DNA of 37,938 bases from a virus: positions 1-37,938 of the IMG/VR virus record IMGVR_UViG_3300032116_000580, one strand, 5' to 3'. The notes beneath the pieces were generated by a model. That model searched no databases and had not been told where the DNA came from. It worked only from the letters and a program-made list of their open reading frames with translations. Below are positions 1 through 37,938 of the stretch, piece after piece (the first letter of the stretch is position 1; every line of letters starts with the position of its first letter). A program made the translations under genes and the position numbers.

Positions 1-192
1 CCACCGGCACCGCGACCTCGGCCACGGCCACGACGCTGACGCAGACCGGCAAAACATGGACTGCCTCGCAATGGATTAATAGTCAGGTCCGCATCACTGC
101 CGGAACTGGTGCTGGCCAAATCCGCACCATCACGGCCAATACTGGAGACACACTTACCGTTGCCACTTGGACCACCACGCCCGATGCGACAT
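1..192. repeat. Terminal redundancy, left copy (circular contig overlap)
   Basis: Positions 1-192 repeat positions 37747-37938 with one difference (C at 65, T at 37811), which is silent (GCC/GCT, Ala). Both copies lie exactly at the contig ends. Joining the ends keeps one reading frame open from 37086 through the joint to 764. The simplest reading is a circular molecule, or a circularly permuted one, assembled with an overlap. The single difference suggests a population variant or a read error. Confidence 0.88.
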
Positions 193-764
193 CGCAGTAT
201 GCCATTGAGGGGAATGATGATTTCCTTTACCTGATGGGTAATAACGCCGTCACCCTTTACCGCTACTCGATCTCGGCTAACACATGGGCGACGCTGACGC
301 CTGTTGCGGCGCGGGCGGCTGCCCCCAACATAGGAATGTCTGGGCATTGGGTTCACTCGGCACCGGAAAGCGACTGGAATAACGAAAGCGTGATTTTGAA
401 CGGGCGTTTCATTTACTCGTTCCAAGGCGGCGCGACAAGCGGCCTGCATCGCTACGACATCGCAGGAAATACATGGGCGACGATCACCTACTCACCAAGC
501 ACCGAGACCTTCACTGGCGGGACAAAATACGCGCTGCACAACGGAACGCTCTACATTCAAAAGGACGCGACAGGACGGTGGTTTGCCTACGATTTTGCAA
601 GAAGTGAGTTGTTTCCATGGAGCGTTATGCTTTATCCGCAGGGTACCGCTGGTGTAGGGGATACGGCGTTCGACGTAATTTATGAGGATGGCGCGACAGA
701 CATTTACTACGTTTACATACTCCTCAACTCGTCCAACGTTTTGCTCCGGCAAATGGTGATCTGA
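1..764 (+). CDS. Kelch-repeat virion protein, 3' part (start at 37086 across the joint)
   Basis: This is the C-terminal part of a protein whose start is at 37086. The frame with codons at 3, 6, 9 and onward is open to TGA 762-764, and after removal of the overlap the full protein is about 474 residues. It contains Kelch-like blade motifs, such as YRYSISANTWATL and HRYDIAGNTWATI, which match FRKYDYATNTWTTL in the other part. These suggest a beta-propeller. Before them lies a Thr/Ala-rich module (TLTQTGKTW ... GAGQIRTI). It sits between virion-type genes and the protease/capsid gene, so a head or virion structural role is likely, although no exact homologue can be named. Its stop overlaps the next start (TGATG). 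Confidence 0.8.
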   Translation, partial: TGTATSATATTLTQTGKTWTASQWINSQVRITAGTGAGQIRTITANTGDTLTVATWTTTPDATSQYAIEGNDDFLYLMGNNAVTLYRYSISANTWATLTPVAARAAAPNIGMSGHWVHSAPESDWNNESVILNGRFIYSFQGGATSGLHRYDIAGNTWATITYSPSTETFTGGTKYALHNGTLYIQKDATGRWFAYDFARSELFPWSVMLYPQGTAGVGDTAFDVIYEDGATDIYYVYILLNSSNVLLRQMVI

Positions 765-928
765 TGACAATTCCAGACCTCATACGGATGGCGCAATCTA
801 AAATCAGCAACCTCGGTTCGCTTCGCACCAGCGCGGAGCGCATTGGGGATGTTGAGCAGGTCATCCAAATCGACAAAGATATTGTTGAAACCCAGAACAC
901 GCTCAACGTATTGCAGTCGCTGGCCTAA
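764..928 (+). CDS. Small hypothetical protein, 54 aa
   Basis: A 54-residue frame begins at ATG 764, whose A is the last base of the preceding gene's TGA (TGATG), which indicates translational coupling. It ends at TAA 926-928. The peptide starts MTIPDLIRMAQ and is largely amphipathic helix with heptad-like spacing (ISNLGSLRTSAERIGD, VIQIDKDIVETQNTL). It may form a helical hairpin or a small coiled coil. There are no cysteines, signal peptide or membrane segment. Small helical proteins are common next to phage structural genes, but I do not recognise a family. Tight coupling and placement between Kelch and capsid genes support it being real. Confidence 0.65.
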   Translation: MTIPDLIRMAQSKISNLGSLRTSAERIGDVEQVIQIDKDIVETQNTLNVLQSLA

Positions 929-931
929 ACC

Positions 932-1381
932 ATGCTCTTAACCCTGCTCCAATCTGGCGGGACGGCGGGTCATGTTGTTTTAAGCGCTGATTCTCTCAGC
1001 CTTCCTGCGCCCGCCCTCGACACTCCGGCCATCGGGCAGGCGCATGTGCTGGCCGCGGTGGCCCTGGCCGCCGGCGCGCCGAGCCTCAGCAACCCGGCCA
1101 TCGCGCAAATCCACGCGCTGCTGGCCGTTGCGCTCAACACCGGCACGCCGACGCTGGACTCGCCGGCGCTGGATGGCGCCCAACCCGAGCCGCCGCCGGA
1201 GATCCACACCGGCGGCGCGTGGAGCTGGAAACCGCTGCCCGAGCCGCCGCGCACGCATCGGCTGTTCGCCGGCTCGCTGCACACCAGCCCGCCGACGCTG
1301 GGCATGCCCGCGCTGACCGTCAGCCTGGGCCCGGAACAAATTCGCCGCCGCAAGGCCGCGCTGATCGCCGCGTTGCACTGA
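932..1381 (+). CDS. Ala/Pro-rich internally repeated hypothetical protein
   Basis: 149 residues. The N-terminal two thirds is built from imperfect repeats of about 25 residues, each with a core like G-x-P-x-L-x-x-P-A followed by Q-x-H-x-L-x-A-V-A-L. Three units are clear (ALDTPAIGQAH, SLSNPAIAQIH, TLDSPALDG), and a degenerate one lies near the end (TLGMPALT). A Pro-rich hinge (EPPPE) and a short basic tail (IRRRKAALIAALH) follow. No enzyme motif is visible. It lies directly upstream of the protease/capsid fusion and would be made with the head proteins. A decoration or assembly role is possible but is only inferred from position. Confidence 0.65.
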   Translation: MLLTLLQSGGTAGHVVLSADSLSLPAPALDTPAIGQAHVLAAVALAAGAPSLSNPAIAQIHALLAVALNTGTPTLDSPALDGAQPEPPPEIHTGGAWSWKPLPEPPRTHRLFAGSLHTSPPTLGMPALTVSLGPEQIRRRKAALIAALH

Positions 1382-1394
1382 CAAAAGGACTGCC

Positions 1395-3329
1395 ATGCAA
1401 ATCAACCGCACCCACACCATCGAAGCCCGCGCCAAAGACGATCAGGGCCTGATCGAAATGGCGATCAGCAGCGAGGCGCCCTATGAGCGCTGGTTCGGCA
1501 TCGAGATCCTGCGCCACAGCGCCGAGGCGGTGGACCTAACCCGCCTCAACGATGGCCGCCACCCGCTGCTCATCAACCACGACACCAACCAGCAGGCCGG
1601 CGTGATCAAGTCCGCCTGGCTGGACGAGGACAAAAAACTGCGCGGCAAGGCCAAGTTCAGCCGCAGCGCCTTCGGCAAGGAAATCGAGCAGGACGTGGCC
1701 GACGGCATCCGCAGCCTGGTTTCCGTGGGTTACGAGATCCGCGAGATCGAAGAGGTCGAGGCTGACGGCAAATCCGGCGAGCTGACCACGATCCGCAAGC
1801 TCACGGGCGAAGAATTCGAGCGCGAAATGCGCGCACAGCATGGCGAGCACTTCCATCGCGCCGGCCCGGCGGCCGTGCGCGCGAAGGGCTCGAAGCCGCC
1901 GACCTTCGTGGTCACGCGGTGGGCACCGTTCGAGGCGTCGCTGGTCGCGATTCCCGCGGACGTGGAAGTCGGTGTGGGTCGTGCGGCTGGCGCTGCCGAC
2001 ACGCCGAAGGCAGCAGCAGCACCCGACCAAAACCCCGAACCTTCCCAACCGGAGATCCTCATCATGACGACCGCCCTCGAAAAATCCCCGGTCGAGCTGG
2101 AAGTCGCGCGCCGCGACGCCATCCTCGCCCTGGGCAAACAGTACGGCAAGTATGTCGGCCAGGAAGACATCGCCGACGCCCTGCGCAACGGCCGCAGCGT
2201 GCAGCAGTTCACCGAAGTCATCCTGCAGAAAATGCAGACCCAGCACACCGACACCAGCGCCATGGATCTCGGCCTGAGTAAGAAAGAGATCCAGCGCTAC
2301 TCGCTGGGCCGCGCGCTGGTCGCCAGCATGACCGGCGACTGGGCCAAGGCCGGCTTCGAGCGCGAGTGCTCGCAGGCGCTCGAAAAACTCTGGGGCCGCT
2401 CGCCCGAGGGCTTCTTCCTGCCCTACGAGGCAATGAAGCGTGACTTCAACGTCGGCACCGTCACTGAAGCCGGCAACCTGGTCCCGACCGAGCTGCGCGG
2501 CGACCTCTTCATCGATGCCCTGCGCAACAACCTGGTCGTCGGCCGCCTCGGCGCCACCGTGCTGGCGGGCCTCACCGGCAACGTCGACATCCCGCGCAAG
2601 GCCACCCCGACCACCGTCGGCCGTTTGACTGAGATCGGCTCTGCTTCCGAGACCCAGCCTCTGACCGCCAAGGCGACCCTCTCGCCCAAGCGCGTCGGCG
2701 GCTACGTCGAGGTGTCGAAGCAGGCGCTGATCCAGTCCGCGATGGCGCTGGAGTCGATGATCCGCGACGACCTGCTGATGAGCGCCGCGGTCGAGCTGGA
2801 AAACCAGTCGTTCAACGGCAACGGTACCGCGCCCAACATCCTCGGCATCCGCAACTACACCACCATCGGCAGCACCACCGCCGGCGCCAACGGTCTCGCG
2901 CCGACCTGGGGTCACTTCGTCGACCTCGAGTCCGCCTGCGCCAACAGCAACGCCGAGCCGGACCGCCTCGCGGGCTACGTCATCAACACCCGCACCCGCG
3001 GCCGCCTGAAGCAGACGCAGATGGGCACCAACCTGCCGTTCATCTGGCAGAACAGCGCGCAGCCGCTCAACGGCTACCGCGCTGAAATCACCAACAACAT
3101 GCCCAACAACCTCACCAAGGGCACCAGCACCACCATCTGCTCGGCGGCGATCTTCTCGTCCGACTGGTCGATGGCCGTGGTCGGCCTGTTCGGCGCGCCG
3201 GACATCATCGTCGACCCGTTCACCAAGGCCGACACCGGCCAGGTGAAGATCACGCTCAACCAGTTCAGCGACATGGTGATCCGCCAGCCGGCGGCCTTCG
3301 CCAAGATCGAGGACCTGCTGAGCAACTGA
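1395..3329 (+). CDS. Fused HK97-type prohead protease and major capsid protein
   Basis: 644 residues. Residues 1-190 match the S78 prohead protease family. The catalytic histidine is H62 (LINHDTN), the serine is S110 (LVSVGYEI) and the acidic residue is E180 in the family signature P-x-E-x-S-L-V-x-x-P. A linker rich in Ala/Pro (195-222) precedes an HK97-fold major capsid protein from about 224 to 644 (AGNLVPTELR, GYVEVSKQALIQS, FNGNG, and the C-terminal ITLNQFSDMVIRQPAAFAKIEDL). In HK97 these are two genes; here one frame encodes both. An in-frame ATG at 2064 (M224) with GGAG nine bases upstream could give capsid protein alone in excess. RBS for the full gene: AAAGGA at 1383-1388. Confidence 0.93.
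   Translation: MQINRTHTIEARAKDDQGLIEMAISSEAPYERWFGIEILRHSAEAVDLTRLNDGRHPLLINHDTNQQAGVIKSAWLDEDKKLRGKAKFSRSAFGKEIEQDVADGIRSLVSVGYEIREIEEVEADGKSGELTTIRKLTGEEFEREMRAQHGEHFHRAGPAAVRAKGSKPPTFVVTRWAPFEASLVAIPADVEVGVGRAAGAADTPKAAAAPDQNPEPSQPEILIMTTALEKSPVELEVARRDAILALGKQYGKYVGQEDIADALRNGRSVQQFTEVILQKMQTQHTDTSAMDLGLSKKEIQRYSLGRALVASMTGDWAKAGFERECSQALEKLWGRSPEGFFLPYEAMKRDFNVGTVTEAGNLVPTELRGDLFIDALRNNLVVGRLGATVLAGLTGNVDIPRKATPTTVGRLTEIGSASETQPLTAKATLSPKRVGGYVEVSKQALIQSAMALESMIRDDLLMSAAVELENQSFNGNGTAPNILGIRNYTTIGSTTAGANGLAPTWGHFVDLESACANSNAEPDRLAGYVINTRTRGRLKQTQMGTNLPFIWQNSAQPLNGYRAEITNNMPNNLTKGTSTTICSAAIFSSDWSMAVVGLFGAPDIIVDPFTKADTGQVKITLNQFSDMVIRQPAAFAKIEDLLSN
2051..2066 (+). promoter_or_regulatory. 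Internal ribosome binding site and start for the capsid domain
   Basis: GGAG at 2051-2054 is followed nine bases later by ATG 2064-2066, in frame with the protease/capsid fusion (codon 224). It falls exactly at the linker-capsid boundary. Translation here would give a 421-residue protein of normal size for an HK97-type capsid subunit. This is a sequence prediction. Capsid subunits need to outnumber protease, and an internal start would achieve that. Confidence 0.55.
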
Positions 3330-3364
3330 TCGCAGACGACACAGACGGCGCAGACCGTCGCACC

Positions 3365-3394
3365 AAAAAGGGCGCCCTCGGGCGCCCTTTTTTT
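3365..3394 (+). terminator. Intrinsic terminator after the capsid gene
   Basis: A G+C-rich stem (GGGCGCC / GGCGCCC) with a CTCG loop, extended by A-T pairs, ends in a run of seven T. It lies 36 bases after the capsid stop and before the methyltransferase-glycosyltransferase gene. Confidence 0.85.
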
Positions 3395-3426
3395 ATGCCT
3401 TTGTTGTTCAACCCCGGGAGATCCAC

Positions 3427-3459
3427 ATGACGACTTGCACCACGAAGGGAGGCCGCTGA
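3427..3459 (+). CDS. Possible 10-codon leader peptide before the MTase-GT gene
   Basis: ATG 3427 opens a 10-residue frame (MTTCTTKGGR) with a GGGAG site at 3416-3420. Its TGA overlaps the ATG of the next gene (CTGATGG). It may be a translational coupler, or only a remnant left when the downstream gene was inserted. There is no conservation evidence available here, so confidence is low. Confidence 0.3.
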   Translation: MTTCTTKGGR

Positions 3460-5009
3460 TGGTCTGGCGCCTCGAAGATCCGCAGGGCGACGAAGCGGCC
3501 AAGGTCGCGCGCGACGTGCTGCCCTACATCGGCCAGAGCGGCCTCGACATCGGCTGCGGGCCGAGCAAGGTATTCCCGCACCTGATCGGCATCGACAACC
3601 TGAAAGACACCGGGCTCTTCGGCGTCGAGATGAGGCCCGACTTCATCGTCAAGGACTGCGCCCGGCTGCCGTTCAAGGACAACAGCACCGAGTGCATTTT
3701 CAGCAGCCACACCCTCGAGCACATGCCCGATGCCCGTGGCGCGCTGGCCGAATGGTGGCGCGTGCTGGCCCCGGGCGGCCACCTGATCCTCTACCTGCCG
3801 CACAAGGATTTTTACCCCAACATCGGGCAGCCTGGCGCCAACCCCGACCACCAGCACGACTTCGTGCCGGCGGACATCGAGGCCATCCTGCGCGAGATCG
3901 CGCCGGACTGGACCCTGCGCGTCAACCAGGAGCGCAACCAAGGCCGCGAATACAGCTTCCTGCAGATCTACCGCAAGGAAAAGCCGGGCATCGGCCAAGT
4001 GGTGACCCCGCCGGTCACCGGCAAGCGGGCCGGCGTGGTGCGCGTGGGCGGCCATGGCGATGCGCTGTGGGCCAGCTCGGTGTGCTGGCACCTGAAGCAG
4101 CAGGGCTACCACGTCACCCTCTACGCCTCGAAACACGGCGCCGAGGTGCTCAAGCACGACCCGAACATCGATGAGGTGTTCGGGCTGCCCGACAACGCGC
4201 TGTCGCAGACGGAGTTCCTCGCCTGGCGCTGCCACCAGGCGCAGCACTTCGACCCGCGCGATGGCCACAAGTGGGTGGACCTGCTGGGCTCGGTGGAAAA
4301 CCGCATGCTGTTCCACGAAACCAGCAACGAGTTTTTCCAGGGCAAGGCCACGCGCGACCGGCTCGCCGCGGGCAACTACCTGCAGGCCGTGCACGACTAC
4401 GCCGACGTGCCGCATGAGTGGCACCAGAAGTTTTACCCGACGGCCGACGAAACCGCCTGGGCGCAAAACATGCGCGCCATGCTCGACGGCCCGGTGGTGG
4501 TGATCAACCCCTGCGGCAGCGGCCCGGTCAAATACTGGCCGCACAGCCAGCGCCTGATGGAGCTGCTGGCCGAGCAGGGCATCTACAGCCTGGTGCTGGG
4601 CGACCTGCGCGACGACAAGGTCGTCGGCGTCGAGCCCTACGGCATCGTCGTCGGCATGGAGTGGCCCGTGCGCGCCGCGCTGGCCTACACGCTGCTGGCC
4701 GACGCCGTGGTGGCCACCGAGAGCCTGATCGCCAACGCGGTCGCCTTCGAGCCCATGCTCAAGGTCATCACGCTGTCGCACAGCTCGCATCAAAACCTGA
4801 CCCGCGACTGGGTCAACTGCGCCGCGGTCGAGCCGGTCAACCTGGCCTGCTACCCCTGCCACCGCATCCACCCGCCGACGTATCACTTCTGCGGGCGCGA
4901 CCAGGTGACCATGGCCGCAGCCTGCCAGGCGGCCGCGCGGCCCGAGCGCATCGCGATGCTGATCGTGGACTGGCTGAGCAAACAGGGGCGGCTCCGCAAA
5001 GCCGCTTAG
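3459..5009 (+). CDS. Class I SAM methyltransferase fused to a GT9-like glycosyltransferase
   Basis: 516 residues from ATG 3459, which has a strong AAGGGAGG site six bases upstream. The TTG start 24 bases earlier is less likely because it overlaps that site. Residues 26-175 form a small class I methyltransferase: LDIGCGP at 29-35 is SAM motif I, followed by KDCARLPF, HTLEHMPD and RVLAPGGHLILYLPH. From about 190 on there is a GT-B fold like the ADP-heptose:LPS heptosyltransferase family (GT9): VVRVGGHGDALWASSV at its start, then VVINPCGSGPVKYWP and DAVVATESLIANAVAF. It interrupts the head-to-tail gene order and has a terminator on each side, the signature of a moron. It could modify capsid or host surface glycans; the substrate is unknown. 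Confidence 0.85.
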   Translation: MVWRLEDPQGDEAAKVARDVLPYIGQSGLDIGCGPSKVFPHLIGIDNLKDTGLFGVEMRPDFIVKDCARLPFKDNSTECIFSSHTLEHMPDARGALAEWWRVLAPGGHLILYLPHKDFYPNIGQPGANPDHQHDFVPADIEAILREIAPDWTLRVNQERNQGREYSFLQIYRKEKPGIGQVVTPPVTGKRAGVVRVGGHGDALWASSVCWHLKQQGYHVTLYASKHGAEVLKHDPNIDEVFGLPDNALSQTEFLAWRCHQAQHFDPRDGHKWVDLLGSVENRMLFHETSNEFFQGKATRDRLAAGNYLQAVHDYADVPHEWHQKFYPTADETAWAQNMRAMLDGPVVVINPCGSGPVKYWPHSQRLMELLAEQGIYSLVLGDLRDDKVVGVEPYGIVVGMEWPVRAALAYTLLADAVVATESLIANAVAFEPMLKVITLSHSSHQNLTRDWVNCAAVEPVNLACYPCHRIHPPTYHFCGRDQVTMAAACQAAARPERIAMLIVDWLSKQGRLRKAA

Positions 5010-5039
5010 TGCGGTTTGTGGTCCTTCCCGGGAACACAC

Positions 5040-5069
5040 CCGGCGGCCCTGGTGGTCGCCGGTTTTTTT
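5040..5069 (+). terminator. Intrinsic terminator after the MTase-GT gene
   Basis: A nine-pair stem (CCGGCGGCC / GGTCGCCGG, one G-U pair) with a five-base loop is followed by seven T. It lies 30 bases after the stop codon at 5007-5009 and 14 bases before the next gene. Confidence 0.87.
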
Positions 5070-5082
5070 ATACGAGAGCGCC

Positions 5083-5388
5083 ATGGCCTTCAGTGAAGAC
5101 CTGACCGTGTTTTTTGACGTCAGCGCCGGCTTTGCTGTGGCCGCCACTTACAAGGCCGGCGGCACCGGCACCGGCGTCACCCGGCCCGTCATTTTTGATC
5201 GCAACGCGCTGCTGCAATTGGACGTGATTTCCGGCAATACCCCGGTGGCGCTCGGGATCGCGGCGGATTTTTCCGGCGCGGGCACCACCGACACCCTGAC
5301 CATCAACGGCACCGTCTACCGCATCACCGACCTGCAGGCGCAGGACGACGGCGCCCTGGTGCTGATGCCGCTGGTCAAGGTGCCCTGA
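5083..5388 (+). CDS. Head-tail joining protein (gpFII-like)
   Basis: 101 residues. The size, the beta-rich composition and the position (first gene of the tail module, before tail terminator and tail tube) fit the gpFII/stopper class of head-tail joining proteins. Motifs include VIFDRNALLQLD, a nucleotide-free beta sandwich pattern, and VYRITDLQAQDDGALVLMPLVKV, which resembles the C-terminal part of FII-like proteins. No catalytic residues are visible. Start ATG 5083 follows a weak GAGAG site. The next gene starts one base after its stop. The assignment rests on synteny and general pattern. Confidence 0.65.
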   Translation: MAFSEDLTVFFDVSAGFAVAATYKAGGTGTGVTRPVIFDRNALLQLDVISGNTPVALGIAADFSGAGTTDTLTINGTVYRITDLQAQDDGALVLMPLVKVP

Positions 5389-5389
5389 C

Positions 5390-5833
5390 ATGGCCGACCA
5401 CGTCCGCAAGCAACTGCGCGCCGCGCTGGCCACCCGTCTCACGGGGCTGACCACGACGGCCACCCGGGTGCACGGGCATCGCGTGGACCCGCTGCAGGTC
5501 GGCGCCTTGCCGGCGCTGGTGATCAGCTGCCGGGGTGACGACGCCGAAACCATCACCGTGCACGCGCCTGCACTGTATGAGCGCGCGGTGCGGGTGTTTA
5601 TCCACGGCATGGTCGCCGCGGGCAGTGTGCCTGAAGACACCCTCGACCAGATCGGCAAGGAAGTCGAAATCGCGCTGGCCACCCCGCTCACCGTGGATGG
5701 CCGGTCCGTGCAGCTCTGGTACCAGCGCAGCGAAATGACCTACGAGGCCGGCGAGCAAGTTGCCGGCCAGATTGAAATCGAGTATCTGGCGCGGCTTCAT
5801 ACCGCGGCGGATGCACCCGATGTCTTGTCTTAA
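5390..5833 (+). CDS. Tail terminator / minor tail protein (gpU-like)
   Basis: 147 residues. It starts MADHVRKQLRAALATRLTGL, contains a conserved-looking region with RVFIHGMV and ends in an EYLAR segment. This is the pattern of small tail-completion proteins that cap the tail tube and connect it to the head. In lambda-like gene order the gene before the major tail protein is gpU, and its length here is similar. The preceding gene ends one base upstream, so the two are translationally linked. The family assignment is from synteny and composition, since no catalytic motif exists to check. Confidence 0.65.
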   Translation: MADHVRKQLRAALATRLTGLTTTATRVHGHRVDPLQVGALPALVISCRGDDAETITVHAPALYERAVRVFIHGMVAAGSVPEDTLDQIGKEVEIALATPLTVDGRSVQLWYQRSEMTYEAGEQVAGQIEIEYLARLHTAADAPDVLS

Positions 5834-5856
5834 ATCGTCCCCAAAAGGAGTGCATC

Positions 5857-6507
5857 ATGCCAAACGTATCGCTCTGGAGTAACGTCCAAATCGCAGTGCA
5901 ATCGGCCATCAGCGCGTCGCAGTCTGTCTCGGGCGTGACCAAGGCCAACCCCGGCGTCGCCACCTACGTCGGTAGCGACAATTTTGCCAACAGCGACTGG
6001 GTGCTGATGGCGGCGCAGGGCATGTACCAGATCGACGGCCGCATTTTCCGCGTGGCCGGTGCCGACACTGTCGCCAACACCTTCCAGCTTGAGGGTGAAA
6101 ACACGACCGCCTACGACACCTACACCTCGGGCGGCGTTCAGGAAATCACCTTCGGCACCACCCTGTCGATCGTCACCGATGTGCAGGTTTCCGGCGGCGA
6201 TTTCGACCAGATCGACGTGACCACCATCCACGACAACGTCCGCAAGCAGATCCCGGGCGCTGCCAGCCCCATCGTGTTCAGCGGCTCGTGCGTGTGGGAT
6301 GTGGCTGATGCCGGCTTCGCTGCGCTCAAGGCCGCCTCTGATGCGAAGGCGCAGCTGGGCATCCGCATCACCTTCGCCAACGCGCAAAAGGTCGTTTTCA
6401 CGGGCTACATCGGCTTCACCGGCCTGCCCACCGGCCAGGCGCAGGACAAGGTGGTGACGCCGTTCCAGATCACCATGTTCGGCCGTCCGACCACCTACGC
6501 GACCTGA
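5857..6507 (+). CDS. Major tail tube protein
   Basis: 216 residues, beta-rich and acidic, with a strong AAAGGAG site before ATG 5857. The sequence NVQIAVQSAISASQSVSGVTKANPGVATY, a FRVAGAD segment and the C-terminal QDKVVTPFQITMFGRP are typical of siphophage tail tube proteins, which polymerise as stacked hexamers around the tape measure. It lies directly before the G/GT chaperone genes, the invariant position of the tail tube gene in lambda-like phages. No extra Ig-like domain is evident at its C-terminus. Confidence 0.85.
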   Translation: MPNVSLWSNVQIAVQSAISASQSVSGVTKANPGVATYVGSDNFANSDWVLMAAQGMYQIDGRIFRVAGADTVANTFQLEGENTTAYDTYTSGGVQEITFGTTLSIVTDVQVSGGDFDQIDVTTIHDNVRKQIPGAASPIVFSGSCVWDVADAGFAALKAASDAKAQLGIRITFANAQKVVFTGYIGFTGLPTGQAQDKVVTPFQITMFGRPTTYAT

Positions 6508-6511
6508 TCCC

Positions 6512-6889
6512 GTGGACATGACCCATCTGCGGGCCGCCCTCGAGGCGGCCCGCCGCTGCACGGCCCAGGCCGCCGGCGCCACGTTTTACCTGCAGCTGCC
6601 CACCGACCACGCCTGGCGCGTCACCCTCGAGCGCCATCGCGATGCCGATGGCCGGCTGCTCGAAGCGCGGGCTTTTCGCGCGCTGGTCGAGTCGTCTGTC
6701 ACCGGCTGGGAAGAGGTGACCGCGGCGCTGTTCATGCCCGAAGGTGATGCTGAGCCGCTGGCTTTTTCCGCCGAGGCGCTGGCATTGCTACTCGAACACC
6801 GTCAGGACATCACCGATGCGCTGACGCTGACGCTCGGGGCCGCTGTGGCCGAGCGGCGCAAGGCGCGGGAGCAGCTCGCAAAAAACTGA
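6512..6889 (+). CDS. Tail assembly chaperone, short form (gpG-like)
   Basis: 125 residues, ending QLAKN at TGA 6887-6889. Charged, mostly helical, about the usual size of gpG. It lies between tail tube and tape measure, where siphophages encode the chaperone pair that coats the tape measure during tail assembly. Its last codons form the slippery sequence A AAA AAC at 6880-6886, which allows a minority of ribosomes to shift into the T frame. The start is ATG 6512, where MDMTHLRAAL begins; a second ATG at 6518 is also possible. Confidence 0.85.
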   Translation: MDMTHLRAALEAARRCTAQAAGATFYLQLPTDHAWRVTLERHRDADGRLLEARAFRALVESSVTGWEEVTAALFMPEGDAEPLAFSAEALALLLEHRQDITDALTLTLGAAVAERRKAREQLAKN

Positions 6890-7155
6890 TTGCGCGCGTC
6901 GAGTATGACCTCAACGGCCCCGAGTCCGGCGCGCGCTTCGGCATCACCCGCGAGCAATGGGCAGCAAACCGGCCGGTCCTGCTGCCTGAAAACGAAGTCG
7001 CGCTTGACGCCTGGCGCTGGTGCGAAGGCTGGCGGCCCGATCTGGCGCCGATGGCCGCAGAAGTGCTGGGGGCTGGCGACCTTGACCTGCTGCTGTGGCA
7101 ATTGCAACTGATCCGCGACCGCATTGCGGCCCACCGTGAAGCCAACAAGGCCTGA
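6512..7155 (+). CDS. Tail assembly chaperone, frameshifted long form (gpGT-like)
   Basis: A -1 shift at A AAA AAC (6880-6886) joins the 125-residue G part to 89 codons running from 6886 to TGA 7153-7155. The product has about 214 residues. The extension (LIARVEYDLNGPESGARFGI ... LWQLQLIRDRIAAHREA) has no start codon of its own with a ribosome site, is open over its full length, and ends three bases before gpZ. In lambda the GT product binds the tape measure while G does not, and the ratio of the two matters for tail assembly. The annotation is inferred from the slippery site, the open -1 frame and synteny. Confidence 0.85.
6880..6886 (+). promoter_or_regulatory. -1 ribosomal frameshift slippery heptamer A AAA AAC
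   Basis: In the G frame the codons are GCA AAA AAC TGA, so the heptamer has the canonical X XXY YYZ phasing, with the zero-frame stop directly after it. After a -1 slip both tRNAs re-pair on AAA AAA and reading continues in the T frame with CTG. Confidence 0.88.
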
Positions 7156-7157
7156 AC

Positions 7158-7706
7158 ATGAGCCTGGTGATTGATGTGCGCAGCGACCTGCGGCAGACCG
7201 CGCTGAGCCTGAGCGTCAATGCCGCCAAGGTCATCGAGGCGGCGGCAGTGCGATCGCTCAACCGCGCCGCCACCACGGTGCGCGCGGAGGCCAGCCGTCG
7301 CATCCGCGACCGCTACAACCTCAAGGTCTCGGTGATCAAAAACGACTTGCGCCTGGTCCGTGCCCGCCGCGGCGAGCTGGAGGCGCAGGTCATCGCGCGC
7401 GGCGCGCCGATCCCGCTGATCCAGTTCGGCGCGCGGCAAACCCGCGCCGGCGTGTCGGTGCAGGTCGTGCGCAGCAATCCCCGCAGCATCCTGCGCCGCG
7501 TGTTTGTGGCGCGCATGAAATCCGGCCACGTCGGCGTTTATGAGCGCCGTGGCAAGTCCCGGCTGCCGATTGATGAGCGCTACACCATCGGCGTGCCGAC
7601 CATGTTTGCCCAGCGTCAGATCATCAGCGCCTTGCGCGGTGTCGCGGGCGAGCGGTTTCGCCGCGAGCTGGCGCGCGAACTGAAATTCAGGAGCGGCAAT
7701 GGCTGA
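7158..7706 (+). CDS. Minor tail protein Z-like
   Basis: 182 residues, strongly basic (many Arg). The pattern of AAVRSLNRAATTVRAEASRRIRDRYNLK near residues 30-57, followed by a beta-rich middle and a C-terminal helix, is that of prophage minor tail protein Z, which takes part in tail completion. It lies between the frameshifted chaperone and the tape measure rather than beside gpFII as in lambda; such reordering is seen in related phages. Start ATG 7158 lies three bases after the T-frame stop. The end overlaps the tape measure start by eight bases. Confidence 0.75.
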   Translation: MSLVIDVRSDLRQTALSLSVNAAKVIEAAAVRSLNRAATTVRAEASRRIRDRYNLKVSVIKNDLRLVRARRGELEAQVIARGAPIPLIQFGARQTRAGVSVQVVRSNPRSILRRVFVARMKSGHVGVYERRGKSRLPIDERYTIGVPTMFAQRQIISALRGVAGERFRRELARELKFRSGNG

Positions 7707-9714
7707 CAGCGAATCCCGTATCCGGATTACCGCGGTCAACGCGACCCAGCGCGCGTTCAATGAGATCAAGCGCTCGATGCAGGAGGTCGAGGGCACCGCG
7801 AGCGGCCTGCGCAACGCGCTGCTCGGCCTCGGCACCGGCTTGTCTCTGGGCGGGCTTGTGGCATTCGCGAAGTCCGGCATTGATGCCGCTGACAATCTCG
7901 AGGAACTGGCGCAAAAGGTTGGTGTTTCGGTTGAAAGCCTGAGCGCTTTCAACTTTGTTGCCAAGTTTTCCGGCATTTCCGCCGACACCCTGTCGCAAAG
8001 CCTGGCCCGCCTCGCGCGTGCGGCTTCCGAGGCTCAGGGTGGCACCGGCGAGACCGCCGAAGCGTTTCGCGCGCTGGGCATCGCTGTTACCAATTCCAGC
8101 GGCCAGCTCAAGAGCACCGAAGATCTGCTGCTCGATGTTGCCGAGCAGTTTGCCGGCATCGAGGATGGTGCGGGCAAGACCGCGCTGGCGATGCGCCTGT
8201 TTGGCCGCAGCGGCGCTGAGTTGATACCGCTGCTTAATCAGGGCCGCGCCGGCTTCGAGGCTTTTCGTGCCGAAGCCGAGCGCCTTGGCCTGATCATTTC
8301 CACGCAAACCGCCAAAGCTGCTGCCGAATTCAACGACAACCTGACCCGAATCAACGCATCAGCGGAGGCTCTCAAAATCCAGATCGCCAACGGGCTGCTG
8401 CCCGGGCTCAACCGTTTCGTCAACGAACTGCTCGAAGGCAACCGCATCAGCGGCGGCTTTCTCGAATCGCTGCGCCTGTTCGGCACCATTAACCCGTTCC
8501 GGACGCTGGGCGACAACATCAAGACCACCCGCGAAGAGCTTGACAAACTGACCGCGGCGCGCGAACGGTATGCGCGCAGCAACAGCGACACCCGCGGCAT
8601 TGACCAGGCCATCGCCGCTGAACAGCGCCGGCTGGAGTTCCTCAAATTCCAGCAGCGGCAGGAGGCGCTGGCCCTGGGCGCCGGCATCGGGCGCGACGAG
8701 CGCCAGCGTTTCGGCGGTGTGGCTGGAGGCCGCCCCGCGCCGACCCTGTCCGTCGGCGGTGGTGGTGGTGGCGCGGCCGATACCCGCGCCGAAAACGCGC
8801 TGCGCCAACTGGAAGACGAAGTCAGCAAGGCGCAAGAGCTGACGCGGACCGAAGAGGTGCTGGCTGCGATTCAGGCGGGCCGCTACGGCAAGGTCAATGA
8901 GGCCCAGCGCACCCGGCTGGTCAACCTGGCTGCCGAAGTCGATCTGCAGCGTGAGAGTGCGCGCGTGCAGCGGGAAGCCGACGCCGCCGTTGCGGCAACC
9001 ACCCGCGCACAGGACGAGCGCACCCGCGCCGAAGCCGAGCGCCTCAACCAGCTTGCGCAGTCGTATCGCGACATCCTTGATCCGCTCGACAAATTCCGAC
9101 GCCAGCTGGCCGAGATCGAGGACTTGCGCCTGCGCGGACTGCTCAGCGGCGAAGAAGCGGCCGAGCTGCAGTTCAAGGTCAGCCTGGACATGCAGCAGGC
9201 CACGTTGCAGATGGATGGCCTTAAAGACCGGATCCGCGAGACCAACGACGAGGCGCGCGAAATCGGACTTATCTTTCAATCGGCCGCCTCTGATGCCATC
9301 CGCGAATGGGAGGGTTTCGGCAACCTGATTCGGAGCATCGGGCGGGACATTGCGCAGCTGGTACTGAAAAAAACCGTCACCGATCCGCTGGGCAAGGGCA
9401 TTTCATCGTTGATCGGAAACATCAACTTTGCAAGCCTGTTCGGCGGCGCGCGCGCCCAGGGCGGTCCGGTCAGCAGCGGCAAAGCCTACCTTGTCGGCGA
9501 GCAGGGGCCCGAGCTGTTTGTGCCCGGCGCCAGCGGCAACATCATCCCCAACGGTGCCATGGGCGCCGGCACCGTGATCAACCAGACCATCAACTTCGCC
9601 GCCAACACCCCGGCGGCGGTGCGCGATGCCGTGTTTGCGCTTGCGCCGCAGCTGCAGGCGGCGTCGGTGGCGGCGGTGCGTGCCGATCGCAACCGCCGCG
9701 CGGACGCTCGCTGA
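7699..9714 (+). CDS. Tape measure protein
   Basis: 671 residues. N-terminal region VNATQRAFNEIKRSMQEVEGTASGL and the hydrophobic stretch LGTGLSLGGLVAFAKSGID are typical of tape measure proteins. Long Ala/Glu/Arg-rich coiled-coil stretches cover about 180-520, and a Gly run sits near 352-357. The C-terminal part has GGARAQGGPVSSGKAYLVGEQGPELFVPG, the recurrent tape measure tail motif. At about 0.15 nm per residue (the established ruler relation) the tail would be roughly 100 nm. Good ribosome site (AGGAG) before ATG 7699. The next gene starts one base after its TGA. Confidence 0.93.
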   Translation: MADSESRIRITAVNATQRAFNEIKRSMQEVEGTASGLRNALLGLGTGLSLGGLVAFAKSGIDAADNLEELAQKVGVSVESLSAFNFVAKFSGISADTLSQSLARLARAASEAQGGTGETAEAFRALGIAVTNSSGQLKSTEDLLLDVAEQFAGIEDGAGKTALAMRLFGRSGAELIPLLNQGRAGFEAFRAEAERLGLIISTQTAKAAAEFNDNLTRINASAEALKIQIANGLLPGLNRFVNELLEGNRISGGFLESLRLFGTINPFRTLGDNIKTTREELDKLTAARERYARSNSDTRGIDQAIAAEQRRLEFLKFQQRQEALALGAGIGRDERQRFGGVAGGRPAPTLSVGGGGGGAADTRAENALRQLEDEVSKAQELTRTEEVLAAIQAGRYGKVNEAQRTRLVNLAAEVDLQRESARVQREADAAVAATTRAQDERTRAEAERLNQLAQSYRDILDPLDKFRRQLAEIEDLRLRGLLSGEEAAELQFKVSLDMQQATLQMDGLKDRIRETNDEAREIGLIFQSAASDAIREWEGFGNLIRSIGRDIAQLVLKKTVTDPLGKGISSLIGNINFASLFGGARAQGGPVSSGKAYLVGEQGPELFVPGASGNIIPNGAMGAGTVINQTINFAANTPAAVRDAVFALAPQLQAASVAAVRADRNRRADAR

Positions 9715-9715
9715 C

Positions 9716-10330
9716 ATGGCCATCACTTACCCCCTGAGCCTGCCCTCGACCGGCATCCGCGCCATCCGCCTGACTGCGCGTGATGTGGTTGCCGTCGGCG
9801 AGTCGCCGTTTACGCTCGGCGCGCAGGTCCAGCAGCACGCCGGCCAGCGCTGGGAGGCCGACATCGAGCTGCCGCCGATGGTGCGCGCCGACGCAGAGGC
9901 GTGGATTACCTTTCTGCTCAAGCTCAAGGGCCGCTTCGGCACCTTCCTGCTGCGCGACACGGTGTCCGGCGCCGCGCGTGGTGTTTGGGCGGGCACGCCG
10001 CTGGTCAAGGGTGTGCATGCGGCCGGCGCCTCGGCGGTGACGATTGACGGCCTCACCGTGGCGACCACGGTCAGGGTCGGCGACTACATCCAGTTCGGCA
10101 GCGGGCTGTCCACGCGCCTGCACAAGGTTCTGGATGACGCCACCGCCAACGGCTCCGGCGAGGTGACGCTTGACCTCTGGCCCAACCTGCGCGAGAGCCT
10201 GGCCGACAACGCGCCGGTGGTCACCAGCAACGCGCTGGGGCTGTTCCGGCTGGCCAGTAATGAGCGCGCCTGGGACATTGGCCTCGCCCAGATCTACGGG
10301 CTGCGCTTTGCCGCGGTGGAGGCCTTGTGA
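9716..10330 (+). CDS. Tail-tip protein (distal tail type), unknown family
   Basis: 204 residues from ATG 9716; the frame is open further upstream, but those codons lie inside the tape measure gene. The beginning (YPLSLPSTGIRAIRLTARDVV) and the central RGRFGTFLLRD-like region (KGRFGTFLLRDTVSG) recur in siphophage proteins placed right after the tape measure. It occupies the slot of lambda M and L, so it probably forms part of the tail tip ring onto which the hub and gpJ assemble. No enzyme motif. It overlaps the next gene (GTGA), consistent with coupling. The specific role is inferred from position. Confidence 0.65.
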   Translation: MAITYPLSLPSTGIRAIRLTARDVVAVGESPFTLGAQVQQHAGQRWEADIELPPMVRADAEAWITFLLKLKGRFGTFLLRDTVSGAARGVWAGTPLVKGVHAAGASAVTIDGLTVATTVRVGDYIQFGSGLSTRLHKVLDDATANGSGEVTLDLWPNLRESLADNAPVVTSNALGLFRLASNERAWDIGLAQIYGLRFAAVEAL

Positions 10331-10878
10331 GCCGGGATCTGACCGCCGGCCTCGAGGCCGAACTTACGGCCGATGCGCTGCGCCCGGTGCTGTTTTACGA
10401 AGGGGTGTTCGCCAGCGGCACGCTGCGGCTGTGGAGTGGGGTGGGCACGGTCAGCTGGAACAGCAAGTCCTGGGTCGGCGCCGGCAACCTGCTCGGCATT
10501 TCCGAGATCGAGGAGACCACCGAGATCCGCGCTGCCGGCGTCACGGTATCGCTGTCGGGCCTCAACCCCTCGATCATCAGCGCCGCGCTGGGTCAGGCGC
10601 GCCAGGGCCTGGCGGGGCGCGTCTGGATCGGCGCCTTGACCGCCGCCGGCGCGATTGTGGCCGATCCGTTCATGGCGTATGAAGGCCGCCTCGATGTGCC
10701 CGAAATCGAGCGCAGTGGCGAGACTTGCACCGTGGCGATCAGCTACGAATCGCGCCTGATCGACCTCGAGCGGCCGCGTGAGCGCCGCATCACCCACGAA
10801 GATCAGCAGATTGATTTTCCCGGCGATCGCGGCCGCGAGTATGTGGCCAGCCTGCAGGACAAGGTGGTGGTGTGGTGA
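10327..10878 (+). CDS. Tail-tip / hub protein (DUF2163-like)
   Basis: 183 residues from GTG 10327, which overlaps the preceding stop. LRPVLFYEGVFASGTLRLWSG, the middle GISEIEETTEIRAAGVTVSLSGL and the end VAISYESRLIDLERPRERRITHEDQ are typical of small beta-rich hub proteins located between distal tail protein and the NlpC/P60-like gene. The DUF2163 link is from memory of the pattern and is not certain. No cysteines apart from one, no signal peptide, no membrane segment. Confidence 0.6.
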   Translation: MSRDLTAGLEAELTADALRPVLFYEGVFASGTLRLWSGVGTVSWNSKSWVGAGNLLGISEIEETTEIRAAGVTVSLSGLNPSIISAALGQARQGLAGRVWIGALTAAGAIVADPFMAYEGRLDVPEIERSGETCTVAISYESRLIDLERPRERRITHEDQQIDFPGDRGREYVASLQDKVVVW

Positions 10879-11291
10879 CGGCTGGTCGTCTGGAGGGCTG
10901 GGAGCGCCGGCTGCAGGCTGTCATCGAGGCCGCACGCGCCGAGCCGTACGTGCTCGGGTCGCACGACTGCTTCCGCCTGGCCTGCCGCGTCATCGAGGCG
11001 CTGACGGGTAAGAACCGCTGGGCGGCCTTTGCCGGCTACACCAGCAAGCGCGAGGCGCTGGCGCGGCTGGCGCGCTACGGCTCCAGCTTCGAGGCGGCGG
11101 GAAACTGGTTTTTCGGGTGTGCGCTGGCGCCGGTGGCGCAGGGACGCCGCGGCGACATCGCGTTGCTGGTGGACTCGGGCGGCGAGCGGCATCTGGCGGT
11201 GGTGCTTGACCACCGTGTGGCCTGCATGCGTCCGGAGGGTTTGGTCTTCCTGCCGTTGCGGGCCTGCGGCGGGGTTTGGAGGGTGGGGTAA
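10872..11291 (+). CDS. NlpC/P60-like tail assembly protein (DUF6950 / gpK type)
   Basis: 139 residues from GTG 10872 (or GTG 10875, whose codon overlaps the preceding TGA). The core Y-V-L-G-S-H-D-C-F-R-L-A-C, with a cysteine after the G-x-H/N-D pattern at about residue 36, and a later histidine in ERHLAVVLDHRVA, fit the Cys-His peptidase fold of gpK-like tail proteins. These cut peptidoglycan or assist tail-tip assembly. It has the usual position upstream of gpJ. There is no separate gpI gene; gpJ follows directly with an overlapping start (TAATG). Confidence 0.78.
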   Translation: MVTAGRLEGWERRLQAVIEAARAEPYVLGSHDCFRLACRVIEALTGKNRWAAFAGYTSKREALARLARYGSSFEAAGNWFFGCALAPVAQGRRGDIALLVDSGGERHLAVVLDHRVACMRPEGLVFLPLRACGGVWRVG

Positions 11292-14146
11292 TGCCGTCAA
11301 CCGTTGCCGCCGCAATTGCAGCCATTACCGTCGAGCAGGTGGTGGCTTTTGTGGTGCGCACGCTGATCTCGGTTGCGATTTCATCCGTTTTCAGCAAGAA
11401 GCCCAAGGCGTCGGCGTCGGACTTCAGCAACGTCTCGCGCGACCAGCAGGTCACCGCCAACAACCCGGTGGCGCCGACGCGCGTGATTTATGGCGAGACG
11501 CTGGTCGGCGGCACGCCGGTATTTGTGCACGCCACCGACACCATCGGTGGCGACCCGAATTATTACTATGAGAATCATCGCGCCGCAGACACGGTGACGG
11601 TGGCCAACGCGGCGACGTTTCGCGAGCACATCAAAGTGCAATATCGCACCGTGTCGCCGAGTGGCGAGGATGAGACCTTTGTCGCGCTGACCCAGGTGAT
11701 CTCGGCCCCGGCGGTGGGGGAATACACCGTGGCAAACGGGGTCTACACATTCAATCCGGCGGATGTGGGGCGCAGCATCCAGATCGAATACAGGGCCACC
11801 GTCAACCAGCGCGTTGTGGGCAAATTCCTGCACCTGGTGATCGAGTTCGCAGGCCATCAGGTGCACGAGATCGGCGAAGTCTGGGTTGACAACGAAGTGG
11901 TGCCGCTGGGTGGTGACAACTTCTCCACCGGCCGCTTCGGCCAGCATGTCTATGTTGAAAAATATCTCGGCACCGCGGATCAGGCCGCGTCCGCATCGCT
12001 GATCGCATCCGCCGGCGACAAATGGACGCCGGCGCATCGGCTGCAGGGCCGCGCGTATCTGTACGTGCGGCTGCTGAAAAACCCGGATCTGTTCCCCAAC
12101 GGGCTGCCCAACATCCGCTGCAAAATCAAGGGCAAGCTGGTATATGACCCGCGCAACGGGTTAACGCAGTGGTCTGACAACGTCGCGCTGTGCGTGGCTG
12201 ATTATCTGTGCAGCAGCGAAGGCCTTGGCGCGGACTACGCGACCGAGATCCGTGAAGACCTGCTGATTGCGGCCGCGAATGTCTGCGACGAAGCGGTCAG
12301 CCTCGCCGGTGGCGGCACTGAGCCGCGTTACACCTGCAACGGCGCCTTTGTCACCAGCGAGCGGCCCGCCGACGTGCTGGGCAAGCTGAAGGTGGCCATG
12401 GCCGGGCATATCGTGCGCACCGGTGGCGCGTGGTGTATTCACGCCGGCGCATGGGTTACGCCGACCGTAACCCTCACCGATGATGACCTGCGCGGACCTG
12501 TGCGCGCGGTGACGAGGGTTTCCCGGCGCGAGCTGTTCAACCGGGTCAAGGGCGTCTTCGCAAGTCCTGACAACCGCTGGCAGCCGGCCGACTTCCCGCC
12601 GGTGACCAACGCCACCTACCTCGCCGAGGATGGCGACGAGCCGGCCTGGCTCGACATGGATCTGCAGTTCACCGATTCTGCGGGCACCGCGCAGCGCGTC
12701 GCGAAGATCGAGCTGGAGCGCGTGCGTCAGCAGATCAGTGTGACGCTGCCCTGCAAACTCTCGGCCTACCGAGTGCAGCCGCCGGAAACCGTGCTGCTCA
12801 CCCTGGCTGACTTCGGCTGGACCGCCAAGCCCTTCGAGGTGACTGGGGCCAAGCTTGTGGTGGAGGCGGGGGAAGACGGCGCGCCCTATCTGGGTGTGGA
12901 CTTGGTGCTGCGGGAAACCGCCGCCTCGGTATTCGACTGGTCAAGCGGTGAAGAGACCGCCGTCGATCCGGCGCCGGACACCACCTTGCCCAACCCCTTT
13001 GTGCTGCAGGCCCCGGGCGCGCCGGTGGTGACCGAGTCGCTGTACGAAACCAGCGGCAGCGCCGGCGTGAAAACGCGCGCTGAGGTGTCCTGGAATGTGT
13101 CCGGGGATGGCCAGGCCATCGGGCACCAGCTCGAATACCGGTTGGCGGGTGCCGCCGGTTGGACGGTGCGGGCGCTGGTGCGCGGCCTGACCGATGTGGT
13201 GGAGGACCTCGCGCCGGGGCTTTATGAGTTTCGAGTCAAGTCGCTGAGTGCGCTGGGGGTTTCGAGTCCCTATTCGCCGACCGCCGCGCGCCAGATCGTC
13301 GGCCTCACAGCACCCCCCACCACCCCCACCGGCTTCAGCGTGATCAAGTCCGCCGGCTTCGGCCTGGCGCAGTGGTCGCGCTCGCCGGATCTGGATGTGC
13401 AGATCAACGGCAAGGCCGTGGTGCGCCACAGTCCGCTGCTGGTGGGGGCGGATTGGGAGGACGGCATCATCGTCGAGCAATTCCCGGGCGGCGATGTGCA
13501 GGGGCTGGTGCCGTTGATGACCGGCACCTACATGCTCAAGGTTCAGGACAGCTCCGACAACTGGTCGAGCGGGTTTGCCAGCTACGTCGCCACCGAGGGC
13601 ATGGTCACCGGCTTCAGCACGGTGGGCACCGTGACCGAGCACACCGCCTTCGCGGGCGCCAAGACCAACGTGGCTTTCGATGCGGGCTACGGCGGCATCA
13701 AGCTCGACGGCGTGACCACCATTGACAGCATGGTCACCAGCATCGACAGCTGGCCGTTTATTGATTCCCTCGGGGGCATCAGCGCCACCGGCAGCTATGC
13801 CTTTGCCGGCACGCTCGACCTCAGCACCGTGGCCACGCGCCGCTTCGAGGCCGACATCCAGGCGCTGAGCTTCGACACCGGCGACACCATCGACAACCGG
13901 CTCGACAACATCGACACCTGGGACTCGATCGACGGCGCCGCGGTGAACAGCTGCGACGTCACCCTCTACGGCCGCTTCACAGACGACAACCCCGCCGGCT
14001 CGCCGGTGTGGGGGCCGTGGACGCCGTTTTTTGTGGCGGATTTCACCGCCCGCGCCGCGCAGTTCAAGCTCGATTTTGTGAGCGCCAACGCCCAGCACAA
14101 CATTGTGGTGACGCAGCTCGCCGTCGCCGCCAAGATTCCCGCGTAA
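11291..14146 (+). CDS. Tail tip attachment / host specificity protein (gpJ-like)
   Basis: 951 residues from ATG 11291, with GGAGGG seven bases upstream; the frame extends back to a TTG at 11276, which would overlap that site. The N-terminus has a hydrophobic stretch and then NNPVAPTRVIYGE, the usual start of gpJ-like proteins. Residues about 330-540 resemble the phage-tail type 3 hub domain, with WQPADFPPVTN and VTLPCKLSAYRVQPPETVLLTL. From about 578 two fibronectin-type III-like modules follow (VSWNVSGDGQAIGHQLEYRL ... YEFRVKSLSALGVSSPYSP, then PPTTPTGFSV). The C-terminal 200 residues carry repeated short segments around IDSW/IDTWDSID. It forms the central tail tip and initiates contact with the host receptor. 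Confidence 0.88.
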   Translation: MPSTVAAAIAAITVEQVVAFVVRTLISVAISSVFSKKPKASASDFSNVSRDQQVTANNPVAPTRVIYGETLVGGTPVFVHATDTIGGDPNYYYENHRAADTVTVANAATFREHIKVQYRTVSPSGEDETFVALTQVISAPAVGEYTVANGVYTFNPADVGRSIQIEYRATVNQRVVGKFLHLVIEFAGHQVHEIGEVWVDNEVVPLGGDNFSTGRFGQHVYVEKYLGTADQAASASLIASAGDKWTPAHRLQGRAYLYVRLLKNPDLFPNGLPNIRCKIKGKLVYDPRNGLTQWSDNVALCVADYLCSSEGLGADYATEIREDLLIAAANVCDEAVSLAGGGTEPRYTCNGAFVTSERPADVLGKLKVAMAGHIVRTGGAWCIHAGAWVTPTVTLTDDDLRGPVRAVTRVSRRELFNRVKGVFASPDNRWQPADFPPVTNATYLAEDGDEPAWLDMDLQFTDSAGTAQRVAKIELERVRQQISVTLPCKLSAYRVQPPETVLLTLADFGWTAKPFEVTGAKLVVEAGEDGAPYLGVDLVLRETAASVFDWSSGEETAVDPAPDTTLPNPFVLQAPGAPVVTESLYETSGSAGVKTRAEVSWNVSGDGQAIGHQLEYRLAGAAGWTVRALVRGLTDVVEDLAPGLYEFRVKSLSALGVSSPYSPTAARQIVGLTAPPTTPTGFSVIKSAGFGLAQWSRSPDLDVQINGKAVVRHSPLLVGADWEDGIIVEQFPGGDVQGLVPLMTGTYMLKVQDSSDNWSSGFASYVATEGMVTGFSTVGTVTEHTAFAGAKTNVAFDAGYGGIKLDGVTTIDSMVTSIDSWPFIDSLGGISATGSYAFAGTLDLSTVATRRFEADIQALSFDTGDTIDNRLDNIDTWDSIDGAAVNSCDVTLYGRFTDDNPAGSPVWGPWTPFFVADFTARAAQFKLDFVSANAQHNIVVTQLAVAAKIPA

Positions 14147-14159
14147 CCCGGAGATTGCC

Positions 14160-14369
14160 ATGACGATCAAGGCCGCCCTGCTCGATGAGCGGGGCATTTT
14201 TTTGTGCATCGACGAGCTGGTGGACGCCGGCGCCCTGACCGACCGCCACCTGCCGCAGATCACCGAATGCGACCTGCCGCCGAACCGCTACTTCTGGCAG
14301 GCCGATGACGCCAACCCCTACGGCGGCGCCTTCTGCCCGCTGCCGAAATCCCAGCGGAGCCCCGCATGA
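14160..14369 (+). CDS. Small hypothetical protein downstream of gpJ
   Basis: 69 residues from ATG 14160, with GGAG six bases upstream (CCGGAGATTGCC). The sequence LLDERGIFLCIDELVDAGALTDRHLP and ECDLPPNRYFWQADDANPYGGAFCPL has three cysteines and an aromatic-rich C-terminal half. The pattern L-P-x-N-x-Y-x-W is common in short proteins coded between gpJ and the tail fibre. I do not know its function. The end overlaps the start of the fibre gene by four bases (ATGA). Confidence 0.65.
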   Translation: MTIKAALLDERGIFLCIDELVDAGALTDRHLPQITECDLPPNRYFWQADDANPYGGAFCPLPKSQRSPA

Positions 14370-15334
14370 GCCAAAACGACTTTGTCCTTGCCGACGCCCC
14401 TGGCGCGAGCTTCCGGTCGGATGTCAACAGCGCGCTGCAGGCCCTGGCCACGCTGTCGTCGGGCGCCACCGCGCCCTCGACCACCTATGCGCTGATGGAG
14501 TGGCTGGATACCACCACCAACACGCGCAAGCAGCGCAACGCAGCCAACAGCGCCTGGATCGTGCGCGGCACCATCGACGAGACGATGGTGCTCTCGCGCT
14601 CGAGCAACACCATCTTCGACATCAGCGATCGCAACAAGACGCTGATCGCCACCGGCAGCTACACCCAGACCTTCGACGCCGCGGCGACGCTCGGCGATGG
14701 CTGGGAGATCGACGTCATCGTCGACAGCGGTGCGACGCTGACGCTGGACCCCAACGGCAGCGAGACCATCGACGGCGCGACCACCCGCGCCATCGTCGGC
14801 CCGGCGCAGGGTCGCGTCGTGTGCAATGGCACGCTGTTTCGGACGAGCGGGTTTTCATCCGCGACGATTACCCTTGGCACTCAGCAAAACACAACCAGCG
14901 GCACCTCGATTGATTTCACCGGCATACCGTCAAGTGTCAATCGTATCACCGCAATGTTTAACGGCATCAGCACCAACGGAACAAGCAACTATCAATTGCA
15001 GATCGGTTCTGGCTCGGTGGTTACTACCGGCTACACCTCGTATTGCGCCAATGTTGATGGCACCAACGCCACCTCAATTGCAACCAGCACATCCGCTTAC
15101 CTGTTGAAAGTCGGCGGCATTTCCGCGGCCAGCGTGGGCAGCGGCGTTGCTGTTCTGACGCGCATAAACGGCAACACCTGGGTTTGCTCGTCCTCATTCA
15201 ACCTTGGGACCGCGATTAACAGCGTTCAAAACGGGGTTCTTGCGCTTGGGGGCGCCATTGACCGTCTGCGCCTCACGACGGCCGGCGGCACTGACACGTT
15301 CGACGCCGGCACCATGAACATTTCTTGGGAGTAA
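14366..15334 (+). CDS. Tail fibre / receptor-binding protein
   Basis: 322 residues. The N-terminal part (about 1-60) begins SQNDFVLADAPGASFRSDVN and contains WLDTTTNTRKQRNAAN, an attachment domain often seen in short tail fibres. A middle beta-rich segment (70-160) has NKTLIATGSYTQTFDAAATLG. The C-terminal 160 residues (GTSIDFTGIPSSVNRITAMFNGIS ... LRLTTAGGTDTFDAGTMNISWE) are a recurrent phage fibre tip domain. The DNA for this tip, from about 14850, is visibly less GC-rich than the preceding part, suggesting exchange of the receptor-binding module. Confidence 0.78.
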   Translation: MSQNDFVLADAPGASFRSDVNSALQALATLSSGATAPSTTYALMEWLDTTTNTRKQRNAANSAWIVRGTIDETMVLSRSSNTIFDISDRNKTLIATGSYTQTFDAAATLGDGWEIDVIVDSGATLTLDPNGSETIDGATTRAIVGPAQGRVVCNGTLFRTSGFSSATITLGTQQNTTSGTSIDFTGIPSSVNRITAMFNGISTNGTSNYQLQIGSGSVVTTGYTSYCANVDGTNATSIATSTSAYLLKVGGISAASVGSGVAVLTRINGNTWVCSSSFNLGTAINSVQNGVLALGGAIDRLRLTTAGGTDTFDAGTMNISWE

Positions 15335-15341
15335 AAAAGTC

Positions 15342-15629
15342 ATGCAGCGGATTGAATTTAATGTGGCCACTGGTGAGCAAAGAGCAGTCGCGCTGACTTC
15401 GGAAGAAATTGCAGAAGCGCAGGCGAGATCAGAAGCGGAGGCCACAGAGCGCACCGCGCCGCTGCGTGTGATCGACCGCATCGAACGCGACAACCCCATC
15501 ACCCACCGCGCCCTGCGCGAATTCTTTCTCGGCTTCGGTGAGGTCAACCCGGCCTTCAAGGCGACGCTGCTGTATCAGCGCGTCAAGGCGGCCGACGATG
15601 CCATCAAGGCGGAAAGGGCGAAGCTGTGA
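15342..15629 (+). CDS. Hypothetical protein after the tail fibre
   Basis: 95 residues, mostly helical and highly charged. It starts MQRIEFNVATGEQRAVALTSEEIAEAQAR, a pattern seen at the start of proteins that accompany tail fibres (GE-QR/EEIAE-AQA), and ends in a basic/acidic helix. Position immediately after the fibre gene suggests a fibre assembly chaperone, but it lacks the standard tail fibre assembly signature, so this is only a possibility. GGAG at 15328-15331 lies ten bases before the ATG at 15342. The end overlaps the next gene by four bases. Confidence 0.6.
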   Translation: MQRIEFNVATGEQRAVALTSEEIAEAQARSEAEATERTAPLRVIDRIERDNPITHRALREFFLGFGEVNPAFKATLLYQRVKAADDAIKAERAKL

Positions 15630-15976
15630 ACGATTTGCTGGCGACGCTGTGGTGGCTGGTGATGGCCGAGCTGGGCTTCATCCTCGGCACCTGGGTGCTG
15701 TATCTGGCGGTGATGAACCTCGCGGGCAACCGCGCGGAGATGAGCCGGCCGGTGAAGCTGCTGGCCTATGGCGTGATCCTGCCCATCGGCTATGTGTGCG
15801 ACGCGGTGCTCAACCTGCACTTTTGCCTGGCGGTGCAGCGGCTGCCGCGCGACTGGCTGCTCACGGGCACACTGAAGCGCGCGATCGCCACTGAGAGCGG
15901 GTGGCGCGAGGCGTTCGCGGCGTGGGTATGCCTGCACCTGCTCGATCCGTTTGACCCCAAAGGGAGGCACTGCTGA
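15626..15976 (+). CDS. Small membrane protein, first gene of the lysis region
   Basis: 116 residues from GTG 15626, which overlaps the previous TGA. Two probable membrane segments: about residues 8-30 (WWLVMAELGFILGTWVLYLAV) and 45-63 (LLAYGVILPIGYVCDAVL). The rest is amphipathic, ending LLDPFDPKGRHC. No lipobox. Proteins like this appear in the lysis or late region of other GC-rich phages. It may be a holin, an antiholin or unrelated. It overlaps the next gene by one base (TGATG), so it is part of the same transcription unit. Confidence 0.6.
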   Translation: MNDLLATLWWLVMAELGFILGTWVLYLAVMNLAGNRAEMSRPVKLLAYGVILPIGYVCDAVLNLHFCLAVQRLPRDWLLTGTLKRAIATESGWREAFAAWVCLHLLDPFDPKGRHC

Positions 15977-16359
15977 TGAGCGAACCGGCATCCACCACCG
16001 CCAGCGGTGTGGCCCTGGCTGCGGGCACGATCACGCTGACGGGCTCGATCTTCGGGCTGCAGTATGACGCGCTGCTGTTCGGGCTGGCGGGCTCGCTCAT
16101 GAGCCTGATGCACCTGCCGCCGGACCACCCGGCGCTGCGCACGATGGCGCGCACGGCGGCGATGTTGTTCTTGTCCACCTTTTTCGCGGGGGCCTTGTCA
16201 CCGCTGGCCGCGCCCGCGCTGCACGGCGCGATCGAGTGGGCGGACAAGATCCCCGCCGAGCCGATCCGCCTGGCTGCGGCGGCGCTGATCGGGCTGGGGC
16301 TGCTGTGGATCATCCCCGTGGCCATGCGCCGCGTGAGCACGCTGGGTGGCCAATCATGA
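15976..16359 (+). CDS. Putative holin, multi-spanning
   Basis: 127 residues from ATG 15976, with GGGAGG 9 bases upstream. Three to four hydrophobic stretches: about 12-45 (VALAAGTITLTGSIFGLQYDALLFGLAG), 62-85 (MLFLSTFFAGALSPLAAPAL) and 100-115 (AAAALIGLGLLWIIPVAM), ending in a basic tail (MRRVSTLGG). This arrangement and the position immediately upstream of another membrane protein and the endolysin fit a holin that forms the pore releasing the endolysin. No specific holin family is claimed. Confidence 0.65.
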   Translation: MSEPASTTASGVALAAGTITLTGSIFGLQYDALLFGLAGSLMSLMHLPPDHPALRTMARTAAMLFLSTFFAGALSPLAAPALHGAIEWADKIPAEPIRLAAAALIGLGLLWIIPVAMRRVSTLGGQS

Positions 16360-16652
16360 GCGCGCTCGCCGACCTGTTGACGCTGCTGGCGGTGGCGCTG
16401 GTGCTGGTGATCGGCCTGCGCTGCCTGCGGGTGATCCGCGGCATGCACCACCAGCCGGAGGGCTGCGCGTACTGGCGCTTCCTGGGGTTCGGCGTGAGTT
16501 ATGTGGTGCTGGCCTGTTCGGGCATCGGCGCGGCGATCGTGATCGGGCAGGGGCAGTTCAACCTGAGCAACCTGGGCTTTTTGGTCAGCTCGGCGGGGCT
16601 GATCCTGTTTGACCGCCGCCGCCGCGAACCGCAAGCCGGGGCCGCGTCATGA
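16356..16652 (+). CDS. Putative holin or antiholin, three membrane segments
   Basis: 98 residues from ATG 16356, which overlaps the previous gene by four bases; the frame continues upstream but only inside that gene. Hydrophobic stretches at about 4-22 (LADLLTLLAVALVLVIGL), 44-65 (FLGFGVSYVVLACSGIGAAIVI) and 72-87 (LSNLGFLVSSAGLIL), then a basic tail (FDRRRREPQ). It resembles phage holin-type proteins with three spans. With the two genes before it, it makes three adjacent membrane genes ahead of the endolysin. Which one is the actual pore-former cannot be told from sequence. Confidence 0.63.
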   Translation: MSALADLLTLLAVALVLVIGLRCLRVIRGMHHQPEGCAYWRFLGFGVSYVVLACSGIGAAIVIGQGQFNLSNLGFLVSSAGLILFDRRRREPQAGAAS

Positions 16653-17116
16653 CCGAAGCGCGCCTGACCCTCACCGATTACTGGATGGGGCGGGAGGTCA
16701 AATACAGCCGCGAGCTGACCTACGACATCATCGCCAACGCCAAGGTGCTGTTGGAGCGCGTGAACACGCTGCTCGGGCGGTTTGCCGACGAGACCGGCAT
16801 CGAGATCGAGCGCGTGGCCAGCGGCTGGCGGCCGAAGGGCATCAACGACGCCACCGCCAACGCCGCCGCCACCAGCCGCCACCTGACGGGTGAAGGCATC
16901 GACCTGCGCGACACCGCCAACCGCGACCTGGCGCGCTGGTGCCTGGCCAACCTCGACGCGCTCGAGCTGATCGGGCTGTGGATGGAAGATCCGCAGTGGA
17001 CCCCCACGTGGGTGCACCTGCAATCCCGCCCGCCGAAGTCCGAGCGGCGGGTGTATGTGCCCTCGACCAAGCCGCCGCTGGCGGCGAAGCTGCGGGAGCA
17101 GGGGGGTGTGGCGTGA
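16649..17116 (+). CDS. Endolysin, M15 family peptidase (D-Ala-D-Ala carboxypeptidase type)
   Basis: 155 residues. The zinc peptidase M15 pattern is intact: SGWRP at 58-62, S-R-H-L-T-G-E-G-I-D-L with H78 and D85 as zinc ligands, an acidic position near E113, and W121-V-H123 as the W-x-H motif. These proteins cleave the peptide part of peptidoglycan. No signal peptide or SAR segment is present, so export depends on a canonical holin. The C-terminus after 130 is a short basic tail. Overlaps both neighbours by four bases, in one lysis operon. Confidence 0.85.
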   Translation: MTEARLTLTDYWMGREVKYSRELTYDIIANAKVLLERVNTLLGRFADETGIEIERVASGWRPKGINDATANAAATSRHLTGEGIDLRDTANRDLARWCLANLDALELIGLWMEDPQWTPTWVHLQSRPPKSERRVYVPSTKPPLAAKLREQGGVA

Positions 17117-17715
17117 CCGCCGAAGTTCCGGGGGTGACGATGGGCATAAGAATCCACCAGCGCGGCTTCCTGCCGCCCACCTGGGCGATCTATGCCCTCG
17201 CCGCCGCGGCCGCGCTGGGGGCGCTGTGGTGGGCCGCCAGCACGCTCGACGCGCGCGGGTATGCCCGGGGCAAGGCCGAGACCACCGCGGCCTACGCGCA
17301 GCGCGACAACGCCGCCCTGCAGGCCGCCCTGGCCCGCGTGGCCGAGCTGCAGGCCGAAGTGCAGGCGCGTGAACACACCCACGCCGCCGCCCTCGGCCAG
17401 ATCCGCGATCGCAATCAACGGGAGACCGCCCATGCTCAACGTCAACACGATGCCGATCTGGCTGCTCTGCGCGCTGGCACTCTCCGGCTGCGCGACCCCG
17501 GCGCTGCCGCCAGCCCCGCCTGCAGTGATCGAAGCCCCGCGCCTGCGCCTGCCGGAACCGCCGGAGGCGGTGATGCAGCCCCGCGCGCCGAGCTTTCACC
17601 AGCGGCTGCTGGATTTCTTCTGTCCCTCATGCGAGAAGCCGACGCTGTCGCCCGACAGCTCGGCGACGCCCAAGACGTGATCCGGGCGCAGATCAGGGCC
17701 TGCAACGGGTCTTGA
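17113..17715 (+). CDS. Rz: i-spanin (Rz-like)
   Basis: 200 residues from GTG 17113, overlapping the endolysin stop; ATG 17140 is a possible alternative start that keeps the membrane segment. A single N-terminal membrane segment (about 23-42, WAIYALAAAAALGALWWAAS) is followed by a long helical periplasmic region (ARGYARGKAETTAAYAQRDNAALQAALARVAELQAEVQAREHTHAA is split by no breaks). After about 130 the frame becomes Ala/Pro-rich, and this part overlaps Rz1. The topology and the nested lipoprotein gene define it as the inner-membrane part of the spanin complex that fuses inner and outer membranes in the last lysis step. Confidence 0.85.
   Translation: MTAEVPGVTMGIRIHQRGFLPPTWAIYALAAAAALGALWWAASTLDARGYARGKAETTAAYAQRDNAALQAALARVAELQAEVQAREHTHAAALGQIRDRNQRETAHAQRQHDADLAALRAGTLRLRDPGAAASPACSDRSPAPAPAGTAGGGDAAPRAELSPAAAGFLLSLMREADAVARQLGDAQDVIRAQIRACNGS
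17432..17680 (+). CDS. Rz1: o-spanin lipoprotein (Rz1-like), nested in Rz
   Basis: 82 residues from ATG 17432, preceded by GGGAG with seven bases spacing. It lies wholly inside Rz in a different frame. The N-terminus has a hydrophobic stretch and a lipobox (LLCALALSGC), so the mature protein begins at Cys and is anchored in the outer membrane. The mature part is proline-rich (ALPPAPPAV, RLPEPPEAV), typical of Rz1, and has a C-terminal CPSC pair. Complete embedding of Rz1 in Rz is a known arrangement. Confidence 0.88.
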   Translation: MLNVNTMPIWLLCALALSGCATPALPPAPPAVIEAPRLRLPEPPEAVMQPRAPSFHQRLLDFFCPSCEKPTLSPDSSATPKT

Positions 17716-17729
17716 TGGTTGTTTGAACC

Positions 17730-17754
17730 ACGGGCCGGCACCCTGCCGGCCCGT
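17730..17754. other. Perfect 10-bp hairpin after the lysis genes
   Basis: ACGGGCCGGC / GCCGGCCCGT with a five-base loop (ACCCT) begins 15 bases after the Rz stop. No T run follows, so it is not a standard intrinsic terminator; it may slow or protect transcripts. The right half belongs to the 73-bp repeat; the second copy of that repeat lacks the left half and cannot form it. Confidence 0.55.
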
Positions 17755-17811
17755 AGCGGCGCCGCGCTGACTGCATCCCGAAGGGGTGCGGGCAGACCCG
17801 CATCGCGGGGC
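17739..17811. repeat. 73-bp direct repeat, copy 1
   Basis: This 73-base stretch (starting CACCCTGCCGGCCCG) recurs at 19372-19444 with one mismatch (G 17780, A 19413). No gene covers either copy. Each copy precedes a tRNA 3' fragment (tRNA-Pro after copy 1, tRNA-His after copy 2). The two copies bracket the tRNA-Pro fragment and the four-gene cassette. The rest of the 17716-18038 gap holds the tRNA-Pro fragment and short repeats described separately. Confidence 0.9.
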
Positions 17812-17908
17812 ACCCCGAAAAAAGCCTGTAGAATCAAGGCCTCAATTTCGCGTCAAAGCGCAGGCAAAATTCCTTAAGTTATTGATTCCGCTCATTTGTA
17901 TCCCGCCA

Positions 17909-17953
<45 letters not shown>

Positions 17954-18005
17954 TATCCCTCTGATTCGATTGCACTTTTTGTTGCGGTCGGGTCCATTCC
18001 TTGGA

Positions 18006-18028
18006 GGTGCCTACGCCGGTGCCTACGC
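18006..18028. repeat. Tandem GGTGCCTACGC repeats beside the tRNA-Pro fragment
   Basis: Two perfect 11-bp copies at 18006-18016 and 18018-18028, about 54 bases from the tRNA-Pro CCA end. Short tandem repeats at this distance from a tRNA core are typical of arm-type integrase sites. They do not resemble the repeats flanking the tRNA-His core, so they would belong to a different integrase. Confidence 0.55.
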
Positions 18029-18038
18029 TTTCGGCGGT

Positions 18039-18404
18039 TTAGTCGCTGTTTTGCCATGTCAAAACTGCCGGCCCGCTGTAGGGCGGCATGCTGACCGTGA
18101 CATAAACCCACGCCTCCTCTGAATCGGCTGCATTTTGGCGGTCAATTTGCAATTGAAGAGATTCGGTGTTGATCTCGCCCCATGATTCGTCAATTGCGTC
18201 CGCCTCAAAAGACGTTAGATAAGTTCCGCGTTCAGCAAACTGGGTGAGCGCTCTCGTCAGAAAACCCTCGGGGATGGGGATCAGCGCACCTTCGGCGTCG
18301 CGTTGATTGCAGCAGACACCGGCTGTTTGCTGTTGGTAGGTTATCCCAGTCGGCAGCGGCAAAATCAATGCAGGCTGCATTAAGTCGTATAAAGAAAAAA
18401 TCAT
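18039..18404 (-). CDS. Cassette protein, 121 aa (DUF6210-like)
   Basis: 121 residues from ATG 18404, which overlaps the stop of the upstream gene (CTGATG). The N-terminal pattern ILPLPTGITYQQQTAGVCCNQRDAEGALIPIPEG resembles DUF6210 proteins (G-V-x-Y-x-x-Q-x-G-x-x-C-x...E-G-x-x-x-P); this link is from memory and tentative. Two adjacent cysteines are present, with no signal peptide or membrane segment. The C-terminal half is acidic (FEADAIDESWGEINTESL). It is the last gene of a leftward four-gene unit with a composition less GC-rich than the phage core. The real function is unknown. Confidence 0.65.
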   Translation of the reverse strand: MIFSLYDLMQPALILPLPTGITYQQQTAGVCCNQRDAEGALIPIPEGFLTRALTQFAERGTYLTSFEADAIDESWGEINTESLQLQIDRQNAADSEEAWVYVTVSMPPYSGPAVLTWQNSD

Positions 18405-18556
18405 CAGGGGCTCTCTGAAATTTTCCGTGTCGGCAGCGGCATGTCGATGTCGCTGATCGGGATGTCGTGCTGGTGGATGTAGCCTTCGCTGGTGCTGCCG
18501 GCGGCGGCGAGTTGCTGGGCGGCGCGGAATTCGTTGCGAGCTTGTTTGATGTTCAT
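18404..18556 (-). CDS. Small protein of the cassette, 50 aa
   Basis: 50 residues from ATG 18556, with an excellent AAGGAG site (AAGGAGATAAAAA-ATG). It begins MNIKQARNEFRAAQQL and ends PLPTRKISESP. The first 20 residues form an amphipathic helix; the rest is polar with IHQHDIPISDIDMPLP. Its TGA overlaps the ATG of the downstream 121-residue gene, indicating coupled translation in an approximately equal ratio. A toxin-antitoxin or effector-partner pair is one possibility; the sequence itself does not identify one. Confidence 0.62.
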   Translation of the reverse strand: MNIKQARNEFRAAQQLAAAGSTSEGYIHQHDIPISDIDMPLPTRKISESP

Positions 18557-18614
18557 TTTTTATCTCCTTGAGATCGGTCTGCACGATTGCTGACTCACAG
18601 GTTGCCAGGGAGCA

Positions 18615-18992
18615 TTACTCCCCCGCTTGCTTGAGTGCTTTGCGAATGCCTTCGCTGACGTTGCCATTGCCCAGGCGTGTGGCGATAGCGATGCTTTCGG
18701 CGTCGAGATAGGTATTGACCTTCTTGCCGCCCTGCATCTCTGCCGGGCGTCCGACAGGGGTTTGCTCGATACCTAGCGCAGCAGCAACCTTTCGCTGTTC
18801 CAGGCTGCGATAAACACGGGCATTGAGCATCGCATAAATGCCTGCTTCGGTTCGCACCAGAGCGCCAGTTTCAACCCCATCTTGCGTCACGGTGCCGAGC
18901 ACCGTACAGCCCGCAGGGATTGAGTTTGTGTAGAGCCGCCAATTGCCGTTTGTATCAACGACAATGCGGCCACGGTTTAGGTGGCCGCTCAT
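18615..18992 (-). CDS. Cassette protein with a ribbon-helix-helix-like C-terminus, 125 aa
   Basis: 125 residues. The N-terminal 65 residues are beta-rich (RGRIVVDTNGNWRLYTN, CTVLGTVTQDGVETGALVRTEAGIYAMLNA). The C-terminal end, GKKVNTYLDAESIAIATRLGNGNVSEGIRKALKQ, reads as a short ribbon-helix-helix-like DNA-binding motif: a beta strand (KVNTYLD) and two helices ending G-x-R-x-A-L. Such motifs occur in antitoxins and small repressors. It is a good candidate for the protein that binds the palindrome upstream of the operon. Start ATG 18992 lies two bases after the upstream stop. Confidence 0.66.
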   Translation of the reverse strand: MSGHLNRGRIVVDTNGNWRLYTNSIPAGCTVLGTVTQDGVETGALVRTEAGIYAMLNARVYRSLEQRKVAAALGIEQTPVGRPAEMQGGKKVNTYLDAESIAIATRLGNGNVSEGIRKALKQAGE

Positions 18993-18994
18993 GA

Positions 18995-19210
18995 TTAAGC
19001 CTGCTGCCAGTTGTCGTAGCCGTACTTAACAGCTACCGGAATATAGCGGATGCCGTCTTCGCCATGGTCTTCCGCTTCCGCAACTTCGATTTTTAGGCCA
19101 ACGGCTTGCTGGTATGTCTTGCTGGCAATTGCCTTGGCGCCGTTCAGGGTCTTGGCGTTGGTCTTCATCCAGCAATCGTCAGAACCGCCGCCGATGTAGA
19201 ACTTGGTCAT
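18995..19210 (-). CDS. First gene of the cassette, 71 aa
   Basis: 71 residues from ATG 19210, with AGGAG nine bases upstream. The frame is open further back to 19291, but the promoter lies there. MTKFYIGGGSDDCWMKTNAKTLNGAKAIASKTYQQA begins as a small beta-alpha domain, with one cysteine and a C-terminal segment GIRYIPVAVKYGYDNWQQ. I do not recognise the family; short proteins with the K-T-x-x-G-A-K-x-x-A pattern occur in accessory regions. It is the promoter-proximal gene of the leftward unit. Confidence 0.62.
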   Translation of the reverse strand: MTKFYIGGGSDDCWMKTNAKTLNGAKAIASKTYQQAVGLKIEVAEAEDHGEDGIRYIPVAVKYGYDNWQQA

Positions 19211-19276
19211 TTTGTTTCTCCTACCCCTGATTCCCCGAGGTGCGGTTGGTTGGCGTTGTTGCCTTCCATGCGGTGA

Positions 19277-19320
19277 ATTATATACGCACAAAATTAGATT
19301 GCAAGAATTTTATGCGTATA
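19277..19320 (-). promoter_or_regulatory. Leftward promoter with palindromic operator for the four-gene cassette
   Basis: On the minus strand TTGCAA (19305-19300) and TATAAT (19282-19277) are separated by 17 bases or 16 depending on boundary choice. Around them lie 15-base inverted arms at 19281-19295 and 19306-19320 with one mismatch and a 10-base centre, in a strikingly AT-rich stretch. The palindrome covers the -35 and spacer, so a bound protein would block transcription. This suggests autoregulation by a product of the cassette. Confidence 0.68.
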
Positions 19321-19371
19321 AAATAAAATATTTTTTATCAACCAAGAAATCCGAATAACGTGGTTTTTTGT

Positions 19372-19444
19372 CACCCTGCCGGCCCGTAGCGGCGCCGCGC
19401 TGACTGCATCCCAAAGGGGTGCGGGCAGACCCGCATCGCGGGGC
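19372..19444. repeat. 73-bp direct repeat, copy 2
   Basis: Matches 17739-17811 with one mismatch. It lies between the cassette promoter and the attP region. Immediately after it come short arm-like repeats and the integrase stop codon at 19504. The rest of the 19211-19503 gap consists of the cassette promoter and these repeats; I see no gene in it. Confidence 0.9.
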
Positions 19445-19450
19445 CGCTGG

Positions 19451-19706
19451 TGTGCGGGATTTTGTCCCGGTTTTGTGCGGCCTGTGCTAGATTTGTGCCT
19501 GTTCTAGGCTGCGCTGGCGGTTTCGTTCTGAAAATCCGCCTTTAAAATCAATAACCTGCAAACGCACTTCAACCCGGCGCGGTTTGTGATTCCGGTTGTC
19601 GTGGGTTCGAGTCCCATCAGCCACCCCACCAATTCCTTGTTTTTGCTGGTGTTTTCATCAGCGCTGTTTGTGTGTCGATTCGGGGTGTGCGTGATTTTGT
19701 CCCGGT
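19451..19706. repeat. 21-bp repeats flanking the attP core (probable integrase arm sites)
   Basis: Two 21-base copies, 19451-19471 and 19686-19706, share a core GATTTTGTCCCGGT and differ at one base. They lie 112 bases left and 57 bases right of the tRNA-His core. A related TTTTGTGCGG (19471-19480) and TTTGTGCC are next to the left copy. The arrangement fits arm-type integrase sites on both P and P' arms. Confidence 0.68.
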
Positions 19707-20667
19707 CGCCGCACAGTGCGTCGGCGTAGTGGGCGATGTGGCTGCGGGCGAGGTGTGCGTAGCGCAGAACCATGTCGAGTGATGCCCAGCCGCCCAGCTC
19801 CTTTAGTACCTGCAGCGGTGTGCCGCGCATGACGTGCCAGCTTGCCCAGGTGTGGCGCAGGTCGTGCCAGTGGAGATCCTTGAGGCCGGCGCGGTCGCAG
19901 GCGTTGTGCCAGGCGCGGGTGCTGACCTTGTTGACGGGTTTGCCGTCGTAGGGGAAGACCCAGTGCGCATGGATGCCGCGCTGGTTGTTGAGGACGGTGA
20001 TCGCGGCGTCGTTGAGGGGCACGCTGTGGGCGCGTTCGGTTTTGAAGTCGTCGGGCATGATCCAGGCGACGCGCCGCTCGAGGCTGACTTGTGACCATTG
20101 CAGATACTGCACGTTGCTGGCACGCAGGCCGGTGGCGAGCGTGAAGGCGGCCATGACGTTGAGGTGGGGCGGCAGCTCGCGCAGCAGGGCGGCGGCTTCT
20201 TCGGGGGTGATCCAGCGCATGCGCTGGTTGTGTTCCTTGAGTTTGCGGGTGGCGGGGACGCTGGCGATCCAGCCGCGGCGGCGGGCGACGTTGAGGACGG
20301 CGCCGAAGGCGGCCATGTAGCGGTTGACGGTGGCCGGGGCGCGATCGCGCTGCAGTTCGGCGATGAGGTCTTCGGCGGTCTGTGCGGTGATCTGGCGCAG
20401 GGCGGTGTTGCCGAGGCGGGCGTCGAGCCAGCGCAGGCGGTCCTTGGTGTCGTTGAGGCTGCGCAGGTGCTGGCGTTCGTCGAGGTAGGCGAGCATGGCC
20501 TCGCGCCAGGTGCGGTGGTTTATGCCGAGCTGGGTCGATTCCCAAAGCTCAACGGCACGACGTTGCGCCCAGCGCTCGGCCTGGGCCTTGTCTGTCGTGC
20601 GAGCGCTTTCGCGGTGGCCGCGTCCGAAATCTGCCCACCAGGTGTTGCCGCGTTTGTAGAGTCGCAT
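19504..20667 (-). CDS. int: Tyrosine-family integrase
   Basis: 387 residues from ATG 20667. The catalytic set is visible: R182 (TLATGLRAS), K210 (DDFKTERAH), H268-x-x-R271 (HWHDLRHTW), W294 at the usual H/W position (LGGWAS) and Y303 (MVLRYAHL). The N-terminal 50 residues give a small arm-binding domain, then a core-binding domain to about 150. The last 45 residues are encoded by the antisense of a tRNA-His 3' half (GWLMGLEPTTTGITNR), so the attP core lies inside the gene and the C-terminus will differ in the integrated prophage. The 5' end overlaps the excisionase gene by 148 bases in another frame. Confidence 0.95.
   Translation of the reverse strand: MRLYKRGNTWWADFGRGHRESARTTDKAQAERWAQRRAVELWESTQLGINHRTWREAMLAYLDERQHLRSLNDTKDRLRWLDARLGNTALRQITAQTAEDLIAELQRDRAPATVNRYMAAFGAVLNVARRRGWIASVPATRKLKEHNQRMRWITPEEAAALLRELPPHLNVMAAFTLATGLRASNVQYLQWSQVSLERRVAWIMPDDFKTERAHSVPLNDAAITVLNNQRGIHAHWVFPYDGKPVNKVSTRAWHNACDRAGLKDLHWHDLRHTWASWHVMRGTPLQVLKELGGWASLDMVLRYAHLARSHIAHYADALCGDRDKITHTPNRHTNSADENTSKNKELVGWLMGLEPTTTGITNRAGLKCVCRLLILKADFQNETASAA
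19584..19628. other. attP: attP core: 3' half of tRNA-His within the integrase gene
   Basis: The plus strand reads TTGTGAT (anticodon GTG), the anticodon 3' strand, GTTGTC, T-arm (GTGGG TTCGAGT CCCAT), acceptor CAGCCAC, C73 and CCA. This is tRNA-His; C73 opposite an extra G is a known His feature. The 5' half is missing (upstream sequence does not pair), so it is not a gene. Being next to and inside int and flanked by 21-bp repeats, it is the likely site of integration. Confidence 0.85.
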
Positions 20668-20843
20668 GTCGGGGCCTTGGTCTTGTAGTGCTGGCGCAGG
20701 TAGTCGAGCAGGTCGGCCTCGATGAACACCCAGGCGCGGCCGACCTTGGCGCCGGGGATGCTACCAGCCGCAGCGCCGGCGCGCACGGTTTCCGGGTGTG
20801 CGCGAAGCAGGGCGGCGGCTTGGTGGAGGTCGAGGGTCGTCAT
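20520..20843 (-). CDS. xis: Excisionase-like, helix-turn-helix protein
   Basis: 107 residues from ATG 20843. MTTLDLHQAAALLRAHPETVRAGAAAGSIPGAKVGRAWVFIEADLLDYLRQH is a typical excisionase/MerR-type helix-turn-helix: helix, turn, recognition helix, then a wing containing R-A-W-V-F and the ending helix. The C-terminal 45 residues are low complexity and overlap the integrase start by 148 bases. The order xis-int, leftward, fits the switch between integration and excision. The ATG overlaps the previous stop (ATGA). Confidence 0.82.
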   Translation of the reverse strand: MTTLDLHQAAALLRAHPETVRAGAAAGSIPGAKVGRAWVFIEADLLDYLRQHYKTKAPTCDSTNAATPGGQISDAATAKALARQTRPRPSAGRNVVPLSFGNRPSSA

Positions 20844-21049
20844 GTCTTCGTTGATGTTGCAGCCCCTTCGTTTACCGTGCGTTGGACGACCTGGAGCGTG
20901 CGGAGGACGGCGCGCATGCGGGTGAGTTCGCGGTCGGCTTGTTCCTGGCTGAGGCGGCGGCGTTCGACCCAGCCGGGGTAAACGCGTTCGCGCATGGCGA
21001 TTTCGCGTTTGACGCAGTCGATCTGGTCTTGGAGGGTGGGCTGGGGCAT
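20840..21049 (-). CDS. Small helical hypothetical protein, 69 aa
   Basis: 69 residues, MPQPTLQDQIDCVKREIAMRERVYPGWVERRRLSQEQADRELTRMRAVLRTLQ. It is nearly all helix, with the Y-P-x-W motif in the middle of a helical hairpin. Proteins with this D-Q-x-x-x-V-x-R-E-I/V and R-x-x-V-Y-P-x-W pattern are common just upstream of phage excisionase or recombination genes; the function is unknown. Overlaps the excisionase start (ATGA), with only two bases to the upstream gene. Confidence 0.7.
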   Translation of the reverse strand: MPQPTLQDQIDCVKREIAMRERVYPGWVERRRLSQEQADRELTRMRAVLRTLQVVQRTVNEGAATSTKT

Positions 21050-21051
21050 GG

Positions 21052-21327
21052 TCAGTAGTCCACCCCAAAGGCAAACCGGGGGAATTCGCCGCCCTCAGCG
21101 ATTTCACTGGCAAGCAGCTCGCGGGCGGTGATGCGTTTGGTGCCGTCGAAGTCTTCGCTGATGTCAATCAAAATGCTGTCGAGCTCGGCCTCGGTGTATT
21201 CGCGGGCATCCTCAAGATCTTCGGTGGCAAAGGGCTCGTTGTTCCGGGCTGCGGCGCAAGCGGTTTTGGTGGTTTCCAGATCCGGGCCGATCCAGCTTTC
21301 CTCGTCGCACATGTGAAAAAGTTTCAT
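21052..21327 (-). CDS. Acidic hypothetical protein, 91 aa
   Basis: 91 residues from ATG 21327, overlapping the ParB-like gene's stop by four bases. The frame extends further upstream but only as a shadow of that gene. MKLFHMCDEESWIGPDLETTKTACAAAR is followed by a strongly acidic stretch (ATEDLEDAREYTEAELDSILIDISEDFDG) and ends EFPRFAFGVDY. Acidity could indicate a DNA mimic or a protein that binds basic partners, but this is a guess. It is placed in the leftward early operon. Confidence 0.65.
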   Translation of the reverse strand: MKLFHMCDEESWIGPDLETTKTACAAARNNEPFATEDLEDAREYTEAELDSILIDISEDFDGTKRITARELLASEIAEGGEFPRFAFGVDY

Positions 21328-22988
21328 TTCCTGCCTCCCTTCCCGCCCTTGCCCTGGCCCGGCGCAGCCGTGGGTTTTAGGGCTTGGGTGACTTCGGCGC
21401 GGATTTTCTTGGGGTCGATGTTGAGGCGCTGGGCGATCTGGAGGGTGAGGTCGGGCTTGTCTCCGGTGCATTCGTTCTCCCGGCAGAGCAGCCACAGCAC
21501 CACGTAGCGCAGCAGCTCGGGTTCGCTCATGCGGACGATGGGCTGGTCGAAAAGGCCTTCGAGCTGGTCGTAGCTGTCCCAGTCGCTCAGGATCTCGGCG
21601 AGGTGTTGGAGTTCGGGTTGTTTGAGCGGGCCTTTGTATTTGCCGGCGATGGTGCGGATGAGGCGGTCGCGGTATTCGCGCTCGATGCGTTCCTGGGCTT
21701 CGGCTTTTTCCTGTTCGCGGCGTTCGGCTTCGATCATGCCGGCGAGCGCGGCAGACTGCTGTTGCGGCCGGGTGCGGGCGAGGGCGTTTTCGATGCTCCA
21801 GTGCAGCTTGATCTTTTTGGCCTTGAGGATCTTGGCGACAGCCTCGACCGGGGCGCAGGGGATGATGGCGTCGTCGGTTTCGACGTAGACCGTGCCTTCG
21901 GGCTCGCCGATAAGGCTGAGGTAGGTGGGGGGTTCCCAGGCCTCGAGGCGTTCTTGCCAGGCGTCCTCCCGCGCCTCGAAGGCGTCGTCGGGTTCGTTTT
22001 TGCTGCGGACGGGTTCGGGCTCGGGGAAGGTGATGGTGTCGACGGTGTCGTCGAGGCGCAGGAAGCCGTTGCTGACGGTGGGGTAGCTGCCGTGGACGGG
22101 GTAGGGCTTCGCGTCCTTGCCGGTGATGAGGGTTTTGCCGGCGGCCTGGAGTTCGGCGCGGGTGCGGATCCAGTGCAGGCTGCGCTTGAGGTCGAAGCAT
22201 TCGCCGTCGAGGCAAACGTCGCGGCCTTCGAGTTCGGCGGCGAGGGCGGGGTCGCTGAGGCTGCGGCTGGGGCAGCCGGTGCAGCTGCGGCAGGGCTGGC
22301 CTTTAGTGTCGGTGAGCTGGTCGTGGTCGGGCAGCCAGGGCGCGTCGTCGAGGTCGATCATGGCTTCGCGGCTCACCTGTGCCATGAGGTCGCGGTAGCT
22401 GTAGTCGTGTTCGCCGTCGAGGACGAGTTCGAGTGCACGCGCCTGCATTTTTTCGCCGTGGATGCGGGCGAGCACCAAGGCCTTGCTGGCGTCGAGCTGG
22501 CCGCGCTGCAGGGCGTCGCGGGCCTGGGGGATGAGGTCGAGCAGCTTGAGGCGGGCGTAGACGTAGCTGCGGGACTTGCCGATTTTTTCACCCACCGTCT
22601 CGGCGTTGCAGCCGGTGGCGTGCATGAGTTCGGCGTAGCCTTCGGCCTCTTCGAGGGCCTGCAGCCCTTCGCGCTGGAGATTCTCGACAATCTGGGCTTC
22701 GAGGACTTCGGTGTCGGTCATGTCGCGCACGATGGCGGGGATCTGCGCGAGGCCGGCGCGCTGGGCGGCGATCCAGCGGCGCTCGCCGGCGACGATTTCG
22801 TAGCGGTGGAGGTGGTCGGCGGTGGGCGCCACACGGACGAGGATGGGCTGGAGTACGCCGTTGATGGCGATGCTCTCGGCCAGCTCGGTGAGGCGGTCTT
22901 CGTTGAGGTGGGCGCGGCGCAGGGTCTGCACCTGGGTGTGGCTGGGGACGATGCGGTCAGGCGGCAGCAGTTGCAGGGTGGCGGTCAT
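21324..22988 (-). CDS. ParB/Srx-domain protein, 554 aa
   Basis: Residues about 1-110 make a ParB/Srx-like domain: LPPDRIVPSHTQ, then INGVLQPILVRV, EIVAGERRWIAAQ (the GERR box), and VENLQREGLQALEEAEGY. A ParB helix-turn-helix follows (about 125-190; ATGCNAETVGEKIGKSRSYVYARLKL). After a CRSCTGCPSR cysteine cluster near 240, a long C-terminal region is specific to this type. In ParB proteins this domain binds CTP and loads onto DNA at a specific site. No ParA-like ATPase gene is present in the window, so plasmid-type partition is unlikely. A role in replication, gene control or inhibition of host functions is possible. Confidence 0.85.
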   Translation of the reverse strand: MTATLQLLPPDRIVPSHTQVQTLRRAHLNEDRLTELAESIAINGVLQPILVRVAPTADHLHRYEIVAGERRWIAAQRAGLAQIPAIVRDMTDTEVLEAQIVENLQREGLQALEEAEGYAELMHATGCNAETVGEKIGKSRSYVYARLKLLDLIPQARDALQRGQLDASKALVLARIHGEKMQARALELVLDGEHDYSYRDLMAQVSREAMIDLDDAPWLPDHDQLTDTKGQPCRSCTGCPSRSLSDPALAAELEGRDVCLDGECFDLKRSLHWIRTRAELQAAGKTLITGKDAKPYPVHGSYPTVSNGFLRLDDTVDTITFPEPEPVRSKNEPDDAFEAREDAWQERLEAWEPPTYLSLIGEPEGTVYVETDDAIIPCAPVEAVAKILKAKKIKLHWSIENALARTRPQQQSAALAGMIEAERREQEKAEAQERIEREYRDRLIRTIAGKYKGPLKQPELQHLAEILSDWDSYDQLEGLFDQPIVRMSEPELLRYVVLWLLCRENECTGDKPDLTLQIAQRLNIDPKKIRAEVTQALKPTAAPGQGKGGKGGRK

Positions 22989-23012
22989 GGTGTGGGCTCC
23001 CGGGGTGTGTGG

Positions 23013-23270
23013 TCAGGCGGTGGCGGATTGCTGTTGTTGGCGCCGCAGTCTTGCGCTGCGGTGGCGGCTTTCGTCGTTGCAGACTTTGCACTGGCAGTGG
23101 AGGCCGTCGCGGTCGCGGCCGGCGAAGAAAAATTCGCTGTCGGCGGGCAGGTATTCCTTGCAGGCGCTGCAGCGCTTTTCGAGGCCGAGGTCGGGGTCGT
23201 AGCGGTATTTGCCCGTGGCGAGGCGCTGTTCGAGCAGCTCTTCGCTGACGTGGTTGATGGCGAGAATCAC
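23013..23270 (-). CDS. Zinc-ribbon protein, 85 aa
   Basis: 85 residues from GTG 23270, which overlaps the next upstream gene (GTGA). Two cysteine pairs are C-S-A-C-K (RCSACKEYLP) and C-Q-C-K-V-C (GLHCQCKVCND), with a D-S-E-F-F segment between. This is the short zinc-binding fold found next to ParB-like genes in many phages and related to HNH-like and treble-clef proteins; the nuclease histidine is not evident. N-terminus ILAINHVSEELLEQRLATGKYRYDPD. A role in DNA binding is likely but not shown. Confidence 0.73.
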   Translation of the reverse strand: MILAINHVSEELLEQRLATGKYRYDPDLGLEKRCSACKEYLPADSEFFFAGRDRDGLHCQCKVCNDESRHRSARLRRQQQQSATA

Positions 23271-23719
23271 GCCGCCCTCGCAATCTGCACGGCGTTGCAG
23301 TGGAGCTGCATTGCGGCGGCGAGGTTGGGGTTTTTGTCGAGGCCTTCGACTTCGCGCTGCAGGGTGCCGATCAGGTGGTCGGCGGTGGCGAAGAGGTTGT
23401 CGAGGGCGAGGTTGCGCAGGGGCGGGGTGGTGGCCAGGCGCTCGGCGATGGCTTTGAGGCTGCGCGGTTTGCCGGTGGCGCGGCGGGCGGTTTTGCGGCG
23501 GGCTTTGCGTTTGCGCTTGATGGGCAGTTGGCGGCTGCTGCGGAAGCCGGGGTCGAGCACGACTTCGCGGTCGTCGCCTTCGCCTTCGAGGCTGATTTCG
23601 CCGGTTTTGATCATGTTGCCCATGTTGCTGCGCGAGCCCATGATGGCGACGGCCTGGGCGTAGGGCATGCGGTTGTTGCTGGCGACGAGCTTCTGGCGCA
23701 GTTGATTGGCTTTGGTCAT
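23267..23719 (-). CDS. Hypothetical DNA-binding-type protein, 150 aa
   Basis: 150 residues from ATG 23719. The N-terminal part LRQKLVASNNRMPYAQAVAIMGSRSNMGNMIKTGEI looks like a helix-turn-helix (helices with a short turn and a conserved G-S-R-S-N). The middle is very basic (IKRKRKARRKTARRATGKPR) and could contact nucleic acid. The C-terminal third is a long helix (NLFATADHLIGTLQREVEGL). It belongs to the leftward operon between a membrane protein and the zinc-ribbon gene and overlaps both by four bases. Confidence 0.65.
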   Translation of the reverse strand: MTKANQLRQKLVASNNRMPYAQAVAIMGSRSNMGNMIKTGEISLEGEGDDREVVLDPGFRSSRQLPIKRKRKARRKTARRATGKPRSLKAIAERLATTPPLRNLALDNLFATADHLIGTLQREVEGLDKNPNLAAAMQLHCNAVQIARAA

Positions 23720-24087
23720 GGCGTGGGTCTCCGTGTGATGCCGCGCTCGGCGATGCGGGCGCAGCTGGTGAGTTCGGGGCCGTGGTCGGCCTGGGTGGAT
23801 AGGGTCATGACGACCAGGTCGCTGAGTCCGTCGCTGCGGGGCGGGCAGTGGTCGTTGAGGTTGAGGACGATGCGGCCCTGCTCGGCGGCGGCGATGCGCT
23901 GGTCGCGGTCGTCGATGATGCCGAGCAGGGCCAAGGTGAGCAGGGCGAAGCTGCCGGCGTAGAGCCAGTTGCTGCTGCGGGTGTGGCCGCTCAGGGCGAG
24001 GATGGCGCCGATGAACGCGCCGCCGATGACCATGAGCAGGGCGATGACGGCGAGGGTGTGGTCGGTGACGGGCGGGGCGGTGATCAT
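23716..24087 (-). CDS. Small membrane protein of the leftward operon, 123 aa
   Basis: 123 residues from ATG 24087. Two probable membrane segments, about 8-33 (DHTLAVIALLMVIGGAFIGAILAL) and 40-60 (NWLYAGSFALLTLALLGII). The C-terminal 60 residues are hydrophilic with CPPRSD and SCARIAERG. No lipobox. Early leftward membrane proteins can act in exclusion or host control, but nothing in the sequence decides this. Overlaps both neighbours. Confidence 0.62.
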   Translation of the reverse strand: MITAPPVTDHTLAVIALLMVIGGAFIGAILALSGHTRSSNWLYAGSFALLTLALLGIIDDRDQRIAAAEQGRIVLNLNDHCPPRSDGLSDLVVMTLSTQADHGPELTSCARIAERGITRRPTP

Positions 24088-24416
24088 GCGGCGGTCTCCC
24101 GGGCGCGCCAGGCGCGGCATTCGCGCGGGCTGGCGGCGGCTTTGGCGCAGCGGTAGATGGCGCAGCGCACGGTGTTGGGGGCGAAGTGGCTGATCTTGCT
24201 GTGGGCGCAGTCGTGGCAGTAGACCGGGTTGGCGATCGCGGGCGCGGCGGCGCGGAGTTCTTTTTCGTCGAAGACGATGGCGGTGACTTTGCCGTCGACG
24301 GCAACGCTGTATTGCGTGGTGCAGCCGCGCCGCGGCCAGACGGTGACGATGCGGCCGACGCCGTGGCGCGGGGTCTCGACGCGTTCGTGCAGGCCGAAGC
24401 GAGGGGGGATGGTCAT
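24084..24416 (-). CDS. Cysteine-rich small protein, 110 aa
   Basis: 110 residues. The N-terminal half (MTIPPRFGLHERVETPRHGVGRIVTVWPRR ... QYSVAVDGKVTAIVFDEKELR) resembles a small SH3-like or KOW-like beta barrel. The C-terminal half has the pattern C-H-D-C-A-H, then RCAIYRCAK and PRECRAW, a probable zinc-binding knuckle of a type often found in phage early proteins. Possible DNA- or RNA-binding role. It is part of the leftward chain of overlapping genes. Confidence 0.67.
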   Translation of the reverse strand: MTIPPRFGLHERVETPRHGVGRIVTVWPRRGCTTQYSVAVDGKVTAIVFDEKELRAAAPAIANPVYCHDCAHSKISHFAPNTVRCAIYRCAKAAASPRECRAWRARETAA

Positions 24417-24532
24417 GGGAATACCCAGCGGGCAAGGGCTGCGAAGGCCAGACCCAAGACGGTGCCGAGGGCAATGGCGGCGATCGCGTAGATGGCATAC
24501 ACGACAAACTCGGCGAGGATGGCGGCGCGCAT
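24413..24532 (-). CDS. Very small membrane protein, 39 aa
   Basis: 39 residues from ATG 24532 to TGA overlapping the next start (CCATGA). MRAAILAEFVVYAIYAIAAIALGTVLGLAFAALARWVFP is almost entirely one hydrophobic segment with a charged N-terminus. The stop-start overlap with the downstream gene and one base gap to the upstream stop support translation. No weak-homology claim can be made; small hydrophobic proteins in phage early operons often act in host takeover or exclusion. Confidence 0.58.
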   Translation of the reverse strand: MRAAILAEFVVYAIYAIAAIALGTVLGLAFAALARWVFP

Positions 24533-24533
24533 G

Positions 24534-24761
24534 TCAGTCGATTTCGATGGGGGCGGAGACGGCAATCAGCATCAGCTTGCCGTTGTCCTCAGTCATGCGG
24601 ACGAGGCGGATTTCACGCATGACGCAGCCCGGCGCCTGGCGCTCGAATTTCTGGATCAGCGCGGCGATGACGTTTTCCATGTGCGCCTGCAGGGCCTGGA
24701 TGTCGGCGATGGTGAAGAGGCGCTCGCCGGCTTCGAAGCGTTCGACGGCGGTGGGTATCAT
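24534..24761 (-). CDS. Hypothetical early protein, 75 aa
   Basis: 75 residues from ATG 24761, overlapping the upstream gene's stop by four bases. MIPTAVERFEAGERLFTIADIQALQAHMENVIAALIQKFER starts with an amphipathic helix, and the second half, CVMREIRLVRMTEDNGKLMLIAVSAP, is beta-rich. I do not recognise a family. It lies in the leftward early operon just downstream of the first gene. Confidence 0.6.
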   Translation of the reverse strand: MIPTAVERFEAGERLFTIADIQALQAHMENVIAALIQKFERQAPGCVMREIRLVRMTEDNGKLMLIAVSAPIEID

Positions 24762-24997
24762 GCGGGCCCCCGCACAAAAGCCAGCGCTTCGCCGGGCAGG
24801 AAGCGATCAGCCGCGGCCATGGCGGCTTCGAGGGTGGGGAAGTAGCTCGCCTGCTCAGGGGTGCAGCGGCGGGCGACGATTTCGGGTGCGATGCCGGTGG
24901 CGGCGGGGACGCTGTGCAGGCGGATGGACAGTCCGCGCCAGTATTCGATGCGGTAGGTGCCGGGGGATGCTTCGGTGGGGTGTTGCTGGGGTGACAT
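24758..24997 (-). CDS. First gene of the leftward early operon, 79 aa
   Basis: 79 residues from ATG 24997, with a clear CGGAGGG site. TYRIEYWRGLSIRLHSVPAATGIAPEIVARRCTPEQASYFPTLEAAMAAADRFL contains a beta-hairpin start and the F-x-T-L-E-A-A-x-A-x-A-D helix seen in small single-domain proteins of unknown function. It is the first gene after the pL-type promoter (25049-25054) and so is expressed early and under repressor control. The function is unknown. Confidence 0.66.
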   Translation of the reverse strand: MSPQQHPTEASPGTYRIEYWRGLSIRLHSVPAATGIAPEIVARRCTPEQASYFPTLEAAMAAADRFLPGEALAFVRGPA

Positions 24998-25029
24998 GGT
25001 GCCCTCCGTGTGGTGACGGACGGCAGGAT

Positions 25030-25068
25030 GCCCCATTAATGGAACAGTTGTCAACCCATATATGGAAC
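25030..25068 (-). promoter_or_regulatory. Left operator pair and pL-type promoter
   Basis: Two 16-base palindromic sites lie at 25053-25068 (minus strand GTTCCATATATGGGTT) and 25030-25045 (GTTCCATTAATGGGGC). Between them is TTGACA (minus strand 25054-25049). The site centres are 23 bases apart. A weak -10 (CATCCT) ends at 25025, with an 18-base spacer. It would drive the leftward operon starting at 24997. The layout matches the right operator region exactly. Confidence 0.77.
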
Positions 25069-25085
25069 AACCCGAGCGGGTTGTT
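25066..25085 (-). terminator. Hairpin after the repressor operon
   Basis: AACAACCC / GGGTTGTT is a perfect stem with a four-base loop (or nine pairs with two loop bases). It lies 10 bases downstream of the stop codon at 25095 on the minus strand. No long T run follows, so terminator function is uncertain. It could separate the repressor transcript from pL. Confidence 0.4.
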
Positions 25086-25094
25086 GGTATGCGG

Positions 25095-25313
25095 TCAGGC
25101 TTGCGGTGTGAGTTGAGTCCGGCAGTGTTTGCAGATCCGGGCGTCTTTGCGCACCACCTCGCGGCAGTCCGGGCAGCGGACGTGGGTGTCTGGGGTAGGC
25201 TGCGCGGGGTCTTTTCGCTGCTCCAGTACCGCGACAATGATGTGCAGCGGGATCGTGACAAACAGCGCGGGCAGGTAAAAGATCATTGCCGCCAAGTGCA
25301 GTAACCACAGCAT
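25095..25313 (-). CDS. Membrane-anchored zinc-ribbon protein, co-transcribed with the repressor
   Basis: 72 residues from ATG 25313, two bases after the repressor stop. A hydrophobic N-terminal segment of about 30 residues (LLHLAAMIFYLPALFVTIPLHIIVAVL) forms one or two spans. The C-terminal part has a zinc-ribbon knuckle C-P-D-C-R-E ... C-K-H-C-R. Being downstream of the repressor, it should be made in the lysogen. This is typical of superinfection exclusion or lysogenic conversion genes; this function is inferred from position, not from a known homologue. Confidence 0.68.
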   Translation of the reverse strand: MLWLLHLAAMIFYLPALFVTIPLHIIVAVLEQRKDPAQPTPDTHVRCPDCREVVRKDARICKHCRTQLTPQA

Positions 25314-25315
25314 GG

Positions 25316-25789
25316 CTACAGCCGCATTTTGGTTTGTCGGGGCGGGGCTTGGTAGCCGGGGGGCTCTTGATGCACTGCGGCACCGCTTTGGGGTGCGGTT
25401 TTGCTGGTCCAGCCGAGCGCTTGCATTTGCTCGTCGGAAATGGCGTCAGGCCCAAGGATGTCAAACAGCAGATGCCGTTGCGACCAGAGTCTGCGAGCCA
25501 TCTGGATGATGCTGGCTGGCGGCACGCTTTCATGGGGGCGTTCAGGGTCCAGCGCGGCGCTGAGCAGCTGGTCGGGCGTGAGCTTGAAGGCCCTGGCGAC
25601 GGCAACAATTGTGTCGAGCCGTGGCTGCACCTCGGATTTTTCCGGGGAGATCATGCGCTCGATGGTGTTGTGGCCGATCTTGCGTTCGGGGCTGCTGCAG
25701 CGTGCGGCAATTTTTCGGGCCGAGTCGAGGTCAGGGTTTTGTGCCATTAAACCCCTGATATTGCGGGCCAAAATTTGTCGCGCATCCAT
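25316..25789 (-). CDS. cI: Phage repressor, cI-like
   Basis: 157 residues from ATG 25789 (MDARQILARNI). The reading frame extends upstream, but the TATAGT box at 25797-25802 places transcription start at or next to this ATG. A helix-turn-helix spans about residues 20-75 (SARKIAARC, KIGHNTIERMISP, LDTIVAVARAFKLTPDQLL). The C-terminal half has no LexA/S24 peptidase signature (no Ser-Lys pair in context), so the RecA-stimulated self-cleavage known from lambda is not apparent. The C-terminal tail is Pro/Gln-rich. Flanked by the two operator pairs. Confidence 0.83.
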   Translation of the reverse strand: MDARQILARNIRGLMAQNPDLDSARKIAARCSSPERKIGHNTIERMISPEKSEVQPRLDTIVAVARAFKLTPDQLLSAALDPERPHESVPPASIIQMARRLWSQRHLLFDILGPDAISDEQMQALGWTSKTAPQSGAAVHQEPPGYQAPPRQTKMRL

Positions 25790-25796
25790 TCTTGCG

Positions 25797-25802
25797 ACTA
25801 TA
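25797..25802 (-). promoter_or_regulatory. Repressor maintenance promoter -10 (leaderless transcript)
   Basis: TATAGT on the minus strand ends seven bases before the repressor ATG (CGCAAGA, then ATG). Normal spacing from -10 to start would put +1 on the A of the ATG. A -35 match at the usual distance is poor (CACTTA), as expected for a promoter needing activation by bound repressor. Confidence 0.6.
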
Positions 25803-25813
25803 GCGCCGGCTTT

Positions 25814-25857
25814 GTTCCATAAGTGGGTTGACATGAGTTCCATAAATGGAACAGAAT
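25814..25857 (+). promoter_or_regulatory. Right operator pair and pR-type promoter
   Basis: 16-base sites at 25814-25829 (GTTCCATAAGTGGGTT) and 25837-25852 (GTTCCATAAATGGAAC) flank TTGACA at 25828-25833. Centres are 23 bases apart, as in the left pair. The -10 is CAGAAT at 25852-25857 with an 18-base spacer. It drives the Cro-like gene at 25868, only about ten bases downstream, so its transcript also has almost no leader. Confidence 0.8.
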
Positions 25858-25867
25858 CAGCGCCGTT

Positions 25868-26095
25868 ATGGATAACTCTCTGCATGATTTCGTCGTTTCA
25901 GGGCTGCTGAAGCGGAAAAAAACCTGGCCGGCCATTGCCCGCGAGACGGGCGTGCCGTACCCCACCATCGGCAAGATCGCCCGCCGCGAGATTAAAGACC
26001 CGGGCGTGTCTTCCTGCGAGCGCCTGGCGCGTCACCTCCGCCTGCTCGACCGGCAAGAGGCTGAGCGCTTGAGCGCGGGTGGGGGTGTTCGGTGA
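25868..26095 (+). CDS. cro: Cro-like regulator
   Basis: 75 residues, with a helix-turn-helix at about 15-50 (KRKKTWPAIARETGVPYPTIGKIARRE): first helix WPAIARETG, turn, recognition helix TIGKIAR. Small size and divergent placement from the repressor under pR are the defining features of Cro. Strongly basic overall. The start, ATG 25868, has no good Shine-Dalgarno site, in keeping with the very short predicted leader. Confidence 0.77.
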   Translation: MDNSLHDFVVSGLLKRKKTWPAIARETGVPYPTIGKIARREIKDPGVSSCERLARHLRLLDRQEAERLSAGGGVR

Positions 26096-26097
26096 CA

Positions 26098-26451
26098 TCA
26101 GCAGCCTGCCGTGATTTTTTTGATCAGCATGTCGCGCAGCATGAAATGTTGACGCGACAGCCAGAGGGTGATGCTGCTGCCCTGGCTGGTCGGCATGGCT
26201 TCTGCAACGACCGAAACGCCCGATTCGTTGTGCCTGACGATGCCGCGCCAGCCGCCTGTTTGGCCGCTCGGTTCAACCCTCCCGAAAAACACGCCCGAAA
26301 AAGCCTCGGCCTGCCGTGCGATGCAGGTCACGGCCTCTTGCGGGCCGTTTTTGGAGGCGAACTTGTGGGGCTCGGTGTCTTTGGCTTGTTCGAGCGTGGT
26401 GGCGCAGCCCGTGAGCAGCAGCAGGGCGGCGATCAGTGCGGTCTTGAGCAT
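26098..26451 (-). CDS. Antisense lipoprotein in the early region
   Basis: 117 residues from ATG 26451, with GGAGACC upstream. MLKTALIAALLLLTGCATTLEQ is a lipoprotein signal with the lipobox LLTG-C, mature N-terminus Cys16. The mature part has VTCIARQAEAFSGVFFGRVEPS and a C-terminal half SQGSSITLWLSRQHFMLRDML; one more cysteine is near the middle and one is the last residue. It is on the opposite strand to the rightward operon and interrupts it between cro and the CII-like gene, as moron genes do. Phage lipoproteins often block receptors (superinfection exclusion); this is an inference. Expression may come from its own promoter upstream. Confidence 0.74.
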   Translation of the reverse strand: MLKTALIAALLLLTGCATTLEQAKDTEPHKFASKNGPQEAVTCIARQAEAFSGVFFGRVEPSGQTGGWRGIVRHNESGVSVVAEAMPTSQGSSITLWLSRQHFMLRDMLIKKITAGC

Positions 26452-26547
26452 GGTGGTCTCCGTGTTGATGTGATGGCGCCAGTCTATTTTTTTGTCCGGC
26501 GGATGTCATTCCAAACCGTTCCATATTTTTTGTAAGGGGGTGGAATC

Positions 26548-26943
26548 GTGCAAGAGCGGCTGCATTTTGAGGACTTTAACGACGCGCTGCGGGAGGTGGT
26601 GAAGTCCCTCGGCGGTGCCAAGCGGGTCGGCCCGCAGCTCTGGCCGGAAAAGACGGTGGAGCAGGCGCAGCAGCAGTTGCTGGCCTGCCTGAACACTGAG
26701 CGCAAGGAACGGCTGACCCCGGAGCAGGTGTTCTACCTGCTGAAGCAGTCGCGGGAGGCGGGGTTCCACAGCGCGAAGCAGTGGTTGGACATCGAGCTGG
26801 GTTATGAGCCGGGCCGTCCGATGGACCCGCTGGATGAGCGGGCGCGGCTGGAGCGGGATTTCATCGAGGCGGTGCGGGCGTCGCGGCAGATCGCGGAGCG
26901 GCTGGATCGTCTGATGTCGTCGCCGTTAAAGGCGGTGGGGTGA
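26548..26943 (+). CDS. CII-like phage regulator
   Basis: 131 residues from GTG 26548, with an AAGGGGG site. HFEDFNDALREVVKSLGGAKRVGPQLWPEKTVEQAQQQLLACLNTERKERLTPEQVFYLLKQSREAGFH is a helical DNA-binding pattern found in proteins placed where lambda has cII (A-x-x-V-G-x-x-L-W-P-E-K). The C-terminal part is an acidic and basic helix ending RLDRLM. It is first in the rightward operon after the lipoprotein. It may act like CII on an establishment promoter; no partner CIII is recognised. Confidence 0.68.
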   Translation: MQERLHFEDFNDALREVVKSLGGAKRVGPQLWPEKTVEQAQQQLLACLNTERKERLTPEQVFYLLKQSREAGFHSAKQWLDIELGYEPGRPMDPLDERARLERDFIEAVRASRQIAERLDRLMSSPLKAVG

Positions 26944-27134
26944 TGGTGGCGGGCCGCGATGCGAAGTTGCGGCAGGCCCGTCGCTGGGCGCGCCGTGTGG
27001 CCGCCCGCCAGTCCGGCCCGGACAAGCGGCGCTGTCTTCGCCAGGCGCTGAATGCGCTGTACAGCACCCTTCCGCCGAAACGCGATGGCACGCATCCGCT
27101 GGATGCGGCGGCGTTGAAGCTGGAGGGGGATTGA
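26943..27134 (+). CDS. Small basic hypothetical protein, 63 aa
   Basis: 63 residues from ATG 26943, whose A ends the previous stop (TGATG); GTG 26940 is another possible start. VAGRDAKLRQARRWARRVAARQSGPDKRRCLRQALNALYSTL is very basic and helical, and the end KRDGTHPLDAAALKLEGD is acidic. Could bind nucleic acid, judged only from charge. Its stop overlaps the next start by one base. No family is recognised. Confidence 0.6.
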   Translation: MVAGRDAKLRQARRWARRVAARQSGPDKRRCLRQALNALYSTLPPKRDGTHPLDAAALKLEGD

Positions 27135-27511
27135 TGCCATCCGGCGCGCGTTTTGGTCGTCTCGGTCGCGGTGAGCTGGAGCGCCAGGTGTTGGCGTTCA
27201 TGGCGCGCGGGCCGTCGACGGTGCGCGATTGTGCGCTGGCGCTGGGGCGGGATATTCATACGGTGAAGACCACGGTGCGGCGGCTGGAGGAATCCGGCGC
27301 GCTGCGGGTGGCGGGGTTTGCCAAGGCGGTGCGAGAGGATGCGTTGCGCGCCGGTGGCCGTCCGGCGCAGTTGTATGCGCTGCCAAGGGTTGCTGATGAG
27401 GATGCGGAGGATGAGGCGCCGCCGGTGAGGCCGGCGACGCGTTCGCCAGACGGCACGGCAACGCCGGCGCCTTATGCGACGGGGTTCCGGTGGTGGAATG
27501 TTTCATGGTGA
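27134..27511 (+). CDS. Winged-helix DNA-binding protein, 125 aa
   Basis: 125 residues from ATG 27134, with GGAGGGG upstream. ELERQVLAFMARGPSTVRDCALALGRDIHTVKTTVRRLEESGALRVAGF is a winged-helix motif (helix, turn, recognition helix HTVKTTVRRLEESG, then a wing), like MarR-type or ArsR-like small domains in phages. The C-terminal 60 residues are low complexity (Pro/Glu/Ala) and end GFRWWNVSW. It may regulate the rightward operon; the target is unknown. Confidence 0.7.
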   Translation: MPSGARFGRLGRGELERQVLAFMARGPSTVRDCALALGRDIHTVKTTVRRLEESGALRVAGFAKAVREDALRAGGRPAQLYALPRVADEDAEDEAPPVRPATRSPDGTATPAPYATGFRWWNVSW

Positions 27512-27779
27512 CCTGTTTGCCGCCGCGCCTGTGCGCGAGCCTGAGCCGCCACCGCGTGTGGCGGAGCCGGTGCCATTTACCTGGTCGGAAGCGCATCGTC
27601 ATGCCTGCGAGGTGCGCTACTGCATCGCGCGCGGTCGGCGGTGGGCGTTGCGCTTTTGCTTCGGTGCTGAGGGTGAGGGCGGTGCGGCTTCGGTGGCTGG
27701 CCGTCGCGGGGATGCCGCGGCGCGCCGGTTGTGGGCCGATGCGGCGCGGGAGGCGGGATGGCCGGTAAATCGAGCCTGA
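27498..27779 (+). CDS. Hypothetical protein, 93 aa
   Basis: 93 residues from ATG 27498, inside the last codons of the previous gene (14-base overlap). It begins MFHGDLFAAAPVREPEPPPRVAEPVPFT, then W-S-E-A-H-R-H-A-C-E-V-R-Y-C-I-A-R-G and a Gly/Ala/Arg-rich end with RRLWADAAREAGWPV. The M-F-x-x-D-L-F opening recurs in small phage proteins with unknown roles. Two cysteines. The C-terminal helix is typical of DNA replication-associated small proteins, but this is weak evidence. Confidence 0.58.
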   Translation: MFHGDLFAAAPVREPEPPPRVAEPVPFTWSEAHRHACEVRYCIARGRRWALRFCFGAEGEGGAASVAGRRGDAAARRLWADAAREAGWPVNRA

Positions 27780-27943
27780 CCGTGCGCCAGATCCTGCACG
27801 GCATTCGCCTGGGCGCGGTGCTGGTGCTGTCCGGGGTATTTCTGCTCGGCTGCGTGGTGGTGGGGTTCACGCTGGGGGCGGTGATGTGGGTGTTCAACGC
27901 GCCGACGCGCGTGTTGGGGCGGATGCGTGGACGCCGCGCTTGA
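27758..27943 (+). CDS. Small membrane protein of the rightward operon, 61 aa
   Basis: 61 residues from ATG 27758, with GGGAGGCGGG upstream. MAGKSSLTVRQILHGIRLGAVLVLSGVFLLGCVVVGFTLGAVMWVFNAPTRVLGRMRGRRA has a basic N-terminus, one or two membrane spans (about 17-46), and a basic C-terminus. LLGC could be read as a lipobox, but it is internal to a long hydrophobic region and followed by more hydrophobic residues, so a lipoprotein is unlikely. Overlaps both neighbours. Confidence 0.6.
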   Translation: MAGKSSLTVRQILHGIRLGAVLVLSGVFLLGCVVVGFTLGAVMWVFNAPTRVLGRMRGRRA

Positions 27944-28466
27944 TCTGACACTGCGCCGCCAGTTGCCGCCGTTCGGGCGGGGGCTGCTGCAGGCGCGTCG
28001 CCAGGGGCGTCATCCGCATGAGGTGTGGGTGGTCTTCGGCGAGGACTGGCGCGGGGCGCAGCGGCCGTTTTTGGCGGTGAGGCCGCGGCAGTTTGTGCCG
28101 GGGCGCTTTGACTGGCGGATGGTGGCCGGGGTGAAGGTGGTGCTGATCGATCGCGCCGCGGCGGTGGCCGGGTGCAATGTGGAGACGGGGGAGTTCGGTG
28201 ATTTTTTTGAGCTGGCGGGGGAGTTGGTGGATGCGCGGGCGTATGTCGAGGTGCGGCATGTGCGCGATCGCGCGTGGGTGGATGAGGATCTGGGCATGCT
28301 GGCGTGGGCTTGCCGGCGGGCCGAAGGCGGCCGCATGAATTGGCCGTGCTGGTGGAGTGATGCGCGCGCGGCGCTGCAGTCGGCGGCGTGTGACGGGTGG
28401 CTGGCGGATCTGGGCCGGTCGGTGAGTGTGCAGTCTTCCGGGGCGGCGCTTGAGTCAAGCCAATGA
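27927..28466 (+). CDS. Hypothetical protein upstream of the VapE-like ATPase, 179 aa
   Basis: 179 residues from GTG 27927. LPPFGRGLLQARRQGRHPHEVWVVFGEDWRGAQRPFLAVRPRQFVPGRFDWRMVAGVKVVLIDR is a compact beta-rich region: V-W-V-V-F-G-x-D-W and a later V-K-V-V-L-I. The second half has ELAGELVDARAYVEVRHVRD, and a Trp-rich end (NWPCWWSDARAALQSAACDGWLADLGR). Proteins like this sit next to phage primase/helicase genes; they may take part in replication. It overlaps the ATPase gene by 41 bases. Confidence 0.63.
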   Translation: MDAALDLTLRRQLPPFGRGLLQARRQGRHPHEVWVVFGEDWRGAQRPFLAVRPRQFVPGRFDWRMVAGVKVVLIDRAAAVAGCNVETGEFGDFFELAGELVDARAYVEVRHVRDRAWVDEDLGMLAWACRRAEGGRMNWPCWWSDARAALQSAACDGWLADLGRSVSVQSSGAALESSQ

Positions 28467-29742
28467 AACCACGCACGCGGGCAATGTGTTCTCGATCGTT
28501 GACAAAACGGATTGGGAGCAGCGGCTCGCGTATAGCGACAAGGGTGTGCTGCTGCCGGTGCTGGATAACGTGGTCAGCATCCTGCGCAACGATACACGGT
28601 GGGCCGGCGTGATCGGCTTCGATGAAATGGGCGGGCGGGTGATGAAGCTGAAGCCGCCGCCGTTCGAGCGCGGGGAGCGCGGTGAGTGGCTCGACATTGA
28701 TGATGCGCGCCTGGAGCATTGGCTGGCGGTGACTTACCAGCTGCGCCGATTGTCGAGCGATGCGTTGTCGAAGGCGGTGTTGCTGGTGGCGGACGATTGC
28801 CGTTATCACGAAGTCCGCGATTATCTGCAGGAGCTCAAGTGGGACGGCGAGCCGCGCATTGGGCGCTGGCTGTTTGCCTACCTGGGGGCGGAGCCGACGC
28901 CGTATGCCGAGGCGGTGGGCGCGAAGTGGCTGGTGGGTGCGGTGGCGCGCGCCATGCGCCCGGGCTGCAAGATGGACAACGTGCTGATCCTCGAGGGGCT
29001 GCAGGGCGTGGGCAAGTCCACGGCGCTCAAGCTGCTGTTTCAGCCATGGTTCACGGATGCGGCGTTCGAGATCGGGAGCACCGACGGCTACCAGATCATG
29101 CGCGGGATGTGGGGCGTCGAGCTCGCCGAGCTGGACAGCTTCGGTCGGGCCGAGGCCTCGCGCAGCAAGGCGTTTTTTACGCGCTCGGAGGACAAATACC
29201 GCAACCCCTACGGGCGAAAGCCGGTGACGATTCAGCGCACCTGCGTCTTCGCGGGGTCGGTGAATCATTCCACCTACTTCAGCGACGACACGGGCAACCG
29301 GCGTTACTGGCCGGTGAAGGTGGCCGCAGGCAAGGGCGTGATGCAGCTCGATGACCTGGCCAAGGACCGCGACCAGCTGTGGGCCGAGGCGCTGCATCAG
29401 TTCAACGCCGGCTTTGAGTTTTGGGTGCGCGCGAGCGAACAGGCGCTGTATGAGGGCGAGCAGGAAGCCCGGGCCTTTGGTGATGCCTACGAGGCGCGCA
29501 TCAAGCGCTGGCTGGCCAATCCCAACGAGACCGACGGCCCGATCAACGTGGTGCGGCTGGATCAGATCATGCACCGCGCCCTGGGCATGGAGCCGGCGAA
29601 GATGACCCCGGCCGAGCAGCGGCGGGTGGGGCGGATCATGGCGGCCATCGGCTGGGAGAGGGAGCGCGAGGCTGCCGGCGATCGGCTGTGGCATTACGTG
29701 CGCCCGGGCAAGACGCTCAAGGAATGGAGGGCGGAGCCATGA
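28426..29742 (+). CDS. VapE-type P-loop ATPase (virulence-associated protein E family)
   Basis: 438 residues from GTG 28426, or 430 from TTG 28450, which gives a more usual N-terminus (MSQANE). Walker A is EGLQGVGKST (about 190-199), Walker B G-V-E-L-A-E-L-D (about 230-237), and an arginine-rich TGNRRYWPV (about 290) is the sensor/finger motif. These are features of the VapE domain found in phages and islands as the helicase half of a primase-helicase. No primase domain (TOPRIM or prim-pol) is present in this protein or in a recognisable neighbour; the N-terminal 130 residues are a short unassigned region. It probably opens the origin or powers replication. Confidence 0.86.
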   Translation: MCSLPGRRLSQANETTHAGNVFSIVDKTDWEQRLAYSDKGVLLPVLDNVVSILRNDTRWAGVIGFDEMGGRVMKLKPPPFERGERGEWLDIDDARLEHWLAVTYQLRRLSSDALSKAVLLVADDCRYHEVRDYLQELKWDGEPRIGRWLFAYLGAEPTPYAEAVGAKWLVGAVARAMRPGCKMDNVLILEGLQGVGKSTALKLLFQPWFTDAAFEIGSTDGYQIMRGMWGVELAELDSFGRAEASRSKAFFTRSEDKYRNPYGRKPVTIQRTCVFAGSVNHSTYFSDDTGNRRYWPVKVAAGKGVMQLDDLAKDRDQLWAEALHQFNAGFEFWVRASEQALYEGEQEARAFGDAYEARIKRWLANPNETDGPINVVRLDQIMHRALGMEPAKMTPAEQRRVGRIMAAIGWEREREAAGDRLWHYVRPGKTLKEWRAEP

Positions 29743-30041
29743 TGCCGGCGCTTAAGCAGGGCTTCGGGCAGGATTTTGCGGCCGACGCTGGCGCGGCGCG
29801 CGTAAATCCGTCCCAAGCCGTCCTAAGCCGTCCCATTGAATCCGTCCTTGGGACGGATGGAAAAACCCTGAAAAATCAAGGCCAGCAGCGCAGCGCCGTC
29901 CCAACGTCCCAGACTTTCGCGTTTTTCCCTCGCGCCCGTGTGTGCGCACGTACGCGCGCGCGCACGCAGGCGCGCGGAATCACACCCCATTCTCTGGGAC
30001 GGATTGGGACAATGGGACGGATTGAGGGCCGGCAACGATGA
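29739..30041 (+). CDS. Hypothetical protein encoded over the iteron region, 100 aa
   Basis: 100 residues from ATG 29739, with GGAGGGCGGAG upstream and an ATGA overlap with the VapE stop. The N-terminus MMPALKQGFGQDFAADAGAARVNPSQAV is followed by a low-complexity, Arg-rich middle (PRARVCARTRARTQARG) that is simply the translation of an alternating GC tract. The DNA carries many short repeats, so the protein may be secondary to a DNA function. The ATGA overlap on both sides keeps it plausible as a coupled gene. Confidence 0.45.
   Translation: MMPALKQGFGQDFAADAGAARVNPSQAVLSRPIESVLGTDGKTLKNQGQQRSAVPTSQTFAFFPRARVCARTRARTQARGITPHSLGRIGTMGRIEGRQR
29808..30023. other. Iteron cluster, candidate replication origin
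   Basis: CCGTCC occurs at 29808, 29818 and 29828 (10-base period), 29842 and 29896. ATCCGTCC at 29840-29847 is the left arm of a perfect inverted repeat with GGACGGAT at 29851-29858. GGGACGGATT occurs at 29996-30005 and 30014-30023 (18-base period). An A-rich segment (29859-29879) and a Z-prone tract (29937-29968) lie between. The position just after the VapE-like ATPase is typical of phage origins. It is also possible that these are sites for a regulator. Confidence 0.55.
29937..29968. repeat. Alternating pyrimidine-purine tract (Z-DNA-prone)
   Basis: Thirty-two consecutive bases alternate strictly between pyrimidine and purine, mainly CG and TG/CA steps, with one TA step at 29951-29952. 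Such tracts can adopt the left-handed form under negative supercoiling. It lies inside the iteron cluster. Confidence 0.75.
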
Positions 30042-30253
30042 GCGGCCTGCGTTTTCCCCGCATCCTCCCGGCGCATTACTACCGCGACCCCGCCGAGATC
30101 CTCGAGCAGCGGGTGATCACCCCGGCCCTGGCCGTGGTTTCGACCACGTTGCCGCAAACCCTGTGCCGTGTGCAGACGCATGCACCGCGCGATCGCTTCT
30201 ACACGCAGGCCCGTCGCCTGCACATTCAAACCCTGATGAGGGCTCGTCGATGA
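30038..30253 (+). CDS. Hypothetical protein, 71 aa
   Basis: 71 residues from ATG 30038, overlapping the previous stop by four bases, and its own stop overlaps the antiterminator start. MSGLRFPRILPAHYYRDPAEILEQRVITPALAVVSTTLPQTLCRVQTHAPRDRFYTQARRLHIQTLMRARR is basic with aromatic residues; the Y-R-D-P-A-E motif is followed by a helix. No family is recognised. Its tight coupling to the antiterminator gene suggests it is expressed together with it. Confidence 0.6.
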   Translation: MSGLRFPRILPAHYYRDPAEILEQRVITPALAVVSTTLPQTLCRVQTHAPRDRFYTQARRLHIQTLMRARR

Positions 30254-30678
30254 ACAACACGCAATGGCCGGTGGACATCGTGCGCATGCTGGAAAACTGG
30301 GCGCGCTGGGTGGTGGCAGATGGCGGCAGCAGCCGTTCACCTTATCCCGCATACAACCTCGAGCAGCCGGGCCCCAGAGCCGGCAGCCAGATCCCTATCC
30401 TCAGCGGCGAGGCTGAAGATGCGGATGCTGTGATTGCCGGCATGTCCATGCGTTACCAGCAACCGCTGCGGATGAATTACCTCTGGACCAACGTCGCCGA
30501 CCGGGTCAATGCCAAGCGCTGCAACTGCAGCCTCAACACCTACAAGGCCAGACTGCACGAAGCCCACCAGCTTTTCGCCTCGGCCTGGTATGCCCGCCGC
30601 ACCCGCCACGGCAGCGCCGTCGCCGGTCATGGCGTCACCCTTACCAGCACCACCGCAATCGCCAACCAGGCCGCATAG
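30250..30678 (+). CDS. Q-like late antitermination protein
   Basis: 142 residues from ATG 30250; the longer upstream frame is inside the previous gene and the iteron region. MNNTQWPVDIVRMLENWARWVVADGGSSRSPYPAYNLEQ and EAEDADAVIAGMSMRYQQPLRMNYLWTNVADRVNAKRCNCSLNTYKARLHEAHQLF match the pattern of short Q-type antiterminators. These have an N-terminal W-A-R-W motif, an acidic D-A-x-x-A helix and C-N-C before a helix-turn-helix-like part. It is the last gene of the rightward early operon, followed by a promoter and terminator as expected for Q control of late genes. Confidence 0.77.
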   Translation: MNNTQWPVDIVRMLENWARWVVADGGSSRSPYPAYNLEQPGPRAGSQIPILSGEAEDADAVIAGMSMRYQQPLRMNYLWTNVADRVNAKRCNCSLNTYKARLHEAHQLFASAWYARRTRHGSAVAGHGVTLTSTTAIANQAA

Positions 30679-30696
30679 GTTTGGATGATTGAGCTT

Positions 30697-30726
30697 TTGA
30701 CACTTTGACCTACACTTCGCCTTACA
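30697..30726 (+). promoter_or_regulatory. Candidate late promoter after Q
   Basis: TTGACA at 30697-30702 is a perfect -35. The -10 is weak: CTTACA at 30721-30726 with an 18-base spacer, or TTACAC at 30722. A second TTGAC begins at 30706. The transcript would run into the terminator at 30819-30854 before reaching the terminase genes. A weak -10 may be compensated by Q loading, as in lambda pR'. Confidence 0.5.
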
Positions 30727-30818
30727 CTGCGCATACGTGTCACACCACGAAAAACCAGACCTCTTCCCTGGCAATGCGCGGTGTCCTCCCTTGAAGGTGT
30801 CCGGGCATCGCTCGGTTG

Positions 30819-30854
30819 ACGGCCGGCGCTGACATCAGCGTCGGCCGTTTTTAT
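30819..30854 (+). terminator. Intrinsic terminator between Q and the terminase (tR'-like)
   Basis: ACGGCCGGCGCTGA pairs with TCAGCGTCGGCCGT (two mismatches mid-stem) across a short CA loop region, then TTTTTATT. It lies 118 bases before the terminase start and downstream of the candidate late promoter, so late expression would require antitermination by the Q-like protein. Confidence 0.83.
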
Positions 30855-30932
30855 TAGCGCGGGTCCTTCCACCAGCTTGAAATGCGGGTGCGAAACGACC
30901 GCGATTTTTGCCTAGTGCCAGAGATGCTTAGG

Positions 30933-30961
30933 CTCGGTCAATGGTTCGGTCAGTCTCGGTC
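30933..30961. repeat. Three TCGGTCA repeats upstream of the terminase (candidate packaging site)
   Basis: TCGGTCA starts at 30933, 30945 and 30955 (spacings of 12 and 10 bases, about one helical turn). They lie 12 bases before the small terminase gene. Repeats of this kind are bound by the small terminase subunit in lambda-like phages (cosB-type sites). The cut site is not identified. Confidence 0.55.
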
Positions 30962-30972
30962 AAGGTGATGTG

Positions 30973-31674
30973 ATGGCAGAGCTGGTCAGTCAACGAAAAG
31001 GGGCGCGAGAGCTGGGCATGGCTCTGTCGACCCTGCAGCACCACGTCAAGCGGGGCAACGTGCGGCTGATTGACGGCAAGGTGGATGTCGAGGTGGCGCG
31101 CATCCAGCTGGCGCGGCACACGGACCCCGAGCAGTCGATGCGCGGCCAGATGAGCGGGGCGGTGGCGAGCGGGTCCATGTTAGGCGCGGCCGGTGGCACG
31201 GCCCCTGCCGCAGGGGCTGGTGCAGGATCGTCGGGTGCCGCTGGCGGTGATGGCCGGGCCGCCGGCGATGGCGAAGGCAAGGGCGGCGGACGGGGCTTGT
31301 GGGAGGCCAAGGAAACCAGCGAGCGGTTGCGGGCGCAGCTGCTCGAGCTGGAGCTGGCTGAAAAACACGGCAAGCTGGTCGATGCCGGCGCGGTGCACAA
31401 GGCCACGATGGCAAGGGCGCGGATCGCGCGCGACGCCTTGATGGCGATACCGTCGCGGATCGGGGCGCAGCTGGCGGCGGAGACAGATTCGGCGAAGGTG
31501 CAGGACATCCTGGCGGCGGAGATCCGCGCGGTGTGTGCGCAGATCGCTGGCGGTGATGCGGCCGGCGGCAATGGTACCGCCGCGGGTGCGGGTGCCGCGG
31601 GTGCTACGGGTGCTGCGGCTGGTGGACTGGTTGAAGGGGGTGCTGCAAGCGGCTCATCGCAGCGGCCACACTGA
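30973..31674 (+). CDS. Terminase small subunit
   Basis: 233 residues from ATG 30973 (GTG 30970 is an alternative), with AAGGTGAT upstream. A DNA-binding helix-turn-helix occupies about 1-55 (VSQRKGARELGMALSTLQHHVKRGNVRLIDGKVDVEVARIQ), like Nu1-type subunits. A Gly/Ala linker of about 45 residues (60-105) follows, then a helical assembly region (ETSERLRAQLLELELAEKHGKLVD ... RIARDALMAIPSRIGAQLAAETD). The C-terminal 45 residues are again Gly/Ala-rich. It binds the packaging site and hands DNA to the large subunit. Confidence 0.86.
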   Translation: MAELVSQRKGARELGMALSTLQHHVKRGNVRLIDGKVDVEVARIQLARHTDPEQSMRGQMSGAVASGSMLGAAGGTAPAAGAGAGSSGAAGGDGRAAGDGEGKGGGRGLWEAKETSERLRAQLLELELAEKHGKLVDAGAVHKATMARARIARDALMAIPSRIGAQLAAETDSAKVQDILAAEIRAVCAQIAGGDAAGGNGTAAGAGAAGATGAAAGGLVEGGAASGSSQRPH

Positions 31675-33680
31675 TGCTCGACGCGGAGCAGCTGATCGCC
31701 GACGCCTGGTCGTCGGGGTGGGAGCCGCCGCCGGCGATGACCGTCAGCGAGTGGGCGGATGCGCGGCGGGTGTTGTCGTCGAAGTCGTCGGCGGAGAAGG
31801 GGCCCTGGCGGACTGATCGCACGCCGTATCTGCGCGAGATCATGGACGCGCTGTCGGCGATGTCGCCGGTTGAAGAGATCATCTTCATCAAGGGCGCGCA
31901 GGTGGGCGGCACCGAGTGCGGCCTCAACTGGTTGGGCTACGTGATCGACATCGAACCCGCGCCGGTGATGATGGTGCAGCCGACGACGCAGGCCGCGAAG
32001 CGCTTCAGCAAGCAGCGCATCGCGCCGATGATCGCGGACACGCCGGCGATCGCGGACAAGGTGCAGGAATCGCGCACGCGCGACAGCGGCAACACGACGC
32101 TGATGAAGGACTTCGGCGGTGGCGTGCTGGTGATTGCCGGCGCGAACAGCGCGGCGGATCTGCGCTCGATGCCGGTGCGGTTTTTGTTTCTCGACGAGGT
32201 GGACGCCTACCCGTCGGACGTGGACGAAGAGGGCGACCCTGTCGCCCTGGCGATCAAGCGCACCAGCACCTTCGCGCGGCGCAAGGTGTTCAAGTGCTCG
32301 ACGCCGACGCTGAAGGACTGGTCGAAGATCGAGAACGCCTACCAGGCGGCCGAGCGGCATCGGTACCATGTGCCGTGCCCGGACTGCGGGCACTTCCAGT
32401 GGCTGAAGTGGAGCAATGTGCGCTGGCCCAAGGACCAGCCCGAGCTCGCCGTGTATGCCTGCGAAGAGTGCGGCGTCGAAATCGCCGAGCACCACAAGAC
32501 CCAGATGCTGGCCCGCGGCGTGTGGATCTGCGACAACCCCGGCGCCACCGGCGGCAAAGTCAAGGGCTACCACCTGTCCAGCCTGTATTCGCCGCTGGGC
32601 TGGGAGTCCTGGGGCAGCTTGGCGGTGCAGTTTTTGCAGGCCAAGACCAAGGCCGACGCCGGCGACACCGCGCTGCTCAAGGTCTTCATTAACACGGCGC
32701 TGGCCGAGACCTGGGAAGACGACGGCGAGCGCGTCGAGGTCGGCAGCCTGCAGGCCCGCGCCGAGTCGTATGCGCTGCGCACCGTGCCGCAGGACGCCTA
32801 CCGCATCACCGGCGCCGCCGACGTGCAGGGCAACCGCATCGAGGTCAAGGCCAAGGCCTGGGGCCCGGGCGAGCAGAGCTGGGTGGTCGATTATCAAGTG
32901 TTTCACGGGGAACCACGCGACCTGCTCAACGGCGTCGACAACCGCCTGCTCGAGTGGATCAAGCAGCCGTATCGCCACGCCAGCGGCCGCGACATGCACG
33001 CCCTGGCTGTGGCCATCGACTCCGGCGGCCACCACACGCAGGACGTGTATGCCTTCTGCCGCAGCCACCGCTTCGTGCCGGTGGGCGGCGAGGGCGGCAG
33101 CAATAACAGCGGCAGCGAGCAGGTGCATGTGCTGGCGATCAAGGGCGCCTCGCAAAGCGGGCGCGCCGTGCTCGGCAAGCCCAGCGAAATGGATGTCAAC
33201 TGGCGCGGCACCCGGCTCAAGCGTGGCGTGCAGGTCTGGCCGATCGGCACCGACACCGCCAAGGCGCTGATCTACACCCGGCTGCGGATCGCCGAAGTCG
33301 GCCCCGGCTGCATGCACTTCAGCGCCGCTCTGCCGGCCGAGTATTACGATCAGCTCACCGCCGAGCGCCTAGTCACCCGCTACCACCGCGGCCGCGCCAA
33401 GCTCGAATGGGTCAAGTCGGCAAGCCGCCGAAACGAAGCGCTGGATCTCGAGGTGTATTGCCTGGCTGCCGCGCACTACGCCGGCATCCCGCTGCTCACC
33501 GCCGCCGCCTGGGAACGGATTGCCCAGGCGTGGCTGCCCGACCTGTTTACCGCCGCCGCCCCCGAAGCCGCGGCCGCTGCAGCACCCGATGCGCCCGCTG
33601 TGCAGACGCCTGCACCGCCGGCCCCGCAACCCGCCGCGCCGAGCGCCCCGCGCCGGCCCGGCTTTGTCAAACGCTGGTGA
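31674..33680 (+). CDS. Terminase large subunit (GpA family)
   Basis: 668 residues. The variant Walker A is about K73-GAQVGGTE, Walker B is FLFLDEVDAYP (D174, E175), and the C-terminal nuclease region begins near AADVQGNRIEV (about 383). A zinc-ribbon insertion (C-P-D-C-G-H and C-E-E-C-G, about 235-266) is typical of the GpA family. The last 45 residues are Ala/Pro-rich and probably flexible. It cuts concatemers and pumps DNA into the prohead. Start ATG 31674 shares a base with the small subunit stop. Confidence 0.95.
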   Translation: MLDAEQLIADAWSSGWEPPPAMTVSEWADARRVLSSKSSAEKGPWRTDRTPYLREIMDALSAMSPVEEIIFIKGAQVGGTECGLNWLGYVIDIEPAPVMMVQPTTQAAKRFSKQRIAPMIADTPAIADKVQESRTRDSGNTTLMKDFGGGVLVIAGANSAADLRSMPVRFLFLDEVDAYPSDVDEEGDPVALAIKRTSTFARRKVFKCSTPTLKDWSKIENAYQAAERHRYHVPCPDCGHFQWLKWSNVRWPKDQPELAVYACEECGVEIAEHHKTQMLARGVWICDNPGATGGKVKGYHLSSLYSPLGWESWGSLAVQFLQAKTKADAGDTALLKVFINTALAETWEDDGERVEVGSLQARAESYALRTVPQDAYRITGAADVQGNRIEVKAKAWGPGEQSWVVDYQVFHGEPRDLLNGVDNRLLEWIKQPYRHASGRDMHALAVAIDSGGHHTQDVYAFCRSHRFVPVGGEGGSNNSGSEQVHVLAIKGASQSGRAVLGKPSEMDVNWRGTRLKRGVQVWPIGTDTAKALIYTRLRIAEVGPGCMHFSAALPAEYYDQLTAERLVTRYHRGRAKLEWVKSASRRNEALDLEVYCLAAAHYAGIPLLTAAAWERIAQAWLPDLFTAAAPEAAAAAAPDAPAVQTPAPPAPQPAAPSAPRRPGFVKRW

Positions 33681-33683
33681 TCG

Positions 33684-34256
33684 ATGCCCGACATCCCGAC
33701 CAACGAGCCGGCGCAGCTGCGCCTCGGCGATACCTGGCAATGGCGGCGCGAGGATCTCGCTGGCGACTACCCGGCGCCGACGTGGACGCTGACCTACCGC
33801 TTCAAAAACGCCGCCGGCGGCTTTGAAATCATCGCCAGCGCCGACGGCAGCAACTTCGCCGTCAACGTCACCGCCGCCACCACCGCGGCCTACGCCAGCG
33901 GCGCCGGCACCTACGCCTGGGTCGCCCAGGTCAGCCACGGCGACGGCCGCAAGTTCACCGTCGACAACGGCAGCCTCGACGTGCTGCCCAACCTGTTCAG
34001 CGGCAGCGCCACCGCCGCCAGCGACCAGCGCACCCACAGCGAAAAAGCGCTCGACGCCATCAAGGCCGTGATCGAAGGCCGTGCCAGCCGCGACCAGGAG
34101 GAATACACCATCGCCGGCCGCAGCCTCAAACGTACGCCGATCGCCGACCTGCTCAAGCTGCTCAACTTCTACGAAACCCGCGTCGCGGCTGAACGCAACG
34201 CCGAAGCCATCCGCAACGGCCGCGGCGTCGGCGGCCACATCCAGGTGCGCATGTGA
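33684..34256 (+). CDS. Head-tail connector protein (gpW position), 190 aa
   Basis: 190 residues. The N-terminal 110 form a beta sandwich (LRLGDTWQWRREDLAGDYPAPTWTLTYRFKN ... VSHGDGRKFTVDNGSLDVLPNL). The C-terminal 60 (RTHSEKALDAIKAVIEGRASRDQEEYTIAGRSLKRTPIADLLKLLNFYETRVAAE) resemble the helix-hairpin of gpW, which closes the head vertex. It occupies the gpW position between terminase and portal but is about three times as long as gpW. It is thus a fusion or an extended family member. Overlaps the portal frame by four bases. Confidence 0.65.
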   Translation: MPDIPTNEPAQLRLGDTWQWRREDLAGDYPAPTWTLTYRFKNAAGGFEIIASADGSNFAVNVTAATTAAYASGAGTYAWVAQVSHGDGRKFTVDNGSLDVLPNLFSGSATAASDQRTHSEKALDAIKAVIEGRASRDQEEYTIAGRSLKRTPIADLLKLLNFYETRVAAERNAEAIRNGRGVGGHIQVRM

Positions 34257-34267
34257 GGGACGCCCGC

Positions 34268-36214
34268 GTGCTGAAAAACCCCGAGCCCGGCAGCCGCGTG
34301 CTGCGCGAGTGGAATGAGCAGCGCCAGCGCGAACGCCTCATTGCCGCGCGCGGCCGCGCCGACATGAAGCGCGAATGGTGGTCCGGCCTCGCCGGCGTCA
34401 CCAGCGCCGGCTTTGCCGGGGCCGGCGTCAACCGCCTCACGCAATCGCTGGCGCAGTGGTCCGGCTCCATCAACGCCGACCTCGACGGCAACCTCAGCAT
34501 CCTGCGCGCCCGTGCGCGGCAGCTCTGCGCCAACAACGAACACGGCCGCCGCTTCTTGAGCCTGGTGGCCAACAACGTCATCGGCCACGCCGGCCCGGTG
34601 CTGCAGGTGCGCGCCTACACCGTCAGCAAGGCGCTCGACAAGACCGCCAACGACGCCGTCGAGATGGCCTGGGCGCAGTGGTGCAAAAGCGCCGACGTGC
34701 GCGGCCTCATGGACTTCGCCGCCCTGCAGCGCGTCGCCATCAAGGCCGTCGCGCGTGACGGCGAAAGCCTCATCCGCATCGTGCGCAACAGCAGCCTCAC
34801 CCACGGCATCGGCCTGCAGATCCTCGAGGCCGACCGCATCGACAGCGACATCAACACCACCCTGCGCAACGGCAACGTCGTGCGCATGGGCGTCGAAGTC
34901 AACAGCCTGCTGCAGCCGGTGGCCATCTACGTCAAAAGCCGCCATCCCGGCGATCCGCGCGACAACGGTACCAACACCACCCAGCGCGTCGCCGCCTCGG
35001 AGCTGCTGCACCCCTTCTTGGTCGAGCGTGCCGAGCAGGTGCGCGGCGCCACCTGGCTGCACGCCGTACTGCTGCGCATGAACATGCTGCACGCCTACGA
35101 AGAGGCCGCGGTCGTCGCCGCCCGCGTCGGCGCCGCCAAGATGGGCGTCTTCACCCGCAATGAAGACGCGCCCAACGCCCTCGCCGGCATTGCCGACGGC
35201 GTCAGCGCCAGCGGCGTGCCGCAAATGAGCGCCGAGGCCGGCGAGTTCATCAACCTGCCGCCCGGCTACAAGCTCGAAAGCTGGGACCCGGACTATCCGC
35301 ATCAGAATTTCGACAGCTTCCTGAAGGCCTGCTTCCGCGGTGTTGCCGCTGGCCTCGATGTCGCCGCGCACAACCTCACCGGCGACATGACCGAGGTCAA
35401 CTACTCCAGCGCCCGCATCGCCGAGCTGGGCGAGCGCGACGCCTGGAAAACGCTGCAGGGCTGGTGGGTGCAGCGCGTCGCCTTCCCGGTGTATCGCGCC
35501 TGGCTCGAGTCCGCGCTGCTGCGCGGCGAGATCCGCTTCCCCGAAACCGGCAAGGCCCTGCCGGCCGACAAGCTGCAGAAGTTCACCGACGCCGCACGCT
35601 TCCAGCCGCGCACCTGGTCCTGGGTGGACCCGGCCAAGGAAATCGCCGCCATCCGCGACGAAATCGCCCTCGGCATCAACAGCCGCACCGCCGCCGCCGC
35701 CAGCCAGGGCCGCGAGTTCGAAGACATCGTCGACGAGCTGGGCCAAGAGCAAGCCCTGCTGCAAGCCGCGGGCCTGCCCACCGGCACCACCCCGGCCCCG
35801 GCCACCCCGCCGGCCGATGCCAGCGGCGACGACAGCAACGACGACGACGCCGACGAAGCCGAGGCCCAGGCCGCCGAAGACCGCCGCATCAGCCGCGCGC
35901 TGCTCGCGGCCGTGGCCAAGCTGCTCGAGCGCGACGCCGCGCCCGCGCCGGCGCCCAGCGTCACCGTGCCGGTCAGCGTGCCGGATGCGATCACGCACAC
36001 CGTCGAGGTCGACGACCTGCGCGCTGTGGCTGAATCGATCAACCAGCAAGCGGTTGCCGTGAAAGCGATGAGCGACAACATCGAAGACAGCCTCGGCGCC
36101 ATTGAAAACGGCCTGCGCCAAGTCGCAGGTGAGGTCAACAAGCCGCGGCGCACCGTGTTCGATGCGAACAACAACCCGATCGGGAGCGAGCCGGTCGACC
36201 GGCTGGAGATCTAG
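34268..36214 (+). CDS. Portal protein, lambda gpB-like
   Basis: 648 residues from GTG 34268, which has GAGGGA seven bases upstream; a GTG at 34253 in the same frame overlaps the preceding stop and is a less likely start. It contains ARARQLCANNEHGRRFLSLVANNVIGHAGP, FAALQRVAIKAVARDGESLIRI, GLQILEADRID and YEEAAVVAARVGAAKMG, all typical of the lambda-family portal. The portal core ends near 480, where NYSSARIAELGERDAWKTLQGWWVQRVAFPVYRAWLE is found. The last 130 residues are acidic, with an Asp-rich stretch (SGDDSNDDDADEAEAQ), and a coiled region precedes the C-terminus. It forms the 12-subunit ring through which DNA is packaged. Confidence 0.9.
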   Translation: MLKNPEPGSRVLREWNEQRQRERLIAARGRADMKREWWSGLAGVTSAGFAGAGVNRLTQSLAQWSGSINADLDGNLSILRARARQLCANNEHGRRFLSLVANNVIGHAGPVLQVRAYTVSKALDKTANDAVEMAWAQWCKSADVRGLMDFAALQRVAIKAVARDGESLIRIVRNSSLTHGIGLQILEADRIDSDINTTLRNGNVVRMGVEVNSLLQPVAIYVKSRHPGDPRDNGTNTTQRVAASELLHPFLVERAEQVRGATWLHAVLLRMNMLHAYEEAAVVAARVGAAKMGVFTRNEDAPNALAGIADGVSASGVPQMSAEAGEFINLPPGYKLESWDPDYPHQNFDSFLKACFRGVAAGLDVAAHNLTGDMTEVNYSSARIAELGERDAWKTLQGWWVQRVAFPVYRAWLESALLRGEIRFPETGKALPADKLQKFTDAARFQPRTWSWVDPAKEIAAIRDEIALGINSRTAAAASQGREFEDIVDELGQEQALLQAAGLPTGTTPAPATPPADASGDDSNDDDADEAEAQAAEDRRISRALLAAVAKLLERDAAPAPAPSVTVPVSVPDAITHTVEVDDLRAVAESINQQAVAVKAMSDNIEDSLGAIENGLRQVAGEVNKPRRTVFDANNNPIGSEPVDRLEI

Positions 36215-36216
36215 GT

Positions 36217-36585
36217 ATGCCTTCTCTGAACGACCGCGTGCTCGACAACGGACTCACAGTGCTTGACACCGAGGCCAACAAGCTCACCATCTGCAACGCC
36301 GAGCCATCGACTTTTACGCAAGCCAATGCCACCTTTGCGCTGGGTGAAAAAACCTCACCCAGCGTCGGCGCGCCGGCGGCTCGCACGCCGTCCGGGCGGC
36401 GCGTGACCGTGTCGGCCATCACTGACGGCAGCGTCACCGCCAGCGGCATCGCATCGCACTGGGCGCTGGTGGACACCGTCAATTCGCGCCTGCTCGCGGC
36501 GGGAAGCCTCTCGGTCAGCCAGATCGTCACCAGCGGCAACACCTTCACGCTGGGTGCCTTCGACATCGGCATCCCGGCGCCATAA
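36217..36585 (+). CDS. Hypothetical virion protein, 122 aa
   Basis: 122 residues from ATG 36217. Beta-rich and Thr/Ser-rich: LNDRVLDNGLTVLDTEANKLTICNAEPSTF, then GEKTSPSVGAPAARTPSGRRVTVSAITDGSVTASGIASHWALVDTVNSRLLAAGSLSVSQ. Proteins with the L-x-x-N-x-L-T-x-L-D-T-E-A-x-x-L-x-I-C start are common near phage structural genes, usually unassigned; a decoration or fibre-support role is possible. Follows the portal stop by two bases. Confidence 0.7.
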   Translation: MPSLNDRVLDNGLTVLDTEANKLTICNAEPSTFTQANATFALGEKTSPSVGAPAARTPSGRRVTVSAITDGSVTASGIASHWALVDTVNSRLLAAGSLSVSQIVTSGNTFTLGAFDIGIPAP

Positions 36586-36601
36586 AAAAAAGGGCTGAAA
36601 C

Positions 36602-37084
36602 ATGGCTGACAACTTAGGCTACACACCGGGCAGCGGCTCTAAAGTCGCAACCCGCGAAGTCGCGTATTCCGGCGAAAACGCAAACGTCCAGACCGTCGGC
36701 ATTGCGACCTTTAGCGGCGCGGACGACAGCAAAACGGCGCTTGATGTGGGTCCAGAAAACCCGCTCCCGGTTGCAGGTTATGGTGAACTGATCGAATCAC
36801 TTGAAGCCCTGCGCATGGCCGTGCAGTCGTTGACGCGCAGCGGACTTGGGCAAGCCATGCCGGACACGGCGATGCGCCTGCGCGTGGCACTGGACGCGAT
36901 CAGCGCGTCTCTGACGCTGGCGGCTGTCACGACGGTTGGCACGGTCACGACGGTTGGCACGGTCACGACGGTGAGTGCTGTCGCAAACCAATCCCAAATT
37001 GGCGGCTTCGCCGCGCAGGATCAAATCCCGGCGCTGATGCGTATGGCGGCGGATTCATCTCGACGCAACATTACGGTGACCTGA
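36602..37084 (+). CDS. Hypothetical virion protein with T-V-G-T-V-T repeats, 160 aa
   Basis: 160 residues from ATG 36602; the upstream gap has a run of A and GGGCTG. The N-terminus has EVAYSGENANVQTVGIATFSGADDSKT, a motif recurring in phage proteins that follow portal or capsid genes. The middle has a helix (ELIESLEALRMAVQSLTRS). Near 110-125 an 18-base DNA repeat gives T-T-V-G-T-V twice, followed by SAVANQSQIGGFAAQDQIPALM. The I-G-G-F motif is typical of this class. It is probably a structural protein. Confidence 0.7.
   Translation: MADNLGYTPGSGSKVATREVAYSGENANVQTVGIATFSGADDSKTALDVGPENPLPVAGYGELIESLEALRMAVQSLTRSGLGQAMPDTAMRLRVALDAISASLTLAAVTTVGTVTTVGTVTTVSAVANQSQIGGFAAQDQIPALMRMAADSSRRNITVT
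36926..36972. repeat. 18-bp tandem repeat (2.6 copies) in a coding region
   Basis: GTCACGACGGTTGGCACG occurs at 36926-36943 and 36944-36961 and as a partial copy to 36972. The period of 18 keeps frame and encodes T-T-V-G-T-V. It looks like slippage within a coding sequence. Confidence 0.9.
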
Positions 37085-37085
37085 T

Positions 37086-37938
37086 ATGCCGACGACCAAT
37101 GGGAATCGCAAAATCCTCGACCTCAAGCGGTGGGAATTTTGCGCCCCTGCGCCGAACATAAATGGCGGGGGAATGCTGATTTCATCCTCCCGACATTTTC
37201 GGCAGCAACAGCTTTTTATTCGCTCCATTACCGAGGCGTACATCTACAATCCCGCAGAGGATGGATGGGTCCTGATACCCAACCCTGCGCTTGCAGCGGC
37301 GGTTGGCGCTGGCCTTTCGGCAACAGCGGCTGCTTGGAGCATCGGCACGGCGACGGCGGCATCTTCCTTGACCGCGACGGGCGGCACGACATCGACCATC
37401 ATCACCAACCAGACGCTTGCCCGCGATCTGCGCGGCTACAAGGTTCAAATCCTCGCGGGTCCGAATGCCGGGGCCGTGCTGGATATCGTGAGCAACACTG
37501 TCGCCACTAACGCGGTCATTACCGTGGCGACGCAGGCGTCGGCCTTCTCGGCATCGACGGTTTACCGCTTGCTGACGCCGACTTGGTATGTCGCGGGCAA
37601 CGGCTCAACTGCGGCGGCTTCTTTTCGCAAGTATGACTATGCGACAAACACTTGGACCACGCTGGCAAACATGCCCATTGCCTTTGGCACGGACGCCAAG
37701 CTGATCGCCACACCGTCCGTCGTTGACGGCGCGTTCAAGAATTTTGCCACCGGCACCGCGACCTCGGCCACGGCCACGACGCTGACGCAGACCGGCAAAA
37801 CATGGACTGCTTCGCAATGGATTAATAGTCAGGTCCGCATCACTGCCGGAACTGGTGCTGGCCAAATCCGCACCATCACGGCCAATACTGGAGACACACT
37901 TACCGTTGCCACTTGGACCACCACGCCCGATGCGACAT
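37086..37938 (+). CDS. Kelch-repeat virion protein, 5' part (continues at position 1)
   Basis: Starts at ATG 37086, one base after the previous stop region, and stays open to the end of the contig. Its frame is the same as the frame ending at 764 once the 192-base overlap is merged, giving about 474 residues. MPTTNGNRKILDLKRWEFCAPAPN, then a hydrophobic Ala-rich stretch (ALAAAVGAGLSATAAAWSIGTATAASSLTATGGTT). Next comes a module with YKVQILAGPNAGAVLDIVSNTVATNAVI, which is a diverged copy of the module at 37780-37938. After these, FRKYDYATNTWTTLANMP is a Kelch-type motif. Likely a virion protein. Confidence 0.82.
   Translation, partial: MPTTNGNRKILDLKRWEFCAPAPNINGGGMLISSSRHFRQQQLFIRSITEAYIYNPAEDGWVLIPNPALAAAVGAGLSATAAAWSIGTATAASSLTATGGTTSTIITNQTLARDLRGYKVQILAGPNAGAVLDIVSNTVATNAVITVATQASAFSASTVYRLLTPTWYVAGNGSTAAASFRKYDYATNTWTTLANMPIAFGTDAKLIATPSVVDGAFKNFATGTATSATATTLTQTGKTWTASQWINSQVRITAGTGAGQIRTITANTGDTLTVATWTTTPDAT
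37747..37938. repeat. Terminal redundancy, right copy
   Basis: Equal to positions 1-192 except for T at 37811 (C at 65). It marks the circular overlap of the contig ends. Confidence 0.88.

Follow-up and report, generated by a model that had tools for sequence, protein, structure and literature searches.

A phage accessory locus with exchangeable small genes, a ribbon-helix-helix-like regulator and a two-hairpin leader: a candidate anti-defence operon

The window analysed here is the linear virus sequence IMGVR_UViG_3300032116_000580 of IMG/VR, taken over its full length of 37,938 bp. It belongs to a tailed phage with genes for terminase, portal, major head, tape measure and tail fibre. The locus under study contains four ORFs on the minus strand: A71 (18995..19210), preceded by an AGGAG ribosome-binding site, B125 (18615..18992), C50 (18404..18556), with its own AAGGAG, and D121 (18039..18404). 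B125 starts 2 nt past A71, C50 follows 58 nt further on, and D121 overlaps C50. All four ORFs, of 71, 125, 50 and 121 codons, are present at the lengths given in an earlier sequence-only reading of this DNA, and the lower GC content reported there was found as well (0.55 in the ORF block vs 0.654 in the whole window).

The block was also rightly placed between two att sites, as it is bracketed by the 3' halves of two tRNA genes. The tyrosine integrase gene (19504..20667, minus strand; PF00589, E=1.1e-28) contains at its 3' end a tRNA-His 3' half (plus strand, about 19581..19628), identified through annotated tRNA-His genes in the matching sequences; this is likely the phage's own attP. The other site (plus strand, about 17902..17957) was found by sequence match as a tRNA 3'-half-like sequence and, on our reading of it by eye, is of the tRNA-Pro type. 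Its minus strand encodes an integrase-like C-terminal tail, SGREDLNLRPPAP, with no integrase body. The integrase of the phage has its end in the tRNA-His copy, so the integrase-like tail at the other copy is apparently what was left behind of an older integrase, and the relict att site with this tail seems to be the trace of a previous integration module. The relict att site and the four ORFs together lie between two copies of a 73-bp direct repeat (17739..17811 and 19372..19444, plus strand, 99% identical); recombination between them would delete both the relict site and the cassette. The only contig of the viral collection with the 29-nt core of this repeat is L109, which belongs to the same virus. 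A ParB-like partition protein of 554 aa is encoded near the integrase (21324-22988).

A71 is preceded by a candidate sigma-70 promoter (19277..19304, minus strand), with the -35 box TTGCAA at 19304-19299, a 16-nt spacer and the -10 box TATAAT at 19282-19277. It matches 10 of the 12 consensus positions and aligns in relatives. The candidate operator is an inverted repeat at 19281..19320, whose 15-bp arms (19281-19295 and 19306-19320) match at 14 positions. It sits inside the core promoter, overlapping the -10 box and flanking the -35 box. No such repeat arose in 100 shuffles, and a scan of the window in 102 tiles found no other of this kind. Both the own promoter and the palindrome noticed earlier are real.

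The promoter is separated from the first gene by a conserved stretch of some 60 nt, a candidate 5' leader RNA with two hairpins (19208..19270, minus strand). In the predicted fold, SL1 occupies approximately 19247-19268 and SL2 approximately 19223-19241, the latter adjoining the Shine-Dalgarno box AGGAG (19218-19222). The covariance model assigns 72.9 bits to the window leader, which is among the sequences used to build it. In the alignment of 22 leaders 81% of cells pair, and changes on both sides of a pair occur in 24 cells, compared with 11.4+-2.7 in shuffled alignments (0/500 reaching the observed count); the score is 0.203 vs at most 0.112 in slid controls. The compensatory changes thus exceed the controls, as expected of a structured RNA. 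No Rfam family matched the leader or any other part of the window. The possibility that the 5' UTR encodes a leader peptide was rejected, since the reading frame through the conserved leader DNA is not the same from one relative to the next. A search of 369 genomes with the leader model returned the already known Dechloromonas locus and one false positive (L146), and nothing else. One phage (L138) contains two leader copies about 830 nt apart (2156-2213 and 2990-3047), that is, tandem cassettes.

The ribbon-helix-helix-like (RHH-like) protein of the sequence-only reading is B125, and more exactly its C-terminal domain (aa 80-125; 18615..18755, minus strand). The assignment comes from the sequence pattern, the recurrence of the domain and a pair of helices in the AF2 model (98-107 and 112-124) that follow the segment KKVNTYLD; formation of the strand would need a dimer. 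The best Pfam matches of this region, CcdA (E 0.11) and RHH_1 (E 0.21), are below the cut-offs, and hhalign against a hand-made CopG-like set of three rows gave E 0.0014 with Prob 17.5. B125 has no HTH match. PDB profile searches with the profiles A1 and A2 gave no significant match, nor did Foldseek with the B125 model (best VIA Z 3.1); the absence of RHH chains from that fold list proves nothing, as the list was filled by the N-terminal domain. In relatives the RHH domain is often found alone or behind other N-terminal parts. In L033, L046, L054, L066 and L093, which include a Salmonella plasmid, the N-terminal part fused to this RHH domain is of a second type (MYRVYLRTxDQxV...).

Related loci were gathered by searches with B125, with the leader pattern and with a profile of the B125 C-terminus, and by tblastn. 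They have in common a recurring unit that consists of the promoter, the 14/15-bp operator, the two-hairpin leader, one or more exchangeable small genes (typically one to three) and, after these, the RHH gene. The unit was found in dozens of viral contigs, in four bacterial genomes and on several plasmids. Loci outside the viral contigs are those of a Dechloromonas MAG, a Propionivibrio MAG, Chitinilyticum aquatile and a Cupriavidus plasmid, to which tblastn added plasmids of Citrobacter, Achromobacter, Sulfuricystis, Polaromonas, Marinobacter and Salmonella, as well as a truncated match in E. coli. In the phage L018 the unit is located just upstream of the terminase gene. On the conjugative plasmid pTTHS031_GES of Citrobacter freundii (L091) the promoter, leader and RHH gene lie beside an ISL3 transposase and an ampC-type gene.

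The genes between the leader and the regulator are a different matter. The window and its relatives are 79-89% identical at the DNA level in the promoter and leader and 66-74% over the length of B125, whereas A71, C50 and D121 have no DNA match in these relatives. The 32 operons hold 35 variable genes, which sort into 32 families; unrelated partners occur even with regulators that are as much as 90% identical. In homologous cargo pairs most of the differences are at third codon positions, which shows that the cargo genes are real coding genes. The four genes had been taken for one cassette; as a conserved unit this is not supported, since only the promoter, the leader and B125 come back in other loci, with unrelated genes in the place of A71 and with no C50 or D121. 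A search for the same gene set in other elements had also been suggested. In the loci found, the four genes never stand together outside the same virus, which is literally an outcome that the earlier reading had named as refuting; the control module, however, is widespread and carries other cargo, and this observation is more informative than the missing co-occurrence.

The position of A71, the variable cargo gene of the window, is occupied in relatives by unrelated genes. A71 itself is an ORFan with a poor structure model (pLDDT 61), no PDB or Pfam match and no significant PHROG match. An apparent relative in L098 was spurious, sharing the string DCWMKTNA. An AcrIF9-like fold was considered for A71 and could not be confirmed: there was no PDB sequence match, and the low-confidence model had no significant fold match. 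C50 has a weak match to phrog_9426, and D121 belongs to the DUF6210 family (Pfam PF19715, 67.8 bits vs the gathering cut-off of 25). Neither has a counterpart beside other RHH regulators in the operons compared; L099 does share D121, but it comes from the same virus. Thus C50 and D121 are probably passengers outside the recurring unit. On a Kitasatospora plasmid (L111) a DUF6210 homologue adjoins the immunity genes Imm7 and SMI1/KNR4. Given this one neighbourhood, D121 may be an immunity protein, and DUF6210 may be a family of such proteins. The family had no match in 274 betaproteobacterial genomes, but the control was equally silent, so this search is uninformative.

The operator and the RHH gene occur together. 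The string TTTTGTGYGTATATAAT, which comprises the right operator arm and the -10 box, was found with at least 15 of 17 matching positions near 28 of 36 RHH genes (in the 1.3-kb region around each gene), compared with 6 of 1440 shuffled regions. Scanning of the whole viral collection with the promoter pattern yielded eight contigs, all eight with an adjacent RHH gene, and all eleven contigs that contain the leader pattern have it beside an RHH gene. In L107 the RHH gene is directly upstream of the operator promoter rather than at the operon end, and a further leader match is located about 2 kb upstream of this gene.

Moreover, the operator and the RHH strand vary in concert. Operators with TGCGTATA accompany the RHH strand (K/R)VNTYLD, and those with TGTGTATA accompany KRVNVYLD; threonine in the strand coincides with C in the operator, and valine or leucine with T, in 29 of 31 operons. 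The pattern is seen whether or not the N-terminal domain of B125 is present. The RHH domain is short, and on the tree, which is badly resolved, only two independent pairs have support; operator and strand agree in both of them in most draws, and with two pairs a phylogenetically independent test is underpowered. The RHH-like domain of B125 is likely a repressor acting at its own palindrome.

The N-terminal domain of B125 (aa 1-75; 18768..18992, minus strand) is predicted to be beta-rich, with five strands in the AF2 model, and is itself recurrent. It exists as a stand-alone gene of 80-81 aa in the Acidovorax phages Alfacinha1 and AP1, in an operon that ends in an HTH gene. As a known Aca the latter was rejected in Alfacinha1, its matches being weak ones to HigA only. 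Scanning with a profile of the N-domain yielded 33 viral loci. In many of them the domain stands alone, the promoter palindromes are different and the leader is the same; HTH-like genes follow it in L114 and L127. The leader is present in 26 of 30 loci with the N-domain and in 3 of 25 without it (Fisher P 2e-8), these loci having been assembled by domain searches and so not being random samples; among held-out loci outside the model the counts are 7 of 11 and 1 of 23 (P 4e-4). This association makes the leader RNA a plausible target of the N-domain. B125 might then be a two-level autoregulator, acting on both DNA and RNA, although the N-domain may possibly be a plain effector. Cargo also crosses between the two kinds of operons: one family is common to the RHH operon of the Citrobacter plasmid and the HTH operon of Alfacinha1, and another, judged by eye, to the RHH operon L079 and the non-RHH operon L125.

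Comparison of the loci thus supports the operon architecture, the co-occurrence and co-variation of operator and RHH domain, the exchange of cargo and the linkage of the leader with the N-domain. Autoregulation, fast cargo exchange and occurrence in both phages and plasmids characterise acr-aca (anti-CRISPR / anti-CRISPR-associated) loci (PMC9410906) and lead to an acr-aca-like reading of the present locus despite the RHH-like regulator, accepted Aca proteins being of the HTH type. We consider it probable (roughly 0.6) that the locus is an autoregulated accessory operon of this kind whose cargo most likely inhibits a host defence, CRISPR-Cas or other. Comparison of 54 cassette proteins with NCBIfam, PHROGs and Pfam gave no match to a known anti-CRISPR or anti-defence family, and it is therefore the architecture from which we infer the anti-defence function; known anti-defence families were likewise not matched by the window genes (PADLOC, a defence library) or in a few PDB searches. 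After entry of the DNA the strong promoter would fire and the first gene, here A71, would be expressed. As B125 accumulates, its C-terminal RHH domain would bind the palindrome over the -35 and -10 boxes and shut the promoter. In cargo exchange the promoter with the leader and the regulator would stay, and the gene between them would be swapped. Tentatively, and with the odds somewhat against it, one may go further and propose an undescribed two-level class of anti-defence loci, in which the beta domain, in B125 or as a stand-alone homologue, would bind the two-hairpin leader and so control translation, a separate DNA-binding domain (RHH when fused, an HTH gene in some other operons) would control transcription through its cognate palindrome, and the anti-defence gene under both controls would be swapped rapidly. 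Of the accessory cassette proposed earlier there remains an accessory locus that is apparently autoregulated, plausibly anti-defence and not assignable by routine homology; the four-gene unit is lost.

Alternatively, the cargo could benefit the lysogen, through exclusion, stress or competition functions, with the same architecture serving as a lysogenic-conversion or superinfection-exclusion moron. Both roles are possible for the cargo, and the position beside int and att, the lower GC content and the cargo having no known anti-defence family would agree with them, as would D121 as an immunity-like protein in view of the DUF6210 homologue next to Imm7 and SMI1/KNR4. Yet a moron seems unlikely, for the control module also resides on plasmids and elsewhere in phage genomes, upstream of the terminase in L018, a rapid change of cargo next to an unchanging regulator is what arms-race genes typically show, and D121 is outside the recurring unit. 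It is very unlikely that this is just a normal early-gene or replication-accessory operon of a temperate phage, without a role in defence: some operons do hold a ParB-like or DNA-binding-like gene and the cargo has no known function, but the operons occur on plasmids and at varied positions, the cargo shares no function by sequence, and the operator and leader are conserved independently of it. Least likely of all is a type II toxin-antitoxin pair made up of B125 as the RHH antitoxin and A71 or C50 as the toxin; toxin-antitoxin functions in general had been named in the sequence-only reading. RHH domains are common in antitoxins, B125 has its weak CcdA and RHH_1 matches, and an autoregulated promoter with a palindrome would be expected; but the partners are unrelated even where the regulators are 89-90% identical, which disfavours such a pair, no partner gene among the 54 cassette proteins matches a toxin family of NCBIfam, PHROGs or Pfam, and the RHH domain is C-terminal and frequently found with no N-domain of the B125 type.

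The acr-aca-like reading matters for the search for anti-defence genes, which have no sequence signature in common and for which proximity to Aca genes of the HTH type is the main guide. Conserved regulatory sequences have already been used to find such genes, and in archaeal viruses RHH domains are among the predicted anti-defence proteins (PMC11065993). The RHH-type regulator with its operator, and the leader shared by RHH-linked and non-RHH-linked operons, would be independent baits, reaching loci, mostly in Betaproteobacteria and also on enterobacterial plasmids, that Aca screens with HTH profiles (PMC9765179) miss. If the two-level reading is true, the leader together with the N-domain would itself be a bait for new anti-defence genes. 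The locus is also a testable case of combined self-control at the DNA and RNA levels.

Aca2 is a single HTH protein that exerts control at both of these levels. Similarly to the present locus, its 5' leader, which precedes an autoregulated accessory operon, forms stem-loops close to the ribosome-binding site; here, by contrast, the candidate for the RNA step is a separate N-domain. In the bifunctional Acr-Aca proteins AcrIIA1, AcrIF24 and AcrIIA15 (PMC9638941, PMC10901769) an autoregulatory DNA-binding domain is fused to another domain, as in B125. That domain is HTH in these proteins and RHH-like in B125, whose N-domain also exists as a stand-alone gene and accompanies the leader RNA. RHH repressors are known to serve plasmid establishment genes, phage repressors being HTH proteins (PMC8708921). 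One of them, Reg of the clade II pLS20-family conjugative plasmids, has operators flanking its promoters, and its repression makes expression of plasmid entry genes transient (PMC8708921). Reg is found on Bacillus-type conjugative plasmids, whereas the present RHH protein is phage-borne and linked to exchanged cargo. The closest layout is that of the acr-aca operons (Aca1-Aca12; PMC9410906, PMC9765179), in which small variable genes are followed by a conserved small DNA-binding protein, on phages and plasmids alike, and in which Aca repressors bind inverted repeats in the core promoter (PMC9410906). The 12 Aca families accepted so far all consist of HTH proteins, Aca13, which has no HTH, being unvalidated (PMC9765179), and no description of an RHH-type Aca was found in the literature searched, most subscription papers lying outside that search. 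The locus therefore has an acr-aca-type layout with a type of regulator not found described for such loci; it differs from acr-aca operons in having an RHH-like instead of an HTH regulator, no detected known Acr and a conserved two-hairpin leader.
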